Positions 1 through 64,000 of a stretch of 64,000 nucleotides of DNA are shown here, in pieces. This DNA comes from Halorubrum cibi. Its GTDB lineage: Archaea; Halobacteriota; Halobacteria; Halobacteriales; Haloferacaceae. The DNA lies in NCBI RefSeq assembly GCF_900182635.1, contig NZ_FXTD01000006.1:124001-188000 (forward strand), given 5' to 3'. Numbering within the stretch: the first letter of the stretch is position 1; every line of letters starts with the position of its first letter. The notes under the pieces were generated by a model that was not told where the DNA came from, made no database searches, and saw only the letters and a program-made list of their open reading frames with translations. A program made the position numbers and the translations under genes.

Positions 1-2
1 CG

Positions 3-2126
3 TCCGGCGAACAGCGCGACGCGGTCGCGGCGGCGACGCCGACCGAACTCGCCGCGGCGATCGACGCCGCCGACGAGTCCGGCGCGGTGGCCGCGCAGGT
101 GTCAACGGACTACAATCCGACCGCACAGCAGGCCGACAGCGCGATCGTCGGCGTCACCTACGACGTGCCCGACTCGGCGACGACCGCGCGGGTCGAGACG
201 CTCCAGGTCCGGAGCGTCGAGGTCGTCGACTCCGTGCCGGGCATGGAGGCCGGCGAGAACGCGATCCTCTTCGGCGACGGGATCCTCCAAAGCGAGATCA
301 CCGCGCTCTTGACCGACACCGCGGTCATCGTCTTCCCCGCGGCGTTCGTGTTCATCCTCCTGTTCCTGCTTTTGGCCTACCGCGACCCGATCGACATGAC
401 GCTCGGACTCTCCGCGCTCGGGATGTCGGTGCTGTGGACGTTCGGGTTCATGGGGTACGCCGGGATCCCCTTCTCGGACTCGTTGATAACCGTCTTCCCG
501 CTTCTCGTCGCGGTCGGGATCGACTTCGGGATCCACATCATCAACCGATATCGCGAGGAACGGTTGGACGGCCACGGGATCGGCGACTCCATGCGGACGA
601 CGACCGACCAGCTGTTCATCGCGTTCCTGCTCGTGACGATCACGACCGTCGTCAGCCTGATCGCCAACGTCGTGAGCCCGTTCGATCCGAACCGCGACTT
701 CGGGATCGTCGCCGCCGTGGGGATGGTGTTCACGCTCGCCGTCTTCGGCGTCTACCTCCCCGCGGCGAAGGTGTTCGTCGACCGGTGGCGTGAGCGACTT
801 CCCGTCCCCGACTTCGGATCGACGCCGCTCGGGACTGGGGGATCCCGGCTCGGGCGCGCGCTCCACGTCGGCGTCGACCTCTCGCGGGTCGCACCCGTCC
901 TCGTCGTGGTCGTCGTGCTTCTCGGCGGGGCGCTCGGCGGCGCGTACGGGACCGGCGTCGACACCGAGTTCTCCGAGGAGGCGTTCTTCCCGGACGAACA
1001 GCGGCTGGAGACCTACAGCCAGCTTCCGGAGCCGCTCGCGCCGACCGACTACACGTTCCTCGACGTGCTCACCCTCTTCGAGGAGGACTTCGACCAGAGC
1101 TTCGTCGGCTCCGTGACGTTGTACATCGACCAGTCCGTCCGCGACGACGACTCGCTCGAGCTCATCGACCGGACCACCCGAAACCCGCCCGACACCTTCG
1201 CGACGACCGACGAGCGTCGCGCCCAGAGCACGAGCGTCGTCACGGTGATCGAAGAGCACGCCGAGAGCGACGCCGAGTTCCGCCGACTCGTCGAGCGGAA
1301 CGACCGCCTCGGCACGGGCGTCCCCGACCGCAACGTCGACGAGGTGTACGACGCGCTGCTCGACTCCCCGGCGGAGGAGCGGGCGCGCGGGTACATCGCG
1401 GCCGACCGCGGGAGCGCCCGGATCGACTACACGGTCCGGCCGGGCGTCGAGAGCGCGCAGGCGGTCGGGGACGCGCGGGCGCTCGCGGAGCGGACGCCGC
1501 TGACCGCGGTCGCGACCGGGACGCTCGTCGTCAACGAGGCCGTGATCGACCTGCTCCTCGACTCGGCGGTTCGGAGCCTGATCGCGGCGTTCGTCTTCAC
1601 GGCGGCGTTCCTGATGCTCTCGTACCGGTATCTGGAGGGGAAGGCGGTCTACGGGGTCCTCAACCTCGTCCCCGTCCTCGCGACCGTCGGGCTGCTCGCC
1701 GGGTCGATGTGGCTGCTGGACATCCCGCTGACGCCGATCAACGCGCCCATCCTCTCCGTCTCCATCGGGCTCGGAGTGGACTACACCGTCCACTTCGTCC
1801 ACCGGTTCGTCGACGAGTACAAGGGTGGCGCGCCGCTTCAGGAGGCGCTCGACGTCACCATCGGCGGCACCGGCGGGGCACTCACCGGGAGCATGCTCAC
1901 GACCGTCACCGGCCTCGGCGTGCTCTGGCTCGCCGTGATCCCGCTGATCCAGGAGTTCGGGGCCTTACTCGCGCTCGGCGTGTTCTACGCGTACCTCTGT
2001 TCGATCGTGTTGGTGCCGTCGCTGGTGGTTGTGTGGGACCGATACGGCTCACGCGTCGGGCTCGGGCTGGAGGCGACGCTTCGGGAGGAGGAATCGGAGC
2101 GCGAGACGGATCGGGACGGAACGTAG
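3..2126 (+). CDS. RND/MMPL-family membrane transporter, 5' end outside window
   Basis: The frame is open to the left edge, so the start lies upstream; 707 residues are visible. The architecture is that of the RND superfamily (MMPL or hydrophobe-exporter type): two groups of membrane helices separated by a large extracytoplasmic domain. The first group carries GIDFGIHIINRY after a helix, and the second repeats the motif as IGLGVDYTVHFVHRF, the pseudo-duplicated helix 4 that carries proton-relay acidic residues in RND pumps. The domain between them is acidic and soluble-looking. The tail after the last helix is charged and ends in Glu/Asp-rich residues. Substrate cannot be told; haloarchaeal members are usually annotated only as MMPL proteins. 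Confidence 0.9.
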   Translation, partial: SGEQRDAVAAATPTELAAAIDAADESGAVAAQVSTDYNPTAQQADSAIVGVTYDVPDSATTARVETLQVRSVEVVDSVPGMEAGENAILFGDGILQSEITALLTDTAVIVFPAAFVFILLFLLLAYRDPIDMTLGLSALGMSVLWTFGFMGYAGIPFSDSLITVFPLLVAVGIDFGIHIINRYREERLDGHGIGDSMRTTTDQLFIAFLLVTITTVVSLIANVVSPFDPNRDFGIVAAVGMVFTLAVFGVYLPAAKVFVDRWRERLPVPDFGSTPLGTGGSRLGRALHVGVDLSRVAPVLVVVVVLLGGALGGAYGTGVDTEFSEEAFFPDEQRLETYSQLPEPLAPTDYTFLDVLTLFEEDFDQSFVGSVTLYIDQSVRDDDSLELIDRTTRNPPDTFATTDERRAQSTSVVTVIEEHAESDAEFRRLVERNDRLGTGVPDRNVDEVYDALLDSPAEERARGYIAADRGSARIDYTVRPGVESAQAVGDARALAERTPLTAVATGTLVVNEAVIDLLLDSAVRSLIAAFVFTAAFLMLSYRYLEGKAVYGVLNLVPVLATVGLLAGSMWLLDIPLTPINAPILSVSIGLGVDYTVHFVHRFVDEYKGGAPLQEALDVTIGGTGGALTGSMLTTVTGLGVLWLAVIPLIQEFGALLALGVFYAYLCSIVLVPSLVVVWDRYGSRVGLGLEATLREEESERETDRDGT

Positions 2127-2271
2127 GGTCCGGAAGTCCCCTCGAACTCCCGTCGTTCGGATGCGAAATGGAACTGAACGGGCGGTCCCTTCGGGGCGCC
2201 TGTCGAGCGGAACGAACCGACCACATCCACTCGCCCACGTGTTTCAAGTCGGAGTACGGCCAATGTCCGGT

Positions 2272-2502
2272 ATGGGTATCGTCCGGAACTCCGAACACAG
2301 CAACGGTGCGCCGACGATCGAGGGGACGGGAATCCGTGTGAAAGACATCGCCTCGGCGTACGAACACAGCGGCTACGACCCTGACGAGATCACGCAACTG
2401 TACCCTGACCTCACTCTCGGTGACGTCCATCGAGCACTCGCGTACTATTACGACCACATCGACGACTTCCGATCGGCATCGTCCGAACCAGCATCCGCAT
2501 GA
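2272..2502 (+). CDS. DUF433 (VapB-like antitoxin) family protein
   Basis: A 76-residue acidic protein beginning MGIV; an in-frame ATG nine bases upstream (2263) is an equally possible start. The segment around GTGIRVKDIASAYEHSG followed by ITQLYPDLTLGDVHRAL is the classic DUF433 winged-helix signature. DUF433 proteins are usually the antitoxin partner of a PIN-like (DUF5615) toxin encoded immediately downstream. Here no toxin gene follows: the next 65 bases are non-coding and then the structured repeat begins. It is therefore an orphan or remnant, or acts as a small DNA-binding regulator. Confidence 0.8.
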   Translation: MGIVRNSEHSNGAPTIEGTGIRVKDIASAYEHSGYDPDEITQLYPDLTLGDVHRALAYYYDHIDDFRSASSEPASA

Positions 2503-2567
2503 CGCGGCCGCTGTACTGTGTATAGAACGTTACTGCTTATTTCGACGATGATCTGGATGATCGAGGC

Positions 2568-2873
2568 GAGATCGTTGTTGGCGCGGTGAACACGTCCAAA
2601 GCCCCGGTCGCGAGAACTCGCGCGGTTCGCTGCGGTCCTCAGTCGGTCGCTGGCGCTCCCTTCTTACGGTCCTTGCGTCGCCGTGCTTCGTTCTCGCGAC
2701 CGCCCCTTTGAGCCCCACCCAACCGTCCCGCAACCGCACCTCACGCCTCCCCAACCTCGCTGCTCGCGGTTTCACCGCTCGCAGCGTCCCTCGCGGGCGG
2801 TTCGCGGGCCTCCGGCCCGCTCACCGGCGCGCCACCGCTTGAGGATCGCTCATTGCTTCGACTGTACTGACCG
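2568..2873 (+). repeat. Dispersed structured intergenic element, copy 1
   Basis: This fills most of the gene-free stretch 2503-2932. It shares conserved blocks with 21024-21423: GAGATCGTTG, CCAAAGCCCC, CTGCGGTCCTC, CGGTCCTTRCGTCG, CCCCTTTGAGCCCCACCC, CGCACCTCACGCCTCCCC and GATCGCTCRTTGCTT. Predicted pairing: CAAAG 2597-2601 with CTTTG 2706-2710, a CCC/CCC internal loop, then a perfect 12-bp helix 2605-2616 / 2691-2702. Downstream are GCTGC/GCAGC (2759-2763 / 2781-2785) with a TC/TC internal loop and inner GCGG/CCGC, and a hairpin 2804-2810 / 2814-2820 with loop TCC. No credible protein is encoded. Strand is given as plus because the pairing in copy 2 includes a wobble that works only for plus-strand RNA. 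Confidence 0.75.
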
Positions 2874-2932
2874 TGATGGAGCAACACGCATCAGCGACGG
2901 AGGACTCCGATGGATCCGATCCGGGATCCCGC

Positions 2933-3957
2933 TCAGTCGTCGGCGCGGGGCGTCGGCGGCGACCCGGAGAGCCGGTCGCGGTCGTGGGAGGCCTCGAAGT
3001 CGAGGTCCGGGCCGCGCGCGATGATGCCCGAGGGCGTCACGTCCGGATGGGTCGTGTAGTAGTGCTCCTTGATGTGGTCCATGTTCACCGTGTCGGCGAC
3101 GCCCGGGGTGGTGTACAGATCGCGCAGGTACGGCCAGAGGTGCTCGTACTGGTGGATATACTGTCGGTTACACATGAAGTGGGTGTGGTACACCTGGTCG
3201 AACCGGACCAGCGTCGTGAACAGACAGAGGTCGGCCTCTGTCAGCGAGCCGCCGACGAGGTACCGCCGGTCCGAGAGGTGGTCGTCCCAGCGGTCGAGCG
3301 CGCCGAAGAGGTCGTCGATGGCGTCGTCGTACGCCTCCTGGGAGGTCGCGAAGCCGGCGCGGTAGACGCCGTTGTTGACGGGCTCGTAGATCTCGGTGAT
3401 GGCCTCGTCGACCAGCTCGCGCGTCTCGTGGTCGTCGGGGAGAAGCGAGACGCCGTTAGCGAGGTCGTCGAAGGCGGTCGTCAGCATGCGGAGGACCTCG
3501 CGAGACTCGTTGTTGACGATCGTCTCCTCCTCGGTGTCCCAGAGCACGGGCACGGTCACCCGGCAGGTCGCGTCGGGGTCGGCCTCGACGTACAGCTCGC
3601 GGAGGGTGTCGCTTCCGTGGAGGTGGTCGGGCGTACACCCCTCCTTCTCGGGCGTGAACTGCCAGCCGTCCTCGCCGCGCCAGGGATCGACGACGCTGAC
3701 GCCGACGCGTTCTCGAGCCCGAGCAGCGACCGCGCGAGCAACGTGCGGTGGGCCCACGGGCAGGCGTACGAGACGTACAGGTGATACCGCCCCGCCTCCG
3801 GCTGGAAGCGCTCGTCCGGCTCGGCGTCGACGTGCTCGGGCACCTCGCTGCCGGCGATCCAGCTCCGGAAGGTGCTCTCGCCGCGCTGGAACGCGCCCTC
3901 CTCGTCGGTCGATTCGTACGCGTCGGTTCGCCACTCACCGTCGACGAGCTGGTTCAT
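2933..3957 (-). pseudogene. YqjG/ECM4-type glutathionyl-hydroquinone reductase, frameshifted
   Basis: Two frames together encode one glutathione S-transferase omega-like protein of about 341 residues. The N-terminal part (MNQLVDGEW..., start 3957) includes the active-site segment SYACPWAHR, with the catalytic Cys, and runs to LLGLEN near 3710. The C-terminal part (GVSVVDPWRGEDGWQF onward, then TVPVLWDTEEETIVNNES and LTEADLCLF) continues in a different frame to the stop at 2933. One missing base near 3706 (plus-strand C) would restore LLGLENAVGVSVVDP. Apart from this the halves look intact, so either a recent inactivating mutation or a sequencing error is possible. It would reduce glutathionyl (in haloarchaea, possibly other thiol) quinone conjugates. 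A TATA-like TTATG lies about 30 nt upstream of the start. Confidence 0.85.
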
Positions 3958-4072
3958 ACCCGAACGACGGGCTCGAGACCCATAACGAGGGCGGGGACGC
4001 ACGCGTCACCGGGCGTGATCGTTGCCGCATGCCGACGGCTTTAACCCGGCCGGCGCGGTATACATCTCCGTC

Positions 4073-4193
4073 ATGGCCGCACAGGCGATGGATCGCGTTC
4101 CGCGATCGTAACGAGGAGTTCTACGTGAGTACGGACAGTAACGGGCGAGCGACGGCCGCTCGCCGATCGACGGGGAGGGTACAGCGATGTTGA
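4073..4193 (+). other. Possible small ORF(s) upstream of 4187, perhaps frameshifted
   Basis: An ATG at 4073, about 31 nt after a TATA-like CTTTAAC (4039-4045), opens a 12-codon reading frame ending at TAA 4109-4111. A second frame runs RDRNEEFYVSTDSNG... through GTG 4125 to TGA 4191-4193, where it overlaps the ATG of the next gene. Ignoring one C at 4100 would join them into a single protein of about 39 residues. The product would be basic, unlike its neighbours. I do not recognise it. It may be a short real gene with a base error, a leader ORF, or chance. Confidence 0.25.
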
Positions 4194-5044
4194 CCGGCAG
4201 CGACGGCGAGGAAACCGAGCCGGACAGCGAGGTCCCGGCCGACGCGAACCCGATGGTCCGCGCAGGGATCGACGCGGCCGCGTTGAAGCCGGCCGAGTGC
4301 GAGGTCTCCCGAGCGGTCGATCTCCCGGTCGACCGCGTGGCGATCGACTACGAGGGTCGCGAGCACTTCCCGGACGCCGCGACGCTCGAGGCGATCGCCA
4401 CCGAGAAGTCGCTGTACGTCACCACGCCCGTCCGCGCGGACGGGTTCGACCCGCTCGGCGACGACTCGCTGCTCGACCGGATCCCCGACCGGGCGCGCCG
4501 GCTGCTCGTCGCCGGTCACGGCGCGTACCTCGACGAGTCGGAGGCGTCGCGGGCGATCGCCCCGCGGTTCGGAGCCGCCCGTGAGGTCGCGCCGGACGCG
4601 TGGATCGGGACCGAGGGCGTCGAGCGGCTCGCGCTCGCAGCCGGCGGGACGCAGTACGAGCTGCTCTCGCGGTCGACGGAGCGGGACGCTCGGGCGCTCC
4701 GCGCCGCCGGGTTCGACGGCGAGATCGCCGTCTACGCCCCGACCGTGCTGACCGACGACGAGGACGCGGTCCTCGACGGGGTCGGCGCGTACGTCTCCCG
4801 GCGTCGGCCGGTCGCCCGGGCGCTCCCCGACGGAGGCGGCGAGGGGTCCGACGACGGGGGGAGCCCCCCGACGGACGCGACCGCCACGGGCCGGACCCGC
4901 GAGGTGCTCTCCGCGGCCGCGCGCGACTTCGCGCTCGTCGGCTCGCCGGAGACGGTCCGCGAGCGCGTCGACGAACTCCGGGACGTCGGCGTCGACCGCG
5001 TCGTCGGCTACCCCGCCCGCGGGATCGACGAGTTCCTGTCGTAG
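4187..5044 (+). CDS. Conserved haloarchaeal protein, DUF7388-like
   Basis: A 285-residue acidic soluble protein without membrane segments. By recall it matches a haloarchaeal family annotated DUF7388: VALxP-like start, PVDRVAIDYEG, the central VTTPVRADGFDPLGDDS, and APTVLTDDEDAVLDGVG. The C-terminal GSPETVRERVDELRDVGVD resembles the end of luciferase-like TIM-barrel monooxygenases, so an alpha/beta-barrel fold is plausible. A low-complexity Gly/Asp insert (around residues 215-235) precedes the last segment. No catalytic residues can be named. A short upstream reading frame overlaps its ATG. Confidence 0.6.
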   Translation: MLTGSDGEETEPDSEVPADANPMVRAGIDAAALKPAECEVSRAVDLPVDRVAIDYEGREHFPDAATLEAIATEKSLYVTTPVRADGFDPLGDDSLLDRIPDRARRLLVAGHGAYLDESEASRAIAPRFGAAREVAPDAWIGTEGVERLALAAGGTQYELLSRSTERDARALRAAGFDGEIAVYAPTVLTDDEDAVLDGVGAYVSRRRPVARALPDGGGEGSDDGGSPPTDATATGRTREVLSAAARDFALVGSPETVRERVDELRDVGVDRVVGYPARGIDEFLS

Positions 5045-5063
5045 GGATCGCCCGCCGCCGGAC

Positions 5064-5073
5064 CGTTTTTATC
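5064..5073 (+). promoter_or_regulatory. TATA box of the FAD oxidoreductase gene
   Basis: CGTTTTTATC is centred about 27 nt before the ATG at 5096, the spacing of a leaderless haloarchaeal promoter. Confidence 0.6.
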
Positions 5074-5095
5074 GCCGCTTCGAGAAGAGCCGTCC

Positions 5096-6298
5096 ATGGC
5101 GGACTCGAACCCATCGAACGGTGTGGAGCCTTCGGATGCCACCGAGACGACGTCCGCGTCCGTGGCGGTCGTCGGCGGCGGCGCGGTCGGCGTCACCGCC
5201 GCACACGACCTCGCCGAGCGGGGCGCGACGGTGACGCTCTTCGAGCGCGACGACCTCGCGAGCGGCGCGTCCGGGCGGGCGGCCGGCGTCCTCTACGACG
5301 CCTACGCCGAGGACGTCGACGCCGCGGTCGGAGCCCGCGCGATGGAGCGGTTCCGCGCGTTCGACCGGACGCTGCCCGGATTCGACTTCTCGCCCTGTCC
5401 GTACGTCATCGCGGTCCGCGAGGGCGACGAGGACGCCGAGGCGGTGCCGGGGATGGTCGACCGCATGCGCGAGCACGGCCGCGACGTCTCGCTTCTCGAG
5501 CCCGCCGAACTCGGCGAGCGATTCCCGCTCTCGACCGACGACCTGGCGGTCGCCGCCGTCGGCGAGGGGGCGGGCTGGGCCGACCCCGGCAGCTACGTCG
5601 TCGCGCTCGGCGAGCGCGCGGCGCGGGAGGGCGTGACCGTCGAGACCGACGCTGCGGTCGAGCTCGTCGCGGGCGCTGGCGCGACGGTCCGCGTCGACGG
5701 GGAGGAGCGGGCGTACGACGCCGTCGTCGTCGCGGTCGGCGCGCACACCGAACGATTCCTCGAGGGCGGCGGGATCGCGGTGCCGGTGAAGCCGTACCGC
5801 GTCCAGGCGCTGACGAGCCGGGTCGCCTACGGCGGCCCGATGACGTACGACGCGACCGCCGGCGTCTACTTCCGGCCGCACCCGACCGGGCTGTTGGCCG
5901 GCGACGGGACCGAGCCGTTCGAGGCCGATCCCGACGCGTACGACCGCGAGGGCGACGACTGGTTCGTCGAGAGCGTCTCGGGGACGCTGCGCGAGCGCGC
6001 CGACCACGACCCCGAGGTCGAGCGAGCGTGGGCCGGGGTGTGTACGGCCACGCCCGACGGCGACCCGCTCCTCGGACCGGTCGCGGAGGACATCTTCGTC
6101 GCCGCGGGCTGGCAGGGACACGGGTTCATGCGCGCGCCGGCGACGGGGGAGATCCTCGCCGAAGGGACCCTCGCGTCGCTCTCGGGCGCGGCGGTAGACG
6201 ATCCCGACTCGCCGTGGATCGAGGCGTTCGATCCGAACCGGTTCGAGGGCGACGAGACGTTCGAGATCGAGGAGGGGATGTCGGTGAGCAACCGGTAG
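5096..6298 (+). CDS. FAD-dependent amino acid oxidase/dehydrogenase (DAO family)
   Basis: A 400-residue protein with a dinucleotide-binding motif VAVVGGGAVGVTAAHDLAER near residue 22, then the E of LFERDD, which binds the ribose. GASGRAAGVLY is typical of the D-amino acid oxidase / sarcosine oxidase beta / glycine oxidase group. The C-terminal GWQGHGFMRAPATGEILAE is the conserved second FAD-contact segment. It probably oxidises a secondary or D-amino acid amine to an imine, but the substrate cannot be read from sequence. The start is supported by a strong TATA box 27 nt upstream. Its stop abuts the stop of the convergent Hsp20 gene (6298/6299). Confidence 0.85.
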   Translation: MADSNPSNGVEPSDATETTSASVAVVGGGAVGVTAAHDLAERGATVTLFERDDLASGASGRAAGVLYDAYAEDVDAAVGARAMERFRAFDRTLPGFDFSPCPYVIAVREGDEDAEAVPGMVDRMREHGRDVSLLEPAELGERFPLSTDDLAVAAVGEGAGWADPGSYVVALGERAAREGVTVETDAAVELVAGAGATVRVDGEERAYDAVVVAVGAHTERFLEGGGIAVPVKPYRVQALTSRVAYGGPMTYDATAGVYFRPHPTGLLAGDGTEPFEADPDAYDREGDDWFVESVSGTLRERADHDPEVERAWAGVCTATPDGDPLLGPVAEDIFVAAGWQGHGFMRAPATGEILAEGTLASLSGAAVDDPDSPWIEAFDPNRFEGDETFEIEEGMSVSNR

Positions 6299-6748
6299 TT
6301 ACGCGTCGTCGTCGGTCTCGCTCTCCTCTCCTCCCTCGCCCTCCTCGATCACGTCGACCGACTCGGCCGCGCCGTCCTTCGGTATCTCGACCCGCAGCGT
6401 GCCGTTTCGGGTGAGCGTCGCGTTCGCGCCGTGGGGCGTCACGTCGGCGTCTGCGGGGAGTTCGGCGGTGCCGGAGAGGGTGAGCCCGCGGCCGGGGAAC
6501 ACCACGTCGAAGCCGTCGTAGAAGTCGCGGAAGCGGTCGAGCCGCACCTCGACCGTTCGGTCGAGGAACGTGACGTCCACGTCCTCGCCGCTCACGCCGG
6601 GAGCGTCGAAGACGACGAGGTAGGCGTCGTCGCTCTCGAGGAGGTCCGAGGAGAGGGGCCGTCGCTCCTGCATCCGGCTCCAGCCGCGGCCGACGCGCTC
6701 GAGCGCCTGCCGGAGGACCGACCGGCCGGTGTCGACGATGCGAGTCAC
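6299..6748 (-). CDS. Hsp20/alpha-crystallin-like protein
   Basis: 149 residues starting at GTG. An alpha-crystallin-like beta-sandwich is visible: AYLVVFDAPGVSGEDVDV, then TVEVRLDRF, then NATLTRNGTLRVEIPKD, which matches the final strands and the PNGxLxI-like region. The N-terminal region is basic and amphipathic (residues 1-35) and the tail is a Glu/Asp run. Members are ATP-independent holdases or GvpH-like accessory proteins; no gas-vesicle genes lie nearby. It sits four bases after the upstream zinc-ribbon gene, so the two are probably co-transcribed. Confidence 0.75.
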   Translation of the reverse strand: MTRIVDTGRSVLRQALERVGRGWSRMQERRPLSSDLLESDDAYLVVFDAPGVSGEDVDVTFLDRTVEVRLDRFRDFYDGFDVVFPGRGLTLSGTAELPADADVTPHGANATLTRNGTLRVEIPKDGAAESVDVIEEGEGGEESETDDDA

Positions 6749-6752
6749 GGGG

Positions 6753-6908
6753 CTACACCTCGATCTCCGATAAGTCGTCCCCGCCGCAGTACGGGCAGGT
6801 CAGGTCGGTGACGGCGTGGTCGTCAGGCACGTCGTAGGTGTAGTGGTTCTCGAACATGTCGAGCTCGCAGTCGTCGCTCTCGCATTTGACCTCCATCGTC
6901 GATGGCAT
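6753..6908 (-). CDS. 51-residue zinc-ribbon protein
   Basis: A short gene starting MPSTMEVKCESDDCELDMF. It has one pair of cysteines near the start (Cys9 and Cys14) and a C-terminal CPYCGG knuckle, giving four probable zinc ligands in 51 residues. No membrane segment. Haloarchaea encode many such one-domain zinc-finger micro-proteins, and this resembles the family annotated DUF7559 (recall, uncertain). It lies four bases upstream of the Hsp20 gene on the same strand, suggesting translational coupling and a possible role as a partner or regulator. Confidence 0.75.
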   Translation of the reverse strand: MPSTMEVKCESDDCELDMFENHYTYDVPDDHAVTDLTCPYCGGDDLSEIEV

Positions 6909-6999
6909 TACCCGTCCGTTGGGTCGGCGAGGGCTTAAACGACGTGGCGGCGGCCGTCCGGTCGCGGGTGACCGCGCCGGCGGGAGGGTCGGCGTCGGC

Positions 7000-7386
7000 T
7001 CAGACGGCGAACCCTCTGAGTCGCTCGGGGACGACCGTGCGCTCGGCGAGGACGACGAGGGACGTCCCGACCGCGCCGCCGACGAGGAGGGCGTCGAGCC
7101 ACCGGAGCAGCGGGAGCCCGAACGCGAGCGAGACCCCCACCAGCCACACGGGGAGCGCGAGCATCGCGAGAGTGATCCCGACGAGTGCGAGGGTCTCCCG
7201 ACGGTCCTCGGGGAGCCGATCGCGGGCGAGCCACGTGGCCGGGCCGACGAGAAGCGCGCTCGCGAGCGCGACGACGAGGAGAACGGTCCACGGGACGTCG
7301 CCGGCCTCGAGGAGCCGGCCCGCGCTCAGGAGGGCCAAGAGCCCGACGGAGAAGTACGTGAGGAGGGTCGCGCGTCGAGGGGACAT
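7000..7386 (-). CDS. Small four-helix membrane protein, unknown function
   Basis: 128 residues from MSPRRATLL. Four hydrophobic segments are visible: LLTYFSVGLLALLSAG, TVLLVVALASALLVGP, TLALVGITLAMLALPV and LDALLVGGAVGTSLVVLA. Loops are short and charged (WLARDRLPEDRRE). The frame extends upstream to 7458, but a TATA-like box at 7413-7418 places the start at 7386. No family recognised. It is divergent from the MarR-like gene at 7493 across an AT-rich 106-base gap. Confidence 0.7.
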   Translation of the reverse strand: MSPRRATLLTYFSVGLLALLSAGRLLEAGDVPWTVLLVVALASALLVGPATWLARDRLPEDRRETLALVGITLAMLALPVWLVGVSLAFGLPLLRWLDALLVGGAVGTSLVVLAERTVVPERLRGFAV

Positions 7387-7412
7387 ACACACCTGCTTGC
7401 TCTCGATCAGAC

Positions 7413-7418
7413 ATAAAC
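7413..7418 (-). promoter_or_regulatory. TATA box for the minus-strand membrane protein gene
   Basis: On the minus strand the sequence reads CGTTTATG, centred about 29 nt upstream of the ATG at 7386. Confidence 0.5.
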
Positions 7419-7437
7419 GATCGGTGGTGATAGTACA

Positions 7438-7470
7438 GAAATACAATAATACATACATACATTTATACTG
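7438..7470 (+). promoter_or_regulatory. AT-rich promoter/operator region with TATA box
   Basis: This stands out in a 70% GC window: short repeats of ATAC/ACATAC followed by TTTATA (7462-7467), 28 nt before the ATG at 7493. Such a tract directly upstream of a winged-helix antitoxin-type gene may be its own operator; that is inference. Confidence 0.55.
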
Positions 7471-7492
7471 AAAGCCGAGCGATTAACGAAAC

Positions 7493-7837
7493 ATGCCCAT
7501 CGGTATCGACGAGTTCGACTCGCGCGACCCGGAAGATCGCGACACGAACGCCGAGCGAGTCGTCCGGTTTCTGGTCCGCAACCGCGATAAGGCGTACAAG
7601 GCGGCCGAGATCGCCGAAGCAACCGAAGTCAGCGAGAACTCGATCCATCCGGTGTTGAACCGGCTCGCCGAGCGGGATCTGGTCCGGCATCGGGAGCCGT
7701 ACTGGGCCATCGGCGACCTCGATGCGGTTCGTGAGGCGACGACGTTCGCCTCCACGGCGGGCTTCCTCGACGACGAACTCGGGCCGGAGAGCCGGGGGGA
7801 GTGGCTGGCGGCGGCGCGAGAGGAGAACGAAGAATAA
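7493..7837 (+). CDS. MarR-like winged-helix regulator / antitoxin
   Basis: 114 residues, leaderless. The N-terminus MPIGIDEFDSRDPEDRD followed by RVVRFLVRNRDKAYKAAEIA, VSENSIHPVLNRLAERDLV and HREPYWAI is the haloarchaeal small MarR-type winged helix. Such genes often precede a PemK/MazF-like toxin gene and act as its antitoxin and repressor. Here the next gene is a radical SAM enzyme 74 bases downstream, so no toxin partner is present. It may regulate itself, the divergent membrane gene, or the downstream genes. Confidence 0.8.
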   Translation: MPIGIDEFDSRDPEDRDTNAERVVRFLVRNRDKAYKAAEIAEATEVSENSIHPVLNRLAERDLVRHREPYWAIGDLDAVREATTFASTAGFLDDELGPESRGEWLAAAREENEE

Positions 7838-7911
7838 CGAACTGACAACCGGACCCTCTTCCCTCACGTTCCGCACGCGTTTTCCCTCTCGGCCGAGTAC
7901 GGGGCTCCAAC

Positions 7912-9744
7912 ATGACCGACCCGGCCGATCTCTCCGTCACCGTCGTCGACGGCTACGTCGACGAGCCGGCGCACTTCGGGGTGCCGCCGTACATATCGAC
8001 GTACCCGCGGTACGCGGCCGGCGCGCTCGTCGACGCGGGCGTTCCTGAGGACGCGATCACCTACCACACGATCGACGAACTCCGCGAGGATCGGAACAAA
8101 CACGCCGACGTCGCCGACGCGGACCTCTTCGTCTACGTCGGCGGGATGACCGTCCCCGGCAGCTACGTCGGCGGCACGCCCGCCGAGCCGGACGAGGTGC
8201 GCGAACTCGGCTGGACCGCCGACGGCGTCACGCTGCTCGGCGGCCCCGTCCGATTCGGCGTCGGCGAGGAGAACGCCGGCGCACAGGACATGGAGCGCGA
8301 CGACCTCGACTACGACTTCGTCGCCAAAGGGGACGTCGAGGCCGCCGCTCACGACCTCGTTGCGAACGGGCTCGAGGGGTTCAACAACCGTATGCGCGAT
8401 AACGACGAGATCGACCGATGGGCCGAGAAGGGAGCGTTCGTCGTCGAACACCACCCCAACCACCCCGACTACCTCATCTGCGAGATGGAGACCTCCCGCG
8501 GCTGCGCGTACCGCTGTTCGTTCTGTACGGAGCCGCTCTACGGGAACCCGTCGTTCCGGGAGGCGCGCTCCGTCGTCGAGGAGGTGGACGCGCTCTCGGA
8601 CCGGGGAGTCAAACACTTCCGGCTGGGCCGACAGGCCGACATCCTCGCGTTCGGCGGCGACGGCGAGGCCCCGAACCCCGACGCGTTGCGGGAGCTGTAC
8701 GGCGGGATCCGCGAGGTCGCGCCCGACCTCGAGACGCTCCACCTCGACAACATGAACCCGGTGACGATCACCGACTACCCGGAGGCCTCCCGCGAGGCGA
8801 TCCGGGTCATCGCCGAGCACAACACGCCGGGCGACACGGCGGCGTTCGGCCTCGAGTCCGCGGATCCGGTCGTCCAGGAGGAGAACAACCTGCTCGTCAC
8901 CGCCGAGGAGTGTCTGGAGGCGGTCCGCGTCGTCAACGAGGAGGGCGGCTGGCGGCCGGGCGACCCGCCGGCCGGCGATCCCGGCGGGGTCGCGGGACCG
9001 GACCCTGACCGCCGGTACGGCCCCTCCACCGGCCCCGATGCCTCCCCGCGGCTGCCGAAGCTCCTGCCCGGAATCAACCTCGTTCACGGACTCGCGGGCG
9101 AGCGACCGGAGACGTACGAGCACAACAAGCGATTCCTCCAGTCGGTCTATGACGAGGGGCTCATGCTCCGGCGGATCAACGTCCGGCAGGTGATGGCGTT
9201 CGCGGGCACGGAGATGGCCGAGACCGGCGCGGAGATCGCTCAAGAGCACAGGGACAGCTTCCAAGCGTACAAACGCGAAGTGCGCGAGACGATCGACAAC
9301 CCGATGCTCGACCGGGTGGTCCCGCCCGGCACCGTCCTCCCCGACGTCCACCTGGAGTACCACCAGGACGGGAAGACGTTCGGCCGCCAGCTCGGCACCT
9401 ACGCCCTGCTCGTCGCGGTCCCCGGCGAGCGCGAGCTCGGGACCGCCATCGACGTGGCGGTCACCGACCACGGCTACCGATCCGTGACGGGCGTCCCCTA
9501 CCCGCTCGACGTCAACGCGGCCTCGATGGACGAACTGACCGCGATCCCCGGGATCAACCGGAACACGGCGGGCGACGTCGTCGTCGGCCGACCCTACGAG
9601 AGCGTCGACGCGGTCGACGCCGGCGTCGCCGACCTCTCGCGGTTCGCGGTCGCCGGCGAAACGCGAGTCCCGATCCCCGGTCGCGATCGAGCCGGTTCCG
9701 GACCCGGACCGGCGTCCCGATCCTCGCTCGGTCGGGGAGACTGA
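7912..9744 (+). CDS. Radical SAM protein with C-terminal helix-hairpin-helix (COG1031)
   Basis: 610 residues. The radical SAM cluster motif is SRGCAYRCSFC, with Cys198, Cys202 and Cys205 binding the 4Fe-4S cluster. The N-terminal domain (residues 1-150, with VYVGGMTVPGSYVGGTP) looks like a Rossmann-type region preceding the barrel. The C-terminus holds a helix-hairpin-helix, DVNAASMDELTAIPGI, near residues 530-560, a nucleic-acid-binding fold. This domain order matches COG1031, a conserved archaeal family of unknown substrate, possibly RNA modification. A Gly/Pro/Asp-rich linker (near residues 345-380) interrupts the barrel before LPKLLPGINLVHGL. The stop overlaps the next ATG (TGATG). Confidence 0.85.
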   Translation: MTDPADLSVTVVDGYVDEPAHFGVPPYISTYPRYAAGALVDAGVPEDAITYHTIDELREDRNKHADVADADLFVYVGGMTVPGSYVGGTPAEPDEVRELGWTADGVTLLGGPVRFGVGEENAGAQDMERDDLDYDFVAKGDVEAAAHDLVANGLEGFNNRMRDNDEIDRWAEKGAFVVEHHPNHPDYLICEMETSRGCAYRCSFCTEPLYGNPSFREARSVVEEVDALSDRGVKHFRLGRQADILAFGGDGEAPNPDALRELYGGIREVAPDLETLHLDNMNPVTITDYPEASREAIRVIAEHNTPGDTAAFGLESADPVVQEENNLLVTAEECLEAVRVVNEEGGWRPGDPPAGDPGGVAGPDPDRRYGPSTGPDASPRLPKLLPGINLVHGLAGERPETYEHNKRFLQSVYDEGLMLRRINVRQVMAFAGTEMAETGAEIAQEHRDSFQAYKREVRETIDNPMLDRVVPPGTVLPDVHLEYHQDGKTFGRQLGTYALLVAVPGERELGTAIDVAVTDHGYRSVTGVPYPLDVNAASMDELTAIPGINRNTAGDVVVGRPYESVDAVDAGVADLSRFAVAGETRVPIPGRDRAGSGPGPASRSSLGRGD

Positions 9745-10628
9745 TGGCGTCGCCTGGGGCGGACGGGAGCGGATCCCCGACTCAATCGCGGTCGGCGGTC
9801 ACCCGAATCGAGATCCTCGTCGACACCCGCGCCGCGACGGGCACGACGAACGCGTACCTCGTCGGCGGGCTCCTCGTCGACCCCGCGGCCCGGACGGACG
9901 AGTTGGACGCTGCCGTGGCGGAACGCGCCACGCTCCCGGGAGATCGCGGGGGGATCGAGGCGATCGCCGTCACCCACACGCATCCGGACCACGTCGGCGC
10001 GGTCGCCGACTACGCGGACCGGACGGGCGCGACCGTTCACGCGCACGCCGACCACGTCGATCGGTTCCGGGAGGCGACCGGCGTCGACCCGGACGCGACG
10101 TTCCGCGACGGCGATGCGATCGGGGAGACCGGCGTCCGCGCGCTCGATACGCCGGGGCACGCGCCGGACCACGTCGCGTTCGCGGTCGGGGATGTGGGCG
10201 GAGGGGGCGGGAGCGACGGAGGCGACGGCGACGGTGACGAGCCCGAACCGCCCGCCGAGGCGCTCGTCGGCGACCTCGCGGTCGCCGAGGGCAGCATCGT
10301 CGTGGGCGCGCCCGAGGGCGACGTCCACGAGTACCTGGCGAGCCTCGAGCGCGTCCGGGATCGCGGCTTCGCCCGGCTCCATCCCGGGCACGGGCCCGCT
10401 GTCGACGACCCGGACGCGACCTGCGAGCGGCTGATCGACCACCGCCTCGAGCGCGAGGAGCGGGTGCTCGCGGCGGTGGAGGCGGGCGCGAGCGACGTGG
10501 ACTCGATCCTCGAGGCGGCATACGGAAAGGACCTGACCGGCGTCGAGGACCTCGCGCGGGCGACGGTCCGCGCCCACCTCGAGAAGCTCGCCGCCGAGGG
10601 GCGGATCGACGCGTCGTGGAGGGAGTAG
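9744..10628 (+). CDS. MBL-fold metallo-hydrolase with C-terminal winged helix
   Basis: 294 residues. The metal-binding motif THTHPDHVG places His78, His80, Asp82 and His83; further ligands are the His of DTPGHAPDH, the Asp of LVGDLAV and the His of LHPGHGP. The last 80 residues (RLEREERVLAAVEAG ... RATVRAHLEKLAAEGRI) form the BLACT-type winged helix of LACTB2-like nucleases and hydrolases. A Gly/Asp-rich insert sits near residues 152-172. It shares one base with the stop of the COG1031 gene, so translation is probably coupled. LACTB2 relatives cut single-stranded RNA, which would fit an RNA-related partner, but the substrate is inferred. Confidence 0.85.
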   Translation: MASPGADGSGSPTQSRSAVTRIEILVDTRAATGTTNAYLVGGLLVDPAARTDELDAAVAERATLPGDRGGIEAIAVTHTHPDHVGAVADYADRTGATVHAHADHVDRFREATGVDPDATFRDGDAIGETGVRALDTPGHAPDHVAFAVGDVGGGGGSDGGDGDGDEPEPPAEALVGDLAVAEGSIVVGAPEGDVHEYLASLERVRDRGFARLHPGHGPAVDDPDATCERLIDHRLEREERVLAAVEAGASDVDSILEAAYGKDLTGVEDLARATVRAHLEKLAAEGRIDASWRE

Positions 10629-10664
10629 CGGGCGTACCCCGGCCCCCGCGTTCGGTTCGGTCCG

Positions 10665-11498
10665 TCACGTCTGTCGGTCCACGGGCTCGACCGCCGCACG
10701 CTCGTCGGTCACGACGCCGTACTCCGCGTCCGAGATCGACGCCGGAGCCTCCTCGAAGTCGGCACCGTACCGCGAGGCGAGCGAGGCGCACACTGCGTCG
10801 CGGACACACGCCCTGACCGCCGAGCCGATCGGGGTTGCGGACCCGGAGAAGGCGGCTGGCTCCGGACCGTCGGTGTCCGCGCGCGCTCTCGTCGAACCTG
10901 ACCCGGTCGCGTCCGCGCGCTCCGCCGGACAGCCGACGACGACCGCGTCGCTCGTCGTGCCGGGGAACCCGACCGTCGCGAGCAGCGTCGCCGCCTTCGC
11001 CTCGGCGACGACCGCGACGAGGTTCGCGAGCGCGCCCGGCGAGAGCGCCCGCTCCGACCCGACGAGGAGGTTGACCGTGCCGGTCGTCGGGGCGACGTCG
11101 TCCTCGGCGACTGAATCGACGTCCCCGTCCGATATCGGCAACGCAGCCGGGTTCGAGACGCCCGCGGTGGCCACCGCGGTCGCCCCGTCGAGCCGCGCGA
11201 TCCGGGCGTGCCGCTGGTCGACGCCGGTCAGGAGCGCGGGAGCGTCGCGGTCGGTGAGGCCGTCGGTCGCGCGGTCGGCGAACCCGGCGTCCCGGACTCG
11301 CCCGTCGACGTACTCGCTGAGGTCCCGGCGTCCCGCGTCGTCCCACCCTTCCGGAACCGTCACGTTGTGGACGGCGTCGGCGACTCGAATGCCGCCGTCG
11401 AAGCCGGTCGAGAGGAATCGGGTCGCCCCGTCGACCCGTCGAAACCGACAGACGCCGTCGGCGACGTCGGCGCGGAACGCGGGCGAGCGGGGACTCAT
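10665..11498 (-). CDS. cbiZ: Adenosylcobinamide amidohydrolase CbiZ
   Basis: 277 residues. The CbiZ core is recognisable: FLSTGFDGGIRVADAVHNV, TGVDQRHARI, TAGVSNPAALP, TTGTVNLLVGSERALSPGAL and EAKAATLLATVGFPGTTSDA. CbiZ removes the aminopropanol arm of salvaged adenosylcobinamide to give adenosylcobyric acid, which CbiB then rebuilds; it is an archaeal salvage enzyme. A linker rich in Ser/Asp/Arg interrupts the end of the domain. This is the last gene of the cobalamin operon; its ATG overlaps the stop of cobD by four bases. Confidence 0.88.
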   Translation of the reverse strand: MSPRSPAFRADVADGVCRFRRVDGATRFLSTGFDGGIRVADAVHNVTVPEGWDDAGRRDLSEYVDGRVRDAGFADRATDGLTDRDAPALLTGVDQRHARIARLDGATAVATAGVSNPAALPISDGDVDSVAEDDVAPTTGTVNLLVGSERALSPGALANLVAVVAEAKAATLLATVGFPGTTSDAVVVGCPAERADATGSGSTRARADTDGPEPAAFSGSATPIGSAVRACVRDAVCASLASRYGADFEEAPASISDAEYGVVTDERAAVEPVDRQT

Positions 11499-12502
11499 AC
11501 GCCGAGCGATTCGAGGAGTCGCTCGTTCTCACGCGGGCGGCGAATCGCCGTCCGCAGGTGGTTGTCGAGCCGCGGGAACGACCGCGCGTCTCGGAGGACG
11601 ACCCCGCGCTCTCTGGCGGTCGCGAGCACGTCGTCCGGATCGTCGCTCCCGGTGTCGAACAGGAGGAACGGCGCGTCGGAGGGATACACCTCCCACTCGG
11701 TCGCCAGGCGCTCGCGGACGCGTTCGCGTTCGGCGGCGACGCGCTCGCGGGTCCGCTCGACGAACTCCGTCCGCCGAAGGCAGTGGGTGCCGACCGCGGC
11801 CGCCGGCGTCGACAGCCCCCAGGGAAGCCGCCCGCGGTCGAGCCGCTCTCGCAGCGTTCCCGTCGCGACGAGGAAGCCCGCGCGCAGTCCGGGCAGGCCG
11901 AACACCTTCGTGAGCGAGCGCGCGACGACGACGCCCGGTTCGCCCGCGAGCGACCGCTGTGGCGTGAAATCGAGGAACGCCTCGTCGACGAACAGCGTCG
12001 TCCCCGCCCCCCGACAGCGCGCGGCGAGCCGGAGGAGATCGTCGCGGTCGGCGAGCTCTCCCGTCGGGTTGTTCGGCGTACAGACGACGACGAGCGCGTG
12101 GTCGGCCGGGTCGACGTCGAGGACCGCGTCGTGAGCGACCGATACCGGATTGCCGCCCTGGAGCCGGATCTCGCGGGCGTACTCGCCGAAGGACGGCTCG
12201 GGGACGACCGCGGAGTCGCCGTCGTCGAGGGCGACCGCGAACAGCAGTCGCATCCCGGCCATCGCGCCCGCCGTCGGGATCACCTCGACGGGGGCGCAGT
12301 CGACGTAGTCGGCGGCGGCGGCCCGGAAGGCCACGTAGTCGTCCGCTGGGTACCGCCCCGACGCCGAGAGCGCCGAGTCGTACACGGCCGTCACGCCGGG
12401 GGGCGTCTCCGGGTTCGTGTTCGCGCTGAAGTCGATCACGCCGGGGTCCGTGGCTCCGCCGTGGGGCACTCGTCCGATCTCGTCCAGCGCCTCCGCGTCC
12501 AT
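11495..12502 (-). CDS. cobD: L-threonine-O-3-phosphate decarboxylase CobD
   Basis: 335 residues, fold type I PLP enzyme of the histidinol-phosphate aminotransferase group. Seen: HGGATDPGVIDFSANTNPE at the start, CTPNNPTG at 141-148, and the PLP lysine Lys199 in ARSLTKVFGLPGLRAGF. In cobalamin synthesis CobD makes (R)-1-amino-2-propanol phosphate for CbiB. The gene's place between cobY and cbiZ favours CobD over histidinol-phosphate aminotransferase. A T-rich tract on the minus strand (12524-12532), about 27 nt upstream of the ATG, could be an internal promoter. Confidence 0.88.
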   Translation of the reverse strand: MDAEALDEIGRVPHGGATDPGVIDFSANTNPETPPGVTAVYDSALSASGRYPADDYVAFRAAAADYVDCAPVEVIPTAGAMAGMRLLFAVALDDGDSAVVPEPSFGEYAREIRLQGGNPVSVAHDAVLDVDPADHALVVVCTPNNPTGELADRDDLLRLAARCRGAGTTLFVDEAFLDFTPQRSLAGEPGVVVARSLTKVFGLPGLRAGFLVATGTLRERLDRGRLPWGLSTPAAAVGTHCLRRTEFVERTRERVAAERERVRERLATEWEVYPSDAPFLLFDTGSDDPDDVLATARERGVVLRDARSFPRLDNHLRTAIRRPRENERLLESLGV

Positions 12503-12547
12503 GCCATCGATCCCGTCGCGAACTCCAAAAAACCCATCTACGATCGG

Positions 12548-13186
12548 TCAGGGGTTTACCAGCCGGCTCGCGAGTTCGAGGTCTCCCGGCCGGTTGACGT
12601 TGACCGCGAGCGAGTCCCGCTCGCGGACGACGATCCGGTCCGGACCGTCGTCCACGACGTTCAGCCCGGTCGGCGCGATGGGGGTCCCCGCGTGGTCGAA
12701 CGAGGCGTCGACGCTCGCGCCGAGGTCGCGCTTGTACGCGGCGGGCACGCAAACCGTCACCGAGCGGACTGGGTCGTCCGAGCCGTCGGTTCCGGTCGAG
12801 GGAGCCTCCCTCGGGGGGACCGCCGCGTCGATCGCGTCGTCGACGTCGCGCCCGCGGAGCAGCGGGAGGTCGGCCGCGACGGTGACGGCCGACCCGTCGA
12901 CCGCCGAGAGGCCGACCTCGAGGTCGGCGACGTACCCCTCTCCGCTCCCGTTGAGGACGGTACACGGCACCGCCGTCTCCTCGCCGAGTCTCTCACGGAG
13001 CGCGCGCCGGGTGTCGGGCGCGTGCGGCGACGCGACGGCGACGACGCGGGCGACGCGCGCGTCCGCCAGCGCGTCGAGGACGCGCGCGACCATGGGGCGG
13101 CCGTCGACCTCGACCAGCGGCTTCTCGACGTCGCCGCCGAGACGCGTCCCGCGCCCGCCACAGAGGAGGACCGCCGGGAGGCCCAT
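12548..13186 (-). CDS. cobY: Adenosylcobinamide-phosphate guanylyltransferase CobY
   Basis: 212 residues from the ATG at 13186; a GTG at 13195 (VEGMGLP) is an alternative. The nucleotidyltransferase signature LLCGGRGTRLGGDVEKPL lies at residues 7-24, followed by VEVDGRPM and the metal-binding VTVAADLPLL. Archaea use CobY instead of the bacterial CobU. It guanylates adenosylcobinamide phosphate to give AdoCbi-GDP, the substrate of CobS encoded just upstream, with about 20 bases between. Confidence 0.88.
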   Translation of the reverse strand: MGLPAVLLCGGRGTRLGGDVEKPLVEVDGRPMVARVLDALADARVARVVAVASPHAPDTRRALRERLGEETAVPCTVLNGSGEGYVADLEVGLSAVDGSAVTVAADLPLLRGRDVDDAIDAAVPPREAPSTGTDGSDDPVRSVTVCVPAAYKRDLGASVDASFDHAGTPIAPTGLNVVDDGPDRIVVRERDSLAVNVNRPGDLELASRLVNP

Positions 13187-13206
13187 CCCCTCCACCGCGG
13201 CGTCTC

Positions 13207-14139
13207 TCACGCGATCGTCCACGCCACCACCCCCGCGTGGAGCGCGACCGCGCGCCCGAGCTCGTTCGCCGCGCCGAGCACGTCGCCGCTCGCCCCGCCG
13301 AGCCAGGGGCGGACGCGGACGAGGAGGACGACGGCGACGACCGGGCCCGCGATCAGCGCCGCCGCGATCGCCGGGAGCGCGCCGGGCGGGGCCGCGAGCA
13401 GGACGGGGGCGACGACGAGCGCGACGAGGAGGAGCGACCGCGGGCCTACCTCGCCGACGACCGCCGACCCCAACCCCTCGTGGGCGGGCGTCCCGAGGCA
13501 GGCGAGGACCGCCATCCCCGCCTTCGCGCCGACCTCGGCCGCGAGGACGATCCGGAACGCCACGCTCGTGACGCGCGCGCCGCCGCCCGCGAGGCCCGTC
13601 GCGAGCGCGAGCGCCCCGAGGGTCGTGGCGAGCAGCGTGACGGCGAGCGCGAGCGCGCCGCCCACGCCGAGGTCGGCGTCTTTTAAGATCCCGAGCCGGC
13701 GGTCGGGGTCGTGCGCGGCGATCGCGTCGCCGAGGTCGGCGAGCCCGTCCGCGTGGGTGACGCCGGTCAGGAAGTAGATCGTGAGGAGGTAGGCGGCCGC
13801 GGCGGTCCACGGCGACGGGGCGAGGAAGGCGAGCCCCGCGACCGCGCCGACGACCGCGCCGACCACCGGAAACGTCCACGGGGAGCGCCGGAACGCGTGC
13901 CAGTCGGCGGGAGCGGAGCCGGGAACCGGGATCCGAGTCAGGAACGTGAGCGCGCCCCGAATCGCCGGTATCGGGCGGGCCGCCGGTATACCGTCGTCGT
14001 CGCCACCGCCGTCGTCTCCGCCACCGTCGTCTCCGCCACCGTCGTCTCCGCCACCGTCGTCGTCGCCACCGTCGTCTCCGCCACCGTCGTCGTCGCCACC
14101 GTCGTATCCGCCACCACCGTCGACGCCGCTCCCCGTCAC
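13207..14139 (-). CDS. cobS: Adenosylcobinamide-GDP ribazoletransferase CobS
   Basis: 310 residues starting at GTG, whose last two bases overlap the cbiB stop (GTGA). From about residue 55 it is a typical membrane CobS: GALTFLTRIPVPG, HADGLADLGDA (metal-binding Asp), GILKDADLGVGG, then several hydrophobic helices. It joins AdoCbi-GDP with alpha-ribazole (phosphate). Unusual is an N-terminal extension of nearly 45 residues made of Gly-Gly-Gly-Asp-Asp type repeats, encoded by a 15-bp tandem repeat. No start codon lies between the repeat and the CobS core, so the extension is probably translated. Confidence 0.88.
   Translation of the reverse strand: MTGSGVDGGGGYDGGDDDGGGDDGGDDDGGGDDGGGDDGGGDDGGGDDDGIPAARPIPAIRGALTFLTRIPVPGSAPADWHAFRRSPWTFPVVGAVVGAVAGLAFLAPSPWTAAAAYLLTIYFLTGVTHADGLADLGDAIAAHDPDRRLGILKDADLGVGGALALAVTLLATTLGALALATGLAGGGARVTSVAFRIVLAAEVGAKAGMAVLACLGTPAHEGLGSAVVGEVGPRSLLLVALVVAPVLLAAPPGALPAIAAALIAGPVVAVVLLVRVRPWLGGASGDVLGAANELGRAVALHAGVVAWTIA
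13993..14115. repeat. 15-bp minisatellite inside cobS
   Basis: About eight units of GTCGTCTCCGCCACC (plus strand), some with CGTCG replacing CTCCG and the first extended to 18 bases. Each unit adds five residues of a Gly/Asp tract to CobS, so copy-number changes keep the frame. Confidence 0.9.
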
Positions 14140-15092
14140 AGCGCCAGCGACACCCCCGCGACGCCGAACGCAAGCCACCCGGCCCGCGAGACGACCCGAA
14201 CGCCGGTCCGCGCCTCCGAGGCCGTCGGGAGCGATCCCGTCGGGAAGAGCGTGTACGTCTCCGGCTTCGCCAGCCGCACGCCGAGAACCGCCGCGAGCGA
14301 CCCCATCGGCCAGCCGGAGTTCGGCGAGTCGGGGACGCCGGCCGCCGACCGGACGCGGCCGAGGATCGCGATCGGCCCGGTCCCGATCCCCCCTCCGCCG
14401 GCCGCGAGGATCAGGAGCGCGGTCGCCCGCGCCGGGAGCCACATGACGGCGTCGTCGAGCCGCGCGGGGGCCCAGCCGGCCCGCCGATCGCGGTACCCGA
14501 GCATCGAGTCGAGCGTGTTGACTCCCTTGATCCAGGCGGCCGCGCCGGCGGCGACGGCGAGCCCGCCCGCCGGTGCGACTCCGACGACTGCGGTGGCCGC
14601 AGCGCCGATAACGAACCCGCAAAGCGGCGCTATCAGGCCGTCAGCGAGGTTCTCCGCCGCGCTCTCCACGGTCGCGGATCGGACGTGGTCGGCCGACAGG
14701 TCCGTCGCGTCCCGCCCGGCGAGCGCGCGCAACTCGCGTCGCGCCGCCTCGAGGTCGCGCTCGGCGAGGTCGATAACGTCGCCGGCGACCGACAACAGCA
14801 TCCGGTGGCTGGAGCAGGCGAAGAGGACGACTCCCGCGGCCACCGCGGCGGGGACCGGTGAGGGGGAGAGCGCGCCGACCGCGACGACGGGCGCGGCGAG
14901 GAGGGCGGCGAAGGCAATGGGGATGCCGGCTGCGAACCCGACGCCGACGAGTCGGGCGTCGGGGAGACGGGAGTCGAGCGACGCGACGGCGCGGCCGAGC
15001 CACGCGACCGGGTGGAGGCCGGCTGGCGGCTCGGAGAAGGTCCGATCGAGGGCGGCGGCGAGCGCGATCGCGCCGGCCGCCGCGAGCGTCAC
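14136..15092 (-). CDS. cbiB: Adenosylcobinamide-phosphate synthase CbiB
   Basis: 318 residues, GTG start overlapping the stop of the upstream HAD gene (GTGA). Recognised by LDRTFSEPPAGLHPVAWLG at the N-terminus, VESAAENLADGLIAPL, AAAWIKGVNTLDSMLGYR and PDSPNSGWPMGSLAAVLG, all standard CbiB signatures. It is an integral membrane enzyme that attaches aminopropanol phosphate (made by CobD) to adenosylcobyric acid. It sits directly before cobS, the next membrane step. Confidence 0.93.
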   Translation of the reverse strand: MTLAAAGAIALAAALDRTFSEPPAGLHPVAWLGRAVASLDSRLPDARLVGVGFAAGIPIAFAALLAAPVVAVGALSPSPVPAAVAAGVVLFACSSHRMLLSVAGDVIDLAERDLEAARRELRALAGRDATDLSADHVRSATVESAAENLADGLIAPLCGFVIGAAATAVVGVAPAGGLAVAAGAAAWIKGVNTLDSMLGYRDRRAGWAPARLDDAVMWLPARATALLILAAGGGGIGTGPIAILGRVRSAAGVPDSPNSGWPMGSLAAVLGVRLAKPETYTLFPTGSLPTASEARTGVRVVSRAGWLAFGVAGVSLAL

Positions 15093-15709
15093 GGCTCGGC
15101 CTCCAGCTCGCTCCCAATCGCGTCGAGAGGGATCTCCGTCACGTCGAGGAAGCGCCCGCCGGCGTCGACTATCCCGCCGTCCGTCGCCGGATCGTCGCCG
15201 ACGTGGACCAGTGCGGACGGCGCGACGCCGAGCGCCTTCGCGGCGGCCTCGAACGCCTTCGCGTGGGGCTTCCGCCAGCCGCAGCCGACGCTCGTCGTCA
15301 CCGCGTCGAACTCCCCGCGGAGCCCGGCGCGTATCAGCGTCCGGGGGACCAACTCGGGGACCGCGCAGTTCGAGCAGATCCCGACCGGACCGCGGTCGGC
15401 CGCCGTCCGGACCGCCTCCAGTGCGCCCTCGCGGCGCGTGACGTCGGGGTCGAAGGCGGCGACGACCGCGTGTCGGACGACGTTGTCGGGGGCGTCGACG
15501 CCGCGGGAGCCGAGCGCCGCGGCCACGTGCGCTGGGAGGGGGACCTCTGCGCCCGTCGGGGCGTCGACGTGTCGCTCGCCGTACGCGACGTGCCAGTCGT
15601 CCGGGACGGCGACGTCCCGCGACTCGAGTTCGCGCGCGACGATCTCGGCCGGATCCGTCGGATACTCGACGTCGACGAGCGTGCCGAAGAGATCGAAGGT
15701 AACTGCCAC
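15089..15709 (-). CDS. HAD-superfamily hydrolase in the cobalamin operon
   Basis: 206 residues from GTG 15709, giving VAVTFDLFGTLVD; an ATG at 15787 would add 26 basic, unconvincing residues. HAD motif I is DLFGTL (FDLFGTLVD); motif II is ICSNCA; motif III/IV appear as WRKPHAKAF and VHVGDDPATD. It is thus a small phosphatase-like HAD. It is the first gene of the cobalamin cluster and overlaps cbiB. A phosphatase acting on alpha-ribazole phosphate or adenosylcobalamin phosphate is needed in the pathway, and no CobC or CobZ is in the window, so this is a candidate; that is inference. Confidence 0.75.
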   Translation of the reverse strand: MAVTFDLFGTLVDVEYPTDPAEIVARELESRDVAVPDDWHVAYGERHVDAPTGAEVPLPAHVAAALGSRGVDAPDNVVRHAVVAAFDPDVTRREGALEAVRTAADRGPVGICSNCAVPELVPRTLIRAGLRGEFDAVTTSVGCGWRKPHAKAFEAAAKALGVAPSALVHVGDDPATDGGIVDAGGRFLDVTEIPLDAIGSELEAEP

Positions 15710-15799
15710 GATACCCCCTGTAGGGCCAAACCGGGATTGAAGCTGTCGGTCGGGTCGCGGTTCGCGGGATTCAGGAGTTCGTGCCACCGAGGATCGGCC

Positions 15800-16282
15800 T
15801 CACAGCAACTGTGCGAGGTGGAGGTTGTAAAAGCGGTAGAGTCCGGAGACCCACGCGCAGAGCCAGAGGATCATGAATCCGGCGACGCCGACGCGGAGCC
15901 GGCCGCGCCACTTTCCCATGTCCTCGTGGAGCCCGTCGATGTCGGCGTCGGGGTCGTCGTAGGCGTCGGCCTCGCGCTTGGCCTGGAAGATCCGGACGAT
16001 CCCGGTCAGCGCGAACGTCAACAGCGCGTACGCCTGAAGCCCCAGAAAGGCGTGGACGACGGCTCCGCCCGAGAACTGTCCGAGGAGCCGCGGCATCATC
16101 CAGGTCACGACGGGAACGGTCGTCAACAGGAGCCCGACGAGGATGTATCGCAGGTGACGGGTCAACACGTTCCACGTCACCACCTCGGTATCGATCATGA
16201 TCCACGCGCCGTACAGGAGGAACGGGAGACTCGCCGTCACGGACAGCCCGGCCACCGCCGCGATCAGCGACTCGTCGACCAT
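15800..16282 (-). CDS. DUF7321-like membrane protein
   Basis: 160 residues from MVDESLIAAV. Four to five hydrophobic segments with conserved-looking histidines in LTRHLRYILVG and GAVVHAFLGLQAYALLTF, then a soluble loop EADAYDDPDADIDGL and a last helix. The histidines inside or beside helices hint at haem or metal binding. By recall it belongs to DUF7321, found beside the haloarchaeal cytochrome bc cluster. The frame extends to 16363, but a TATA-like GTTTTACG 27 nt upstream of 16282 favours this start. It is divergent from the DUF7319-like gene. Confidence 0.7.
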   Translation of the reverse strand: MVDESLIAAVAGLSVTASLPFLLYGAWIMIDTEVVTWNVLTRHLRYILVGLLLTTVPVVTWMMPRLLGQFSGGAVVHAFLGLQAYALLTFALTGIVRIFQAKREADAYDDPDADIDGLHEDMGKWRGRLRVGVAGFMILWLCAWVSGLYRFYNLHLAQLL

Positions 16283-16304
16283 GGCTCCGGCTTCGGTCTC
16301 GGGC

Positions 16305-16312
16305 GCGTAAAA
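16305..16312 (-). promoter_or_regulatory. TATA box of the DUF7321-like gene
   Basis: Minus-strand GTTTTACG, centred about 27 nt before the ATG at 16282; it decides between two possible starts. Confidence 0.5.
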
Positions 16313-16440
16313 CTCCCCGATCCGCGCGGGCGCGACGGCGTGTTCGATCCGGCGACGGGCCATCGAATCCCGAGAGGTCGCTCCCGCCGGCTGCCGTCGG
16401 ACGAAAAACAGTTACCCTCCGGAGTGCGTACGTTCGGACG

Positions 16441-17250
16441 ATGGAGGACACCTCGACGCAGTCGGAGCCGGACGGTCCCGACGGGGAGGCCGTCGAGGGC
16501 GGACGGGACCGGGAGGACGGAGGCGAGGGCGTCGACGACCTCGCCGAGCTTCGCGACCGCGTCGACGCCGAGTACGACTTCGACGACTTCGGGCCCGCGG
16601 ACATGGCCCGGATGAGCGCCGACGAGTGGGACGCCGCCTTCGACCCCGAGACGTGGATCACCGGTCCCCGGTTGCTCGATCGCATCGAGGCGGAACTCAA
16701 GACCCGGATCGCTCGGCGCGAGGTGTTCGGGCTCTTAGAGCGCGTGCGCGAGGACGGCGAGGAGCGCGTGCTCGTCTACTCCGACGAGGGGTACGCCATC
16801 GTCCGCCCGAGCGGCGAGGTGACCGGTCGCGGGACGGTCCTCCGGGACGTCGAGCCGCTCGTCGCGCTCGCGGCGATGGAAGAGTACGACGTGGCCGATC
16901 CGCCCGAGGACTGGTCGCTTCCGCACCCCGACTCGGTTCCGGAGGGGTCCGGCGAGTTCGGGAACCTGATGATCCAGGTCGTCGCGGCGGTTCAGGTGGT
17001 CGCGGGCGTCGCCCTGCTCGGCGCGTCCTTCCTGACGGACCTCGACAGCATCGTCGGGCCCGCGATGGGGGCGGTCTTCCTCCTCGTCGGACTCTTCCTG
17101 TTCGCGATGGTCGCCAACGCGCGGCTCTCCGATCGGTTCCGCTCGGAGGAGTACCGCGACCGCCTGCGCGCCCTCCGGGAGGCCGAGGAGAGACCGGAGT
17201 TCGTCCCGCTCGACGGGGAGGGTCTGACCGAGGAGACCGACGATCGGTGA
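16441..17250 (+). CDS. DUF7319-like membrane-anchored protein
   Basis: 269 residues. An acidic soluble N-terminal half carries YDFDDFGPADMARMSADEWD and FDPETWITGPRLLDRIEAEL, followed by two hydrophobic segments (MIQVVAAVQVVAGVALLGAS and VGPAMGAVFLLVGLFLFAMV) and a charged tail. By recall this is the DUF7319 family, which accompanies the haloarchaeal cytochrome bc genes. It is separated from halocyanin by 97 bases with a hairpin and a new TATA box, so it is probably its own transcript. Function unknown; assembly or accessory role is inferred from context. Confidence 0.75.
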   Translation: MEDTSTQSEPDGPDGEAVEGGRDREDGGEGVDDLAELRDRVDAEYDFDDFGPADMARMSADEWDAAFDPETWITGPRLLDRIEAELKTRIARREVFGLLERVREDGEERVLVYSDEGYAIVRPSGEVTGRGTVLRDVEPLVALAAMEEYDVADPPEDWSLPHPDSVPEGSGEFGNLMIQVVAAVQVVAGVALLGASFLTDLDSIVGPAMGAVFLLVGLFLFAMVANARLSDRFRSEEYRDRLRALREAEERPEFVPLDGEGLTEETDDR

Positions 17251-17264
17251 AACGCCCGAATTCA

Positions 17265-17278
17265 GGGGTTTCAACCCC
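17265..17278 (+). terminator. Candidate terminator hairpin after the DUF7319-like gene
   Basis: GGGGTT-TC-AACCCC, a perfect 6-bp stem 15 bases after the stop codon, followed by CC then CTTACT. It is short, so a modest call. Confidence 0.4.
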
Positions 17279-17315
17279 CCTTACTATCCGCCCACCGATC
17301 GAGGATAGTCGGTGG

Positions 17316-17323
17316 GTTTAAGC
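17316..17323 (+). promoter_or_regulatory. TATA box of the cytochrome bc operon
   Basis: GTTTAAGC is centred about 28 nt upstream of the halocyanin ATG at 17348, suggesting a leaderless or nearly leaderless operon transcript. Confidence 0.6.
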
Positions 17324-17347
17324 GCACCCCGTCCTGAGTGAACCTGT

Positions 17348-17992
17348 ATGAAAAGGCGGGAATTCGTGCGAACGGCCGGCGGCACGACCGCCGCGGTCGC
17401 AGCCTCGGCCGGGGCGACGGGAACGGCCGCCGCACAGGAGGTGCAACCGGACTGGCCGAGCGCCACGAACGGAAACGTGGGGTCGTACCTCGACGCGAGA
17501 GGACAGGACTCGGTGACCGTCTCGGTTGGTGCGGGTGACAGCGGTCTCGCGTTCGATCCGACGCAGCTCTGGGTCGACCCGGGAACGACTATCACCTGGG
17601 AGTGGACCGGAAGCGGCGGCGCACACAACGTCCAGGCCGTGGAGGGCGGCGGCCCGGCCTCCCTCGATAGCGGCGATCCCGTCGACCAGGAGGGATACAC
17701 CTACGAGTACGAGGTCACCGAGGAGGACGCCGGAATCACCCACTACCACTGCGTGCCCCACACCGCGGTCGGCATGCACGCCGGTCTCGCCGTCGGCGGG
17801 GACGTCCCGACGGTCGAGACGGGCGGTGCGAACACCGGGTGGCCCGAGGACATCGCCGACGTCGGCATGCCGATCCACGCCCACTGGGTCGGCCTCTCGG
17901 CCGGGTTCGGGATCGTACTCACGATGGTGTTCACCTTCTACATGCTCAAGTACGGCGAGTCCGCACACACCGGACACGGAGGAAGCCGATGA
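17348..17992 (+). CDS. Halocyanin (membrane-anchored blue copper protein)
   Basis: 214 residues. The N-terminus MKRREFVRTAGG with a following hydrophobic stretch is a twin-arginine signal. The cupredoxin domain shows the type 1 copper ligands His93 (GGAHNV), then Cys135, His138 and Met143 in HYHCVPHTAVGMHAG. A single C-terminal helix (LSAGFGIVLTMVFTFYML) anchors it with the copper domain outside. It is first in the cytochrome bc operon and probably accepts electrons from that complex and passes them to a terminal oxidase. Its stop overlaps the next start (ATGA). Confidence 0.92.
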   Translation: MKRREFVRTAGGTTAAVAASAGATGTAAAQEVQPDWPSATNGNVGSYLDARGQDSVTVSVGAGDSGLAFDPTQLWVDPGTTITWEWTGSGGAHNVQAVEGGGPASLDSGDPVDQEGYTYEYEVTEEDAGITHYHCVPHTAVGMHAGLAVGGDVPTVETGGANTGWPEDIADVGMPIHAHWVGLSAGFGIVLTMVFTFYMLKYGESAHTGHGGSR

Positions 17993-18378
17993 GCTCGAGC
18001 GGCTCCTCGTACGGCGACATCCACCGGTATGAACCCGCCCGGGAGAGCACGGCCGCCGCCATCGCGATCGTCCTCCTCACGATCGTCGAGGTCGTGTTCG
18101 TCTTCTTATTCGTCTACGGACTCATGTTCTCCTGGGCGTCGACGGAAGCCGGGAACATGTTCATGGGCGCGTTACTCGCACTCATCTTTTTGGACCTGGC
18201 GTTCATCCTCCTGTTGTACCGCAAGGAGTTCCTCCCCGACGTGATGATCGTCAAGAAACGGCGCCGCAAGTGGGAGGACCTCTACACCCGCGAGGAGGAC
18301 AAAGACGGCGTGGAACTGGAGACGGGAGACGCCTGGGAGACGGTCAAACGGGCGGTATACCCCTACTACAAGAAGTGA
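17989..18378 (+). CDS. DUF7318-like membrane protein of the cytochrome bc operon
   Basis: 129 residues. Start MSSSGSSYGDIHRYEPARES, two hydrophobic helices (AIAIVLLTIVEVVFVFLFVY and LLALIFLDLAFILLLYRKEF), then a basic stretch VKKRRRKWEDLY and an end in AVYPYYKK. By recall this is DUF7318, always next to the haloarchaeal cytochrome b genes. It overlaps halocyanin by four bases and precedes cytochrome b by seven, so it is probably a structural or assembly subunit of the complex. Confidence 0.8.
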   Translation: MSSSGSSYGDIHRYEPARESTAAAIAIVLLTIVEVVFVFLFVYGLMFSWASTEAGNMFMGALLALIFLDLAFILLLYRKEFLPDVMIVKKRRRKWEDLYTREEDKDGVELETGDAWETVKRAVYPYYKK

Positions 18379-18385
18379 TCAATCA

Positions 18386-19195
18386 ATGAGTCTCAAAAAG
18401 AACGACGAGATGGACCACAACGCGTGGCTCAAACGGCAGGACCTGACGGTCATCGAGACCGCGTTCCTCACCACGCTCATCTGGGTCGACAAGCGGCTCC
18501 GCATCGTCGATTACCTCGAGCTGTTGGAGACGATGTACTACCGCGCGAACCTCCAGATGCCGAAGAGCCACACCGAACAGTACGACCTCGACAACAAGTT
18601 CTGGTACTGGTACCCGCTGTACTCGCTCGGATCGCTTTCGATCATCGCCTACCTCGTCGCGGCGGTCTCGGGTGCGATGCTTGGGTTCTACTACTCCCCG
18701 TCGACGGCCGGAGCCGCCGCACAGGGCGATCCGACGGCCGCGTACGACTCGGTCGTCATGATCCTCCAGGACGTCCAGTTCGGGTTCATGCTCCGGTCGA
18801 TCCACAGCTGGGCGGCCCAGTTCATGGTCGCGGCGGTGTTCCTCCACATGCTGCGCGTCTACTTCACGGGCGCGTACAAGGAGCCGCGAGAGGTCAACTG
18901 GATCCTCGGGGTCGTGCTGATCGGATTGACCCTCTTCTTCGGGTTCTCCGGGTACGTCCTCCCGTGGAAGCAGCTGTCCTTCTGGGCGGCACAGATCGGC
19001 GTCGAGATGGCGCTCGCGACCCCGATCGTCGGGGAGTGGGCGGCCCAACTCCTGTTCGGCGGGTTCACGCTCGGACAGGCGACGCTCGTGAGAATGTACA
19101 TCCTGCACGTGTTCGTGCTCCCGTTCGTGGTGACGTCGCTCATCGCGCTCCACGTCGGCATCGTCTGGGTGCAGGGTATCGCGGAGCCGCACTAA
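18386..19195 (+). CDS. Cytochrome b, N-terminal (b6-like) subunit
   Basis: 269 residues, four transmembrane helices plus a soluble N-terminus. Haem ligands are His140 and His154 (RSIHSWAAQFMVAAVFLHML) and His241 and His256 (ILHVFVLPFVVTSLIALHVG). The spacing is 14 and then 15 residues, the pattern of cytochrome b6 rather than mitochondrial cytochrome b (14 and 14). GYVLPWKQLSFW is the usual segment after helix C. Together with the next gene this forms a split b6/subunit IV arrangement. It oxidises menaquinol in the membrane. Four bases separate it from the next gene. Confidence 0.92.
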   Translation: MSLKKNDEMDHNAWLKRQDLTVIETAFLTTLIWVDKRLRIVDYLELLETMYYRANLQMPKSHTEQYDLDNKFWYWYPLYSLGSLSIIAYLVAAVSGAMLGFYYSPSTAGAAAQGDPTAAYDSVVMILQDVQFGFMLRSIHSWAAQFMVAAVFLHMLRVYFTGAYKEPREVNWILGVVLIGLTLFFGFSGYVLPWKQLSFWAAQIGVEMALATPIVGEWAAQLLFGGFTLGQATLVRMYILHVFVLPFVVTSLIALHVGIVWVQGIAEPH

Positions 19196-19199
19196 GCCA

Positions 19200-19988
19200 A
19201 TGACCGACGACAACGAACCCATGACGGACGGTGGAACCGACGAGGACGCGCGCACCGACGGCGGCCCGCCGGCGACGGTGCCGCCGGACGACGAGACGCC
19301 CACGTGGAGCGAGCGCAAGGAACGCTCACAGGGGCTCGCACAGCTCACCTACCAGTACTTCGAGCGATCCCGCCGCGAGGACGAGGACCTCCGAGCGGAG
19401 TCGACGTACGTCGAGCGCGACGTGTTGGGCTTTCCCGCATGGCCCCACGAGACGATCCGCAACCTCGCGATCACGAGCTTCTTCATCGGGATGTTGATCT
19501 TCATCGCGGCGCTGATGCCGCCGCACTTCGGTCACCCGGCCAATCCCGGGTCGACGCCGGCGATCATCCTGCCCGACTGGTATCTCTACTGGTCGTTCGG
19601 GCTGTTGAAGCTCAACCCGCTGAACCCCCAGCTCGCGGTGCTCGACGGGAACATCCTGCTCGGAAACGAGTTCCTCGGGATCATCGCCCACGGGATCGTC
19701 TTCGGAGCGATCGGGCTCGTGCCGTTCCTGAACAAGGGGAGCGCCCGCCGGCCGGTCGAGGAGCCGTTCTGGGCGGGCGTCGGCGTGACCGGCGTCGTGC
19801 TGTCGCTCACGCTGGCCGCGCTCGCGATCCAGAACTTCTTCCCGTTCGAGCTCGACCTGCTCGTCACGCTGACGTTCCTGCTGCCGGTGCTCTGCGGGAT
19901 CATCACCTACGCCGTCCTCAAGACGATGCGCGAGGGGTACATGTACGACCTCAACCGCCGGTACTACATGCTGCGCCCGCCGAAGTAA
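19200..19988 (+). CDS. Cytochrome bc complex, C-terminal (subunit IV-like) subunit
   Basis: 262 residues. The N-terminal 90 residues are acidic and soluble, with ERDVLGFPAWPHETIRNLAI leading into three helices. PDWYLYWSFGLLKL contains PDWY in place of the canonical PEWY quinol-site motif, keeping the carboxylate that takes the proton. FGHPANPGSTPAIILPDW precedes it as in subunit IV. The last residues (RRYYMLRPPK) are basic and cytoplasmic. It completes the quinol oxidation site with the b6-like subunit. Confidence 0.92.
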   Translation: MTDDNEPMTDGGTDEDARTDGGPPATVPPDDETPTWSERKERSQGLAQLTYQYFERSRREDEDLRAESTYVERDVLGFPAWPHETIRNLAITSFFIGMLIFIAALMPPHFGHPANPGSTPAIILPDWYLYWSFGLLKLNPLNPQLAVLDGNILLGNEFLGIIAHGIVFGAIGLVPFLNKGSARRPVEEPFWAGVGVTGVVLSLTLAALAIQNFFPFELDLLVTLTFLLPVLCGIITYAVLKTMREGYMYDLNRRYYMLRPPK

Positions 19989-20024
19989 CGGCCGACGACC
20001 GCGTCACTCCTCCCGTTCGTTTCC

Positions 20025-20573
20025 ATGTCCGACACCGACGACCCCGTCGACCGCGACGATTCAGCCGACCGAGACGACTCCGCCGACCGAGACGACTCCG
20101 CCGACCGAGACGACTCCGCCGACCGAACCGAGCCTGCTGGCCGCGACGAGTTCGGCGAGCACGACGGCCGTCAGGCGGTGGACGCGACCGGCGATCCGAT
20201 CGCGGTCGACGACGAGGACGACCCGCGGAACGAGCCGGTCGGACCGCGGGTCGGTCCCAACGGTCGCGAGGTGGTCGTTCCGCTCCGGCTCTACAAGACC
20301 GTCACCGCACTCTCGACGCTGGCGGCCGTGGTGACGTACCTCGTCGGGTTCGTCCTCATCGACGCCGCGACCCTCCAGGTGAGCGTCGTCCGCAGACTCA
20401 TCGTCTTCGCGCTTGGTCGCGTCGGGATCTCGCTCGTGGCCGACACGCTGACGGCGCTACTCGCCATCGTCGGCGTCGCCTCCATACTGCTCGGAACGGC
20501 GGTGTACGTCCTCGGCACGCGGTTCCGCGCTCAGGGAATGGGAAAGCCTCAAGAGGACTCCAACGAAGGGTAA
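20025..20573 (+). CDS. DUF7315-like membrane protein
   Basis: 182 residues. The first 80 are an Asp/Arg/Ser low-complexity segment encoded by an 18-bp tandem repeat. Two hydrophobic segments follow: ALSTLAAVVTYLVGFVLIDA and ALLAIVGVASILLGTAVYVL. The motif REVVVPLRLYKTVTALST before the first helix and RFRAQGMGKPQ at the end match the family I recall as DUF7315. It is the fifth gene of the cytochrome bc operon, 36 bases after the subunit IV-like gene and four before the next. Confidence 0.75.
   Translation: MSDTDDPVDRDDSADRDDSADRDDSADRDDSADRTEPAGRDEFGEHDGRQAVDATGDPIAVDDEDDPRNEPVGPRVGPNGREVVVPLRLYKTVTALSTLAAVVTYLVGFVLIDAATLQVSVVRRLIVFALGRVGISLVADTLTALLAIVGVASILLGTAVYVLGTRFRAQGMGKPQEDSNEG
20046..20129. 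repeat. 18-bp minisatellite in the DUF7315-like gene
   Basis: Three perfect copies of GCCGACCGAGACGACTCC (20064-20117), flanked by one degenerate copy on each side. Each unit encodes Ala-Asp-Arg-Asp-Asp-Ser, so changes in copy number stay in frame and only lengthen a charged tail. Confidence 0.9.
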
Positions 20574-20577
20574 TACA

Positions 20578-20850
20578 ATGGCAGACGAGTTCATGAAAGG
20601 ACTGGCCCTGTTCTCGCTCGGGGCTCTCGGCTGGATCACCTTCGGCGCGTGGTACCGGACCCCCTCGTACTACGAGGTCGTTCAGTTGGTGAACGCACCG
20701 GAAGGCGTCGAGACGGTGTACGGCGAGATCGGCGTTCTCACCGGCGACGTGCTCTACTGGCTGATGATCCTCGGCCCGCTCACGTTCTGGGTACTCATCC
20801 CGATCAGCCGGCAGCTGCGGAGCAACATCGGCGGCGACGCCACGAACTGA
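20578..20850 (+). CDS. DUF7314-like small membrane protein
   Basis: 90 residues. MADEFMKGLALFSLGALGWITFGAWYRTP gives the first helix, and LYWLMILGPLTFWVLIPISR the second. By recall this is DUF7314, the last plus-strand gene of the haloarchaeal cytochrome bc operon. Four bases after the DUF7315-like stop. Function unknown; a small subunit of the complex is likely from its position. A strong hairpin follows. Confidence 0.75.
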   Translation: MADEFMKGLALFSLGALGWITFGAWYRTPSYYEVVQLVNAPEGVETVYGEIGVLTGDVLYWLMILGPLTFWVLIPISRQLRSNIGGDATN

Positions 20851-20882
20851 CGCGCCGCTCTTCTCCTTTCGGTTCTCTCGTT

Positions 20883-20904
20883 TCGACGCTCCGTGGAGCG
20901 TCGA
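20883..20904 (+). terminator. Candidate terminator hairpin after the cytochrome bc operon
   Basis: A perfect 10-bp stem with a GT loop (TCGACGCTCC / GGAGCGTCGA), 33 bases after the last operon stop and followed by CTTTCTT. Confidence 0.55.
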
Positions 20905-21023
20905 CTTTCTTCCGTGATCTCGTCGTGCTCCGATCGTTCCGGACCGATTCTCGCCTGAAACGGTCGTTCTGTCTTGCGTGCTTATAGAGCGGGCGTTTCG
21001 TGAATTCTAGAGGTAATAAAAAA

Positions 21024-21423
21024 GAGATCGTTGCTGGGACGGTGATCACGATCGCGGAGAACATCTCCAAAGCCCCAGTCGGCTCCGGTTGAGGGCCTCG
21101 CTGCGGTCCTCGTCGCTCACTATGTTCGCTCCTGCGGTCCTTACGTCGGCCGTCTTCCCGGAGCCGGCTGCCCCTTTGAGCCCCACCCCGCCCCGCACCT
21201 CACGCCTCCCCAGCCTCGCGGCTCGCTCCGCTCGCCGCGTCCCTCGCGGTCGGGTTCGCGCCCTCCGGGCGCTCACCGGCGCAGGGCGAGAGCGAAGCTC
21301 TCGCTTGAAGCCGGCGGCAGAGCCGCCGGCGACAGCGAGGCGCTACGCGCCTCTAGCAGCCGGCGCAAAGCGCCGGCGACGCCACCGCTCCGGCGATCGC
21401 TCGTTGCTTAGGCTGTATCGACT
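21024..21423 (+). repeat. Dispersed structured intergenic element, copy 2
   Basis: It lies in the 787-base gene-free gap 20851-21637 and repeats the conserved blocks of 2568-2873 in the same order and orientation. Predicted pairing: CAAAG 21068-21072 with CTTTG 21174-21178, the same CCC/CCC internal loop, then a 13-bp helix 21076-21088 / 21158-21170 with one T-G wobble. Next are GCGGC/GCCGC (21218-21222 / 21234-21238) with TC/TC and inner GC/GC, and a hairpin 21258-21263 / 21267-21272 with loop TCC. It differs from copy 1 in holding an insertion of about 97 bases, described separately. The remaining 21424-21637 shows no gene or repeat that I can see. Confidence 0.78.
21286..21377. repeat. Array of four perfect stem-loops inside element copy 2
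   Basis: Stem-loops at 21286-21304 (8-bp stem), 21310-21330 (9 bp), 21337-21353 (7 bp) and 21359-21377 (8 bp). Every loop is three bases (GAA, AGA, TAC, AAA) and the spacers are 5, 6 and 5 bases. The array replaces nothing: copy 1 runs straight through CCGGCGC-GCCACCGC where copy 2 has the array. Confidence 0.9.
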
Positions 21424-21637
21424 ACGAAGGGCCATCCATCGAAGCGGCAGAGTCCGTCTCTCGTTCCAGCCTCGCTCGTGCGGTCGAGGCTCCGATCTGC
21501 GAAGGTCGCGAGGCGAGCGACTCGAGCCGACCGCTCGCGGTCAGAAGTGCTCGATCCGCGTCGAAGGGGGCCGATCGATCCGGAGGTGATCCTTCGGGAG
21601 ACTCACGAAACGGCGCAGCGAGAAGGGGATCCGCTCC

Positions 21638-22081
21638 TCAAGCGACGATCGCCTGGTTCCAGAACCCTTCGACGAGGAAGAACAGCGAGTAGTACGAGGC
21701 GTACAGCAACACGAGCCCCGAGGTGACGATCGCGCTCTTGGGCGCTTCGACGGTCATATCGTTGCGGGCCTCGACGTTGCGGGCCTCGAACTCGAACACG
21801 TCCGCGATCACCATCGTCACGACGAGGAACGAGAGGATCGTCCCGCTGGTCGGCGCGTGAACCGCGAACAGGAAGCTCAACAGCGCGAGCCCGAAGTTCG
21901 TGAATACGTGCGGACCGTACTGTTCGACGGCGTCCCCTTCCTCCGCCTGTTCGACGTGGTGCCGGTGTCCGAGGTGCCGGGTCGCCAGATTCGCGAGCGC
22001 CATCACGAGGATCGCGTACGGCAACGCCGGCCCGACGGCCGACAGCCAGCCGAACGGAACGAGGAACTGCAGTGGATCCAT
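21638..22081 (-). CDS. DUF7313-like membrane protein
   Basis: 147 residues from MDPLQFLVPFG. Four hydrophobic segments: VGPALPYAILVMALANLATR, FGLALLSFLFAVHAPTSG, FLVVTMVIADVFEFEARNVE and IVTSGLVLLYASYYSLFFL. By recall this is DUF7313, another companion of the cytochrome bc genes, here convergent with that operon. A GTG at 22099 overlaps the upstream stop, but a GGAGG seven bases before ATG 22081 argues for the ATG. It follows the NAD-kinase-like gene on the same strand. Confidence 0.72.
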   Translation of the reverse strand: MDPLQFLVPFGWLSAVGPALPYAILVMALANLATRHLGHRHHVEQAEEGDAVEQYGPHVFTNFGLALLSFLFAVHAPTSGTILSFLVVTMVIADVFEFEARNVEARNDMTVEAPKSAIVTSGLVLLYASYYSLFFLVEGFWNQAIVA

Positions 22082-22088
22082 ACCGATC

Positions 22089-22093
22089 CCTCC
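22089..22093 (-). promoter_or_regulatory. Shine-Dalgarno site deciding the start at 22081
   Basis: Minus-strand GGAGG, seven bases before the ATG. A clear SD is uncommon in this window, where most first genes look leaderless, and fits a second gene of an operon. Confidence 0.55.
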
Positions 22094-22095
22094 GT

Positions 22096-22884
22096 TCACG
22101 AGTTATTAGAACCTTTCCGATCAGCGCTCGATCCCGACCGCTGGTGACGGGGCGATCGAAGCGTTTCGACCCGGTCGACGATCTCGATCCGAACCGGTCG
22201 TCCGGGGGTCACGGTGCCTCGGCGGTCGCCGTCGACGACGATCGAGACGGTCTCGGCGTCGCGCCGGATCGAGACGGCCGTTCCGTCGGGGACGACCCAC
22301 GTGTCGCTTCGGGTCGTGAACGGAGCGATCGGGACGACCGCGATCCCTCCGCCGGGCTCGATCAGCGGTCCGCCCGCGGCCGCGGCGTATCCGTCGCTAC
22401 CGAGCGGCGTCGCGACGACGACGCCGTCCGCCCGGAACGCGACCTCCCGATCGACGGCGAGATCGACCGCATACTCCGAGATGCGTGCCGGTTCGTCGGT
22501 GACGAACCCGACGTCGAAAACGGCTTTGTGGACCTGATAGCCGTCGATATCGACGGAGAGGACGGGGTGGTCGACGCGACGTGCGTCCCCGCCGAGGACC
22601 TCGCGGATCGCGTCTCGGAGGGCCGCCGGATCGACCGCGTGTCGTCCCTCGCGGACGGGGAGGACGGGTGCGTCGACGCGTTCGGCCGGGATGGAACCGA
22701 CGCCGTCCGCGGACGCGGAGTCGACGAGGACGTCTCGGATCGCCTCGTCGCCGACGGCGACGATCGCGTCCGCAGCGGTGGAGTCGTCCGTCCGCCCGCC
22801 GGCCGCGCGGACGGCGCGCTCCACGCGGTCGACGACGGACTCGTCCGCGCCGACGACGGCGACGCGAGACACCGGATCTCCCAT
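22096..22884 (-). CDS. NAD kinase-like protein with altered GGDG motif
   Basis: 262 residues from MGDPVSRVAVVG. The C-terminal half is clearly of the NAD kinase fold: PVLSVDIDGYQVHKAVFDV, FRADGVVVATPLGSDGYA (matching the usual TPTGSTAY), GGGIAVVPIAPF and TVSIVVDGD. In the N-terminal half the catalytic GGDG is not present: the equivalent stretch reads ADAIVAVGDEAIRDV. The protein is therefore either a divergent active kinase or a non-catalytic paralogue that binds nucleotide. It precedes the DUF7313-like gene. Confidence 0.75.
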   Translation of the reverse strand: MGDPVSRVAVVGADESVVDRVERAVRAAGGRTDDSTAADAIVAVGDEAIRDVLVDSASADGVGSIPAERVDAPVLPVREGRHAVDPAALRDAIREVLGGDARRVDHPVLSVDIDGYQVHKAVFDVGFVTDEPARISEYAVDLAVDREVAFRADGVVVATPLGSDGYAAAAGGPLIEPGGGIAVVPIAPFTTRSDTWVVPDGTAVSIRRDAETVSIVVDGDRRGTVTPGRPVRIEIVDRVETLRSPRHQRSGSSADRKGSNNS

Positions 22885-23021
22885 ACGGAAGGGGCTCCGC
22901 GCGGCACGATGGAAAAACCCCCGATTCCGATCGGAACCGTTCGGACGCACGCCACGTCGATCGACGTGGCGGGTTCTCCGCTTCCCGAATCCTCAAGCGG
23001 GGGCGCTCGCATGAGTGACTC

Positions 23022-24326
23022 ATGACAACGTGGATCGGAGAGACGTTCACGAGCGACGCGGGATGGGACCACCTCGAGACGCTCGTCGACATCGGGAACC
23101 GGATGGCGGGAAGCGACGGCGAGCGCCGCGCCGCCGAGGAGACACGCGACGCGCTGGACGCGGTCGGAGCGCGCAACGCGCAGCTGGAGTCCTTCGACAT
23201 CCAAGGATGGGAACGCGGATCGTCCGCGGTCCACGCCGGCGACACGACCCAGGACAGCATCGCGCTCCCGCGGAGTCCGTCCGGCGAGGCCACGGGCGAG
23301 TTGGTCGACCTGGGGTACGGCCTCCCCGAGGATTTCGAGCGGGCCGACATCGAGGGGAAGGTCGTGATGGCCGCCTCGAACGTCCCGGACTACTACGACC
23401 GGTTCATCCACCGGCGGGAGAAGTACTACTACGCGGTCGAGGGCGGCGCGGCCGCCTTCGTCTTCCGGAACCACGTCGAGGGGTGTCTTCCCCCGACCGG
23501 GAGCGTCGGGAGCGCCGAGGCTCCGATCGGCGAGATCCCCACCGTGGGAGTCTCAAAGGAGGTCGGCTCGCGACTCTCTCGACGCTTCGAGGGTGATGAC
23601 GTGACCGTCGAGGTCGACGCCGACGCACACGACGCGACCAGCTACAACGTCCACGCCGACCTCGGACCCGACACGGAGGAGGCGGTCCTTCTAACGAGCC
23701 ACGTCGACGCCCACGACATCGCCGAGGGCGCTGGCGACAACGGCGCGGGCACCGCGATCGTTCTCGAGGTCGCGAAGGCGCTCGCCGCGCGCGAGGACGA
23801 ACTCGACACGCGGGTCCACTGTCTGGTGTACGGCGCCGAGGAGGTCGGGCTGGTGGGGTCGAGCCACGACGCGGCCGAGCGCGACCACGACGCGATCAAG
23901 GCGATCGTGAACAACGACGGGGTGGGTCGCGGCCGGACGCTGAAGTTCTACACGCACGGCTTCGACGACCTCGACGACGCCGCCGAGGCCGTCGGCGACC
24001 GGTTCGACCACCCCGCCGGCACCGTCCCACGGCTGGGTCCCCACAGCGACCACTGGCCGTACGTCCAGTGGGGCGTTCCGGGCTACCACGTGATGAGCGA
24101 GACGGGCGACGAGGGGCGCGGCTGGGGGCACACCTTCGCCGACACGCTCGACAAGCTGGAGGTCCGGAACCTGCGCGAGCAGGCGATCCTCCTCACCGAA
24201 CTGGTCGTCGACCTGGCGGACGGCGACACCGAGATAGACCGGCGCGACCCCGAGGAGATCGCGGAGCAGCTGGAGGAGGAGGACCTCGCCGCGGGCATGA
24301 AGGTCATCGGCGACTGGCCGTACTGA
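23022..24326 (+). CDS. M28-family metallopeptidase with inserted PA-like domain
   Basis: 434 residues. Two-zinc M28 ligands: His227 and Asp239 in SHVDAHDIAEGAGDNGAG, Glu273/Glu274 in VYGAEEVGLVGS, the Asp of VNNDGVGRG, and His of GWGHTFADT near the end. Residues 85-190 (LVDLGYGLPEDFERADIEGK onward) form a protease-associated-type insert. No signal peptide is visible, so it is probably cytoplasmic: an aminopeptidase or carboxypeptidase for small peptides. It ends 20 bases before the convergent DUF420 gene. Confidence 0.88.
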   Translation: MTTWIGETFTSDAGWDHLETLVDIGNRMAGSDGERRAAEETRDALDAVGARNAQLESFDIQGWERGSSAVHAGDTTQDSIALPRSPSGEATGELVDLGYGLPEDFERADIEGKVVMAASNVPDYYDRFIHRREKYYYAVEGGAAAFVFRNHVEGCLPPTGSVGSAEAPIGEIPTVGVSKEVGSRLSRRFEGDDVTVEVDADAHDATSYNVHADLGPDTEEAVLLTSHVDAHDIAEGAGDNGAGTAIVLEVAKALAAREDELDTRVHCLVYGAEEVGLVGSSHDAAERDHDAIKAIVNNDGVGRGRTLKFYTHGFDDLDDAAEAVGDRFDHPAGTVPRLGPHSDHWPYVQWGVPGYHVMSETGDEGRGWGHTFADTLDKLEVRNLREQAILLTELVVDLADGDTEIDRRDPEEIAEQLEEEDLAAGMKVIGDWPY

Positions 24327-24345
24327 GCCTCGCCGTCGTCTTCCT

Positions 24346-24993
24346 TCAGACCGCCGGAACGAGCGGGAGGAGCACCGAAGCGGTCTCGGCGGCCGTCTCC
24401 GCCGCCTCGAACGTCGAGTCGTACACGTGGTTCAAGAGGAGGTACGTGACGACGCCGAGTATCAGCGACAGAAGCCACGCGCTCGCGGCGACCCGGCCGA
24501 CCCGCGCGTGGGGGACCTCGTTCCTGAGCTCGCGCTCGGAGTGGGTGAGCCCGAGCAGCAGCGCGTAGAGGACGACGGGCACGGAAACCACCGACAACAC
24601 GATGTGGACCGCGAGCATGATCAGGTACGCGTAGTAGGCCGGGTCCGGGCCGACGAAGTACTTCGTCCCGCCGCCGGCGACCTTCGGCAGGTACATCCCG
24701 AGGAAGACGAGGATGAGCGCGAAGGAGGTCGTCATCGCGGCCGCGTGTTTTCTCACCTCGCCGTTGCGGATCCAGTACCACCCGAGCGAGAGCGTGGCGA
24801 CCGTGACGGTGTTGACGGCGGCGATCGCGTGAGCGAGCAGGTCGACGGTCTCGCGGGTCAACTCCGGGAACAGCGCCTGGAATCCCGGAACGAGGAAGAC
24901 GCCGCCGACGGCGGCGTACCCGACGATCGTGAGGAGGACGGTGAGCGCGCCGGCCGGCTCCGTGAGGCGGGCGCGCACGCTGGCGGCTGCCAT
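24346..24993 (-). CDS. DUF420 membrane protein
   Basis: 215 residues with five or six helices. Conserved histidines at the membrane surface (LLAHAIAAVNTVTVATLSLG, NGEVRKHAAAMTTSFALI, LAVHIVLSVVSVP) and the GTKYFVGPDPAYYAYL loop are typical of DUF420, a family associated with haem-copper oxidase assembly in bacteria and haloarchaea. A metal- or haem-delivery role is inferred. A TATA-like GGATTAGC lies about 26 nt upstream of the ATG. Confidence 0.82.
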   Translation of the reverse strand: MAAASVRARLTEPAGALTVLLTIVGYAAVGGVFLVPGFQALFPELTRETVDLLAHAIAAVNTVTVATLSLGWYWIRNGEVRKHAAAMTTSFALILVFLGMYLPKVAGGGTKYFVGPDPAYYAYLIMLAVHIVLSVVSVPVVLYALLLGLTHSERELRNEVPHARVGRVAASAWLLSLILGVVTYLLLNHVYDSTFEAAETAAETASVLLPLVPAV

Positions 24994-25145
24994 GCGATCG
25001 GATCGGGACGGGACGCTAATCCGTCTTCGGGTTCCGGGTCGGATCGACCGGGAGAACGTGTACGCGACACTCCCTCCGGTGGCGGTCGTCAGATCCCGAC
25101 GCTAATCTTCTTAGGTACTGCCGTACAATGACAGGCATGTAACCA

Positions 25146-25325
25146 GTGCCGGAACACCGTTGTCACGTCTTGATCGGTTCGTCACTGGTGTTACTGACGA
25201 TCGGAATAGGGTATTTCGTTATATACCAGACGGCACTGGCGGACTTCCTGGTGATCGTCGCAGGCCTTCTCCTCGGATGGGTGTCGTTCTTCTATTGTCT
25301 GTCGAACGCGTCGTTTTGGAGGTAG
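25146..25325 (+). CDS. Small two-helix membrane protein (59 residues, GTG start)
   Basis: Starts VPEHRCHVL and holds two hydrophobic segments: VLIGSSLVLLTIGIGYFVIY and FLVIVAGLLLGWVSFFYCLS. The in-frame TAA at 25140-25142 forces the start to the GTG at 25146. Four codons of another small frame (ATG ACA GGC ATG TAA, 25128-25142) lie just before. Codon use is less GC-biased than its neighbours. It ends 21 bases from the convergent egsA stop. Family unknown. Confidence 0.65.
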   Translation: MPEHRCHVLIGSSLVLLTIGIGYFVIYQTALADFLVIVAGLLLGWVSFFYCLSNASFWR

Positions 25326-25346
25326 TTCACGTCCGTATCGAAGCGT

Positions 25347-26393
25347 TCAGATCACGTCGGTCGCGGTCGCGACCTCGATGGCGGCCTCCTCGTTGATCCC
25401 GCCCTGGAGGATCGTGTAGCGGTCGCGGATCTCGTGGGCGCTCGTCAGCGCGGCGATCAGCTCCTCGTCGTCGACGCCGAGTTCCGCGGCGGTCGTCGGC
25501 GCGTCGAGTTCGGAGAGCGCCTGGCGGATCGCGGCCCACTCGCCGTTCTCGCCGCTGTGGAGGTACTCGGTCAGGATCGAGGCGACGCCGACCTGGTGGC
25601 CGTGGAGCGCCTTGCCGGGTGCTATCCGGTCGAGCTGGTGTGAGATGAGGTGTTCCGCGCCGGAGGCGGGCCGCGAGGAGCCCGCGATCGACATCGCGAC
25701 GCCGGAGGAGACGAGCGCCTTCACGACCACCCACGACGACTCCTCCAAGCCGGGCCGGATCATGTCCGCGTTCTCGACGAGCAGCTCCGCGGTCATCTCC
25801 GAGAGCGCGCCCGCGTACTCGCTGTACTCGACGTTCCGCAGGCGTCGGGCGAGCCGCCAGTCCTTCACGGCGGTGTAATTCGAGATGATGTCCGCACAGC
25901 CCGCGGTGGTGAGCCGCCAGGGGGCCTCCGCGAGCAGTTCGGTGTCGGCGACGACCGCGAGCGGGGGATCGGCGGCCACCGAGTGACGCGTGTCGCCCTC
26001 GGGGATCGACGAGCGCCCGGAGACGATCCCGTCGTGGGAGGCGACCGTCGGCACGGAGACGAACCCCACGTCGAGGTGGTCGGCCGCCATCTTCGCGATG
26101 TCGATCGGCTTGCCGCCCCCCAAGGCGATCAGGTAGCCCGGGTCCACCGCCTCCGCGGTCGCTTTCAGTTCCTCGACTGCGTCGAAGGAGGCCTCGTCGA
26201 CGACGGCGGTCGCGGGGTCCTCGAACTGCGCGCGCACCCGGTCGCCGGCGATCCCGTTCGGCGTCGGGCTGGTGACGATCAGCGGCCGTCCGGTGAGGTA
26301 CAACTCGCCGACCGCCGTCCCGAGGTCGTCGACGACGCCGTGGCCCACGAGCACGTTCCGCGGGAGCTTGATCCACGTGGACTTCTCGAACAT
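25347..26393 (-). CDS. egsA: NAD(P)-dependent glycerol-1-phosphate dehydrogenase EgsA
   Basis: 348 residues. ALGGGKPIDIAKMAADH is the nucleotide-binding GGG motif, SVPTVASHDGIVSGRSSI is characteristic, and the zinc ligands are the Asp of TTAGCADIISNYTAVKDW, the His of AEHLISHQLD and the His of LHGHQVG. It reduces dihydroxyacetone phosphate to sn-glycerol-1-phosphate, the first step of archaeal ether lipid synthesis. Length and motifs match archaeal G1PDH rather than bacterial AraM. Confidence 0.95.
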   Translation of the reverse strand: MFEKSTWIKLPRNVLVGHGVVDDLGTAVGELYLTGRPLIVTSPTPNGIAGDRVRAQFEDPATAVVDEASFDAVEELKATAEAVDPGYLIALGGGKPIDIAKMAADHLDVGFVSVPTVASHDGIVSGRSSIPEGDTRHSVAADPPLAVVADTELLAEAPWRLTTAGCADIISNYTAVKDWRLARRLRNVEYSEYAGALSEMTAELLVENADMIRPGLEESSWVVVKALVSSGVAMSIAGSSRPASGAEHLISHQLDRIAPGKALHGHQVGVASILTEYLHSGENGEWAAIRQALSELDAPTTAAELGVDDEELIAALTSAHEIRDRYTILQGGINEEAAIEVATATDVI

Positions 26394-26504
26394 ACGGGTC
26401 GCTCACGCCGGCGAGTGAAAGCCGTTGTCCATGCGAGCGAACGGGTCCCAATCGGAACGAGCGGCGTCGTCAGGAGGGGCCGCCGCGCCTCAACCGCCGG
26501 TCGA

Positions 26505-27197
26505 TCACCACGCGAGCACCGTCGTCGCCGCGTCGAAGAGGAAGTAGACGCCGAACCCACCGAGCACGACCGCCGACGCGACCGCGACGACCGGGCCGAC
26601 GGTTTGAACCCGCTTTTCGGCCGCGGCGAGGCTCGCGGGGAACAGCGTCACCCAGCCGAGTACGCCGAGGAAGAACCCGCCGAGGAGCGTGGGCGATCCG
26701 GTCGCGACCACCAAGCTCCCGGCGAGGTCGTCGCCGACGAGCGGCAGCGGTGCGAGGACGTCGAGCTCGCCGGGGCGCAACATCCCCACCCCGACGGTGA
26801 GCCAGAACAGCACCTGAAACGGGTTCGTCAACGCCAGCACGAGCGCCTTCCGGTATCCCTTCCCCTCCTCGACCATGGGGTCTTCGCCCGCCGTGGGTCG
26901 GAAGGAAGCGCGCGCACCTCGAGCGGCTCCGACCGCGAAGTAACACATCAGACAGCCGCCGACGGCGACCATCGCGGTCTGGAGCCGCGGGACCGACTGG
27001 ACGAACGAGACGACGCCGAGGTACGCGAGCACGAAGAACAGGAAGTCGGCGGTCGCCGCTCCGAGACCCGCGCGGGTGCCGGCGGTCCACCCGCGCAACA
27101 CCGCCTCCTCGGCGATGACCGCGTTCATCGGACCGGGCGGCGCCGCGAGCGCGAGCCCGAAGACCGCGCCGACGGCGAGAGTGGCGACCGTGTTCAC
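26505..27197 (-). CDS. LysE-family amino acid exporter
   Basis: 230 residues, six helices. The start GAVFGLALAAPPGPMNAVIA is the classic LysE/RhtB APPGP motif, followed by RGWTAGTRAGLGAATADFLF and ALVLALTNPFQVLFWL (the second conserved NP segment). An acidic loop after the third helix (TAGEDPMVEEG) is haloarchaea-like. It probably exports a basic or neutral amino acid or another small solute. A minus-strand T-rich TATA-like element lies about 28 nt upstream of the ATG. Confidence 0.88.
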   Translation of the reverse strand: MNTVATLAVGAVFGLALAAPPGPMNAVIAEEAVLRGWTAGTRAGLGAATADFLFFVLAYLGVVSFVQSVPRLQTAMVAVGGCLMCYFAVGAARGARASFRPTAGEDPMVEEGKGYRKALVLALTNPFQVLFWLTVGVGMLRPGELDVLAPLPLVGDDLAGSLVVATGSPTLLGGFFLGVLGWVTLFPASLAAAEKRVQTVGPVVAVASAVVLGGFGVYFLFDAATTVLAW

Positions 27198-27254
27198 GTC
27201 AGCATACAGGACGGTTCGCGTGAAAAACCTCGCGGCCGAGGGTTCCTTCGCCGA

Positions 27255-27923
27255 CTACTCCTCTGCTCCCGCCGCGTCCACGCGGATCGAGCGGGCGACC
27301 TCCGCCGGGAGGCTCTGTTCGCCCTTCGGCGTCCGGACGGTCACCATCCCGAACGGCGCGACGTCGACGACCTCGATCGTCGTTCCGGGAGTGATCCCGG
27401 CGTCGGCGAGGTACTCGAGCTCGTCGTCGTCGCGGTCGGAGACCCGTGCCACGACGACCCGATCGCCCTCGGGGTGATCCGAGAGCCGCGGACCGGTTCC
27501 CTCGTCGATGGGCTCGAGGTCCGCGCCGGGGATCGGGTCCCCGTGGGGGTCGACGTCGGGGTCGCCGAGGGCGTCGGCGACGCGGCGTTCGAACTCCTCG
27601 GAGATGTGGTGTTCCAACGCGTCCGCCTCCGCGTGGACGTCGCTCCAGTCGTAATCCAACTGGTCGGCGAGGAACGCCTCGAGCAGGCGGTGGTGTCTGA
27701 CGATCTCGAGCGCGACCGCCTCGCCGTCCGCCGTGAGTTCGACCCCTTGGTAGGGCTCGCGGTCGACGAGCCCGCGGTCGGCCAGCTTGCCGAGCATGTC
27801 GGTCACGGTCGGCGGGGTCTTCTCGAGGTACTCGGCGACGGCGGACGTCGAGACGGGCGCGCCCTCCTCGGCTTGGAGGACGTAGATCGCCTTGAGATAG
27901 TCCTCCATCACGTCGCTGAGCAT
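27255..27923 (-). CDS. DtxR/MntR-family metal-dependent regulator
   Basis: 222 residues. Winged helix at the N-terminus (MLSDVMEDYLKAIYVLQAEE ... VAEYLEKTPPTVTDMLGKLA), then the metal-binding dimerisation domain (EIVRHHRLLEAFLADQL, DVHAEADALEHHISEEFER) and a C-terminal SH3/FeoA-like domain (ITPGTTIEVVDVAPFGMVTV). The LEHHIS and VRHHRL histidines with nearby acidic residues are the expected Fe/Mn ligands. It would repress iron or manganese uptake genes. A TATA-like TATTTGG lies about 27 nt upstream, so it has its own promoter 32 bases after the cbiP stop. Confidence 0.9.
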   Translation of the reverse strand: MLSDVMEDYLKAIYVLQAEEGAPVSTSAVAEYLEKTPPTVTDMLGKLADRGLVDREPYQGVELTADGEAVALEIVRHHRLLEAFLADQLDYDWSDVHAEADALEHHISEEFERRVADALGDPDVDPHGDPIPGADLEPIDEGTGPRLSDHPEGDRVVVARVSDRDDDELEYLADAGITPGTTIEVVDVAPFGMVTVRTPKGEQSLPAEVARSIRVDAAGAEE

Positions 27924-27955
27924 TTATATGCGTTTGCGCGAGGCGGGCCAAATAC

Positions 27956-29680
27956 CTACCGGGAGCCGTCGCGTCGCGACGCGTCCGTCGGCAGCCCCAA
28001 CGCGGCGAGGTCCACGTGCTCGCGGAGCAGGTCGGCTGCCCGGTCGGTCGGATCCTCCGTCCCCGCTCCGCCGACCGTCGCCCCGTCGGCCGCCGCCTCC
28101 GTCACCCCGGCGTGCTCGCGGACGTGGGCGAGGAATCCCCTTCGAATCGCCTCGTTCTCGAACAGCCCGTGGAGGTAGGTCCCGAGGACGTCGCCGGCGG
28201 CCGCCCCGAGTCCGACGCCGCTCCGGTCGCCGTCGGAACTCGTGAAGGGGGTCGAGAGCGCTGTCGCCGACGATGACGACGCCCCGGCGTCCGGGTCGCT
28301 CCGTCGCGTCTCGCCCATGTGGATCTCGTAGCCGGCGACGTCGAGGGGGGCGTCTCCGGTCGCTCGCGATCCCTCGGCCATCTCCACGAGGTCGGTCGCG
28401 CCCGGATCCAGCCGGAGATCGGCCGCGACGACCCGTTTCGCCTCCGAGAAGACCGTCTCGACCGGGAGCAGTCCGAACCCGTCGACGGCGTCCGGCGCGT
28501 CCGGATCCGCGCTCTCGACGGCCGCGTTCGCGATCCGCTCGCCGAGCAGTTGGTAGCCGCCACAGAGGCCGACGACGGGTCCGTCGAACGCGCGGAGGGC
28601 GTCGTCGAACCCCGCCTCGCGACAGGCGCGGAGGTCGTCGACGGTGTTCTTCGTCCCGGGGATCACGACCGCGTCGGCGTCCGCGAGGTCGTCGTCGAGC
28701 GGTGCGAACGCGACGCGGACGCCGGGCTCGGCTGCGAGCGGCTCCACGTCGGTCGCGTTCGATATCCGCGGGAGCCGCGGGACGGCGACCGTCACCGCTT
28801 CCGCGTCCGCGACGCCGTCGTCCGCGCCGAGAACTCTCCGCTCGCCCGGATCGGGGAGCGCGACGCTGTCCTCCTCGGGGAGTCCGGGGTCGTCGTACGG
28901 GAGCACGCCGAGGACGGGGACGCCGGTCCGCTCCTCGAAGGCCTCGATGCCCGGATCGAGCAGGCTCCGGTCGCCGCGGAACTTGGTGATGGCCGCGCCG
29001 ACGACGCGGTCGCGGAGGTCCGCGGGGAGCAGTTCGAGCGTCCCGACCAGCGCGGCGAAGACGCCCCCCCGCTCGATGTCGGCGACGAGGAGTATCTCGG
29101 CGGTCTTCGGTTCGTTCTCGTTTTCGAACAGCCGTGCCGTCTCCACGTTCGCGAGGTCGCGGTCGCGGAGGTTGATCTCGGCTATCGACCCCGCTCCCTC
29201 CGCGACGATCACGTCGTGGTCGGCGGCGAGCCGGCGGTGGGCCGCCGCGGCGGCCTCCCGCGCTTCCATCCACCGGTCGCCGTAGTAGTCGGTCGCGGTG
29301 GCGTGTGCGACCGCCCGGCCGTTCACCACCAGCTGGCTCTCGCCCTCGCCGCGGGGCTTGAGGAGGACGGGGTTGTGGTCGGTCTCGGGCGCGACGCGGG
29401 CGGCCCGCGCCTGGACGTACTGGGAGACGCCGACCTCGCCGAACGCCGCGTCGACACCCGCGCCGGGCGAGGTCGGGACCGCCCGCGCGTTGTTCGACAT
29501 GTTCTGGGCCTTGTACGGAGCGACGTCGACGCCCGCGTCCGCGAGGTGCCGACAGAGCCCGGCGACGACCGTGGACTTGCCGACGTGGGAGGCGGTGCCC
29601 GCGACGAGGAGGGTTCGGGCCGTGGCGTGGGGGTCGCCGCCCGGATCCGCGGTCGCGTCCGATCCCGACCCGGACCCCAT
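27956..29680 (-). CDS. cbiP: Cobyric acid synthase CbiP/CobQ
   Basis: 574 residues. N-terminal ATPase of the MinD-like fold: [20 protein letters not shown] at about residues 25-44, [14 protein letters not shown] and [15 protein letters not shown]. The C-terminal class I glutamine amidotransferase has the nucleophile Cys373 ([12 protein letters not shown]) and the catalytic His504 ([11 protein letters not shown]). It amidates side chains b, d, e and g of adenosylcobyrinic acid a,c-diamide. A Ser/Asp-rich insert near 462-487 is non-core. One base separates it from cobA. Confidence 0.94.
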
Positions 29681-29681
29681 A

Positions 29682-30434
29682 TCAGTACTCCGTCCCCTTG
29701 CGAGCGCGTTGGCCCGCGTCGATCGGGTGTTTCTCCTTGCCCACGCGAGTGATCAGGTCGGCGACGTCCGCGAGGTACGCCGGCCGCTCGTGGCTCCCCG
29801 TGAGCACGAGTTCGAGCCCGTCGGGCTTCCGGTCGATCAGGTCGAGTACCTCGTCGGGCTCGATCAGGCCGCGGTCGGCGGCGTAGAGGACCTCGTCGAG
29901 GATCAGCATGTGGACGCCGGCGTCGGGGTCGGCGTCGAGCGGGATCGGATCGTCGAGGTCGGCTTCGGCCGCGGCGTCGACGAGGTCGCGTGCGCGCTCG
30001 AACCCGGCCCTCGCGTCCCGTTCGTGGTCGTCCTCCGCGGAGCCGTCGGCCATTCCGTGCCAGCCGTAGTGGCCGGTGTTCTCGAAGGAGAAGCCGGGCA
30101 GCGACCGGATCGCGTTGTATTCGCCGCGGACGGCCTCCACGGAGTCCGCGCCGCCCTTCATGAACTGGAGCATGTGGACGCGGTGCCCGTGGCCGACCGC
30201 GCGAGCGCCCATCCCGAGCGCGGCCGTGGTCTTCCCCTTGCCGTCGCCCCACCAGGCCTGGACGAGCCCGAACTCCTCGGGCGCGCTCGCCTCGATCGGC
30301 TCCGCGTCGGGTGTGACCCCTCGACCGGGGGTGTTCCGTCGGACCGCGTCCCGGTCGTCCGCCCGCTCCTCATCTGTTCTCCGCCCGTCCGTCGCCTCCT
30401 CGTCCGCCGTCCGTTCCGTCGTCTCGTCGCTCAT
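29682..30434 (-). CDS. cobA: Cob(I)yrinic acid a,c-diamide adenosyltransferase CobA
   Basis: 250 residues. The ATP-binding loop GDGKGKTT lies at 63-70 after [29 protein letters not shown] and [20 protein letters not shown] complete the CobA/BtuR/CobO family. The first 55 residues are an acidic, low-complexity tail not needed for the fold. It adds the adenosyl ligand to the corrinoid just before the amidations by CbiP. Together they form a second cobalamin locus about 12 kb from the first, on the same strand. Confidence 0.94.
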
Positions 30435-30498
30435 ACGCCTCCCTGGGAGTCGGCGCCCTTGAATCGGGGCGGTTCGCGTCGCGCCGGTCGCGGACCGG

Positions 30499-30771
30499 TC
30501 ACTCGTCGTGGATGAACACCAGTCGCCGGTCCTCGGTGTTACAGATACAGAGTTCGATCCCGTCGCGCGTCGCGCCGATCCGCTGCCAGCCGTGGTCGCT
30601 GACGAAAAGCGTCTGGAACACGCCGAGGTCGCACTCGGGGTTCGGACAGCCGACGCCGGCCGCGTTCTTGTACACCGTCGTGCCGCCGCCGGAGCCCTGC
30701 CGGACCAGCCCGTCGGTCAACGAACGGAACTCCTCTCCTGACATCGCTCCCGCCGTGTCATCCTCGCTCAT
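30499..30771 (-). CDS. Small zinc-binding-like protein (DUF7385-like)
   Basis: 90 residues from MSEDDTAGAMSG. It has a CPNPEC pair and, later, the CICN pair in IELCICNTEDRRLVFIHDE, four cysteines that may bind zinc. FQTLFVSDHGWQRI separates them. By recall it resembles the short 'flagella cluster' proteins annotated DUF7385, but no archaellum genes are nearby. The frame extends upstream, but the ATG at 30771 begins the acidic part. Confidence 0.6.
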   Translation of the reverse strand: MSEDDTAGAMSGEEFRSLTDGLVRQGSGGGTTVYKNAAGVGCPNPECDLGVFQTLFVSDHGWQRIGATRDGIELCICNTEDRRLVFIHDE

Positions 30772-30865
30772 GGTCTCGAATTCGCGGCCCACGGTATAAA
30801 AACGACCCGCCGCCGGAAGGGCCCGGAAACCGGGGCCGGTCGGTGCCGTCGGAGCGCCGGGCCGA

Positions 30866-31882
30866 TCAGTGTCCCCAGCGACGGCCGTCCTCGTCGTAGC
30901 GGGCGTCCGTGATCCGGCCGTGTTGGTCCCGCGTGATCGACACCTCGGCGGCCCCGAGGTTCTCCTCGAGCTGGTCGACCGTGCGCGCGCCGACGATGGG
31001 GACGCAGGTGAACTCCTCCTGATCCATGAGCCAGCGCAGCGCCACCTGCGCGGGGGTGGCGTCGACCTCGTCGGCGACCGCGCGGACCTCCTCGAGCACC
31101 TTCCAGCCGCGCTCGGAGAGGTAGAAGCGCTCGAACCGCTCGTCGAAGCTCCCGCGGGAGCCGTCGGGAGCCCGCACCGACTTCGGGTCGTCGGGGTCCG
31201 CACGCTCGTACTTGCCCGTGAGGAAGCCACCGGCGAGCGGCGAGTACGGACACACCGCGAGGTCCTGGTCGGCGACGACCGAGAGGTACTCCTCGACGTC
31301 CTCGTAGTACCCCGCGTGAAACAGCGGCTGGGTCACCTCGAAGCGCTCGTAGTCGTTCACGTCGGACTTCCAGAGCGCCTTCGTGAGCTGCCAAGCCGCC
31401 ATCGTCGACGCGCCGAGGTAGTTCACCTTCCCCGACTCGACGAGGCCGTCGAGCGCCGACAGCGTCTCCTCGATCGGCGTCTCCTCGTCCCAGCGGTGGA
31501 TGTAGTACAGGTCGAGGTAGTCGGTGCCGAGCCGGTCGAGCGTCCCCTCGATCTGGTTGCGGACGTGGGTTCGCGAGAGCCCCGAGCCGTTCGGGTTCGC
31601 GTCGTCGAAGCCGAAGTACACCTTCGAGGCGAGCACGTACCTCTCGCGGTCGCGCTCCGCGAGCCAGTTTCCGACGTACTCCTCGCCCGTCCCGTTCGGG
31701 TCGCCGTAGACGTTCGCCGTGTCGATGAAGTTGCCGCCGCGGTCGGCGAACGCGTCGAGCAGATCGTGGGCCTGCTCCTCGTCCGTCTCGAGGACGCCGC
31801 CGGTCCTCCGCCCGAACCGCCACGTGCCGAAACAGAGTTCGGAGACGCGGGTTCCAGTCGACCCCAGCCGTCGGTAGTCCAT
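30866..31882 (-). CDS. Aldo/keto reductase
   Basis: 338 residues from MDYRRLGSTGTRVSELCFG. The catalytic tetrad of the AKR family can be assigned: Asp in FIDTANVYG, Tyr of the same segment, Lys in VLASKVYFG, His in YLDLYYIHRWD. NADPH contacts fit YSPLAGGFLTGKY and VPIVGARTVDQLEENLGA. The fold is the voltage-channel beta-subunit / YdhF-type AKR. Substrate unknown. A frame extension to 31921 is rejected in favour of the usual MDYRRLG start. Confidence 0.9.
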   Translation of the reverse strand: MDYRRLGSTGTRVSELCFGTWRFGRRTGGVLETDEEQAHDLLDAFADRGGNFIDTANVYGDPNGTGEEYVGNWLAERDRERYVLASKVYFGFDDANPNGSGLSRTHVRNQIEGTLDRLGTDYLDLYYIHRWDEETPIEETLSALDGLVESGKVNYLGASTMAAWQLTKALWKSDVNDYERFEVTQPLFHAGYYEDVEEYLSVVADQDLAVCPYSPLAGGFLTGKYERADPDDPKSVRAPDGSRGSFDERFERFYLSERGWKVLEEVRAVADEVDATPAQVALRWLMDQEEFTCVPIVGARTVDQLEENLGAAEVSITRDQHGRITDARYDEDGRRWGH

Positions 31883-31934
31883 GCGAGGGGATCCGCGGCG
31901 CGAACCAAAAGCGTGGCTCACCGGAGCGGACGCG

Positions 31935-32513
31935 TCACTCCCGGTCGTCCGACTCTCCGTCGCTCGACTCTCCGTCCGCCGACTCGTTCAAGCGGAGCGC
32001 CATCTCCAGCTCGAAGCTCTCGGCGTTGGAGGTCTCGAAGCCGATCTTCTCGTACAGCGACACCGCGGCGCGGTTCCACCGTTCGACGGTGAGCCACACC
32101 TTCTCCACGCCCTCGGCCTGTCCGTGGCCGAGCAGGCCGCTGATGAGTCGCGTCCCGATCCCGGCCTCCTGATACGTCTGGTGGACGAAGATCGCGAGCT
32201 CGTAGGCGTCGTCGTCGGGGACGAGCGTCGCGTGACCCGCCACCTCGCCGTCACACCAGGCGACGACGTTGAGACAGTCGTCGGTGAGGATGGCCTCGAG
32301 CCACTCGCGGACCCGCTTTTCCCCGCCCGGCGGGATCCCCTGTGCGCGGTCCGACGGGTCGAAGGCGGTGTACATCGACACCAGCGCCTCGTCGGTCTCC
32401 TCCGTGCCGTCGTAGGCGCGTATCTCGACCTCGCGCCCCTCGCGGTCGGCGAACGCGATCGGTGGCGGCTCGAACCGGTCGACGGCCGCTTCCGGGTATC
32501 GGCGGTCGTTCAT
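31935..32513 (-). CDS. GNAT-family N-acetyltransferase
   Basis: 192 residues. The acetyl-CoA site is YQEAGIGTRLISGLLGHG (R/Q-x-x-G-x-G/A type), preceded by GHATLVPDDDAYELAIFV, and followed by VWLTVERWNRAAVSLYEKIG, the motif B region. The tail is a Ser/Asp/Glu run. The target is not known. It follows the Usp gene, whose stop it overlaps by four bases (ATGA), so the two are one operon. Confidence 0.88.
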   Translation of the reverse strand: MNDRRYPEAAVDRFEPPPIAFADREGREVEIRAYDGTEETDEALVSMYTAFDPSDRAQGIPPGGEKRVREWLEAILTDDCLNVVAWCDGEVAGHATLVPDDDAYELAIFVHQTYQEAGIGTRLISGLLGHGQAEGVEKVWLTVERWNRAAVSLYEKIGFETSNAESFELEMALRLNESADGESSDGESDDRE

Positions 32514-32878
32514 CTGACCAGCGTGACCGACGTCATGCTGTTCAACAGAACGAACTCGGCGATCGGGCCGATCGTGATCTTCCCCATCGGGCTGGTCTGT
32601 CCGCCGCCGAGGACGATCTCGTCGAACCCCTCCCGCTCGGCGACGTCCACGAGCCGGCTCCCCGGATCGCCCTCGAGGTGTCGGACCTCCGCGTCGATCC
32701 CGGCGTCCGCTATCGCCTCCTCGGCCCGCCTCGTGATCTCCTCGATCTCGGCGGCGGAGTCCGGGTTCTCCACGACCGCGACGGTGAGGTCGTCGCCGGC
32801 GACCGCCGCCCGGTCCACCGTCCGCTCGAGCGCCCGGATCGAGTCGTCGCTTCCGCCGATCCCACAGAGCACCTTCAT
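32510..32878 (-). CDS. Universal stress protein (UspA family)
   Basis: 122 residues from MKVLCGIGGSDDSIRALERT. The ATP-binding signature of the UspA/MJ0577 group, IVLGGGQTSPMGKITIGPIA followed by EFVLLNSMTSV, is present with slight variation of the G-2x-G-9x-G-S/T pattern. Short cytoplasmic single-domain Usp. The frame opens further upstream but the residues there are basic and unlike the family. It overlaps the GNAT gene. Confidence 0.85.
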   Translation of the reverse strand: MKVLCGIGGSDDSIRALERTVDRAAVAGDDLTVAVVENPDSAAEIEEITRRAEEAIADAGIDAEVRHLEGDPGSRLVDVAEREGFDEIVLGGGQTSPMGKITIGPIAEFVLLNSMTSVTLVR

Positions 32879-33073
32879 GACTCCCACCTCGCGCGCCGGT
32901 TTCAAAAGGGTTCGGCGTACGGACGGGACGCCACCGCGACGCCGTCCTCCCCGCCTCTCGCAACACTCCCGTCCTCTCACACCGCTTCAACCTCTCGCAA
33001 CGCCTCCTCCCTCTCACGTCGCCTCCGCCGGCCACCCACAACCCTTTCATTCGCCCGTCGAGTGTGGTCGTAC

Positions 33074-33790
33074 ATGACCGACCCTTCCGGCTCCCCGGCC
33101 GACCCCTCGACGGACGATGGGGCGGCGGATCCGGGCGAGCGCGGCGACGGGGACGGAGCCATCGACGGCTCCGACGACTCCGGAACCGATGCGGGCGGAG
33201 ACGACGCGAACGCCGAGAATGTCGCCGACACCGAGGAACGAGACGTGGCCGAAGCCGAGGACGTGCCTCGAGACGTGCGCAAGTACGAGCGGTTCAAGAA
33301 GATGGACGGCGCGCGCTACGAGCGCGTCAACGACTTCCTCCGCGATCGGACGTACGTCACGGCCCGCGAGTGGGCGATCGCGCGGCTCTGTGCGGACTTC
33401 CGCACCGAGACCGGCGTCGAGATGACGAAGATCGGGGAGAACCTCCCCGAACTCGTCCCCTTCATGACCGACACCTACACGCCGCAGGCGGTCAACCAGG
33501 CGCGGTACTCCTTCGAGGAGAAGGTGACGAAGGCGGGCGCGACGTTCCTCTACGGCGCGATGTCCGGATTCTTCACCGCGGAGGACTTGGACGAGATGAT
33601 GTACGAGGTGACGGAGGTGGCAAAGTTCCTCTTAGAGGTCGAGGGCGTCGACCTCGCGGTCGCCGACGAACTGGACGCCGAAGACCGGATCAGCGAGGTG
33701 ATGCGCGAGGTCCGAACCTCCTCTGCGACGCTCCGCGGCGAGGAAGTTCGCTGTCCGGAGTGCGGTCACGTTCACGAGCCGGAGGAGTAG
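33074..33790 (+). CDS. DUF5806-family protein with C-terminal zinc knuckle
   Basis: 238 residues. The first 65 are an acidic low-complexity tail. The core begins DVRKYERFKKMDGARYERVN, continues TYVTAREWAIARLCADFRTE and KIGENLPELVPFMTDTYTP, and ends in EEVRCPECGHVHEPEE, a zinc knuckle. By recall this is the haloarchaeal DUF5806 family, of unknown function. It lies two bases before a sensor histidine kinase and is probably translated with it, so it may act in the same signalling pathway. Confidence 0.8.
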   Translation: MTDPSGSPADPSTDDGAADPGERGDGDGAIDGSDDSGTDAGGDDANAENVADTEERDVAEAEDVPRDVRKYERFKKMDGARYERVNDFLRDRTYVTAREWAIARLCADFRTETGVEMTKIGENLPELVPFMTDTYTPQAVNQARYSFEEKVTKAGATFLYGAMSGFFTAEDLDEMMYEVTEVAKFLLEVEGVDLAVADELDAEDRISEVMREVRTSSATLRGEEVRCPECGHVHEPEE

Positions 33791-33792
33791 CC

Positions 33793-35337
33793 ATGGATCG
33801 ATTCCCCGAGGCGCTCGACGGACTCCCCGACCCGGTCGTCGTCGTCGACACCGACGGCGTCGTCCGCGCCGGCAACGACCGCGTCGAGGCGGTGCTCGGC
33901 TACGACTCCGCCGAAGTTGAGGGGTCTCGCTTGGCCTCGCTCCTCTATGACCCGTACGGCGGCGACTCCGACGACGACCTCGATCGGTACGTGACCGACC
34001 CCGAGCCGCGGTCGATGACGGCGAGCCTCGATCTCGTCGCCCGTCGAGCCGACGGGAGCGAGGTCCCGGTGACGGTCAGTCTCGGACCCTTCGAACGGGA
34101 CGGCGAGACGTACCTCGTCGTCACGATGGTCGACGTCAGGGAACGACGCGAGAGACAGGTCGAACTCCACCGTCGGACGCGAGCGCTGGAGGCGCTCCAC
34201 GAGGCGACTCAGGACCTGCTGAAGACGACCGATCGGGTCGTCGCCGCGGAGGCGGCCGTCGAGTACGTCGAGGACGTCCTCGGGCATCCGATCGCGGCGC
34301 TCTGGCTGTACGACGAGGAGGCGGACGCCCTCGAACCGGTCGCGTGGACGGACGCCGCCGACGAGGTGGTCGGCGATCACCCGCGATTCACCGGCGACGA
34401 GCCGAGCATCTCCTGGGAGGTGTTCGAGTCCGGCGATCCGGAGTACGTCGTCGACACCCACGCGGAGCCGGACCGATACAACCCCGACTCGCCGATCCGG
34501 AGCGCGCTCGTCCTCCCACTCGGTCGCTACGGCGTCATCGACATCGGCTCCACGCGACGCGACGCCTTCGACGAGTCGGACCTCGCCGTCGCGCGCCTCT
34601 GGGCCGCGACCGTGACGATGGTGTTCGTCCGGATCGAGCGCGAACGCCAGCTCCGGGTGCGCGAGGACGAGATCGCCCGCGAACGCGACCGGCTCGAGGA
34701 GTTCGCCGGACTCGTCTCACACGACCTGCGGAACCCGCTCAACGTCGCGCGCGGAAACCTCGACATGGTTCGAGACCGACTCGAGGAGGCGGGAGAGCGA
34801 CCGGGGGAGATCGAGACGGTCGCTCGGTCGCTCGACCGGATGGACTCGCTCGTCGACGACATGTTGACGCTCGCCAGACAGGGCGAGGGGATCGACGAGA
34901 CGGAGTCGCTGACGCTCTCGACGCTCGCCGAGGAGTGCTGGGCGAACGTCGACACCGCGGACGCCTCGCTCGTCGTCGGCGACGACCTGCGCTTCCGGGC
35001 GGACCGCAGTCGGTTACGGCAGGCGATCGAGAACCTGATCGCCAACGCCGTCACTCACGGCGGCGACTCGGTCGCGATCGAGATCGGTGCCCTCGCGGAC
35101 GGAACCGGGTTCTACGTCGCAGACGACGGCCCGGGCATCCCGGAGGAGTTCCGCGAGGACGCGTTCTCCGCGGGCGTCTCGACCGACCCCGAGGGAACCG
35201 GGTTCGGGCTGAAGATCGTCGCCGAGGTGGCCGACGCACACGGGTGGTCCGTCTCGCTCGCCGACGAAGCGGACGGCGCGCGCTTCGAGTTCCGCGGCGT
35301 CGACTCGGCGGCCGCGGTCGCGGAGCGCGCGGAGTGA
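33793..35337 (+). CDS. PAS-GAF sensor histidine kinase
   Basis: 514 residues, soluble. A PAS domain (residues 1-120: ALDGLPDPVVVVDTDGVVRA), a GAF-like domain (about 130-285), then the phospho-acceptor His310 in LVSHDLRNPLNVARGNLD, and the ATPase with IENLIANAVTHGG (N box), VADDGPGIPEEF (G1) and GTGFGLKIVAEVADAHG (G2). No membrane helix, so it senses a cytoplasmic cue. No response regulator is adjacent, which is usual for haloarchaea. Confidence 0.92.
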   Translation: MDRFPEALDGLPDPVVVVDTDGVVRAGNDRVEAVLGYDSAEVEGSRLASLLYDPYGGDSDDDLDRYVTDPEPRSMTASLDLVARRADGSEVPVTVSLGPFERDGETYLVVTMVDVRERRERQVELHRRTRALEALHEATQDLLKTTDRVVAAEAAVEYVEDVLGHPIAALWLYDEEADALEPVAWTDAADEVVGDHPRFTGDEPSISWEVFESGDPEYVVDTHAEPDRYNPDSPIRSALVLPLGRYGVIDIGSTRRDAFDESDLAVARLWAATVTMVFVRIERERQLRVREDEIARERDRLEEFAGLVSHDLRNPLNVARGNLDMVRDRLEEAGERPGEIETVARSLDRMDSLVDDMLTLARQGEGIDETESLTLSTLAEECWANVDTADASLVVGDDLRFRADRSRLRQAIENLIANAVTHGGDSVAIEIGALADGTGFYVADDGPGIPEEFREDAFSAGVSTDPEGTGFGLKIVAEVADAHGWSVSLADEADGARFEFRGVDSAAAVAERAE

Positions 35338-35374
35338 TCCGGTCCGAGGGCGGATCGTCGACGGACGCCCGAGA

Positions 35375-37093
35375 TCAGTCGTCGGCGGTGCCCGCGGCCG
35401 GGCCGACGACGTCGTCGTAGCCCGGGACCGTCCCGTCGTCGTTCCAGCCCCGGATCGCGTAGTACTCGGAGAGACCCTCGTCGAACCCCTCGATCTGGTC
35501 GACGTACGGGAGCGTGTCGTCGTCGCGGTCGAAGCCGCGAGCGTTGTTGAACGACCGCTCCATCTCGACGACTCGACCGCCGGCGGCGATGAGGTCCTCG
35601 TAGTCGGCGTCGAGGAGCGCCGCGAGCCGGTCGTCGGTGACGACGCCCCGCGAGAACTTACAGATGACAGCGGAGTCGAGGATCGCGTTGCGATTCTCCT
35701 TCTCGACGATCTTCGGCGGCTTCCCGTCGAGCCCGCTCGGCTCGAAGGCGTCCTCCTTGCTCACGAGCGGGTACTCGTACGGGTAGAACTCGGCGTACAT
35801 GTGGTCCGCTCCGCGGTTCGAGGTCGCGAACGCGAGCCCCTGTCCGTTGAGGGAGCGACCGTCGTGCGCCGAGAAGGTCATGCCCTTCACCGTCCAGTCC
35901 TCCGCGCCGAACTCCTCGTGGGCCCGGTGGATGCCCTCCGCGAGCTTATCGCCGACGCCCTCGCGGTAGGCGATCTGCTCGACCACGGAGCGGACGAGCT
36001 CGGCGTTTCCGAACTCGTCCTCGCTCTGGAGGAACATCGAGACCACGTTGCCACAGGAGATGGTGTCCATGCCGAGCTCGTCACAGAGCTGGTTGGCCGC
36101 CATCACGTCGACCATCTCGTCGACGCCGGCGTTGCTGCCGAACGCCATCACCGTCTCGAACTCCGGTCCCTCCGTCTCGATGCCGCGCTCCTCGTCGCGG
36201 GTCGGCAGCTTACACGCGAACGCACAGTTCGAGCAGGTCCCCTTCTTGTACTTCTTCTCCTCGACGCGGTCGCCGGAGATGCCCTCGGCGCCCTCGAAGG
36301 ACTGCTCGGAGAAGTAGTAGGTTGGGAGCGCCTCCATCGCGTTCGACAGCTCGGTCACGCTCGTGGTCCCCTGCCGTTTCATGATCGAGTCCGAGGTCGC
36401 CGCCTCCCGGTGGATCTCCCCCGCGTCGGCGGGCCAGTCGAGTTCGATCTCGGCGTCGGCGTCGCCGTCGAACGTGAGCGCCTTCACGCCCTTCGCGCCG
36501 AGGACTGATCCCAGTCCGCCCCGGCCGAACGCGCGCGTCTCGGAGGTCATGATCGACGCGAATCGGACGCCGTTCTCGCCCGCCGGACCGATACACGCCA
36601 GGTGTTCCGGTTCCAGGTCGTGTTCCGTCTCGACGTACTCCGACACCGCCGGCACCTCCGCCTGCTCGAGTTCCGGAACCTCCTCGAACTCGACGACCGG
36701 GTCGCCGTCCTCGTCGGCCTCGCGGACGTGAAGGGCGAGCAGGTCGTCGCTCGCGCCTCGGATCTCGACGGCGGCGTAGCCCGCACCCGTGAAGTTCCGC
36801 GAGAGGAACCCGCCCGCGTTCGAGGAGAACATCCCGTTCGTGAGCGGCGAGACGCTCGTCGCCGCCATGCGTCCCGTGTACGAGGTCGTGGAGTACTGCA
36901 TCGGGCCCGTCGAGAAGTAGATCCGATTCTCCGGGCCGAGCGGGTCGGCGTCGAACGGGACTCGCTCGTAGGCGAGCCGGGTGTTGAGCCCTCGCCCCCC
37001 GATGAACTCCGAGAGCAAGTCGTCGATCGGCTCCGTCGTGACCGTCCTGTTCGTCAGGTCGATCGAGAGGAGTTCCCCCTGTGCGTGTTTCAT
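35375..37093 (-). CDS. aor: Aldehyde:ferredoxin oxidoreductase (tungsten enzyme)
   Basis: 572 residues. The 4Fe-4S ligands are Cys287, Cys290 and Cys294 (KGTCSNCAFACKLP), with a fourth Cys in VICKFSRG. GRGGLGSVLGAKGVKAL and SFNNARGFDRDDDTLP are pterin-binding/family motifs, and the end EGLSEYYAIRGWNDDGTVPG is the C-terminal signature. It oxidises aldehydes to acids with ferredoxin, using a W- or Mo-bis-pterin. A second, truncated member lies at the right edge. TATA box 27 nt upstream; leaderless. Confidence 0.93.
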   Translation of the reverse strand: MKHAQGELLSIDLTNRTVTTEPIDDLLSEFIGGRGLNTRLAYERVPFDADPLGPENRIYFSTGPMQYSTTSYTGRMAATSVSPLTNGMFSSNAGGFLSRNFTGAGYAAVEIRGASDDLLALHVREADEDGDPVVEFEEVPELEQAEVPAVSEYVETEHDLEPEHLACIGPAGENGVRFASIMTSETRAFGRGGLGSVLGAKGVKALTFDGDADAEIELDWPADAGEIHREAATSDSIMKRQGTTSVTELSNAMEALPTYYFSEQSFEGAEGISGDRVEEKKYKKGTCSNCAFACKLPTRDEERGIETEGPEFETVMAFGSNAGVDEMVDVMAANQLCDELGMDTISCGNVVSMFLQSEDEFGNAELVRSVVEQIAYREGVGDKLAEGIHRAHEEFGAEDWTVKGMTFSAHDGRSLNGQGLAFATSNRGADHMYAEFYPYEYPLVSKEDAFEPSGLDGKPPKIVEKENRNAILDSAVICKFSRGVVTDDRLAALLDADYEDLIAAGGRVVEMERSFNNARGFDRDDDTLPYVDQIEGFDEGLSEYYAIRGWNDDGTVPGYDDVVGPAAGTADD

Positions 37094-37117
37094 GTCTGCC
37101 CCTACGTCGGCCGGGCG

Positions 37118-37123
37118 ATAAAA
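37118..37123 (-). promoter_or_regulatory. TATA box of the AOR gene
   Basis: Minus-strand CTTTTATCG, centred 27 nt before the ATG at 37093. Confidence 0.6.
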
Positions 37124-37183
37124 GTTCAGGTACCTCGCGATTCCGGTGACCGATCCCGGGAGATCGCGGCGAGTCGGTCGCCG

Positions 37184-37837
37184 TCAGTCCCCTCTCGTCA
37201 GCTCGTCGACGACTTCGTCGCGCCGCTCCTCGCTCTCTCGGAGTTCCGTGGCGAACTCGTCGACGCGCGCTTTGAGCCCGTCCCGGACGTCGTCGGGGGT
37301 GAACTCCTCGGACATCGACAGCAGACGGACGAACGCCCGCAGCTCCTCGTCGGTTATCCGTTCGAACTCGTCGTCCTCGATCTTCGCTATCACCTCGTCG
37401 ACGTCGATCTGCCCGACCGGATCGACGTTGAACTCGACCCGGACCATCCGGTAGTCGGACCCCGCGAGCCGCTGTTCGGACTTAGCGACGCCCTCCGAGA
37501 GCATGTCCTTGAACGGAGTGACGTATCCCATCGTCCCCAGATGGAGGAACGCGAGCATGTCGGTTATCCCCCGCGTGTACGCCTCGCGGTCCTCGTCGTC
37601 GGGGTCGAAGACGGTCTTCCGGTCGCGGTCCTCTAAACACTCGTAGAGGATGCTGAAATCGAGGACCGCGTTGCGGACTCGGCGACGGATCCGGTTGCGC
37701 TTCTGTTTTCGGGAGTGCTCGGTGTAGTCGGTCTTGCGACCGAGGAGGAAGTCGCGGTCCGAGGGAGTCAAGATCCCGCGAGGTCGATCGGCGTCCGCCG
37801 CCGTTTCGAGCGACGGGGGTAGCTCGTCTTCGGACAT
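37184..37837 (-). CDS. Conserved haloarchaeal protein, unknown function
   Basis: 217 residues. The start ILTPSDRDFLLGRKTDYTEH followed by RKQKRNRIRRRVRNAVLDFS is a pattern shared by many haloarchaeal proteins that I know only as hypothetical. The basic helix RKQKRNRIRRRVRNA suggests nucleic-acid contact. The rest is acidic and helical (DVDEVIAKIEDDEFERITDE). No enzyme motif. It is the gene upstream of AOR on the same strand, but AOR has its own promoter. Confidence 0.7.
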   Translation of the reverse strand: MSEDELPPSLETAADADRPRGILTPSDRDFLLGRKTDYTEHSRKQKRNRIRRRVRNAVLDFSILYECLEDRDRKTVFDPDDEDREAYTRGITDMLAFLHLGTMGYVTPFKDMLSEGVAKSEQRLAGSDYRMVRVEFNVDPVGQIDVDEVIAKIEDDEFERITDEELRAFVRLLSMSEEFTPDDVRDGLKARVDEFATELRESEERRDEVVDELTRGD

Positions 37838-37977
37838 ACCCGGAAACCGGGGCTCAGCGGATTAATGGTTGTGGTCGGAAAAGCGGTCGACCCACTGAGA
37901 TCGGCGTTTCGCCGCGTCCGAGACCGCTCTCGGCCGCGGTTCGGTTGCCGCGCTTCCGGCCGCCGGGATCGGCGGGT

Positions 37978-39258
37978 CTACGGCCGATCGGCACCCAGTG
38001 CCGAGACGACCTCGGCTAAGAGCTCGACGCCGACGTCGAGCGCCCGCTCGTCGATGTCGAACGTCGGCGTGTGGTGGCTGGTCGGGTGGTCCGCGCCGAC
38101 GATGACGTACAGCGACCGGCCGCCGTTCTCGTGGACCCGGTCCATCAGGAACGTCGCGTCCTCGCTCGCCTCGAGCGGGGCCTCGGGGACCACCTCGTCG
38201 ATCGACGGCACCGCTCGGGCGACGCTCGCGACGAGCTCCGCGAGCGTCGGGTCGCCGTCGACTCGGATCGACTCGCTGATCCGGCGGATCACCACGTCGC
38301 ACTCGTGAAGCTCCGCGGCCGCGTACAGGACCCGCTCCAGCTCCGTGCGCATGTACTCCATCAGCGCGGTCGTCTCGCCGCGGACCTCGCCGTCGAGGGT
38401 GATCTCCTCGGCGATCACGTTGCTCGCGCTGCCGCCCTCCACGCGCCCGAAGTTCACGCGGGTGAGCCCGTCGCCGTGGCGCGCGATCCCGTAGGCGTTC
38501 TGGACCGCCGTCGTCATCGCCTGCATCGCGTTCGTCCCGCCGCTCGGCTCCTTGCCGGCGTGCGCGCTCGCCCCCTCGAAGGTCGCGTTGATGTGGGCCA
38601 TCGCGAGCGGCCGGGTCGCGTTCGCGACCAGCGTGCCCGTCGGTCGACCGAGTCCGAGGTGAAACGCGAGCAGCTCGTCGACGTCGTCGACGTACCCGCC
38701 CTCGGCCAGCGGCTTTCCCCCGCCGGCGACCTCCTCGGCCGGTTGGAAGAACACCTTGAACGTCCCTCGAAAGTCGCTCGCCTTCACCGCCTCGAGCACG
38801 CCGAGCGCGATCGCGGCGTGCGCGTCGTGGCCGCAGGCGTGCATGTACCCCTCGTTTTCCGATCGGAACCCCTCGTCCGCGGGTCGGTGGCCCGCCGCCT
38901 CCGACTCCGGGATCGAGACGCCGTCCATGTCGACCCGCAGGGCGACGGTCGGTCCCTCGCCGTTGCGGACGGTCGCGACCGCGCCGGTGTGCCCGTCCGC
39001 GGTCAACTCGAGCAAGTCGGGGTCGACGCCCGCCTCGGCCGCCCGGTCGCGCCACTCGGCAAGCGTCTCCGCCGGCGGGAGCGCCATGCGGTGCTCCGAG
39101 GAGAGCGCTTCCCGCCCGATCGCGAGGTCGTCGACGCCGATCCGCCGGAGTTCCTCGACGATCCGGGCAGTCGTGCGGAACTCACACCAGCCGGGCTCCG
39201 GATGCCTGTGAAACGCTCGTCGGATCGACGGGAGTCGGTTCCGCACGTCGTGAGACAT
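37978..39258 (-). CDS. M20-family amidohydrolase/peptidase
   Basis: 426 residues. Motifs of the M20D amidohydrolases (IAA-amino acid hydrolase, AbgB): RAFHRHPEPGWCEFRT, VALRVDMDGVSI, YMHACGHDAHAAIALG, and VFFQPAEEVAGGGKPLAEGG, giving the di-metal ligands Cys/His of GCGHDAH and the Glu pair. The dimerisation domain follows (HINATFEGASAHAGKEPSGG). It probably cleaves an N-acyl or p-aminobenzoyl-type amide; substrate unknown. A TATA-like ACTTATG lies about 29 nt upstream of the ATG. Confidence 0.9.
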   Translation of the reverse strand: MSHDVRNRLPSIRRAFHRHPEPGWCEFRTTARIVEELRRIGVDDLAIGREALSSEHRMALPPAETLAEWRDRAAEAGVDPDLLELTADGHTGAVATVRNGEGPTVALRVDMDGVSIPESEAAGHRPADEGFRSENEGYMHACGHDAHAAIALGVLEAVKASDFRGTFKVFFQPAEEVAGGGKPLAEGGYVDDVDELLAFHLGLGRPTGTLVANATRPLAMAHINATFEGASAHAGKEPSGGTNAMQAMTTAVQNAYGIARHGDGLTRVNFGRVEGGSASNVIAEEITLDGEVRGETTALMEYMRTELERVLYAAAELHECDVVIRRISESIRVDGDPTLAELVASVARAVPSIDEVVPEAPLEASEDATFLMDRVHENGGRSLYVIVGADHPTSHHTPTFDIDERALDVGVELLAEVVSALGADRP

Positions 39259-39342
39259 TGGTTCCCCGGTGGTATACCGCGAACGAACATAAGTGGTTCA
39301 CTCGGTCGAGCGATCGGATCGCTCAGATCGGTCGACCGCTGC

Positions 39343-40725
39343 TTACCTCGAGGCCGCCGTCTCGGCGGTGACGTGGTCGATCGCGTCGACGATGACGTCG
39401 AGCGCGGTGTCGGCCAGGTCGCGGGTCAACACGAGCGGCGGCAACAGGCGCAGGACGTTACCGTGGCGGCCCGCCGTCCAGACTAAGACGCCGTGTTCGA
39501 AGCAGTACTGCTGGATCGCTTTCACCGCGTCGCCGTCGGGGTTCCCGTCCTCATCGACGAACGCCGCGCCGATGAACAGGCCGCGGCCGCGGACCTCGCC
39601 GAGGCGGTCGTTCCCCTTGCCCGCGCTCCGGAGCCGCTCCCGGACGTGCTCGCCGAGGTCGCGGGCGTGTGCGAGGAGATCGTGTTCCTGGATGTACTCG
39701 ATCGCGCGGGTCCCGGCGCGCATCGCGACGGTGTGTCCCCGGTAGGTGCCGGCGTGGCCGCCGGCGTCCCACGTGTCGAGGTCCTCGTGGTAGATCGTCG
39801 CCGACAGCGGGAAGCCGACGCCGCCGAGCGCCTTCGCGGTCGTCATGATGTCGGGGGTGACGCCGTGCCACTCGCTGGCCCACCACTGGCCAGAGCGGCC
39901 GAGCCCGCTCTGAATCTCGTCGAACATCAGCGGGATGTCGTTCTCGGTGGCGATCTCCCGAAGTCCCTTCAGGAAGCCCTCGGGCGGGACGATGACGCCG
40001 CCCTCGCCCTGGATCGGCTCGACGAAGATACCGGCGGGGTTCGCGAGCCCGCCGTAGGGGTCCTCGATGATCTCCTCGACCTCCTTCAGCGCGCGGGCAC
40101 ACGAGTCGCCGTCCTCGTCGCGGTCGATGAAGGGCGAGGGGTACTTCGCGTGGACCACGTCCGGGATCAGGGGCGTGTAGTCGTCCTTGAACCCCTTGTT
40201 CGCGGTGAGCGCCATCGCGCCGGAGGTCGCGCCGTGGTAGCTCCCGCGGAACGCGATCAGGCCGTCGCCGCCGGTGTTGTACTTCGCGAGCTTGATCGCG
40301 GCCTCGACCGCGTCGCTCCCCGTGGGGCCGCCGAAGACGACCCGGTTCTCTCCTTTGAGGCCGGCCGGCGCGATCTCGTCGAGCTTCTCGATCAGGTCGA
40401 GGCGCGCTTCGGTCGGGAAGTCGACGGTGTGGACGAGCTTGTCGGTCTGTTCTCTGACAGCCTCCAGCACGTACGGGTTCGAGTGGCCGACGTTCAACAC
40501 GCCGATGCCGGCGAACATGTCGATGTAGGTGTTGCCATCGACGTCGCGGACCGTCGCGCCCTTCCCGGCGTCGAAGGCGATCGGGATGTTCCCCGGGTAC
40601 TTGACCGCGCTGCTGTCGATGCGCTCCTGTTTCTCGAGCAGTTCTCGGCCCTTCGGGCCGGGAACGGAGTCGACGTTCGGCGCGTCATCGAAGTGGATCT
40701 CCTCGATCGGTGGTCCTGCCGTCAT
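39343..40725 (-). CDS. Class III PLP aminotransferase (GABA/diaminobutyrate-type)
   Basis: 460 residues from [19 protein letters not shown] lysine in [15 protein letters not shown], with [20 protein letters not shown] upstream and [20 protein letters not shown] early. The arrangement fits 4-aminobutyrate or diaminobutyrate aminotransferases of class III; the exact amino donor is not certain. An upstream in-frame ATG (40737) is rejected because the TATA box is centred 27 nt before 40725. No ectoine genes are adjacent. Confidence 0.87.
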
Positions 40726-40748
40726 ACGTCCATCCACGGCGGTGGCCG

Positions 40749-40755
40749 TTATATA
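40749..40755 (-). promoter_or_regulatory. TATA box of the aminotransferase gene
   Basis: Minus-strand TATATAA, 27 nt before the ATG at 40725. It decides the start codon. The remainder of 40756-40851 shows nothing. Confidence 0.6.
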
Positions 40756-40851
40756 GATTGTCCACGGATACGGGAAACACCGTACACGGAAATCGATACC
40801 AGAATGATCGATCGGACCACGGAGCGGACCACCGGTCGGGCCGTGAACCGG

Positions 40852-42132
40852 TCACCGATCGGGCTGTCGGTCGAAGACGTCGAGGACGCGGTCGGCATCC
40901 GTCTCGGCGAGCCGGGGGATCCGAAGCTCGCGGTCGCGCAACTCGATCACGAGCGTCTCGGTGTCGACCCGCTCGTCGAGGCGGTCGCACTCGACCCGCA
41001 GCGCCTCCTCGTCCCAAGGCTCGATCCGCCACAGCGCGGCTCCGCAGAGCCGATCGTACCCGACGAGTGCGGGGCCGCCAGCGACCTCGTCGTCGGCGAC
41101 GCGATACTCGACCGGACCGTACCGGATCACCGAGTCGACCGCGACGGCGACCGGCGGGACCGCGGCCGCGAGGAGGACGAGCCCGACGACGGTTCCCCAC
41201 GCCTGCCCGAGCGCGAACAGGATTGCCACGAGGAGGGCGAGGACCGAGAGGTACCACGGACCCGGATGCGTCGCGGGCCAGACCGGCTCGCCGAACAGCC
41301 GCCCGGCGATCGAGGGCCGGATCCGGCAGTCGGCGTCCGAGAGGTCGTCCTCGATCGGGTCGCGGGTCGGGGGATCGCGCGACCAGCCGAGGATCCCGTC
41401 CGCGGATTCGTCGATCGCGGCGAGGCGGTCGCCGTACAGCCCCGCGAGGTCGAACGCGAACTTGACGCACACCGCGCCGACGAGCACCGGCACCCCGAAC
41501 GCGACCGGGTCGGCCGCCTCCGTCGCGGTCGCGTCGCCGTCGACCCCGATCGCCTCCGCGACGACGGTCACCGTGAGGATCCCGCCGACGAGCACCGTCG
41601 CGAGCCGGAAGAAGACGCCCGAGACCGCCGTTCCGGCGCTCTCCTCACGGTAGCCGCCGCGATGGAAGTAGTCGACGGCGGTCGTCCCGGCCTCCGAGAG
41701 GAAGACGACGATCACGGCGAGCGCGACCGTCTCGAGGGAGGGGCCGGAGAGCGAGTCGGCTCCGACGAACCCCAACACGACGCCCCCGAGGACGAACCAC
41801 GTGGCCCCGAGGATCGGCGCGACCACGACGAGCGAGAGGACCGACGAGAGGTAGATCCGGACGCCGGTCCGCGGGACCGACAGCGCGAGCGGCTTCGACG
41901 CAAGCGCGCCGAGCACCACCCCGCTCGTGTCGAGGTCGCTCGGTCGGCCGGCGAACAGCCCACGGACGACGGCGAAGAGCGCGGCGATGCCGAGTTCGAA
42001 CCAGTAGAGCGCCACGAGCGCCGCGGCGTTCCAGCCGAGCGCGACGACGCCGACGAGCGGCAGCAGGTTCGCGAGCGCGACGGCGACCGCCTCGGATCGG
42101 GTCGATCCCGCGGGTCGATGGAGGGCGACCAC
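40852..42132 (-). CDS. DUF6498-like polytopic membrane protein
   Basis: 426 residues from a leaderless GTG (VVALHRPAGSTRSEAVA). The N-terminal NLLPLVGVVALGWNAAALVA and LYWFELGIAALFAVVRGLFA match the haloarchaeal DUF6498 proteins (recall). About eight helices, then a soluble C-terminal domain of about 120 residues (GPVEYRVADDEVAGGPALVG ... ELRDRELRIPRLAETDADRV) that resembles a PH-like (bPH2) fold. Function unknown. Frames reaching upstream to 42435 are basic and unconvincing. Confidence 0.75.
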   Translation of the reverse strand: MVALHRPAGSTRSEAVAVALANLLPLVGVVALGWNAAALVALYWFELGIAALFAVVRGLFAGRPSDLDTSGVVLGALASKPLALSVPRTGVRIYLSSVLSLVVVAPILGATWFVLGGVVLGFVGADSLSGPSLETVALAVIVVFLSEAGTTAVDYFHRGGYREESAGTAVSGVFFRLATVLVGGILTVTVVAEAIGVDGDATATEAADPVAFGVPVLVGAVCVKFAFDLAGLYGDRLAAIDESADGILGWSRDPPTRDPIEDDLSDADCRIRPSIAGRLFGEPVWPATHPGPWYLSVLALLVAILFALGQAWGTVVGLVLLAAAVPPVAVAVDSVIRYGPVEYRVADDEVAGGPALVGYDRLCGAALWRIEPWDEEALRVECDRLDERVDTETLVIELRDRELRIPRLAETDADRVLDVFDRQPDR

Positions 42133-42155
42133 GGGAGCACCTGTGTGCGTCTTCG

Positions 42156-42162
42156 GATATAG
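42156..42162 (-). promoter_or_regulatory. TATA box of the DUF6498-like gene
   Basis: Minus-strand CTATATC, 27 nt before the GTG at 42132; supports that non-ATG start. Confidence 0.55.
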
Positions 42163-42303
42163 TTCGTTCGAGACGGACCGGTCCGTCCACTCCGTTTCGA
42201 GCGCGCGTTCACCGACGAAACCGCGTCGTAACCGGGTTACCGGGCGTGATCTCCCTTCGTCTCGGCTCCGGTCGGTACGGCGCACGGTTCTCCGAACGGA
42301 AAC

Positions 42304-42311
42304 GGTTATTC
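42304..42311 (+). promoter_or_regulatory. TATA box of the DUF1089 gene
   Basis: GGTTATTC, 27 nt before GTG 42335; supports that non-ATG start. The gap 42133-42334 holds only this promoter and that of the divergent gene. Confidence 0.5.
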
Positions 42312-42334
42312 GAACCCGCGACGCTCCTCGGTAC

Positions 42335-42907
42335 GTGAAACGAGACGTGTTCTGGTCTCCGGTTACCGGGGTTGGAATGGAGTCCCTCCACCTCATCGAG
42401 GACGCGGCGGGCGTCTCCGCCGAGAGCGTCGTCATCGGTTCGGTCGATGGCGAACCGTTCCGAGTCCGCTACGAGATCGAGTGCGACCGAAACCACCGCG
42501 TTCAGCGAGTGAACGTCACCGCTCTCGGCAGGGAATCGACATCGATCACGCTTCGAGCCGACGGGAGCGGCAACTGGACCGACGGTCGAGGGAGGGAGGT
42601 CCCGTCGCTGGACGGCTGTATCGACGTGGACGTTTCAGCGACGCCGTTCAGCAACACGCTCCCGATCCGACGGTTGGAACTCGACCGGAACGAGTCGGCG
42701 GAGATACGGGTCGCGTACGTCTCGGTACCGGACCTACGAGTCAAGGCCGCCTCCCAGCGATACACCTGTCTCGATCCGATCGACGGGGACGGCGGACGGT
42801 ACCGATACGAGAACACGTCCAGCGGCTTCACGGCCGAGTTGCCGGTCGATCGGGACGGTCTCGTCATCGACTATCCGGAGCTGTTCGACCGGGTCCCGGC
42901 CGGATAA
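42335..42907 (+). CDS. Putative glycolipid-binding protein (DUF1089, PF06475-like)
   Basis: 190 residues from a leaderless GTG (VKRDVFWSPVTGVGMESLHL). The conserved pieces of the DUF1089 family are visible: FRVRYEIECDRNHRVQRVNV, SGNWTDGRGREVPSLDGCID, the hallmark TPFSNTLPIRRLEL, ASQRYTCLDPIDGDGGRYRY, and IDYPELFDRVP at the end. The family forms a double beta-barrel thought to bind glycolipid; it is mostly known from bacteria. No signal peptide. The name reflects fold, not a tested function. Confidence 0.82.
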   Translation: MKRDVFWSPVTGVGMESLHLIEDAAGVSAESVVIGSVDGEPFRVRYEIECDRNHRVQRVNVTALGRESTSITLRADGSGNWTDGRGREVPSLDGCIDVDVSATPFSNTLPIRRLELDRNESAEIRVAYVSVPDLRVKAASQRYTCLDPIDGDGGRYRYENTSSGFTAELPVDRDGLVIDYPELFDRVPAG

Positions 42908-42924
42908 CCGCGAGCGATCCGGAG

Positions 42925-43884
42925 CTATTCGCGGGCCTCCGGGTTCAGCGTCGTCTCGGGGACGCCGCCCTCGTGGACGGTCCGGACGTTTTCCGCGGCC
43001 GCCCGGCTCATGTTCTCGAGCGCGTCGTGAGAGACGCCCGCGTTGTGTTGGGTGAACACCGCCGACTCGCACGCGAGGAGCGGGTCGTCGGGCTCCGGCG
43101 GTTCGGTCTCGTACACGTCGACGCCCGCGCCCGCGATGGTTCCCTCGCGGAGGGCGCGAACGAGCGCGTCCTCGTCGACGACGCCGCCGCGGGCCGTGTT
43201 CACGAGGACGGCGTCCGCGGGGAGCGCGCCGATCTCCGCCTCGCCGATCGCGTGATACGTCTCGTCGGTCAGCGGCGCGTGGACGCTGACGTCGTCGGCG
43301 CGTTCGAAGAGTTCGATCGGTTCGTCGACCAGCGAGACGTTCTCCGGGAGGTCCGCGGGGTCGACGTACGGGTCGAACGCCACGCAGGACACCCCGAAGC
43401 CCGACAGCAGCGTCGCGACCCGTCGCCCCGCGTTGCCCGCGCCGAACAGCCCGAGGGTCCGGCCGGACAGGTCGTGACCGCGGAAGTCCGCGCGTCGCCA
43501 GTCGGCCTCTCGGGTCGCCCGGTCCGCGGGAACGACGTTCCGTTTCGCGGCCAGAAGTAGCGTCACCGCGTGTTCGGCCACCGAGTTCGTGTTCTCGCCG
43601 GGCGTGTTCGCCACGAGCACGCCGTGCTCGGTCGCGGCCTCGACGTCGACGTTGTCGACGCCGGTCCCGTGTTTGGCGATCACCTTCAGCCGGTCCGCGG
43701 CCGCGATCAGCTCCGCGGTCACCGGTCGCGTCCGCGTGATGATCGCGTCGTAGCGGTCGATGTCGGCCAGCAGTTCGTCCTCGTCGGCGTAGTCGGCGCG
43801 GCTCGTACAGTCGGCGACGTCGGCGAGCGACTCCGGTCCGACCGGGTCGATGGTCGGCGGGAGCAGCACGTTCCACCGTGTCAT
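42925..43884 (-). CDS. D-2-hydroxyacid dehydrogenase (phosphoglycerate dehydrogenase-like)
   Basis: 319 residues. NAD site LGLFGAGNAGRRVATLLSGF; catalytic Arg in LVNTARGGVVDEDAL, Glu in VYETEPPEPDDPLL, and His in VFTQHNAGVSHDALENM (the usual proline before His is Gln here). LKVIAKHGTGVDNVDVEAA and VANTPGENTNSVAEHAV match SerA-type enzymes. It lacks the C-terminal ACT domain of full SerA, so serine synthesis is possible but a different 2-hydroxyacid is at least as likely. A TATA-like CCTATACG lies about 26 nt upstream. Confidence 0.88.
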   Translation of the reverse strand: MTRWNVLLPPTIDPVGPESLADVADCTSRADYADEDELLADIDRYDAIITRTRPVTAELIAAADRLKVIAKHGTGVDNVDVEAATEHGVLVANTPGENTNSVAEHAVTLLLAAKRNVVPADRATREADWRRADFRGHDLSGRTLGLFGAGNAGRRVATLLSGFGVSCVAFDPYVDPADLPENVSLVDEPIELFERADDVSVHAPLTDETYHAIGEAEIGALPADAVLVNTARGGVVDEDALVRALREGTIAGAGVDVYETEPPEPDDPLLACESAVFTQHNAGVSHDALENMSRAAAENVRTVHEGGVPETTLNPEARE

Positions 43885-44008
43885 TGCGCCTCGGTCGTCG
43901 AGGACACGTATAGGCGCGTGCCTTCCGGAGATATCTGGCGACGGTCGCCACGCGATCGACCGGCCGTCGCGTCGGCCACGCGGTCCGGCCGGCCGCCGGT
44001 CGAGTCGG

Positions 44009-44899
44009 CTACTCGGTCCGCTCGACCTCGATCCGGCCCTGGAGGTCGCGCTTCGAGGCCGGACTGATCGTGATCCCCGCCGACTCCAGCCCGGACTTGG
44101 CCGCCCGGGCGTACCGCGATCGGAGCTCGAAGAGGTCGCGACCACGCGGGTCGTGGACCCAGTAGTGTATCCGGACCCCCACCGCGTCGCCCCCGAACTC
44201 CTCGACGTACGCGTGCGGGGCGGGCTCCTCGAGGACGCCCTCGATCCCGTTCGCGGCCGTCTCGAGGACCCGGATCGCCTCGCCGACGTCGTCGTCGTAG
44301 GCGAGGTCGACGCGATCGACCACTCGGGACCGGTCCCGGGCGTACGGCCGCTCGATGGCCTGTTCGGTCAACACCGTGTTCGGGACGGTCACCAGGCCGC
44401 CGTCCGGCGTGCGGACGCGCGTGATGCGGAGCGTGATCGACTCGACCGTCCCCTCGCCGGTCTCCCACTCGATGTAGTTCCCGACGTTGAACTCCGGGTC
44501 GACGACGAGGACGGTCCCGCTGACGAGCGACCCGATCACCGTCTGGGCCGCCACGCCGACCGCCAGCGTGGCGGCGGCGACGACGAGCGCGGAGTCGGCG
44601 ATCAGGTCGCCGTACCCGGCGACGCCCGCGCCGACGAGGAACGCGACGACGAGGACGAGCAGCCTGAGGTAGCGGGATATCGCCTCCCGGAGCGTCGGGT
44701 TGTTCCGGTTGCGGCGATGGATCGCCCGGGAGACCATGGGCTCGACGAGGACCCATCCGAGAAACGTCACGACGAGGAATCCCGCGATGAACCACCCGGC
44801 GCGGGTCAGGACCGGCCAGTAGTCGACGAGGCCCTCCGGACCGGGTTCGGCCGTCGAAGCGATCCCCCCTCCGAGGACGACGGCGATGGCTGGGCCCAT
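44009..44899 (-). CDS. Small-conductance mechanosensitive channel (MscS family)
   Basis: 296 residues from MGPAIAVVLGGG. Three N-terminal helices, the last being the pore-lining helix rich in Ala/Gly (ALVVAAATLAVGVAAQTVIG, SLVSGTVLVVDPEFNVGNYI), then the beta-domain (VESITLRITRVRTPDGGLVT, VPNTVLTEQAIERPY) and the alpha/beta C-terminal domain. It would release solutes on hypo-osmotic shock, useful in a halophile. The upstream in-frame ATG at 44932 adds basic residues and is less likely. Confidence 0.9.
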   Translation of the reverse strand: MGPAIAVVLGGGIASTAEPGPEGLVDYWPVLTRAGWFIAGFLVVTFLGWVLVEPMVSRAIHRRNRNNPTLREAISRYLRLLVLVVAFLVGAGVAGYGDLIADSALVVAAATLAVGVAAQTVIGSLVSGTVLVVDPEFNVGNYIEWETGEGTVESITLRITRVRTPDGGLVTVPNTVLTEQAIERPYARDRSRVVDRVDLAYDDDVGEAIRVLETAANGIEGVLEEPAPHAYVEEFGGDAVGVRIHYWVHDPRGRDLFELRSRYARAAKSGLESAGITISPASKRDLQGRIEVERTE

Positions 44900-44967
44900 A
44901 CGTCCCTCCGACGGTCGCACCCTACAAAACACCCCTCGCCGAACCGGCGGGGGACCGCCTCGAAAAC

Positions 44968-44974
44968 CCTTAAG
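44968..44974 (+). promoter_or_regulatory. TATA box of the acetyltransferase gene
   Basis: CCTTAAG, 27 nt before GTG 44998; supports the leaderless GTG start. Confidence 0.5.
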
Positions 44975-44997
44975 GGAGTTGCCGCTCCCCCTCGAAC

Positions 44998-45564
44998 GTG
45001 ACGGACGAGAAGGCGAGGATGCTGAACGGGGACCCCTACGACGCCTCAGATCCCGAACTCGCGGTCGAGCGCGAGCGCGCTCGCGACCTCACGGCGCGAT
45101 ACAACGACACGGCCGCCGGCGAGGACGGAACGCGGCGGGAGCTGCTCGCCGACCTGTTCGGCTCCGTGGGAGAGAACGTCGCGGTCGAACCCCCGCTCCG
45201 GTGTGACTACGGCTACAACGTCCACGTCGGCGACGGCTTCTACGCCAACTTCGACTGCGTCCTCCTCGACGTCCGCCGGATCGAGATCGGCCGGAACTGC
45301 CTGATCGGCCCCGGCACGCACGTCTACACCGCGACGCACCCGATCGACCCGAGGGAGCGCTCCGAGGGGCTGGAGTCCGGCGAGCCGGTGACGATCGGCG
45401 ACGACGTCTGGATCGGGGGGAAAGCGGTGATCAATCCCGGCGTGACGGTCGGCGACGGCTCCGTGATCGCTTCCGGCGCGGTCGTCGTCGAGGACGTTCC
45501 CGCGGGCGTCGTCGTCGGCGGGAACCCGGCGACGGTCGTTCGGGAACTCGACGGCGGGGAATGA
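44998..45564 (+). CDS. Maltose/galactoside O-acetyltransferase-like protein
   Basis: 188 residues, GTG start. The N-terminal mac domain (EKARMLNGDPYDASDPELAV, RARDLTARYNDTAAGE) is followed by a left-handed beta-helix of hexapeptide repeats, with YANFDCVLLDVRRIEIGRNC, LIGPGTHVYTATHPID (the catalytic His of this family is in TATHP), VWIGGKAVINPGVTVGDGSV and PAGVVVGGNPATVV. It transfers acetyl from CoA to a sugar hydroxyl; the acceptor is unknown. Confidence 0.9.
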   Translation: MTDEKARMLNGDPYDASDPELAVERERARDLTARYNDTAAGEDGTRRELLADLFGSVGENVAVEPPLRCDYGYNVHVGDGFYANFDCVLLDVRRIEIGRNCLIGPGTHVYTATHPIDPRERSEGLESGEPVTIGDDVWIGGKAVINPGVTVGDGSVIASGAVVVEDVPAGVVVGGNPATVVRELDGGE

Positions 45565-45624
45565 CTCGGCGGCGAGGAGGAGCGACCTGACGACGGGAAG
45601 TGCTGACGACGTGGTGTGGCCCCC

Positions 45625-47121
45625 TCAGTCGCCCGTGACCGCGAACCGGGAGGCGTCGCTCTCGGCGGTCGGCGCGGTGAGAAGCGAAACGCCGACGGTG
45701 AGAACCGCGGACAGGACCATCAGCCCGAGCGCCACGTCCCACCCGCCGGCTCCCGCGACCGCGACGGTCCGCGGGAGCGTCGGGACGACGGGGAGCACCG
45801 ACGACAGCACCACGAGCAGGTAGGCCGCCTGCGGGACGGCGATCCCGACGGCCATCCCGTCGCGGGTGGTGCGGTCCCAGTAGAGCGCACAGAGGGTGGG
45901 GAGCGACAGCAGCGCGAACCCGGAGAAGGCGGTGTCGCCGACCTCGATCAGCGTTCCGGGACGGAGGAGGCTCGCGAGGAACGCGAGCGTGGCGAAGGCG
46001 ACGACGCCGGTCCGGGCGACCCACGCCTCGCGGCGCGCGGAGGCGTCGGGGGCCACGAACGGCCGGTAGAGGTCGCGCGTGAAGTACGACGAGCCCGAGA
46101 GCAGCATCGAGTCCGACGAGGACATCATCGCGGCCATCGCGCCCGCGATCACCAGCGCGGCGAACCACGTCGGCGTGTACGCGTTCAACACGACCGGGAG
46201 CACGTTCGCCCCCTCGGGCACGTCGACCGGCATCCCGACGGCCCACGCGCCGAGCAGGAACGCGGGGAAAAAGAGGAGCAACACGAGGACGGGCCACAGC
46301 GCGAACGATCGCTTGAGCACGGTCCCCGACTCCGCGACGAAGAAGCGTTGATTGATCTGCGGGAACATCGTCACCCCGAACGCGATCGTGATCGCGGTCG
46401 AGACGATGAACCCCGGCGTGTAGATCCCGCCGCCGAAGCTCCCGAACTCGGGGCGGGCCGCCAACATCGCCCCGGTCGCCGCGCCGACGCCGCCGACGGC
46501 CGAGACCACCCAGGCGGCGGCGACCCAGACGACGGAGAGCATGAACAGCCCCTGTATCGTGTCGGTCCACGCGACGCCGCGCATCCCCGCGAGCGTCACG
46601 TACGCGATCATGAACGCGGTGACCAGCGCCGCGCCGCCCCAGTAGGGGACCGCGCCGCCGGTCAGCCCGACGAGCGCCTCGCCCGCACCCATCTGCTGGA
46701 GCATGACGTACGGGAACAGCCACAGCAGGCTGACCCCGGCGACGAGCGCGCGGAGCCCCGGGGAGCCGAAGCGGTCGCCGAGCATCTCGCCGAGCGTGAC
46801 GTACCCGTTCCGCTCGCCGATCAGCCACTGTTTGTAGCCGACGACGTACCACAACACCGCGAACAGCACGCCATCGAGCGTCCCCATCACGATCAGCCAC
46901 TCCGGACCGGCCGCGTACGCGAGGTTCGGCCCCCCGAAGAAGGTGAACGCCGAGAGCAGCGTGGCGAACGTCGTGAACAGCAACACCAGCGTGCCGATCG
47001 ACCGGTTCGCGAGGTAGTAGTCCTCCGCGGTCGACTCCGTGAGCCGGTAGGCGACGAGGCCGATCGCGAGCGCCGCCACCAAGTAACCGACCACGACCGT
47101 GAGCCCGATCCCCGCAGTCAT
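45625..47121 (-). CDS. Sodium:solute symporter (SSS family)
   Basis: 498 residues, 12-13 helices. AEDYYLANRSIGTLVLLFTT, ATLLSAFTFFGGPNLAYAAG, GMRGVAWTDTIQGLFML and AAMMSSSDSMLLSGSSYFTR (the Ser-rich Na-site helix 8) identify the family; the set resembles pantothenate/organic-acid permeases. Its ATG overlaps the stop of a DUF3311 gene by four bases, the usual two-gene partner of this SSS subgroup. Substrate unknown. Confidence 0.92.
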   Translation of the reverse strand: MTAGIGLTVVVGYLVAALAIGLVAYRLTESTAEDYYLANRSIGTLVLLFTTFATLLSAFTFFGGPNLAYAAGPEWLIVMGTLDGVLFAVLWYVVGYKQWLIGERNGYVTLGEMLGDRFGSPGLRALVAGVSLLWLFPYVMLQQMGAGEALVGLTGGAVPYWGGAALVTAFMIAYVTLAGMRGVAWTDTIQGLFMLSVVWVAAAWVVSAVGGVGAATGAMLAARPEFGSFGGGIYTPGFIVSTAITIAFGVTMFPQINQRFFVAESGTVLKRSFALWPVLVLLLFFPAFLLGAWAVGMPVDVPEGANVLPVVLNAYTPTWFAALVIAGAMAAMMSSSDSMLLSGSSYFTRDLYRPFVAPDASARREAWVARTGVVAFATLAFLASLLRPGTLIEVGDTAFSGFALLSLPTLCALYWDRTTRDGMAVGIAVPQAAYLLVVLSSVLPVVPTLPRTVAVAGAGGWDVALGLMVLSAVLTVGVSLLTAPTAESDASRFAVTGD

Positions 47122-47381
47122 CGGCGGTCACCCCCGTCGACCGTCGCGTCGGCTTCGCCCGCCCGTTCCGCGGCGTCGATCCCCATTCCGCGCTCCCACG
47201 CGCCGCTCCGAACGAACGCCCGGAACGCGAGCGCACAGAGCCCGAGCCACCCGACGTGCCACCAGATCCACGCCGGCAGCCCGGCGACGACGCGGTCCGA
47301 TCCCCACAGCGGCCACGGGACCGCGAACGCGACGAGGAGCGCGAACGTCGGTATCCAGAGGAGGTCTCTCGAACGTCTCAC
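47118..47381 (-). CDS. DUF3311 small membrane protein, partner of the SSS symporter
   Basis: 87 residues from a GTG at 47381. Two hydrophobic helices (LLWIPTFALLVAFAVPWPLW and LPAWIWWHVGWLGLCALAFR) with the conserved aromatic PxLW region and a charged tail; this is the standard DUF3311 form. A TATA-like element 29 nt upstream supports the start. Four-base overlap with the symporter gene suggests a two-subunit transporter. Confidence 0.85.
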   Translation of the reverse strand: MRRSRDLLWIPTFALLVAFAVPWPLWGSDRVVAGLPAWIWWHVGWLGLCALAFRAFVRSGAWERGMGIDAAERAGEADATVDGGDRR

Positions 47382-47405
47382 CGGTTGGAGCGATCCAGGA
47401 GTCGA

Positions 47406-47411
47406 TCCGAC
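47406..47411 (-). promoter_or_regulatory. TATA box of the DUF3311-SSS operon
   Basis: Minus-strand GTTTAG, about 28 nt before the GTG at 47381. Confidence 0.45.
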
Positions 47412-47566
47412 TAAACCCTGTTCCTCGGCGGCAATACCTGACGACGACCGGTGGCTGCCGGCCACGTTCGACGACGATCCGTGGGTCGACAGCTATTTTT
47501 CCGGACCGATCCTACCCGAAACGGGACGGCGAACCGCCGTCCGTTCACATCACCATCACTCATCAC

Positions 47567-49048
47567 ATGAACGACACAGCCAAATACCTGATCCGGGCCA
47601 CCATCGCGGCCGACGGCGTGGTCGAGCGGAGCGACGTCGTCGGCGCGGTGTTCGGACAGACGGAGGGCCTCCTCGGCGACGAGCTCGACTTGCGAGACCT
47701 CCAGGAGTCCTCGAAGGTGGGCCGGATCGACGTGGAGATACGCTCGGAGAACGGGCAGTCCTTCGGCGAGGTGACGGTCGCCTCGAGCCTCGACAAGGTC
47801 GAGACCGCGATCCTCGCGGCCTCGCTCGAGACCATCGACCGCATCGGCCCCTGCGGTGCCGCCGTCGAGGTGACGAGCATCGAGGACGTGCGCGCGGCCA
47901 AGCGCCGGGAGGTCGTCGAGCGCGCGAAGGAGCTCGTCGCGAGCGGCTTCGAGGAGACGAGCCTCGGCAGCGACGACGTGTTGGAGGAGGTCAGGGACGC
48001 CGCCCGCATCGAGGGGATCGTCGACTACGAGGGGCTGCCCGCCGGCCCGCGCGTCGGCGACTCCGACGCGGTGATCGTCGTCGAGGGACGCGCGGACGTC
48101 TCGACGCTGCTCGAGTGCGGGATCAAGAACGCGGTCGCCGTCGAGGGGACGAACGTCCCCGACGCAGTCGCGGAGCTCACGCGGTCGCGGACGGTCACCG
48201 CGTTCCTCGACGGCGACCGGGGCGGCGAACTCATCCTCCGCGAGCTCGCGCAGGTCGGCGAGGTCGACTACGTCGCGTTCGCGCCGCCCGGCGAGTCCGT
48301 CGAGGACCTCGATCGCGGTGCCGTCTTCGAGGCGCTCCGCGGGAAGGTCCCCTACGAGACGCTCGCCGACGCGCCGAACCTCCGGGAGGCGGCCGGCAGC
48401 GCCTCCGAGACCGACGCGGATGACGAGACGGACGCCGCCGAGGCCGCCGACGCGCTCCGATCCGATAGTTCGCCCGCGACCCCGGAGCCGACCGAGACGC
48501 CCGATCCGACCGAGACGTCCGATCCGACCGAGATCGACGGCGCGAGCGATCCGGACGAGTCCGAGGGATCCGACGACGGCGAATCGAGCGAATCGAGCGA
48601 GGGGGCCGACTCCGCGTCCCGAACCGGCGCCGACAACCCCGACGACGTGACCCCGGCCACCGTCGACGAAGACGACCCGACCGACCGATCGAGCGATGCG
48701 GGCGACGCGGAACACGCGATCGGCTCGAGTCCCGACGACGACGAACCCAGGTCGCTCGAGGAGCACGTTCAGGAGGTCGTCGACCGCGAGAGCGGGCTCG
48801 CAAGGCTGCTCGACGACGACCTCGGGATCCTCGAGGAGGTCGAGGCCGACGACGTGTTCGACGCGGTCGAGGGCGCGGCCGAGCCACCCCACGCCGTCGT
48901 CGTCGACGGCCGGATCGACCAGCGACTGCTCGACGTCGCCGCCCAGCGCGGCGTGAGCCGGCTGTTCGGCGTCGAACTCGGGGAGTTCGTCAAACGACCG
49001 ATCGGCACGCGAGTCTCGACCGTCGGCGACCTGCCGATCGAGGCCTGA
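47567..49048 (+). CDS. dnaG: Archaeal DnaG-type primase
   Basis: 493 residues. The N-terminus MNDTAKYLIRATIAADGVVE and VFGQTEGLLGDELDLRDLQE is that of archaeal DnaG. The Toprim domain shows the catalytic Glu in AVIVVEGRADVSTLLECGIK and DxD in VTAFLDGDRGGELIL. Residues 275-395 are an Asp/Glu/Ser/Pro/Thr linker with short repeats (PDPTETSDPTE), then a conserved C-terminal domain (LEEHVQEVVDRESGLARLLD ... SRLFGVELGEFVKRPIGTRV). Archaeal DnaG also associates with the exosome, binding poly(A) RNA. The upstream TATA-like CTATTTTT (47493-47500) would give a leader of about 45 nt. Confidence 0.95.
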   Translation: MNDTAKYLIRATIAADGVVERSDVVGAVFGQTEGLLGDELDLRDLQESSKVGRIDVEIRSENGQSFGEVTVASSLDKVETAILAASLETIDRIGPCGAAVEVTSIEDVRAAKRREVVERAKELVASGFEETSLGSDDVLEEVRDAARIEGIVDYEGLPAGPRVGDSDAVIVVEGRADVSTLLECGIKNAVAVEGTNVPDAVAELTRSRTVTAFLDGDRGGELILRELAQVGEVDYVAFAPPGESVEDLDRGAVFEALRGKVPYETLADAPNLREAAGSASETDADDETDAAEAADALRSDSSPATPEPTETPDPTETSDPTEIDGASDPDESEGSDDGESSESSEGADSASRTGADNPDDVTPATVDEDDPTDRSSDAGDAEHAIGSSPDDDEPRSLEEHVQEVVDRESGLARLLDDDLGILEEVEADDVFDAVEGAAEPPHAVVVDGRIDQRLLDVAAQRGVSRLFGVELGEFVKRPIGTRVSTVGDLPIEA

Positions 49049-49097
49049 TCCGGTCGTCGGTTCGGACGACGCGTCGTTCTCGGACCGCTTCCGCCGC

Positions 49098-50072
49098 TCA
49101 CAACAGCCCGATCGCGCCGAGCAGCGCGAACAACGCGTCGCCGTAGGTGACCGAGACGACCAGCCCGGCCGCCATCGGCACGACGAACGGCATCCCCGGC
49201 GAGACGCGGACCGTCTCGCTGGCCGTGACGACTTCCAGCCCTCCGCGGAGCGTCTCGGCGTCGGTCCCGTACGCGCCGTGGTCGATCTCGGCGAGGAACC
49301 GCTCCGCGGCCCACGGGTCGTCGAGATCGCAGTCCACTTCGACGACGGTGCCGCCGTCGGTCGCGGGGCCGACGTGGGTTCCCCCGTCGGTCGGGTCGAA
49401 CGTCTCGCCGACGCTCTCGGGGTCGCGGAGTCGGTCGGGGTCGTTGCGAAGGTCAGCGAGCGTCAGCCCCCGCCAGCGGAGGTACATCCGGAGCGCGTCC
49501 AGGTCGAGCCCGCTCCGGGTCGTTCCCTCCGCGTCCTCGAACAGTCGGCCGTGGCGTTCGGGGAGCGAGCCGGTCGACACCGGCCGCGCGAGGAACATCG
49601 TCGGCGAGACGCGGCCGTGCGCGAGGTTGGCGACGGCGAGCCCGACCGGGTAGGCCAGCCCGAGGAGCACCGTGTTCGTGAGGATCGTGAGCGAGAAGAC
49701 GCCGAGGGCGGTCTCGACGAGCGGGAGGGAGAACCCGGCGACCTCGTAGGTCGGGAACGTCGGGAAGACGATCGCGAGCGCGATGAGCGCCTTCGCGTCG
49801 GCCCCGCCGAACGCGCCGAGGTACCAGAACGCGTAGCCGAGCGGCGCGACGAAAAGCAGGCTGACGGCCACCCGGACGAGGAACCACCGACCGTCGAGCC
49901 CCGCGAAGGGCCACAGCAGGGCCGCGTCCCAGAGGAGCAACAGCGCACCGAAGGCGTACAGCGGCGGCCAGACCCGGTTGGGGAGCCGCCGGGTCCGGAC
50001 GTCTCGGACCGCCGCCCAACAGAAGACGGGGACGACGATCAGACGGAGCGCGTCCGGCAGGGTCGCGAACAT
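49098..50072 (-). CDS. pibD: Prepilin/prearchaellin peptidase (A24 family, PibD-like)
   Basis: 324 residues. Catalytic aspartates Asp24 (WAAVRDVRTRRLPN) and Asp92 (GAFGGADAKALIALA) are both present in the expected cytoplasmic loops, and about six to seven helices can be traced. It cleaves the class III signal peptides of archaellins and type IV pilins at the inner membrane face. A long soluble acidic segment after the fourth helix (residues 165-290) is larger than in bacterial PilD. Convergent with dnaG. Confidence 0.9.
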   Translation of the reverse strand: MFATLPDALRLIVVPVFCWAAVRDVRTRRLPNRVWPPLYAFGALLLLWDAALLWPFAGLDGRWFLVRVAVSLLFVAPLGYAFWYLGAFGGADAKALIALAIVFPTFPTYEVAGFSLPLVETALGVFSLTILTNTVLLGLAYPVGLAVANLAHGRVSPTMFLARPVSTGSLPERHGRLFEDAEGTTRSGLDLDALRMYLRWRGLTLADLRNDPDRLRDPESVGETFDPTDGGTHVGPATDGGTVVEVDCDLDDPWAAERFLAEIDHGAYGTDAETLRGGLEVVTASETVRVSPGMPFVVPMAAGLVVSVTYGDALFALLGAIGLL

Positions 50073-50174
50073 GTCGACACGGCCGGGGCGGGGAGAATTA
50101 GGCGTTCGGGTTCGGCTATCGCGATCGATACTCGACCGGCGGAGGCGGGTCGCTCCGATCGCGTCCGCCCCGTA

Positions 50175-50399
50175 TCACTCCCGGCGGGTCGGCCCCGCGT
50201 CGCGGTGGAGGTACATGTACGCTAACACCGGGAGGATGGTGAACACGAGCGTCGCGAGGAACCACGCCAGCGCCCGGTCGCTTCCGCGCGCCTTCGCGTC
50301 CCGGTAGATCCAGACGGCGACCGCGAGGACGATCCCGTACACCGCCCCGTAGTAGAGCACCGACCGGAACGTCGCGACCTGGAGCAGGGCCGGATCCAT
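50175..50399 (-). CDS. Small two-helix membrane protein
   Basis: 74 residues. Helices YGAVYGIVLAVAVWIYRDAK and LAWFLATLVFTILPVLAYMY separated by ARGSDRA, ending in LHRDAGPTRRE. The pattern (WIYRDAKARGSDRALAWFLA) is common among short haloarchaeal membrane proteins; some are annotated PLDc_N-like. Function unknown. Confidence 0.7.
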   Translation of the reverse strand: MDPALLQVATFRSVLYYGAVYGIVLAVAVWIYRDAKARGSDRALAWFLATLVFTILPVLAYMYLHRDAGPTRRE

Positions 50400-50468
50400 A
50401 CGCGGCCTGCGGGAGCCGGAGAAAAGAGCGTCACGGTCGCGAGCGCGGACGACGCCTCCGGGTTCAGC

Positions 50469-51779
50469 CTACCGCCAGGGGCGCGACTCCTCCGTCAACT
50501 CGCCCGCGAAGTTCCGCCGCATCGCCACCGCGGGGTCGTCGAGGTTCGCGAGCGCCCACATGAGCTTCACCTTCGCGGTTCCGGGGAGAGTGTCGCCCGC
50601 CTCGATCACGCCCGCCTCGATCAGGTCGCGGCCCGTGTCGTACACGCGGTCGCACACGCGCCCCTCGAGACACTGGCTCGTCATGACGACGACCGTCCCG
50701 TCCTCGACGAGCGACTCGACCCGCGGGATGAGGTCGGTGTGGACGTGGCCGAGCCCCGTCCCCTCGATCACGACGCCGGCTTTTCCCTCCAGGTAGTCCC
50801 ACGCCGCGGGGTCCATCCCTGGCGTGAACTTCACGAGCTCCACCTCCGGCTCGAGGTCGGTCGCGATGGATGGGTCGGCCTCGGCCGCGTCGTCGCCCTC
50901 GTTTCCGTCCCTCACGCGAGGCGCGGGCTCGCGGTTCCAGGTGATCGCCGCCTCGGCGACGTCGCCGTCGGCTCCCGCCTCGGTGGCGGTCTCGTAGTCC
51001 ACGAGGCCGAGCGGCTCCGCGCCGACCGTCTCGAAGGCGTCGCGCCGGGAGGTGTGGTTCTTCCGCACGCGGGTGCCACGGTGGAGCGCGCAGACGTCGT
51101 CGGAGGGGCTCGCGTGCATACATACGAGCGTCTCCGCGTGGTCGGCCTTCGCGGCCTCCACCGCGCACACCGCGTTCATGACGTTGTCCGAGGAGGGCCG
51201 GTCCGCGGAGCGCTGGCTCCCCGTGAACACGACGGGGACGGGGACGTCGAGGCTGAACGCGAGCGCCGAGGCGGAGTACTGCATCGTGTCCGTCCCGTGC
51301 ATCACGACGACGCCGTCGGCCCCGGCCGCGACCTCCTCGCGGACCGCCTCGGCGAGGTCCCGCCAGATGCCGGGCTCCATGTTCTCCGAGAGAATGTTGG
51401 CGACGACGCGCCCGCGATAGTTCGCGCGCCCCGCGAGGTCGGGGACCGCCCGCAACACGTCCTCGGCATCGAACCGGGCGGTGACCGCGCCCGTGCGGTA
51501 GTCCACGGTCGATGCGATGGTCCCGCCGGTGGAGATGAGCGCCACCGTCGGCAGGTCGTCGTCGAAGGTGATCTCGCTCGACTCGCCCGCGTCGCCGGCG
51601 TCGTCGACGTCGCGAGCGCCCGACTCCAGCACCTCGACGTCGGCGTTCTCGCGGTCGACGCCGACGTTGTACCCACCCTCGAGCTTGACGACGAGGTGCT
51701 CGCGCGTCGTCGAGGGCAACAGCACGCCCTCGTTCGTGACGTCCCCGCGCTCGACGCGGACGCGATCTCCCGGTTGCAT
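50469..51779 (-). CDS. gatD: Glu-tRNA(Gln) amidotransferase subunit D
   Basis: 436 residues. N-terminal small domain (residues 1-70), then the L-asparaginase-type domain with ALISTGGTIASTVDY (catalytic Thr in 84-90), VVVMHGTDTMQYSASALAF (second Thr and Asp), LVCMHASPSDDVCALHRGTR and VVMTSQCLEGRV. The archaeal GatDE complex converts Glu-tRNA(Gln) to Gln-tRNA(Gln); GatD frees ammonia from Gln or Asn. A short acidic insert occurs near 275-290. gatE is not in the window. Confidence 0.95.
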   Translation of the reverse strand: MQPGDRVRVERGDVTNEGVLLPSTTREHLVVKLEGGYNVGVDRENADVEVLESGARDVDDAGDAGESSEITFDDDLPTVALISTGGTIASTVDYRTGAVTARFDAEDVLRAVPDLAGRANYRGRVVANILSENMEPGIWRDLAEAVREEVAAGADGVVVMHGTDTMQYSASALAFSLDVPVPVVFTGSQRSADRPSSDNVMNAVCAVEAAKADHAETLVCMHASPSDDVCALHRGTRVRKNHTSRRDAFETVGAEPLGLVDYETATEAGADGDVAEAAITWNREPAPRVRDGNEGDDAAEADPSIATDLEPEVELVKFTPGMDPAAWDYLEGKAGVVIEGTGLGHVHTDLIPRVESLVEDGTVVVMTSQCLEGRVCDRVYDTGRDLIEAGVIEAGDTLPGTAKVKLMWALANLDDPAVAMRRNFAGELTEESRPWR

Positions 51780-51890
51780 GTGTCCCGGTTCCCGGTCGGC
51801 GGACTTGAATCCAGCCGTTCGCGATCGGTGGGGGCGACGCCGACGGCCGGACTTGTCCCGGCGCGCGCGGACGCGACGCAGGCCGACGGC

Positions 51891-52490
51891 TCAGATCGGG
51901 AAGTCGGCCTCGGGACCGACGACGCGGTCGGGGTCGGGCGGGGCGCGCCAGTCGGTGGTGCGCTCGAGCAGCTGGACGACCATCCGCCCCGTCACGCCCC
52001 AGACGGTGTAGCCGTCGACGTGGAAGTAGTGGACGCGGTGGTCGCCGTACTCCGGGTGGCCGATCCGCCGTTCGGACTCGTAGTTCCGGGGATCCGTGAG
52101 GTCCGCGACGGAGAGAACGGCGACCTCGGCGACCTCCGACTCGTCAGGGACGTACTCCCGATCGGGCGCAACCCCGACGAAGGGGCGGACCGCGTAGGCG
52201 CTGCTGGTCCGCGCGTCGTCGATGCGGCCGACGACGTCGACCTCGTCGGGCCGCATGCCGACCTCCTCGTTCGCCTCCCGGAGGGCGGTGTCGGTGAGGG
52301 TCCGGTCGACCGGCTCGCGGCCGCCGCCGGGAAAGCTCATCTGGCCGGGGTGTTCCCCGAGGTGTTCGGCCCGCTTCGTGAACAGCAGGTGGGCGTCGCC
52401 GTCGCGTTCGATCACCGGGGCCAACACGGCCGCCTCGCGGCGCCCCGCGAGCGACCGCGACGCGTGACGGCGAAGCCCCGACAGGTTCAT
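51891..52490 (-). CDS. Nudix hydrolase, CoA diphosphatase type
   Basis: 199 residues from MNLSGLRRHASRSLAG. PGQMSFPGGGREPVDRTLTD followed by TALREANEEVGM is the Nudix box together with the CoA-pyrophosphatase signature; REAAVLAPVI and FTKRAEHLGEHPGQMSFPGG resemble NudL/YeaB. It hydrolyses CoA or related nucleotides to phosphopantetheine and 3'-phospho-AMP. A TATA box 29 nt upstream supports this start over an in-frame ATG at 52574. Confidence 0.87.
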   Translation of the reverse strand: MNLSGLRRHASRSLAGRREAAVLAPVIERDGDAHLLFTKRAEHLGEHPGQMSFPGGGREPVDRTLTDTALREANEEVGMRPDEVDVVGRIDDARTSSAYAVRPFVGVAPDREYVPDESEVAEVAVLSVADLTDPRNYESERRIGHPEYGDHRVHYFHVDGYTVWGVTGRMVVQLLERTTDWRAPPDPDRVVGPEADFPI

Positions 52491-52515
52491 GCCGGAGTGT
52501 AGGACCTGCGGAGGA

Positions 52516-52522
52516 GTTAACC
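52516..52522 (-). promoter_or_regulatory. TATA box of the Nudix gene
   Basis: Minus-strand GGTTAAC, about 29 nt before the ATG at 52490. Confidence 0.5.
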
Positions 52523-52643
52523 TTTCTCCGATTCCGCCGTCGGCGAGCGCGGTCGTTTCAATCCGCGAGAACATCCGTCGACTGATATGATGGATACCAT
52601 AGGTTTAAGGGGTGACCTTTGAATCGTTAATCGATCACCGATC

Positions 52644-53624
52644 ATGAGACACCGACGAACTCTCGCGGCGTTGCTGATCGTCGTCGTGACCGCGGGCTGT
52701 ATGGGGGCCGTCCCCGGACTCGGGGGCGCCGGACCGATCGACCAGACGCCGGACAGCGCCGAGGCGGTGTTCCACGTGGACGCCGACGGACTGGAGGGCG
52801 ACCCCGCGACCACGACGATCGTCGAGAGCCTCTCGGAGGAGAACCCGTCCGTGGAGGGGCCCGAGGAGGTCGGAAGCGACTTCGAGGACGAATTCAACGT
52901 CGCGCCCGGTGACGTGAGCGAGGTGCTGGTGTTCACCGAGGACGTCGAGACCGCGGGCGGGTACGGCGAGCAGTCCGTCGGGCTCATCGTTCACGGCGAG
53001 TTCGACTCCGAGGAGGTCATAGACGGCATCCGAAACCAGTCGACCGACCTCGAGGAGGTCGAGTACAACGACCACACGCTGTACGCGGGGCCCGATCAGA
53101 GCCTCGCCGGCGACACGGCGGCCGTCGCCGTGCTCGACGACGGCCAGATCGTCATCGGCGACCGGGCCTCGGTCGAATCGGTCGTCGACACCACGACCGG
53201 TGACGCGGACGCGCTGAGCGGAGACCTCAGAGACGAGTACGACGCGGCCACCGACGGCGCGCTCGTCGCGGGCGTGACGGAGTTCCCGGGCGAGGAGCTC
53301 TCCGGGCAGTCGGTCGGTGCCGGCATCGACACCTCCGTCCTCGAATCCGTGACGCTCGCGTCCTACGGGTATCGGACCGACGACCAGACGGTGTCCACGG
53401 AGCTTCGGCTCCACACCGAGAGCGCGTCCGACGCGCAGGACCTCCGGGACGTGATCGCCGGCGCGCTCGTCGCCGCCGGCGACACCGGGTACGAGGACCT
53501 CGACGCCGAACTGGACGAGATCGAGGCCGAACAGGACTCCGACGACGAGTCGATCGTCGTCGTCGGCTACGAGGGTAACGCCGAGGACGTCGCGGGCGTG
53601 ATAGAGACGTTCCTCTACGCGTGA
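52644..53624 (+). CDS. Secreted lipoprotein of unknown function
   Basis: 326 residues. The signal peptide MRHRRTLAALLIVVVTAGCM ends in the lipobox TAGC, so the mature protein starts at Cys19, lipid-linked at the outer surface. The remainder is very acidic with no recognised domain: repeated alternations such as AEAVFHVDADGLEG, VGLIVHGEFDSEEVIDGI and GQIVIGDRASVESVVDTTTG suggest two related alpha/beta modules. A TATA-like TTTAAG is at 52603-52608. It lies just upstream of an ABC exporter pair and may be its partner. Confidence 0.8.
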   Translation: MRHRRTLAALLIVVVTAGCMGAVPGLGGAGPIDQTPDSAEAVFHVDADGLEGDPATTTIVESLSEENPSVEGPEEVGSDFEDEFNVAPGDVSEVLVFTEDVETAGGYGEQSVGLIVHGEFDSEEVIDGIRNQSTDLEEVEYNDHTLYAGPDQSLAGDTAAVAVLDDGQIVIGDRASVESVVDTTTGDADALSGDLRDEYDAATDGALVAGVTEFPGEELSGQSVGAGIDTSVLESVTLASYGYRTDDQTVSTELRLHTESASDAQDLRDVIAGALVAAGDTGYEDLDAELDEIEAEQDSDDESIVVVGYEGNAEDVAGVIETFLYA

Positions 53625-53669
53625 TGGAGACCCTCCTCTACTAGCGTCGACGCTCCGGCTCGCCATCCG

Positions 53670-54743
53670 ATGATACGCGACACGGCCGTGTTCCTCTGGA
53701 CGGAAGCGTACGCGGCCAGACGACGGCTCGCCGCCCTCTTCGTCGGCTTCGCCCTTCTTCCCGGCCTCCTCGTGGTCGGCACCGCCGGCTTCGATCAGAC
53801 GCTTCCACAGGACGTCCCCGTGGGCGTCGCGCCGGCGGAGGCGGAAACGACCGCGGACGACCTGACCGTGACGCGAGGCGGGGTCGCGCTGCTTGGCACG
53901 CCGGTCCAGTACGAGACGGAGGAGGCGGCCCTCCGCGGGCTCGACCGCGAGGAGGTGTACCTCGTCGTCCTCGTCCCGCCCGACGTCCTCGACGACGACT
54001 CGACGACGGAGTTCCGAATGATATGGCACGGCTCTGCGGTACCGCTCATCGAGGCGATCGGACTGCTGGAGGCCGTGTTGAGCGTCGAACTCTCGTCGTT
54101 TCTCCCCGGCGAGGTCGACGTCACCCACGAGCAGCGCGGAGTGCAGTTGACGCTCTCGGAGTACCTCATTCCGACAGGCATGACCCTGTTCGTGTTGGTC
54201 GTCGGACTGCTCTTCGTGCCCTACGACGTGATGACCGACCGACCGGTACTCGATCGGGTCCGTCACCAGTCTCGGTTGGAGGCGTTCGTGGCCGCGAAGC
54301 TCCTCTTTTACACCCTCCTGACGGGATCCGTACTCGTCGCCGTCGCAGTCGCGAACGTCCCGATGGAGTACCGGATCACCCCGTTACGCGTTGAGACCGC
54401 GACCGCGGTGGGGCTGTTGTTCCTCTCGACGGCGGCGGTCGGTACCGGGATCGCGTTCCTTCTCGGGTTGGGACGCACCGCGCTGTTCGTCAACCTCGGC
54501 GTGTTGATCGGGGTCGTCGGGTTCGGCAGTCTGCTGTACCCGGTCGGGTTCTTCTCGTCGACGCGGATGGCGATCGCGCGGAGCCTCCCGCCCCACTACC
54601 TCGCGATCGCGATCAGGGGCCACCTCGTCCGCGGCGACGGGTTCGGCCTGTACGCCGACTGGTACCGGTTCATCGGCGTCTACGTCGTCGGCTGTCTCGG
54701 CTTCTGTTGGAGCTGCGTCCGGACCTACGAGTGGAGGCGCTGA
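53670..54743 (+). CDS. ABC-2-type transporter permease
   Basis: 357 residues. One N-terminal helix (RRLAALFVGFALLPGLLVVG), a large extracytoplasmic domain (residues 40-165), then five or so helices (YLIPTGMTLFVLVVGLLFVP, KLLFYTLLTGSVLVAVAVAN, AVGLLFLSTAAVGTGIAFLL, ALFVNLGVLIGVVGFGSLLY, FIGVYVVGCLGFCWSC). This is the layout of ABC-2 exporter permeases. The ATPase gene follows two bases after its stop. Cargo unknown. Confidence 0.8.
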   Translation: MIRDTAVFLWTEAYAARRRLAALFVGFALLPGLLVVGTAGFDQTLPQDVPVGVAPAEAETTADDLTVTRGGVALLGTPVQYETEEAALRGLDREEVYLVVLVPPDVLDDDSTTEFRMIWHGSAVPLIEAIGLLEAVLSVELSSFLPGEVDVTHEQRGVQLTLSEYLIPTGMTLFVLVVGLLFVPYDVMTDRPVLDRVRHQSRLEAFVAAKLLFYTLLTGSVLVAVAVANVPMEYRITPLRVETATAVGLLFLSTAAVGTGIAFLLGLGRTALFVNLGVLIGVVGFGSLLYPVGFFSSTRMAIARSLPPHYLAIAIRGHLVRGDGFGLYADWYRFIGVYVVGCLGFCWSCVRTYEWRR

Positions 54744-54745
54744 AG

Positions 54746-55471
54746 ATGTCGGACCGCGCCGCGTCCGACCGTCTCACCCGCCTCCGCGACCGGATCGAGG
54801 ATCGCCTCGGGCGAATCGGTTCGCGGGGGCGATACCGGGACTCCTCGTCGGACCCGTCGGCCCCGCTCGTCCGGTTTTGCGGCGTCTCGAAGCGATTTGG
54901 ACCGGTGACGGCGCTCGACGGGATCGACTGTCGGTTCGATCGCGGCAGGATCCACGGCGTCGTCGGGCCGAACGGATCGGGAAAGACGACGTTTTTCGAG
55001 CTGCTCCTCCGATTGCGACATCCGACGGCCGGAACCGTGATCTCGCCGCCGCCGGCGGCCATCGGCTACTCGTTTCAGGAACCGCAGTTCTACCCGAACC
55101 TCACGGCCGAAGAGAACCTCTCGGTCTTCGCGCGGCTTCACGGCGACGTCGACCCCGAGTGGCGTCGCTCCGTGACCGAACGGCTCCGGCTCGACAGGGT
55201 CCGACACCAGCGAGCCGCGGCCCTTTCGGGCGGTTTTCGAAAGAAGCTCGACGTCGCCATCGCGTTCGTCTCCGAGCCGGAGTTGATCGTTCTCGACGAG
55301 CCGCTCGCGGGGATCGACCGGCTCTCTCGGAAACGCGTTCTCGAGCTGATCGTCGAACACGTCGAGAAGGGAGGAACCGTCCTCATCTCCTCACACGATC
55401 GCGGGCGTGTCGATCCGATCTTGGACTCCTCGCTCGCGCTGTACGACGGTCGCGTCGGTCGACCGGAGTGA
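54746..55471 (+). CDS. ABC transporter ATP-binding protein
   Basis: 241 residues from MSDRAASDRL. A 38-residue basic N-terminal tail precedes the ABC domain: Walker A GPNGSGKTT (74-82), Q loop in GYSFQEPQFYPNLTAEEN, signature LSGGFRKKLDVAIAF, Walker B LIVLDEPLAGID and H loop LISSHD. The signature motif has Phe where Gln is usual (LSGGQ), seen in some ABC-2 exporter ATPases. It is coupled with the permease at 53670; an ATG at 54707 would overlap that gene and is rejected. Confidence 0.87.
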   Translation: MSDRAASDRLTRLRDRIEDRLGRIGSRGRYRDSSSDPSAPLVRFCGVSKRFGPVTALDGIDCRFDRGRIHGVVGPNGSGKTTFFELLLRLRHPTAGTVISPPPAAIGYSFQEPQFYPNLTAEENLSVFARLHGDVDPEWRRSVTERLRLDRVRHQRAAALSGGFRKKLDVAIAFVSEPELIVLDEPLAGIDRLSRKRVLELIVEHVEKGGTVLISSHDRGRVDPILDSSLALYDGRVGRPE

Positions 55472-55529
55472 GAGTCGACCGCGACGACTGGGAGCGGTCG
55501 ACTCCTCTCTCCGCACGCGCCTTCGGACC

Positions 55530-55536
55530 TTTTAAG
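55530..55536 (+). promoter_or_regulatory. TATA box of proS
   Basis: TTTTAAG, centred about 28 nt before the ATG at 55562. Confidence 0.6.
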
Positions 55537-55561
55537 CCCGCGACCCGCCGTGTGAGGAACA

Positions 55562-57082
55562 ATGAGCGACGACGACCAGGAGCTCGGGATCACCGAGTCC
55601 AAGTCACACAACACCGGCGAGTGGTACGCCGAGGTCGTACGGAAGGCGGGGTTGGCCGACTACGGCCCCGAGGGAATGAGCGGGTTCATCATCACGCGGC
55701 CGCGGGCGTACGCCGTCTGGGAGCGGCTCCAGGGGTTCCTGGACGCGAAGTTCAAGGACACCGGGGTTCAGAACGCATACTTCCCGATGTTCATCCCCGA
55801 GTCCTACCTCGAACGCGAGAAGGACATCGTCGAGGGGTTCGACCCCGAGGTGGCGTGGGTGACCGAGGCGGGCACGAAGGAGCTGGAAGAGCGGCTCGCG
55901 GTGCGGCCGACCTCCGAGTCGATCATCACGCCGTACATCTCCCAGTGGGTGCGGAGCCACCGTGACCTCCCGCTGCGGGTGAACCAGTGGTGTTCGGTCG
56001 TGCGCTGGGAGGCGACGGAGACGAAGCCGTTCTTCCGGACGAAGGAGTTCCTCTGGCAGGAGGGCCACACCGCCCACGCGACGAGCGAGGACGCCTGGGA
56101 CGAGACGATGACCCGGCTCGACCAGTACGAGTCCGTCTACGAGGACTTCCTCGCGATCCCGGTTCTCAAAGGGCAGAAGCCCGCCCACGACAAGTTCCCC
56201 GGCGCGGACACGACGACGACCGTCGAGGCGCTGATGCCCGACGGCAAGTCCGTCCAGGGCGCGACGTCCCATCACCTCGGACGGTCGTTCGCCGAGGCGT
56301 TCGACATCACCTTCTCCGACGCCGAGGAGGACGAGCGGACGGCCCACACGACCTCGTGGGGCCTCTCCTGGCGCGCGCTCGGCGCGTTGATAATGACTCA
56401 CTCGGACGAACAGGGACTCGTGCTCCCGCCGACGGTCGCGCCGACTCAGGTCGTCGTCGTCCCGATCTGGCAGGAGGACACCAAAGACGACGTGCTCGCG
56501 TACGCCGAGGGCGTCGCCGACGACCTCGATGACGCCGGGATCCGCGTCGAACTCGACGATCGCGACGAGCGCAACCCCGGATTCAAGTTCAACGAACACG
56601 AGCTGAACGGGATCCCGCTGCGGATCGAGATCGGTCCCTACGAGGTCGAGGACGACGAGCTGACCTTGAACCACCGGCCCGACGGCGAGGAGCACGTCGA
56701 GGCCCGCGAGGGCGTCGCCGAGACCGTCCGCGACCACCTCGATACGGTGTACGCGAAGCTGTACGCGGCCGCCGAGGACACCCTCGACGGGGAGGTTCGG
56801 GAGGCGGACGACCGCGCCGGGATCCTCGGCACCCTCGGCCAGCACGGCGGCTACGTGAAGACGCCCTGGTGCGGCGACGAGGCCTGCGAGGAGCCGATCA
56901 AGGAGCCGATGGCCGCGGAGATCGTCATGGTCCCCTTCGAGGACGACGACCCCCTCGTCGGGGAACGCGGCGACGGGGAGGGCGACGCCGCCGGGAGCGA
57001 CGACGACGCGAGCCACGGGGAGACGTGCGCGATCTGCGGCGACCCGGCCGAGCGGACGGCGTACTTCGCGAAGTCGTACTGA
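55562..57082 (+). CDS. proS: Prolyl-tRNA synthetase, archaeal type
   Basis: 506 residues. Class II motifs: motif 1 region GFIITRPRAYAVWERLQGFL and NAYFPMFIPESYL; motif 2 RWEATETKPFFRTKEFLWQE; proline-pocket TSWGLSWRALGALIMTHSDE with motif 3. The anticodon-binding domain follows (PTQVVVVPIWQEDTKDD). The C-terminal zinc-binding domain is present, with CGDEACEE and CAICGD, and the protein ends in the conserved AYFAKSY. An acidic loop (RGDGEGDAAGSDDDASHG) splits the cysteine pairs. Confidence 0.97.
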   Translation: MSDDDQELGITESKSHNTGEWYAEVVRKAGLADYGPEGMSGFIITRPRAYAVWERLQGFLDAKFKDTGVQNAYFPMFIPESYLEREKDIVEGFDPEVAWVTEAGTKELEERLAVRPTSESIITPYISQWVRSHRDLPLRVNQWCSVVRWEATETKPFFRTKEFLWQEGHTAHATSEDAWDETMTRLDQYESVYEDFLAIPVLKGQKPAHDKFPGADTTTTVEALMPDGKSVQGATSHHLGRSFAEAFDITFSDAEEDERTAHTTSWGLSWRALGALIMTHSDEQGLVLPPTVAPTQVVVVPIWQEDTKDDVLAYAEGVADDLDDAGIRVELDDRDERNPGFKFNEHELNGIPLRIEIGPYEVEDDELTLNHRPDGEEHVEAREGVAETVRDHLDTVYAKLYAAAEDTLDGEVREADDRAGILGTLGQHGGYVKTPWCGDEACEEPIKEPMAAEIVMVPFEDDDPLVGERGDGEGDAAGSDDDASHGETCAICGDPAERTAYFAKSY

Positions 57083-57150
57083 GCGAGCCGCCCTCGGCTT
57101 TCACTCGATCTCCGCGCGGGCCGGCGGTTCACCCGGCTCGACGCAGTCGG

Positions 57151-57180
57151 CCGATTTAATCGGGTTTGATCGGGCTTGAT
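57151..57180 (+). promoter_or_regulatory. 10-bp phased direct repeats upstream of the DUF7096-like gene
   Basis: CGGGTTTGAT and CGGGCTTGAT are adjacent (57161-57180) and preceded by a diverged copy CCGATTTAAT. The 10-bp phase, one helical turn, and the position 25-55 bases before the TATA box fit an activator or repressor site. Confidence 0.35.
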
Positions 57181-57200
57181 CCGGAACGAAGGGTGTGGGT

Positions 57201-57208
57201 GTATTTAG
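57201..57208 (+). promoter_or_regulatory. TATA box of the DUF7096-like gene
   Basis: GTATTTAG, centred 27 nt before the ATG at 57232. Confidence 0.6.
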
Positions 57209-57231
57209 GCGTCGGTCGCCGATCGGGAGGT

Positions 57232-58446
57232 ATGAACCGACGGATCACGTTGCTCGTCGCCGCGCTGGCGGTCGCGGGGCTGATCGCGATGGTCCCGCTC
57301 GGAGCCGCGGTGACCGGCGGGCCCGGAGTCTCTCCCGCGACCGGCGACGGCGCGGGTACCGACGGGGGTATCGACGAGTTCGCACAGGCCGGATCGGAGG
57401 GCGGTACGAACGCCTCCGACGGAGCCACTGCGGACGACCTCAGTCCCGGCGAACGGCTCTCCGGCGTCATCGGCGTCCAGGGGGCCGAAGTCGACGGCGA
57501 GGTGTCCTCGCGCTCCTTCGAGATCCGGCTCGCGGACGCCGAGACCGACGAGGAGCGCGCGGCGGTGATCGCGGCGCAGCTCGAGCGGAATGGGGAGCGG
57601 CTGGCGGAGCTGCGGGAGCGGCAGCGGGAGCTCCGGGAACGCCGGGAGGCCGGGAACGTGAGTTCCGGCGCGTATGCCGCGCGGCAGGCGGCGATCGGGA
57701 CGCGCGTGGCGACCGTGAATCGAACGACGAACCGGAGCGCCGAGGTCGCCGCGGACCTGCCCGAGGAGGCGCTCGCCGAGCGGGACGTCGACGCCGACCG
57801 TATCCGAACCCTCCGTGAGAGCGCGAGCGAGCTGAGCGGTCCCGAGGTCGCGGCGATCACCAGGGAGATCGGCGGCAACCGCACCGGCGCGCCGATGGGT
57901 CCCGACCGTCGCGGTCCGCCCGGATCCGGGATCGGTGCTCCGGACGGCTCGGCCGACCGCGGTCCGCCCGACGGTCTCCCTGGGAGCGGTCCGTCGGAAG
58001 CCGACGCCCCGGAGGGCGGAGAAAACGCGACCGGACCGCGAAACGGGTCGATCGCCGATCCAGGAGGGGCCGAGAACGCGACCGCCGAAAGCGACGACGC
58101 CGAGAACGCCGGTGACGAGTCGAACGGCGATGGATCCGACGTCGACGGGGCGGACGACGGAGGCGCGGATACCGACGAGGCCGAGGCGGACGGTGCCGGC
58201 GGTAACGGCGGCGCCGACGCCGGGTCTGACGAGGACGACGACGCCGGGACTGACGAAGACGCCGACGCCGGGACTGACGAAGACGCCGACGCCGGAACCG
58301 ACGACGGCGAGGGTGCCGAAACCGACGACGGCGACGCCGGAGGCGGTTCCGGTTCGGAGTCCGGGACCGACCCGGAATCGGATACTGGAGACGGGGCGAG
58401 CGGTGGTGACGGGGTGAGCGGTAGTGACCGCCGCGGTGGCCCGTAG
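57232..58446 (+). CDS. Secreted coiled-coil protein, DUF7096-like
   Basis: 404 residues. Signal peptide MNRRITLLVAALAVAGLIAM. Conserved core: LSPGERLSGVIGVQGAEVDG, SRSFEIRLADAETDEERAAV, then a heptad-rich coiled coil LERNGERLAELRERQRELRE, and RTLRESASELSGPEVAAITR. By recall the family is DUF7096. The last 170 residues are Asp/Gly/Glu/Asn low complexity partly encoded by a 24-bp repeat. Function unknown; secretion and pairing with the membrane-bound winged-helix protein downstream suggest an extracytoplasmic sensing partner, which is inference. Confidence 0.78.
   Translation: MNRRITLLVAALAVAGLIAMVPLGAAVTGGPGVSPATGDGAGTDGGIDEFAQAGSEGGTNASDGATADDLSPGERLSGVIGVQGAEVDGEVSSRSFEIRLADAETDEERAAVIAAQLERNGERLAELRERQRELRERREAGNVSSGAYAARQAAIGTRVATVNRTTNRSAEVAADLPEEALAERDVDADRIRTLRESASELSGPEVAAITREIGGNRTGAPMGPDRRGPPGSGIGAPDGSADRGPPDGLPGSGPSEADAPEGGENATGPRNGSIADPGGAENATAESDDAENAGDESNGDGSDVDGADDGGADTDEAEADGAGGNGGADAGSDEDDDAGTDEDADAGTDEDADAGTDDGEGAETDDGDAGGGSGSESGTDPESDTGDGASGGDGVSGSDRRGGP
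58240..58311. repeat. 24-bp repeat in the DUF7096-like gene
   Basis: Two perfect tandem copies of a 24-bp unit (58240-58263 and 58264-58287) and a third partial copy; each encodes Asp-Ala-Gly-Thr-Asp-Glu-Asp-Ala. Confidence 0.85.
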
Positions 58447-58497
58447 CGCACTCGCGTCGGCGACGGACGGCCGGAGTCGACGGCAGACATGAGAAGC

Positions 58498-58504
58498 GAT
58501 TTAG
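58498..58504 (+). promoter_or_regulatory. TATA box supporting the GTG start at 58528
   Basis: GATTTAG is centred 27 nt before GTG 58528. If used, the upstream ATG at 58489 is not transcribed. Confidence 0.45.
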
Positions 58505-58527
58505 CACGCCCCCGTGTCGTGTTCCCC

Positions 58528-59730
58528 GTGCAGCGAACGACGATTTCCGCGACGCTCGCCTGGCGTCTCCTCGCCGTCGGTCTCCTCGTCGGTGGCCTCC
58601 TCGCCGGCGCGTCCGGTGGCGTCGCGGGCGTCGCGGGGGACCCCTTCGCCCAACAGGAGGAGATCGACCCCGACGACGTCCTGATCACCGTCGACGTCGA
58701 CGCCGACGGCGACGCGGTCTGGACGATCGAGTACCGGGTCCGACTCTCGACGAGCGATGAGGAACGGGCCTTCGAGGAGTTCCGGACGGACCTCGAGGCG
58801 AACTCCGAGGCGTACACCGATCGGTTCCGCGGCCGGATGGAGACGACGGTCAACGAGTCCTCGTCGGCCACGGGCCGAGACATGAGCGTTTCGAACGTGT
58901 CGGTGGCCGCGGAGCGGCGGGAGATCCCCCAGGAGTACGGAGTCGTCACCTACCGGTTCCGCTGGGACGGGTTCGCGACCGTCGAGGACGGACGGATCGC
59001 GGCCGGCGACGCGATCGACGGCATGTTCCTCGACGAGGAGAGCTCGCTCATCGTCTCGTGGCCGGACTCCCACGACTTGGAGTCGGCCTCGCCCGCACCG
59101 GCGGAGACGCGCGACGGGTCGGTCGTCTGGGTCGGACCGGTCGATTTCGCCGGGGACGAGCCGCGGATCTCGATGGCCCCCGACTCCGTCGTGGACTCGA
59201 TCCCGAGCGGACTGCCGGCCCTCGCCGTGGTCGGCCTCCTCGCCGTCCTCGGCGGAGTTGCGGCGTACTTCCGACGCGATCGGGAGTCGTCGTCCTCGCC
59301 GGCGACGGGACCGACGCCGGTCGAATCGGGGACGACCGCCGGCACCGCCGCCGCGGACGACGACCCCGCGACGGAGTCGGTCGCGGCCGACGCCCCCGAC
59401 GAGCCGGACGCTCCCGACGAAGCCGACGACGGCACGACTGACGACGGCGCGATCGATGACGAGGCGGACGTACCGCCGGTCGACGCGGAGCTTCTGAGCA
59501 ACGAAGAGCAGGTGCTCCGGCTCCTCGATCGCGAGGGTGGTCGAATGAAACAGAAGCGGGTCGCCGACGAGCTCGACTGGACTGCCGCTAAGACGAGTCA
59601 GGTTGTGACCGGACTCCGCGACGAGGGTGACCTGGAGGGGTTCCGACTGGGCCGCGAGAACGTTCTCACGCTGCCGGAGGAAGGGGACGGCGGCGACGGC
59701 GACGAGGACGACGGGAACGGTCGGGCGTAG
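58528..59730 (+). CDS. Membrane-anchored protein with C-terminal winged helix (DUF7345/DUF7343-like)
   Basis: 400 residues from GTG 58528; ATG 58489 would add 13. A signal peptide or first helix (LAWRLLAVGLLVGGLLAGAS) leads to an extracytoplasmic beta-rich domain (VLITVDVDADGDAVWTIEYR ... VVTYRFRWDGFATVEDGRIA), one helix (LPALAVVGLLAVLGGVAAYF), an acidic linker, and a cytoplasmic MarR-like winged helix (LLSNEEQVLRLLDREGGRMK, QKRVADELDWTAAKTSQVVT). This is a one-protein transmembrane regulator: it can read outside signals and bind DNA inside. It follows the secreted DUF7096-like protein by 81 bases. Confidence 0.82.
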   Translation: MQRTTISATLAWRLLAVGLLVGGLLAGASGGVAGVAGDPFAQQEEIDPDDVLITVDVDADGDAVWTIEYRVRLSTSDEERAFEEFRTDLEANSEAYTDRFRGRMETTVNESSSATGRDMSVSNVSVAAERREIPQEYGVVTYRFRWDGFATVEDGRIAAGDAIDGMFLDEESSLIVSWPDSHDLESASPAPAETRDGSVVWVGPVDFAGDEPRISMAPDSVVDSIPSGLPALAVVGLLAVLGGVAAYFRRDRESSSSPATGPTPVESGTTAGTAAADDDPATESVAADAPDEPDAPDEADDGTTDDGAIDDEADVPPVDAELLSNEEQVLRLLDREGGRMKQKRVADELDWTAAKTSQVVTGLRDEGDLEGFRLGRENVLTLPEEGDGGDGDEDDGNGRA

Positions 59731-59741
59731 CGACGACGCGA

Positions 59742-61058
59742 TCAGAGGTGTTCGCGCGCTGCCGCCGCCGCCTTCCGCCCGCTCTCCAACGCGCCCTGGA
59801 TCGAGGACCACTCAGTGTACTCGCCCGCGAGGACCACCGGTCCCTCGGGATCGTCCGGATCGGGAAGCGTCGCGTGGACGCCCGGCGGTTGGGCGAACTG
59901 CGCGAAGGGGATCCGATCGACGGCGACGGTCTCGAGGCTCTCGAACCCGCGCTCGGGGTACCACCCGGAGAGCGCCTCTCGGGCGTCCTCGCGGAGGTCG
60001 TCGGCGTCGCGCTCGAGTGCCGCCTCGCCGAGGAACGTCGCCGCGAGAAGCGGGCGATTCCGCGGCGCGTACTCGGTCGCGACCTCCGAGATCGGCACCA
60101 CCGCGTTCGGCGACTCGCCCGCCGCGTTGAGCAGGATCCGCTTGCCGGTCGAAAACGACGAGCGCTCGGGGAGTGAGAACCACGCGGTGACGTTGGGGAC
60201 TCCCGACTCGGGGATCGACCCGACGCCGGTCAGCTTCCGCGCCTCCGGCGGCGTGGTCGCGACGACGACGCACCGCGCGTCGAGGGTCTTCCCGTCCGCG
60301 AGCTCGACGCGCGCGCCGTCCGCCGGGCCGCCCGATCCGAGCCGGAACCGGCCGCCCGAGCCGACGTCGACCGCCTCGACGTCCTCGCCGGTGTGAACCT
60401 CGACGCCGGCGTCCGCGGCGCGCTCGGCCAACTGTTCGGGTATCGCCGCCATTCCCTCGGCGGGGACCGCGATCGACCCGCGGCTCATCGCGCGGAAGGT
60501 GTACTCGAAGACGGTCTCGGCGGTCGAAAGCGATCGGTCGAGCGTGATCCCGCCGTAGAAGGGCTCGACGAAGTTCTCGACGTAGTCGCTCGAGAACCCC
60601 CAGTCGGAGAGGTACTCGCGGATCGTCGCGTCGGAGCCGGAGCCAGCGAAGAACTCGTCTTCCGCGCGCTTCGAGAGGTCGTATCGGAGCGCGAGCGTCC
60701 GGAGCTTATCGGAGAAGGGGACCTCGTGGTTGAGCGCGGACTCGATCACGGCGGTCGGCTCGCGGAGCGGGTCCGAGAGGACGGCCCGCGAGCCCGGTCG
60801 GCAGATCGTCGCACCGGGCGAGAACGTCCGGAGGTCGAGCGCCCCCGTGTCGAGTTCTCGCGCCACGGCCGGGTAGCTCGTGAAAAGCACCTGAAAGCCC
60901 CGGTCGAGCGTGAACCCGTCGACGTCGCGGGAGCGGACCCGGCCGCCGACGCGCGGCCGCCGTTCGAGAAGCGTCACGTCCGCGCCCGCCTCCGCGAGCC
61001 GGGCCGCCGAGACGAGCCCGGCGAGCCCGCCACCGACGACGATGGCGTCTGCGTCCAT
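59742..61058 (-). CDS. FAD-dependent amine oxidase/phytoene desaturase-like protein
   Basis: 438 residues from MDADAIVVGGGLAGLVSAAR, a full Rossmann GxGxxG site, with the GGR motif in RRPRVGGRVRSRDVDGFTLD. GFQVLFTSYPAV and the C-terminal VVLAGEYTEWSSIQGALESG complete the flavin monoamine oxidase/CrtI fold. AVENFVEPFYGGITLDRSLS-like segments match protoporphyrinogen oxidase/UDP-galactopyranose mutase-like relatives. Substrate unknown; no carotenoid genes are nearby. Leaderless with a TATA box at 61082-61088. Confidence 0.87.
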   Translation of the reverse strand: MDADAIVVGGGLAGLVSAARLAEAGADVTLLERRPRVGGRVRSRDVDGFTLDRGFQVLFTSYPAVARELDTGALDLRTFSPGATICRPGSRAVLSDPLREPTAVIESALNHEVPFSDKLRTLALRYDLSKRAEDEFFAGSGSDATIREYLSDWGFSSDYVENFVEPFYGGITLDRSLSTAETVFEYTFRAMSRGSIAVPAEGMAAIPEQLAERAADAGVEVHTGEDVEAVDVGSGGRFRLGSGGPADGARVELADGKTLDARCVVVATTPPEARKLTGVGSIPESGVPNVTAWFSLPERSSFSTGKRILLNAAGESPNAVVPISEVATEYAPRNRPLLAATFLGEAALERDADDLREDAREALSGWYPERGFESLETVAVDRIPFAQFAQPPGVHATLPDPDDPEGPVVLAGEYTEWSSIQGALESGRKAAAAAREHL

Positions 61059-61081
61059 GATCGCCGTATCGGTCCGGCGGG

Positions 61082-61088
61082 TAATAAG
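61082..61088 (-). promoter_or_regulatory. TATA box of the FAD oxidoreductase at 59742
   Basis: Minus-strand CTTATTA, 27 nt before the ATG at 61058. Confidence 0.6.
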
Positions 61089-61169
61089 GGACCACGCTTC
61101 GGCCGAATCGGGCGTTCGCGTCCCTCGATCGACCGCTCGCTCCACCCTCGACGACCTCGAGACTCCGCG

Positions 61170-62360
61170 CTACCAGTCGTACTCCTCGCGGGGGTCGACC
61201 GCGTCGCGCTCGCGGTCGAAGACGTGCTCGCCGTCGACGAAGACGTGTCGCGTTCGACTGTCGTTCTCGTGGAAGACGCCGTCCCAGACCGCCACGTCGG
61301 CGTCGGTGCCGACCGCTATGGTGCCGACGCGGTCGTCGATACCGAGGATCTCGGCGGGGTACCGCGTCACCGCCTCGAGCGCTTCCTCCTCGGGGAAGCC
61401 CTCGCGGACCGCGAGCCCGACGCAGACGTCGAGGTGCTGTTGGGGCAACACGGGCGCGTCGGTCTGGATCGCGACCTTCACGCCGGCTTCGTGGAGGATC
61501 GCCGGCGTCTCGAAGGTGATGTTCCGCAGTTCGTACTTCGCGCCCGAATACAGCGACGGCCCGACAACCGCCGGCACGTCCCGCTTCGCGAACTCCTCCG
61601 CTATCAGGTGCCCCTCGGTCGCGTGCTCGATCGAGATCTCGTCGATCCCGAATTCCGCCGTGATCCGGAAAACGGTCATGATGTCGTCGGCCCGGTGCGC
61701 GTGGACCCGGAGCGGGAGCCCCTCGGTGAGCACGCGCGAGAGGTTCTCCATGCCGAGGTCGCGCTCGAACGGTTCGTCCTCGGCTCGGGCGTGTTCGCGC
61801 CGGTCGACGTAGTCCTCCGCCTCCATCAGCGCCGAGCGCAGCGTGGCCGCCACGCCGGGGCGCGTCGACGGCTGGCGGTTCTGCTCCTCGCCGTGGAAGC
61901 GCTTGGGGTTCTCGCCCATCGCGGCCTTCATCCCGTCCTCGCGGATCAGCATGTCGTCGGCGGTCAGTCCGTGGGTCTTCATCGAGCAGATGATCCCGCC
62001 GATCACGTTCCCGGAGCCCATCCGCGCCGAGACCGAGGTCACGCCGTTCTGGAACGCGTGTTTCAGCTCCTCGTCGCGGGGATGAAACCCGTCGAGCGCG
62101 GTGACGTGCGGGGTGACCGCGGCGGTCCCCTCGTTGTAGTCGCGGTCCTCGGGTTCGCCCCACTCGGCCACCCCGGCGTGGCTGTGGGCGTCGACGAGCC
62201 CCGGCGTGACGTGATGGCCCTCGACGTCGAGGACGGTCGCCTCCTCGGGCGGGTCGACGTCGCCGACGGCGACGATCTCCCCGTGGTCGATGACGACGGT
62301 TCCATCGATCGTTCCTCGCTCCGTTGCCGTGTGGACGGTTCCGCCGACCAGCGCGTACAT
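61170..62360 (-). CDS. Amidohydrolase (imidazolonepropionase-related)
   Basis: 396 residues from MYALVGGTVHTATERGTIDG. The metal-binding HxH is in TPGLVDAHSHAGVAEWG; a further His in LRVHAHRADDIMTVFRI and IEHATEGHLIAEEF; the catalytic Asp in KVAIQTDAPVLPQQHL. The beta-sandwich ends are typical (IAVGTDADVAVWDGVFHEND). It hydrolyses a C-N bond in an unknown cyclic or N-acyl substrate. A TATA box (ATATATAA) 26 nt upstream supports the start over an in-frame ATG at 62489. Confidence 0.88.
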   Translation of the reverse strand: MYALVGGTVHTATERGTIDGTVVIDHGEIVAVGDVDPPEEATVLDVEGHHVTPGLVDAHSHAGVAEWGEPEDRDYNEGTAAVTPHVTALDGFHPRDEELKHAFQNGVTSVSARMGSGNVIGGIICSMKTHGLTADDMLIREDGMKAAMGENPKRFHGEEQNRQPSTRPGVAATLRSALMEAEDYVDRREHARAEDEPFERDLGMENLSRVLTEGLPLRVHAHRADDIMTVFRITAEFGIDEISIEHATEGHLIAEEFAKRDVPAVVGPSLYSGAKYELRNITFETPAILHEAGVKVAIQTDAPVLPQQHLDVCVGLAVREGFPEEEALEAVTRYPAEILGIDDRVGTIAVGTDADVAVWDGVFHENDSRTRHVFVDGEHVFDRERDAVDPREEYDW

Positions 62361-62381
62361 GCGGCCGGCTTCGGCGGCTCG

Positions 62382-62389
62382 ATATATAA
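62382..62389 (-). promoter_or_regulatory. TATA box of the amidohydrolase gene
   Basis: Minus-strand TTATATAT, 26 nt before the ATG at 62360. Confidence 0.65.
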
Positions 62390-62511
62390 ACGGTTCAGGA
62401 CGCCGCTTCTCCACCGCGCCTCGAGGGGGACCGGTTCGCATGCGAACGATGATCTCACACGCGCTCGGCCCTCTCGCATCGCTTTTCACGCCGGACTGCC
62501 CACTCCGGGTA

Positions 62512-63714
62512 ATGAGTTACCGGATCGGTCTCGTCGGTAAGCCCTCGGTGGGTAAATCGACGTTCTTCAACGCGGCGACGATGAACGACGTGCCCGAGGG
62601 AGCCTATCCCTTCACGACGATCGATCCCAGCGTGGGCGAGGCGTACGTCCGCGTGGAGTGTGCGGCCCCGGAGTTCGACGAGACGTGTACCCCGAGCGTC
62701 GGCGTCTGTCGCGATGGCACGCGGTTCGTCCCGATCGAACTCGTCGACGTGGCCGGGCTGGTCCCGGGCGCACACGAGGGGCGCGGGCTCGGCAACCAGT
62801 TCCTGACCGACCTCAACGAGACGGACGCGTTGGTCCACGTCGTCGACTTCTCGGGGACGACGGACATCGAGGGCGAGCGGACCGAGGGACACGACCCCCG
62901 CGAGGACATCGACTTCCTCGAGGAGGAACTCGACGCCTGGTACCTCGACGTGCTCTCGAAGGGTCTCGAGAAGTACGAGACGCGTTATCAGGGCTCCGAG
63001 GCCGCCATCGAGGAGGAACTGGCCGAGCAGATGTCCGCGTTCGGGATCACGAAGGACGAGATGAAGCAGGTCATCCTCGCCGAGGGGCTCGAACTCGAGC
63101 CTGAGACGTGGGACGGTGAGGACCGCGAGGAGCTCGCCCGCGAGATCAGGAAACGCACCAAGCCGATGGTCGTCGCGGCCAACAAGACCGACACGCCGGA
63201 AGCCAGGGAGAACTGGGCCGAGATCACGTCGGACCCCGACTACGACCACCTCTCGTTCGTCCCCGCGAGCGCCCACGCCGAGAAGGCGCTCAAGAACGCG
63301 GACGAGGCGGGCGTCGTCGACTACACCGCCGGCGACGACGACTTCGCGATCGTCGGCGACGTCTCCGACGAGCAGGCGGCGGGCCTCGACGCGATCCGCG
63401 ACCACGTGACCGAGTACGGCGGGACCGGCGTCCAGGCGGCGCTCGAGGCCGCCGTCTTCGACGTGCTCGGCTGTATCGCGGTGTTCCCCGGCTCCGCGAA
63501 CGGGTCGAAAGACGAGAAGGGCGTCTTCCGCGACTGCTTCCTTCTCCCCGAGGGCGCAACGACGGAGGACTTCGCGTACCACATCCACTCCGACATCGGC
63601 GAGGGACTGCTCCACGGCACGGACTGCCGGAGCGGCCGACAGGTCGGCACCGACCACGACCTCTCCCACCGCGACGTGATCGAGTTGATCTCGACCAAAC
63701 AGGCCGCGCCGTAG
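62512..63714 (+). CDS. ychF: YchF/Ola1-type P-loop NTPase
   Basis: 400 residues. G1 is GLVGKPSVGKST at 6-17; ASP-FTT switch region GAYPFTTIDPSVGEAYV; G3 is LVDVAGLVPGAHEGRGLGNQ; NKTD (VVAANKTDTPEARENWAEI) is G4. The C-terminal TGS-like domain appears at LGCIAVFPGSANGSKDEKGV ... LLPEGATTEDFAYHIHSDIG. The family preferentially binds ATP and associates with ribosomes. Archaeal form, about 400 residues, as expected. A TATA-like element sits 28 nt upstream of ATG 62512. Confidence 0.93.
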   Translation: MSYRIGLVGKPSVGKSTFFNAATMNDVPEGAYPFTTIDPSVGEAYVRVECAAPEFDETCTPSVGVCRDGTRFVPIELVDVAGLVPGAHEGRGLGNQFLTDLNETDALVHVVDFSGTTDIEGERTEGHDPREDIDFLEEELDAWYLDVLSKGLEKYETRYQGSEAAIEEELAEQMSAFGITKDEMKQVILAEGLELEPETWDGEDREELAREIRKRTKPMVVAANKTDTPEARENWAEITSDPDYDHLSFVPASAHAEKALKNADEAGVVDYTAGDDDFAIVGDVSDEQAAGLDAIRDHVTEYGGTGVQAALEAAVFDVLGCIAVFPGSANGSKDEKGVFRDCFLLPEGATTEDFAYHIHSDIGEGLLHGTDCRSGRQVGTDHDLSHRDVIELISTKQAAP

Positions 63715-63738
63715 GTCCTCGGACCGCCACGAACCTTC

Positions 63739-64000
63739 TCAGCGACCGTCGACCTCGCCGATCGGGACCGCCCCGTCCGCGAGGTCGGCGATCCCGAGCC
63801 GATCGAGGAGGGAAGCGGTCGGCCGGCCGTTCTCGTCCCACTCACGGACCGCGTAGTAGCGGTCGAGGAGGTCGTCGAACGCGTCGGGATCGAGTTCGTC
63901 CGGGTGACTCGAGGTGCCCTCGTCGCCCTCACCGTCGTTCCCGCGGTCCCCCGCTATCGCCGGCGGCAGCGCGTCGTCCTCGCGGCCGAACCCTTCCCGG
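63739..64000 (-). CDS. C-terminal end of a second aldehyde:ferredoxin oxidoreductase
   Basis: Only the last 86 codons are in the window; the gene runs in from the right. Seen: REGFGREDDALPPAIAG, then an acidic loop, PDAFDDLLDRYYAVREWDEN and GRPTASLLDRLGIADLADG. REGFxRxDDxLP and the YY..RxWDxxGxPT..LxxLG segment are the C-terminal signature of AOR-family tungsten/molybdenum enzymes, better conserved here than in the member at 35375. It is convergent with ychF, 24 bases between stops. Subfamily cannot be set without the rest of the gene. Confidence 0.8.
   Translation of the reverse strand, partial: REGFGREDDALPPAIAGDRGNDGEGDEGTSSHPDELDPDAFDDLLDRYYAVREWDENGRPTASLLDRLGIADLADGAVPIGEVDGR

Follow-up and report, generated by a model that had tools for sequence, protein, structure and literature searches.

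Transmembrane transcription regulators, which like the protein described here carry a predicted membrane segment and a DNA-binding domain in one polypeptide, are widespread, archaea included, and single-pass forms are the commonest in the accessible part of the survey by Demey et al. (2023; PMC10269533). The accessible main text of that survey contains none of the words haloarchaea, MarR or winged helix and, unlike what we report below, describes neither a secreted companion nor an operator. ArnR and ArnR1 of Sulfolobus are likewise archaeal membrane-bound one-component regulators and, according to the available portion of their description (PMC6396743), they regulate surface structures, with ArnR consisting of an N-terminal HTH, a HAMP-like part and two C-terminal membrane segments. 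As far as the partial sources go, the ToxR-ToxS and TcpP-TcpH pairs of Vibrio resemble the present pair in joining a membrane-bound winged helix to an outside partner encoded beside it. The winged helix of these Vibrio regulators is N-terminal and the partner is membrane-anchored; proteins of the ToxR/CadC type have an N-terminal cytoplasmic winged helix of the OmpR/PhoB type and a C-terminal outside domain. How information flows from the surface to the genome in archaea is poorly known, and few archaeal membrane regulators have a known operator.

Here, we analyze two adjacent genes in a 64,000-nucleotide stretch of Halorubrum cibi DNA (contig NZ_FXTD01000006.1, positions 124,001 to 188,000; hereafter, the window), which encode an exported protein, COIL, and a transmembrane winged-helix protein, REG. 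We computed their architecture, the conservation and joint duplication of the pair, and an operator with its recurrence. With somewhat more confidence than doubt, we propose that the pair is a one-component transmembrane regulator and its secreted partner, joined in a feedback loop that controls a few surface proteins.

Results

COIL is an exported protein modelled as a helical bundle and REG a predicted transmembrane winged-helix protein

Both open frames described in an earlier reading made from the letters alone (the sequence-only reading) were confirmed on the forward strand, COIL at 57232-58446 and REG, as called by the ORF finder from an ATG, at 58489-59730. COIL, a protein of 404 aa, is a member of DUF7096 (PF23379; 36.5 bits against a Pfam gathering cut-off of 27). 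Hydropathy finds a single hydrophobic segment, N-terminal at aa 3-30 and none elsewhere, which supports the earlier claim of export and predicts a signal peptide region at aa 1-28 (57232-57315). On the other hand, the long coiled coil that had been proposed is modelled instead as a compact antiparallel helical bundle at aa 72-214 (57445-57873; AlphaFold2 with 13 aligned sequences, pLDDT mostly >90). The bundle is followed by an acidic Gly/Asp-rich tail (57874-58443) of about 190 residues with 28% D+E, which is disordered in the fold run to aa 253 and, by its composition, probably beyond. No Foldseek row for structural relatives of COIL reached E 0.001, and since the best VIA-align Z (≤10.4) was to a helical bundle, the likeness reflects only a common arrangement. 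Possible N-glycosylation sites number eight in COIL and two in REG.

REG is a member of both DUF7345 (PF24036; 110.5 bits against a cut-off of 27.5) and DUF7343 (PF24034; 95.8 bits against 27.6), and hydropathy finds hydrophobic segments at aa 19-42 and aa 234-263. Its parts follow in the order of an N-terminal signal or anchor segment (58543-58614), an outside domain (58678-59181, with the DUF7345 core at 58687-59070), a membrane helix (59188-59277), an acidic linker (59278-59490) and the DUF7343 winged helix (59491-59676). AlphaFold2 (14 aligned sequences) models the outside domain as strands and a helical pair with pLDDT mostly 80-97, and after it the membrane helix, a disordered linker and the winged helix. 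From sequence and model, we infer that DUF7345 lies outside and the winged helix inside. Pfam, AlphaFold2 and VIA-align thus agree with the outside domain, single membrane helix and inside winged helix of the sequence-only reading, and REG unites the predicted membrane region and predicted DNA-binding domain that define a transmembrane transcription regulator in the accessible text of PMC10269533.

The DNA-binding part of REG is nearly invariant in a 14-protein alignment, GRENVL of the wing included. In VIA-align, this winged helix matches MarR-type, ArsR-type and Z-alpha chains about equally well (Z 8.4-9.4); its fold is a common one, and REG scores below the Pfam cut-offs for MarR_2 (13 bits against 27) and HTH_IclR (14.9 bits against 22). 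A PDB sequence search with the REG profile returned three rows, all at E 0.29 or worse, and no NCBIfam family was above its cut-off for the four proteins queried. A Foldseek match of DUF7345 to FMO protein had TM-scores of 0.15-0.19 and was not taken as real.

Each gene probably has its own core promoter

The ATG at 58489 sits within a conserved box, about ATGAGAAGCGATTTA, that is BRE-plus-TATA-like in look. All 23 coil-first or convergent loci compared retain a GTG, at 58528 in the window, that is preceded at 27-30 nt by a TATA-like box; locus comparison and motif search place this box in the window at 58500-58503 (TTTA), 28 nt before the GTG. Because of this conserved spacing, REG is probably translated from the GTG (58528-59730, forward strand) on a leaderless transcript of its own. 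We rejected a start at 58489, since that ATG falls in the REG promoter box, and the start adopted by the sequence-only reading is 39 bases off. The COIL box, TATTTA at 57202-57207, lies 30 nt before the ATG, a spacing fixed in an alignment of 26 promoters.

A polycistronic unit of proS, COIL and REG was rejected because both COIL and REG have a TATA-like box of their own some 28-30 nt ahead of the start codon, and it is also contradicted by a gene order that differs between genera. The gene order of the window from 52644 to 62540 is kept in a near relative (L152); we take these genes to be a possible secreted protein, ABC transporter parts, proS, COIL, REG, a flavin oxidase, an amidohydrolase and a YchF-like GTPase.

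The pair is conserved across the order and was duplicated as a unit

Of 146 genomes of the order, 139 contain DUF7096 and 144 contain DUF7345. The best DUF7096 match adjoins DUF7345 in at least 125 of the 134 genomes with a listed match, always divergently, and two loci counted as unpaired among the matches listed (L004 and L006) nevertheless hold REG. The window genome has such a second, divergent pair on contig 2, where COIL additionally carries DUF7094 and Fn3_arc. Relatives of the window type were found among 99 genomes of the family, REG in 98 and COIL in 79, and the best COIL is paired with REG in at least 67 of these 79 among the REG matches listed, leaving at most 12 unpaired among the stronger matches listed, a point against the proposed module. 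These pairs are tandem with REG first in 55 cases, tandem with COIL first in 10 and divergent in 2, and the COIL-first order is that of the window's genus and one sister genus. In Halorubrum, the pair sits behind proS.

Trees were built from 105 pairs (loci with a REG score of at least 300 bits, one copy per sequence), and both proteins split identically into 54 divergent pairs, here called type I, and 51 co-directional or convergent pairs including that of the window, here called type II. Support for the type II clade is 1.0 in both trees and for the type I clade 0.73 and 0.67. Since the two trees split alike, they indicate that the pair was duplicated together. Distance matrices of COIL and REG correlate at 0.67 and 0.87, with 0 of 1000 permutations as high, a correlation for which shared species history could suffice.

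Among 16 stretches compared, the sole other recurring family, counted with frames overlapping COIL and REG set aside, is a 2'-5' RNA ligase-like gene near the pair in 8. By tblastn, 22 haloarchaeal records of a plasmid collection contain relatives, which among the matches listed carry the annotation hypothetical, HTH or DUF4897. Judged from these comparisons, the pair is ancient and widespread, and the conservation on which the sequence-only reading depended is borne out by pairing across the order in four arrangements and by matching trees.

Direct repeats mark the promoters of type II COIL

An unbiased motif search of upstream regions returned a tandem TTAATCCGG before type II COIL (19 bits, 51 loci) and a different element, ATGGAAAGYRTTTTCTCC, upstream of type I REG (25 bits, 54 loci), with shuffles giving 8 bits in each case. 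We scored the former as TTRATYSGNNTTRATYSG with a threshold of 14 of 16. At this threshold, the candidate operator is present in 38 of the 51 linked type II COIL promoters, from which the pattern was drawn, and in 7 of 10 unlinked ones; among these ten, L179 is also in the 26-promoter profile used below. Elsewhere, it occurs in 1 of 48 type II REG, 0 of 54 type I COIL and 0 of 54 type I REG promoters, and in 0 to 0.6% of shuffles. Its absence from both sets of 54 type I promoters and from 47 of the 48 type II REG promoters led us to reject it as an ordinary haloarchaeal promoter feature; since it is missing from type II REG promoters, REG is not apparently autoregulated through it.

The distance from the first repeat to the TATA-like box is 34-36 bp, or some 10 bp more, in most loci, and the 26 profile promoters align gap-free over 48 columns. 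The window has the direct repeats TTAATCGGG, TTGATCGGG and TTGATCCGG at a 10-bp period (57156-57184, forward strand), the last starting 26 bp upstream of the TATA box. Exact matches to the pattern lie at 57156-57174 and 57166-57184, where 0.21 would be expected at up to 3 mismatches. Across the 3.18 Mb genome, 57156-57184 is the only exact match, four more places match at 2 mismatches, and the reversed pattern has no match.

Several further sites were seen. Type I REG promoters have a near-palindromic GAAAGYRTTTTC about 30-45 nt before the start that is conserved across the order, as in the divergent intergenic regions of L122 and L191-L197 and on contig 2 of the window genome at 180359-180372; the element may combine a BRE/TATA box with a superimposed operator. 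GAAAGCGTTTTGCC with up to 1 mismatch has one site in the genome. At L214 (G000 contig 1 near 353511), a two-mismatch operator and then a TATA-like box have no clear gene behind them, and the flanking genes are presumably archaeal ATP synthase subunits B and D.

The cell-division regulator CdrS has 18 ChIP-seq sites, HVO_1944 (see Discussion) among them, in the accessible part of PMC8406309. Judged by target genes, it is unlikely that the operator is the CdrS motif, because other CdrS targets (ftsZ1, dacZ and proteasome genes) are not among the operator genes identified.

We take REG to be the probable binder of the repeats because REG and COIL are paired. A point against this is that the operator goes with COIL and not with REG, and the repeats could instead be bound by a different, unlinked factor, so that REG would regulate other genes and COIL would be both REG's outside partner and that factor's target. 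This explanation would account for the operator staying with COIL when REG is elsewhere, for its absence from REG promoters and for the quite different conserved promoter element of type I REG. We nevertheless consider it unlikely, as among COIL genes only the type II lineage carries the operator, and its REG forms a lineage of its own; moreover, the 16 stretches compared show no second regulator gene that is kept next to the pairs.

The candidate regulon in Halorubrum consists largely of exported proteins

We ran the profile of 26 promoters on 29 Halorubrum genomes. Strong matches (E < 1e-4) were found in 26 of the 29, all 26 at COIL and partly from training species, and G397, G401 and G409 had none, which may count against the proposed loop. 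Among 27 further matches at E up to 0.1, 23 fall in four recurrent promoters, which precede an acidic-tailed exported protein (MSQRTIG type; 10 matches), a DUF4382 lipoprotein with a twin-arginine-like start (4), a small exported protein (MNAIRTALLG type; 5, one of them from the broken context of L269) and a response-regulator gene with a start like that of the lipoprotein gene (4); the remaining 4 precede no recurrent gene. Pfam assignments cover one or two proteins per type. Three of the four recurrent promoters thus lead to exported products, and the response regulator at the fourth, like the 4 matches outside these promoters, is a point against a module devoted to surface proteins. The window genome has the small exported gene and then a DUF4382 gene. 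A third, degenerate repeat, TTAACGGAGT, is letter-identical in many promoters of COIL and of the MSQRTIG-type genes, which are not homologous to each other.

The response-regulator gene behind the operator at L252, L256, L263 and L273 is a single-domain one, and it looks as if the promoter and start had been copied or the lipoprotein gene lost. A recurrent TTTAATYCGGTTTGTATCCGGGTTAACGGCG at L276 and L279, in two genomes of the genus, has no obvious downstream gene on that strand.

DUF7345 proteins lacking the winged helix also adjoin COIL

Eleven short DUF7345 proteins end in a C-terminal membrane helix and lack the winged helix, and 11 of 11 adjoin COIL, in a sample biased by its origin in loci selected for a match to COIL or DUF7345. 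They form a third gene behind REG and COIL at L171, L172, L173 and L174; the others are at L175, L180, L181, L185, L201, L204 and L208. Since all of these proteins adjoin COIL, the partner of COIL may be DUF7345 itself, and the short proteins are possible decoy receptors. In the wider phylum, DUF7345 occurs in 54 of 196 genomes and DUF7096 in 36 of 196, 33 of the order in each case. COIL stands beside a DUF7345 protein in the outgroup stretches L201 and L202, and four outgroup stretches have REG without COIL, so part of the family does without COIL.

These loci bear on a second explanation, in which COIL would be a structural surface protein and the main target of REG, and REG would sense some other envelope signal with no contact to COIL. 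The exported proteins and lipoproteins among the other operator targets are what it would predict, as is REG standing alone in the four outgroups. We think it unlikely, since the winged-helix-less DUF7345 proteins beside COIL favor a physical link between COIL and DUF7345 over a pure link of regulator and target. That COIL and REG are mere neighbors with no functional link, as the position of Halorubrum window-type pairs behind proS and their separate leaderless promoters might suggest, is highly improbable given that four arrangements (divergent, two tandem orders and convergent) all keep the pair together and that the two trees split the same way.

Discussion

In the feedback loop that we favor, REG would be anchored in the membrane with DUF7345 outside and the winged helix inside on its acidic linker, and would probably form a side-by-side pair held together by DUF7345 or the membrane helix. 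COIL would be exported to serve as the outside partner of DUF7345, and its amount or state at the surface would set the activity of REG. REG would bind the 10-bp direct repeats just upstream of the core promoters of COIL and of a few exported proteins or lipoproteins, and the 10-bp phase would fit side-by-side binding on one face of the DNA. Since the repeats sit just upstream of the core promoter, REG would most likely act there as an activator; archaeal activators typically bind upstream of promoters, according to the accessible part of PMC8406309. Such a loop would match the supply of surface proteins to the state of the envelope. A broader version, a pan-haloarchaeal trans-envelope feedback circuit with COIL as effector, REG reading the repeats and winged-helix-less receptors as decoys or sinks, is conceivable and, in our view, rather doubtful. 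The sequence-only reading had seen in the pair a ligand or modulator with a transmembrane transcription factor, and this is strengthened by COIL keeping its place beside DUF7345 even without a winged helix and by its own conserved operator; the binding itself enters our proposal as a presumed step.

The available tables of PMC8241124 list HVO_1944 and HVO_0306 of Haloferax volcanii as "probable transmembrane glycoprotein/HTH domain protein", and HVO_1945 and HVO_0307, at the next locus numbers, as secreted hypothetical proteins and N-glycoproteins. All four appear there as glycoproteins or candidates and so as exposed outside. By their names and locus numbers, HVO_1944/HVO_1945 and HVO_0306/HVO_0307 would be the two DUF7345-DUF7343/DUF7096 pairs, and if they are, that source already provides experimental support for an outside location of both partners. 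The HVO_0307 in the accessible text of PMC6801745, also written HVO_A0307 there, is an Lrp-type factor and a different protein. Our literature search found no paper naming DUF7096, DUF7345 or DUF7343 and, in the accessible parts of papers naming any of the four Haloferax loci, no study of the pair. The module is present in nearly every haloarchaeon examined, and since it has a definable operator, a predicted set of exported targets and likely homologues in Haloferax volcanii, the circuit is directly testable with existing genetics.

Compared with known systems, REG is not of the ArnR type, as its winged helix is C-terminal with one membrane helix before it, the reverse of the ArnR order, and no HAMP row was found in Pfam; the large outside domain and the C-terminal winged helix are what set REG apart. 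Nor is it of the ToxR/CadC type, in view of the C-terminal winged helix and the lack of any OmpR-type model in Pfam rows up to E 1. The analogy to ToxR drawn in the sequence-only reading therefore holds in logic and fails in domain order and DNA-binding model. Unlike the ToxR-ToxS and TcpP-TcpH pairs, REG has its winged helix at the C terminus and COIL is exported and, by sequence, soluble, a likeness without evident common ancestry. If the broader circuit outlined above exists, it would constitute an entire class of surface sensing in archaea that depends on neither a kinase nor proteolysis. Altogether, a membrane-bound one-component regulator is a known kind of protein; the novelty lies in its set of domains, in a partner that is exported, in the form lacking the winged helix and in the direct-repeat operator.
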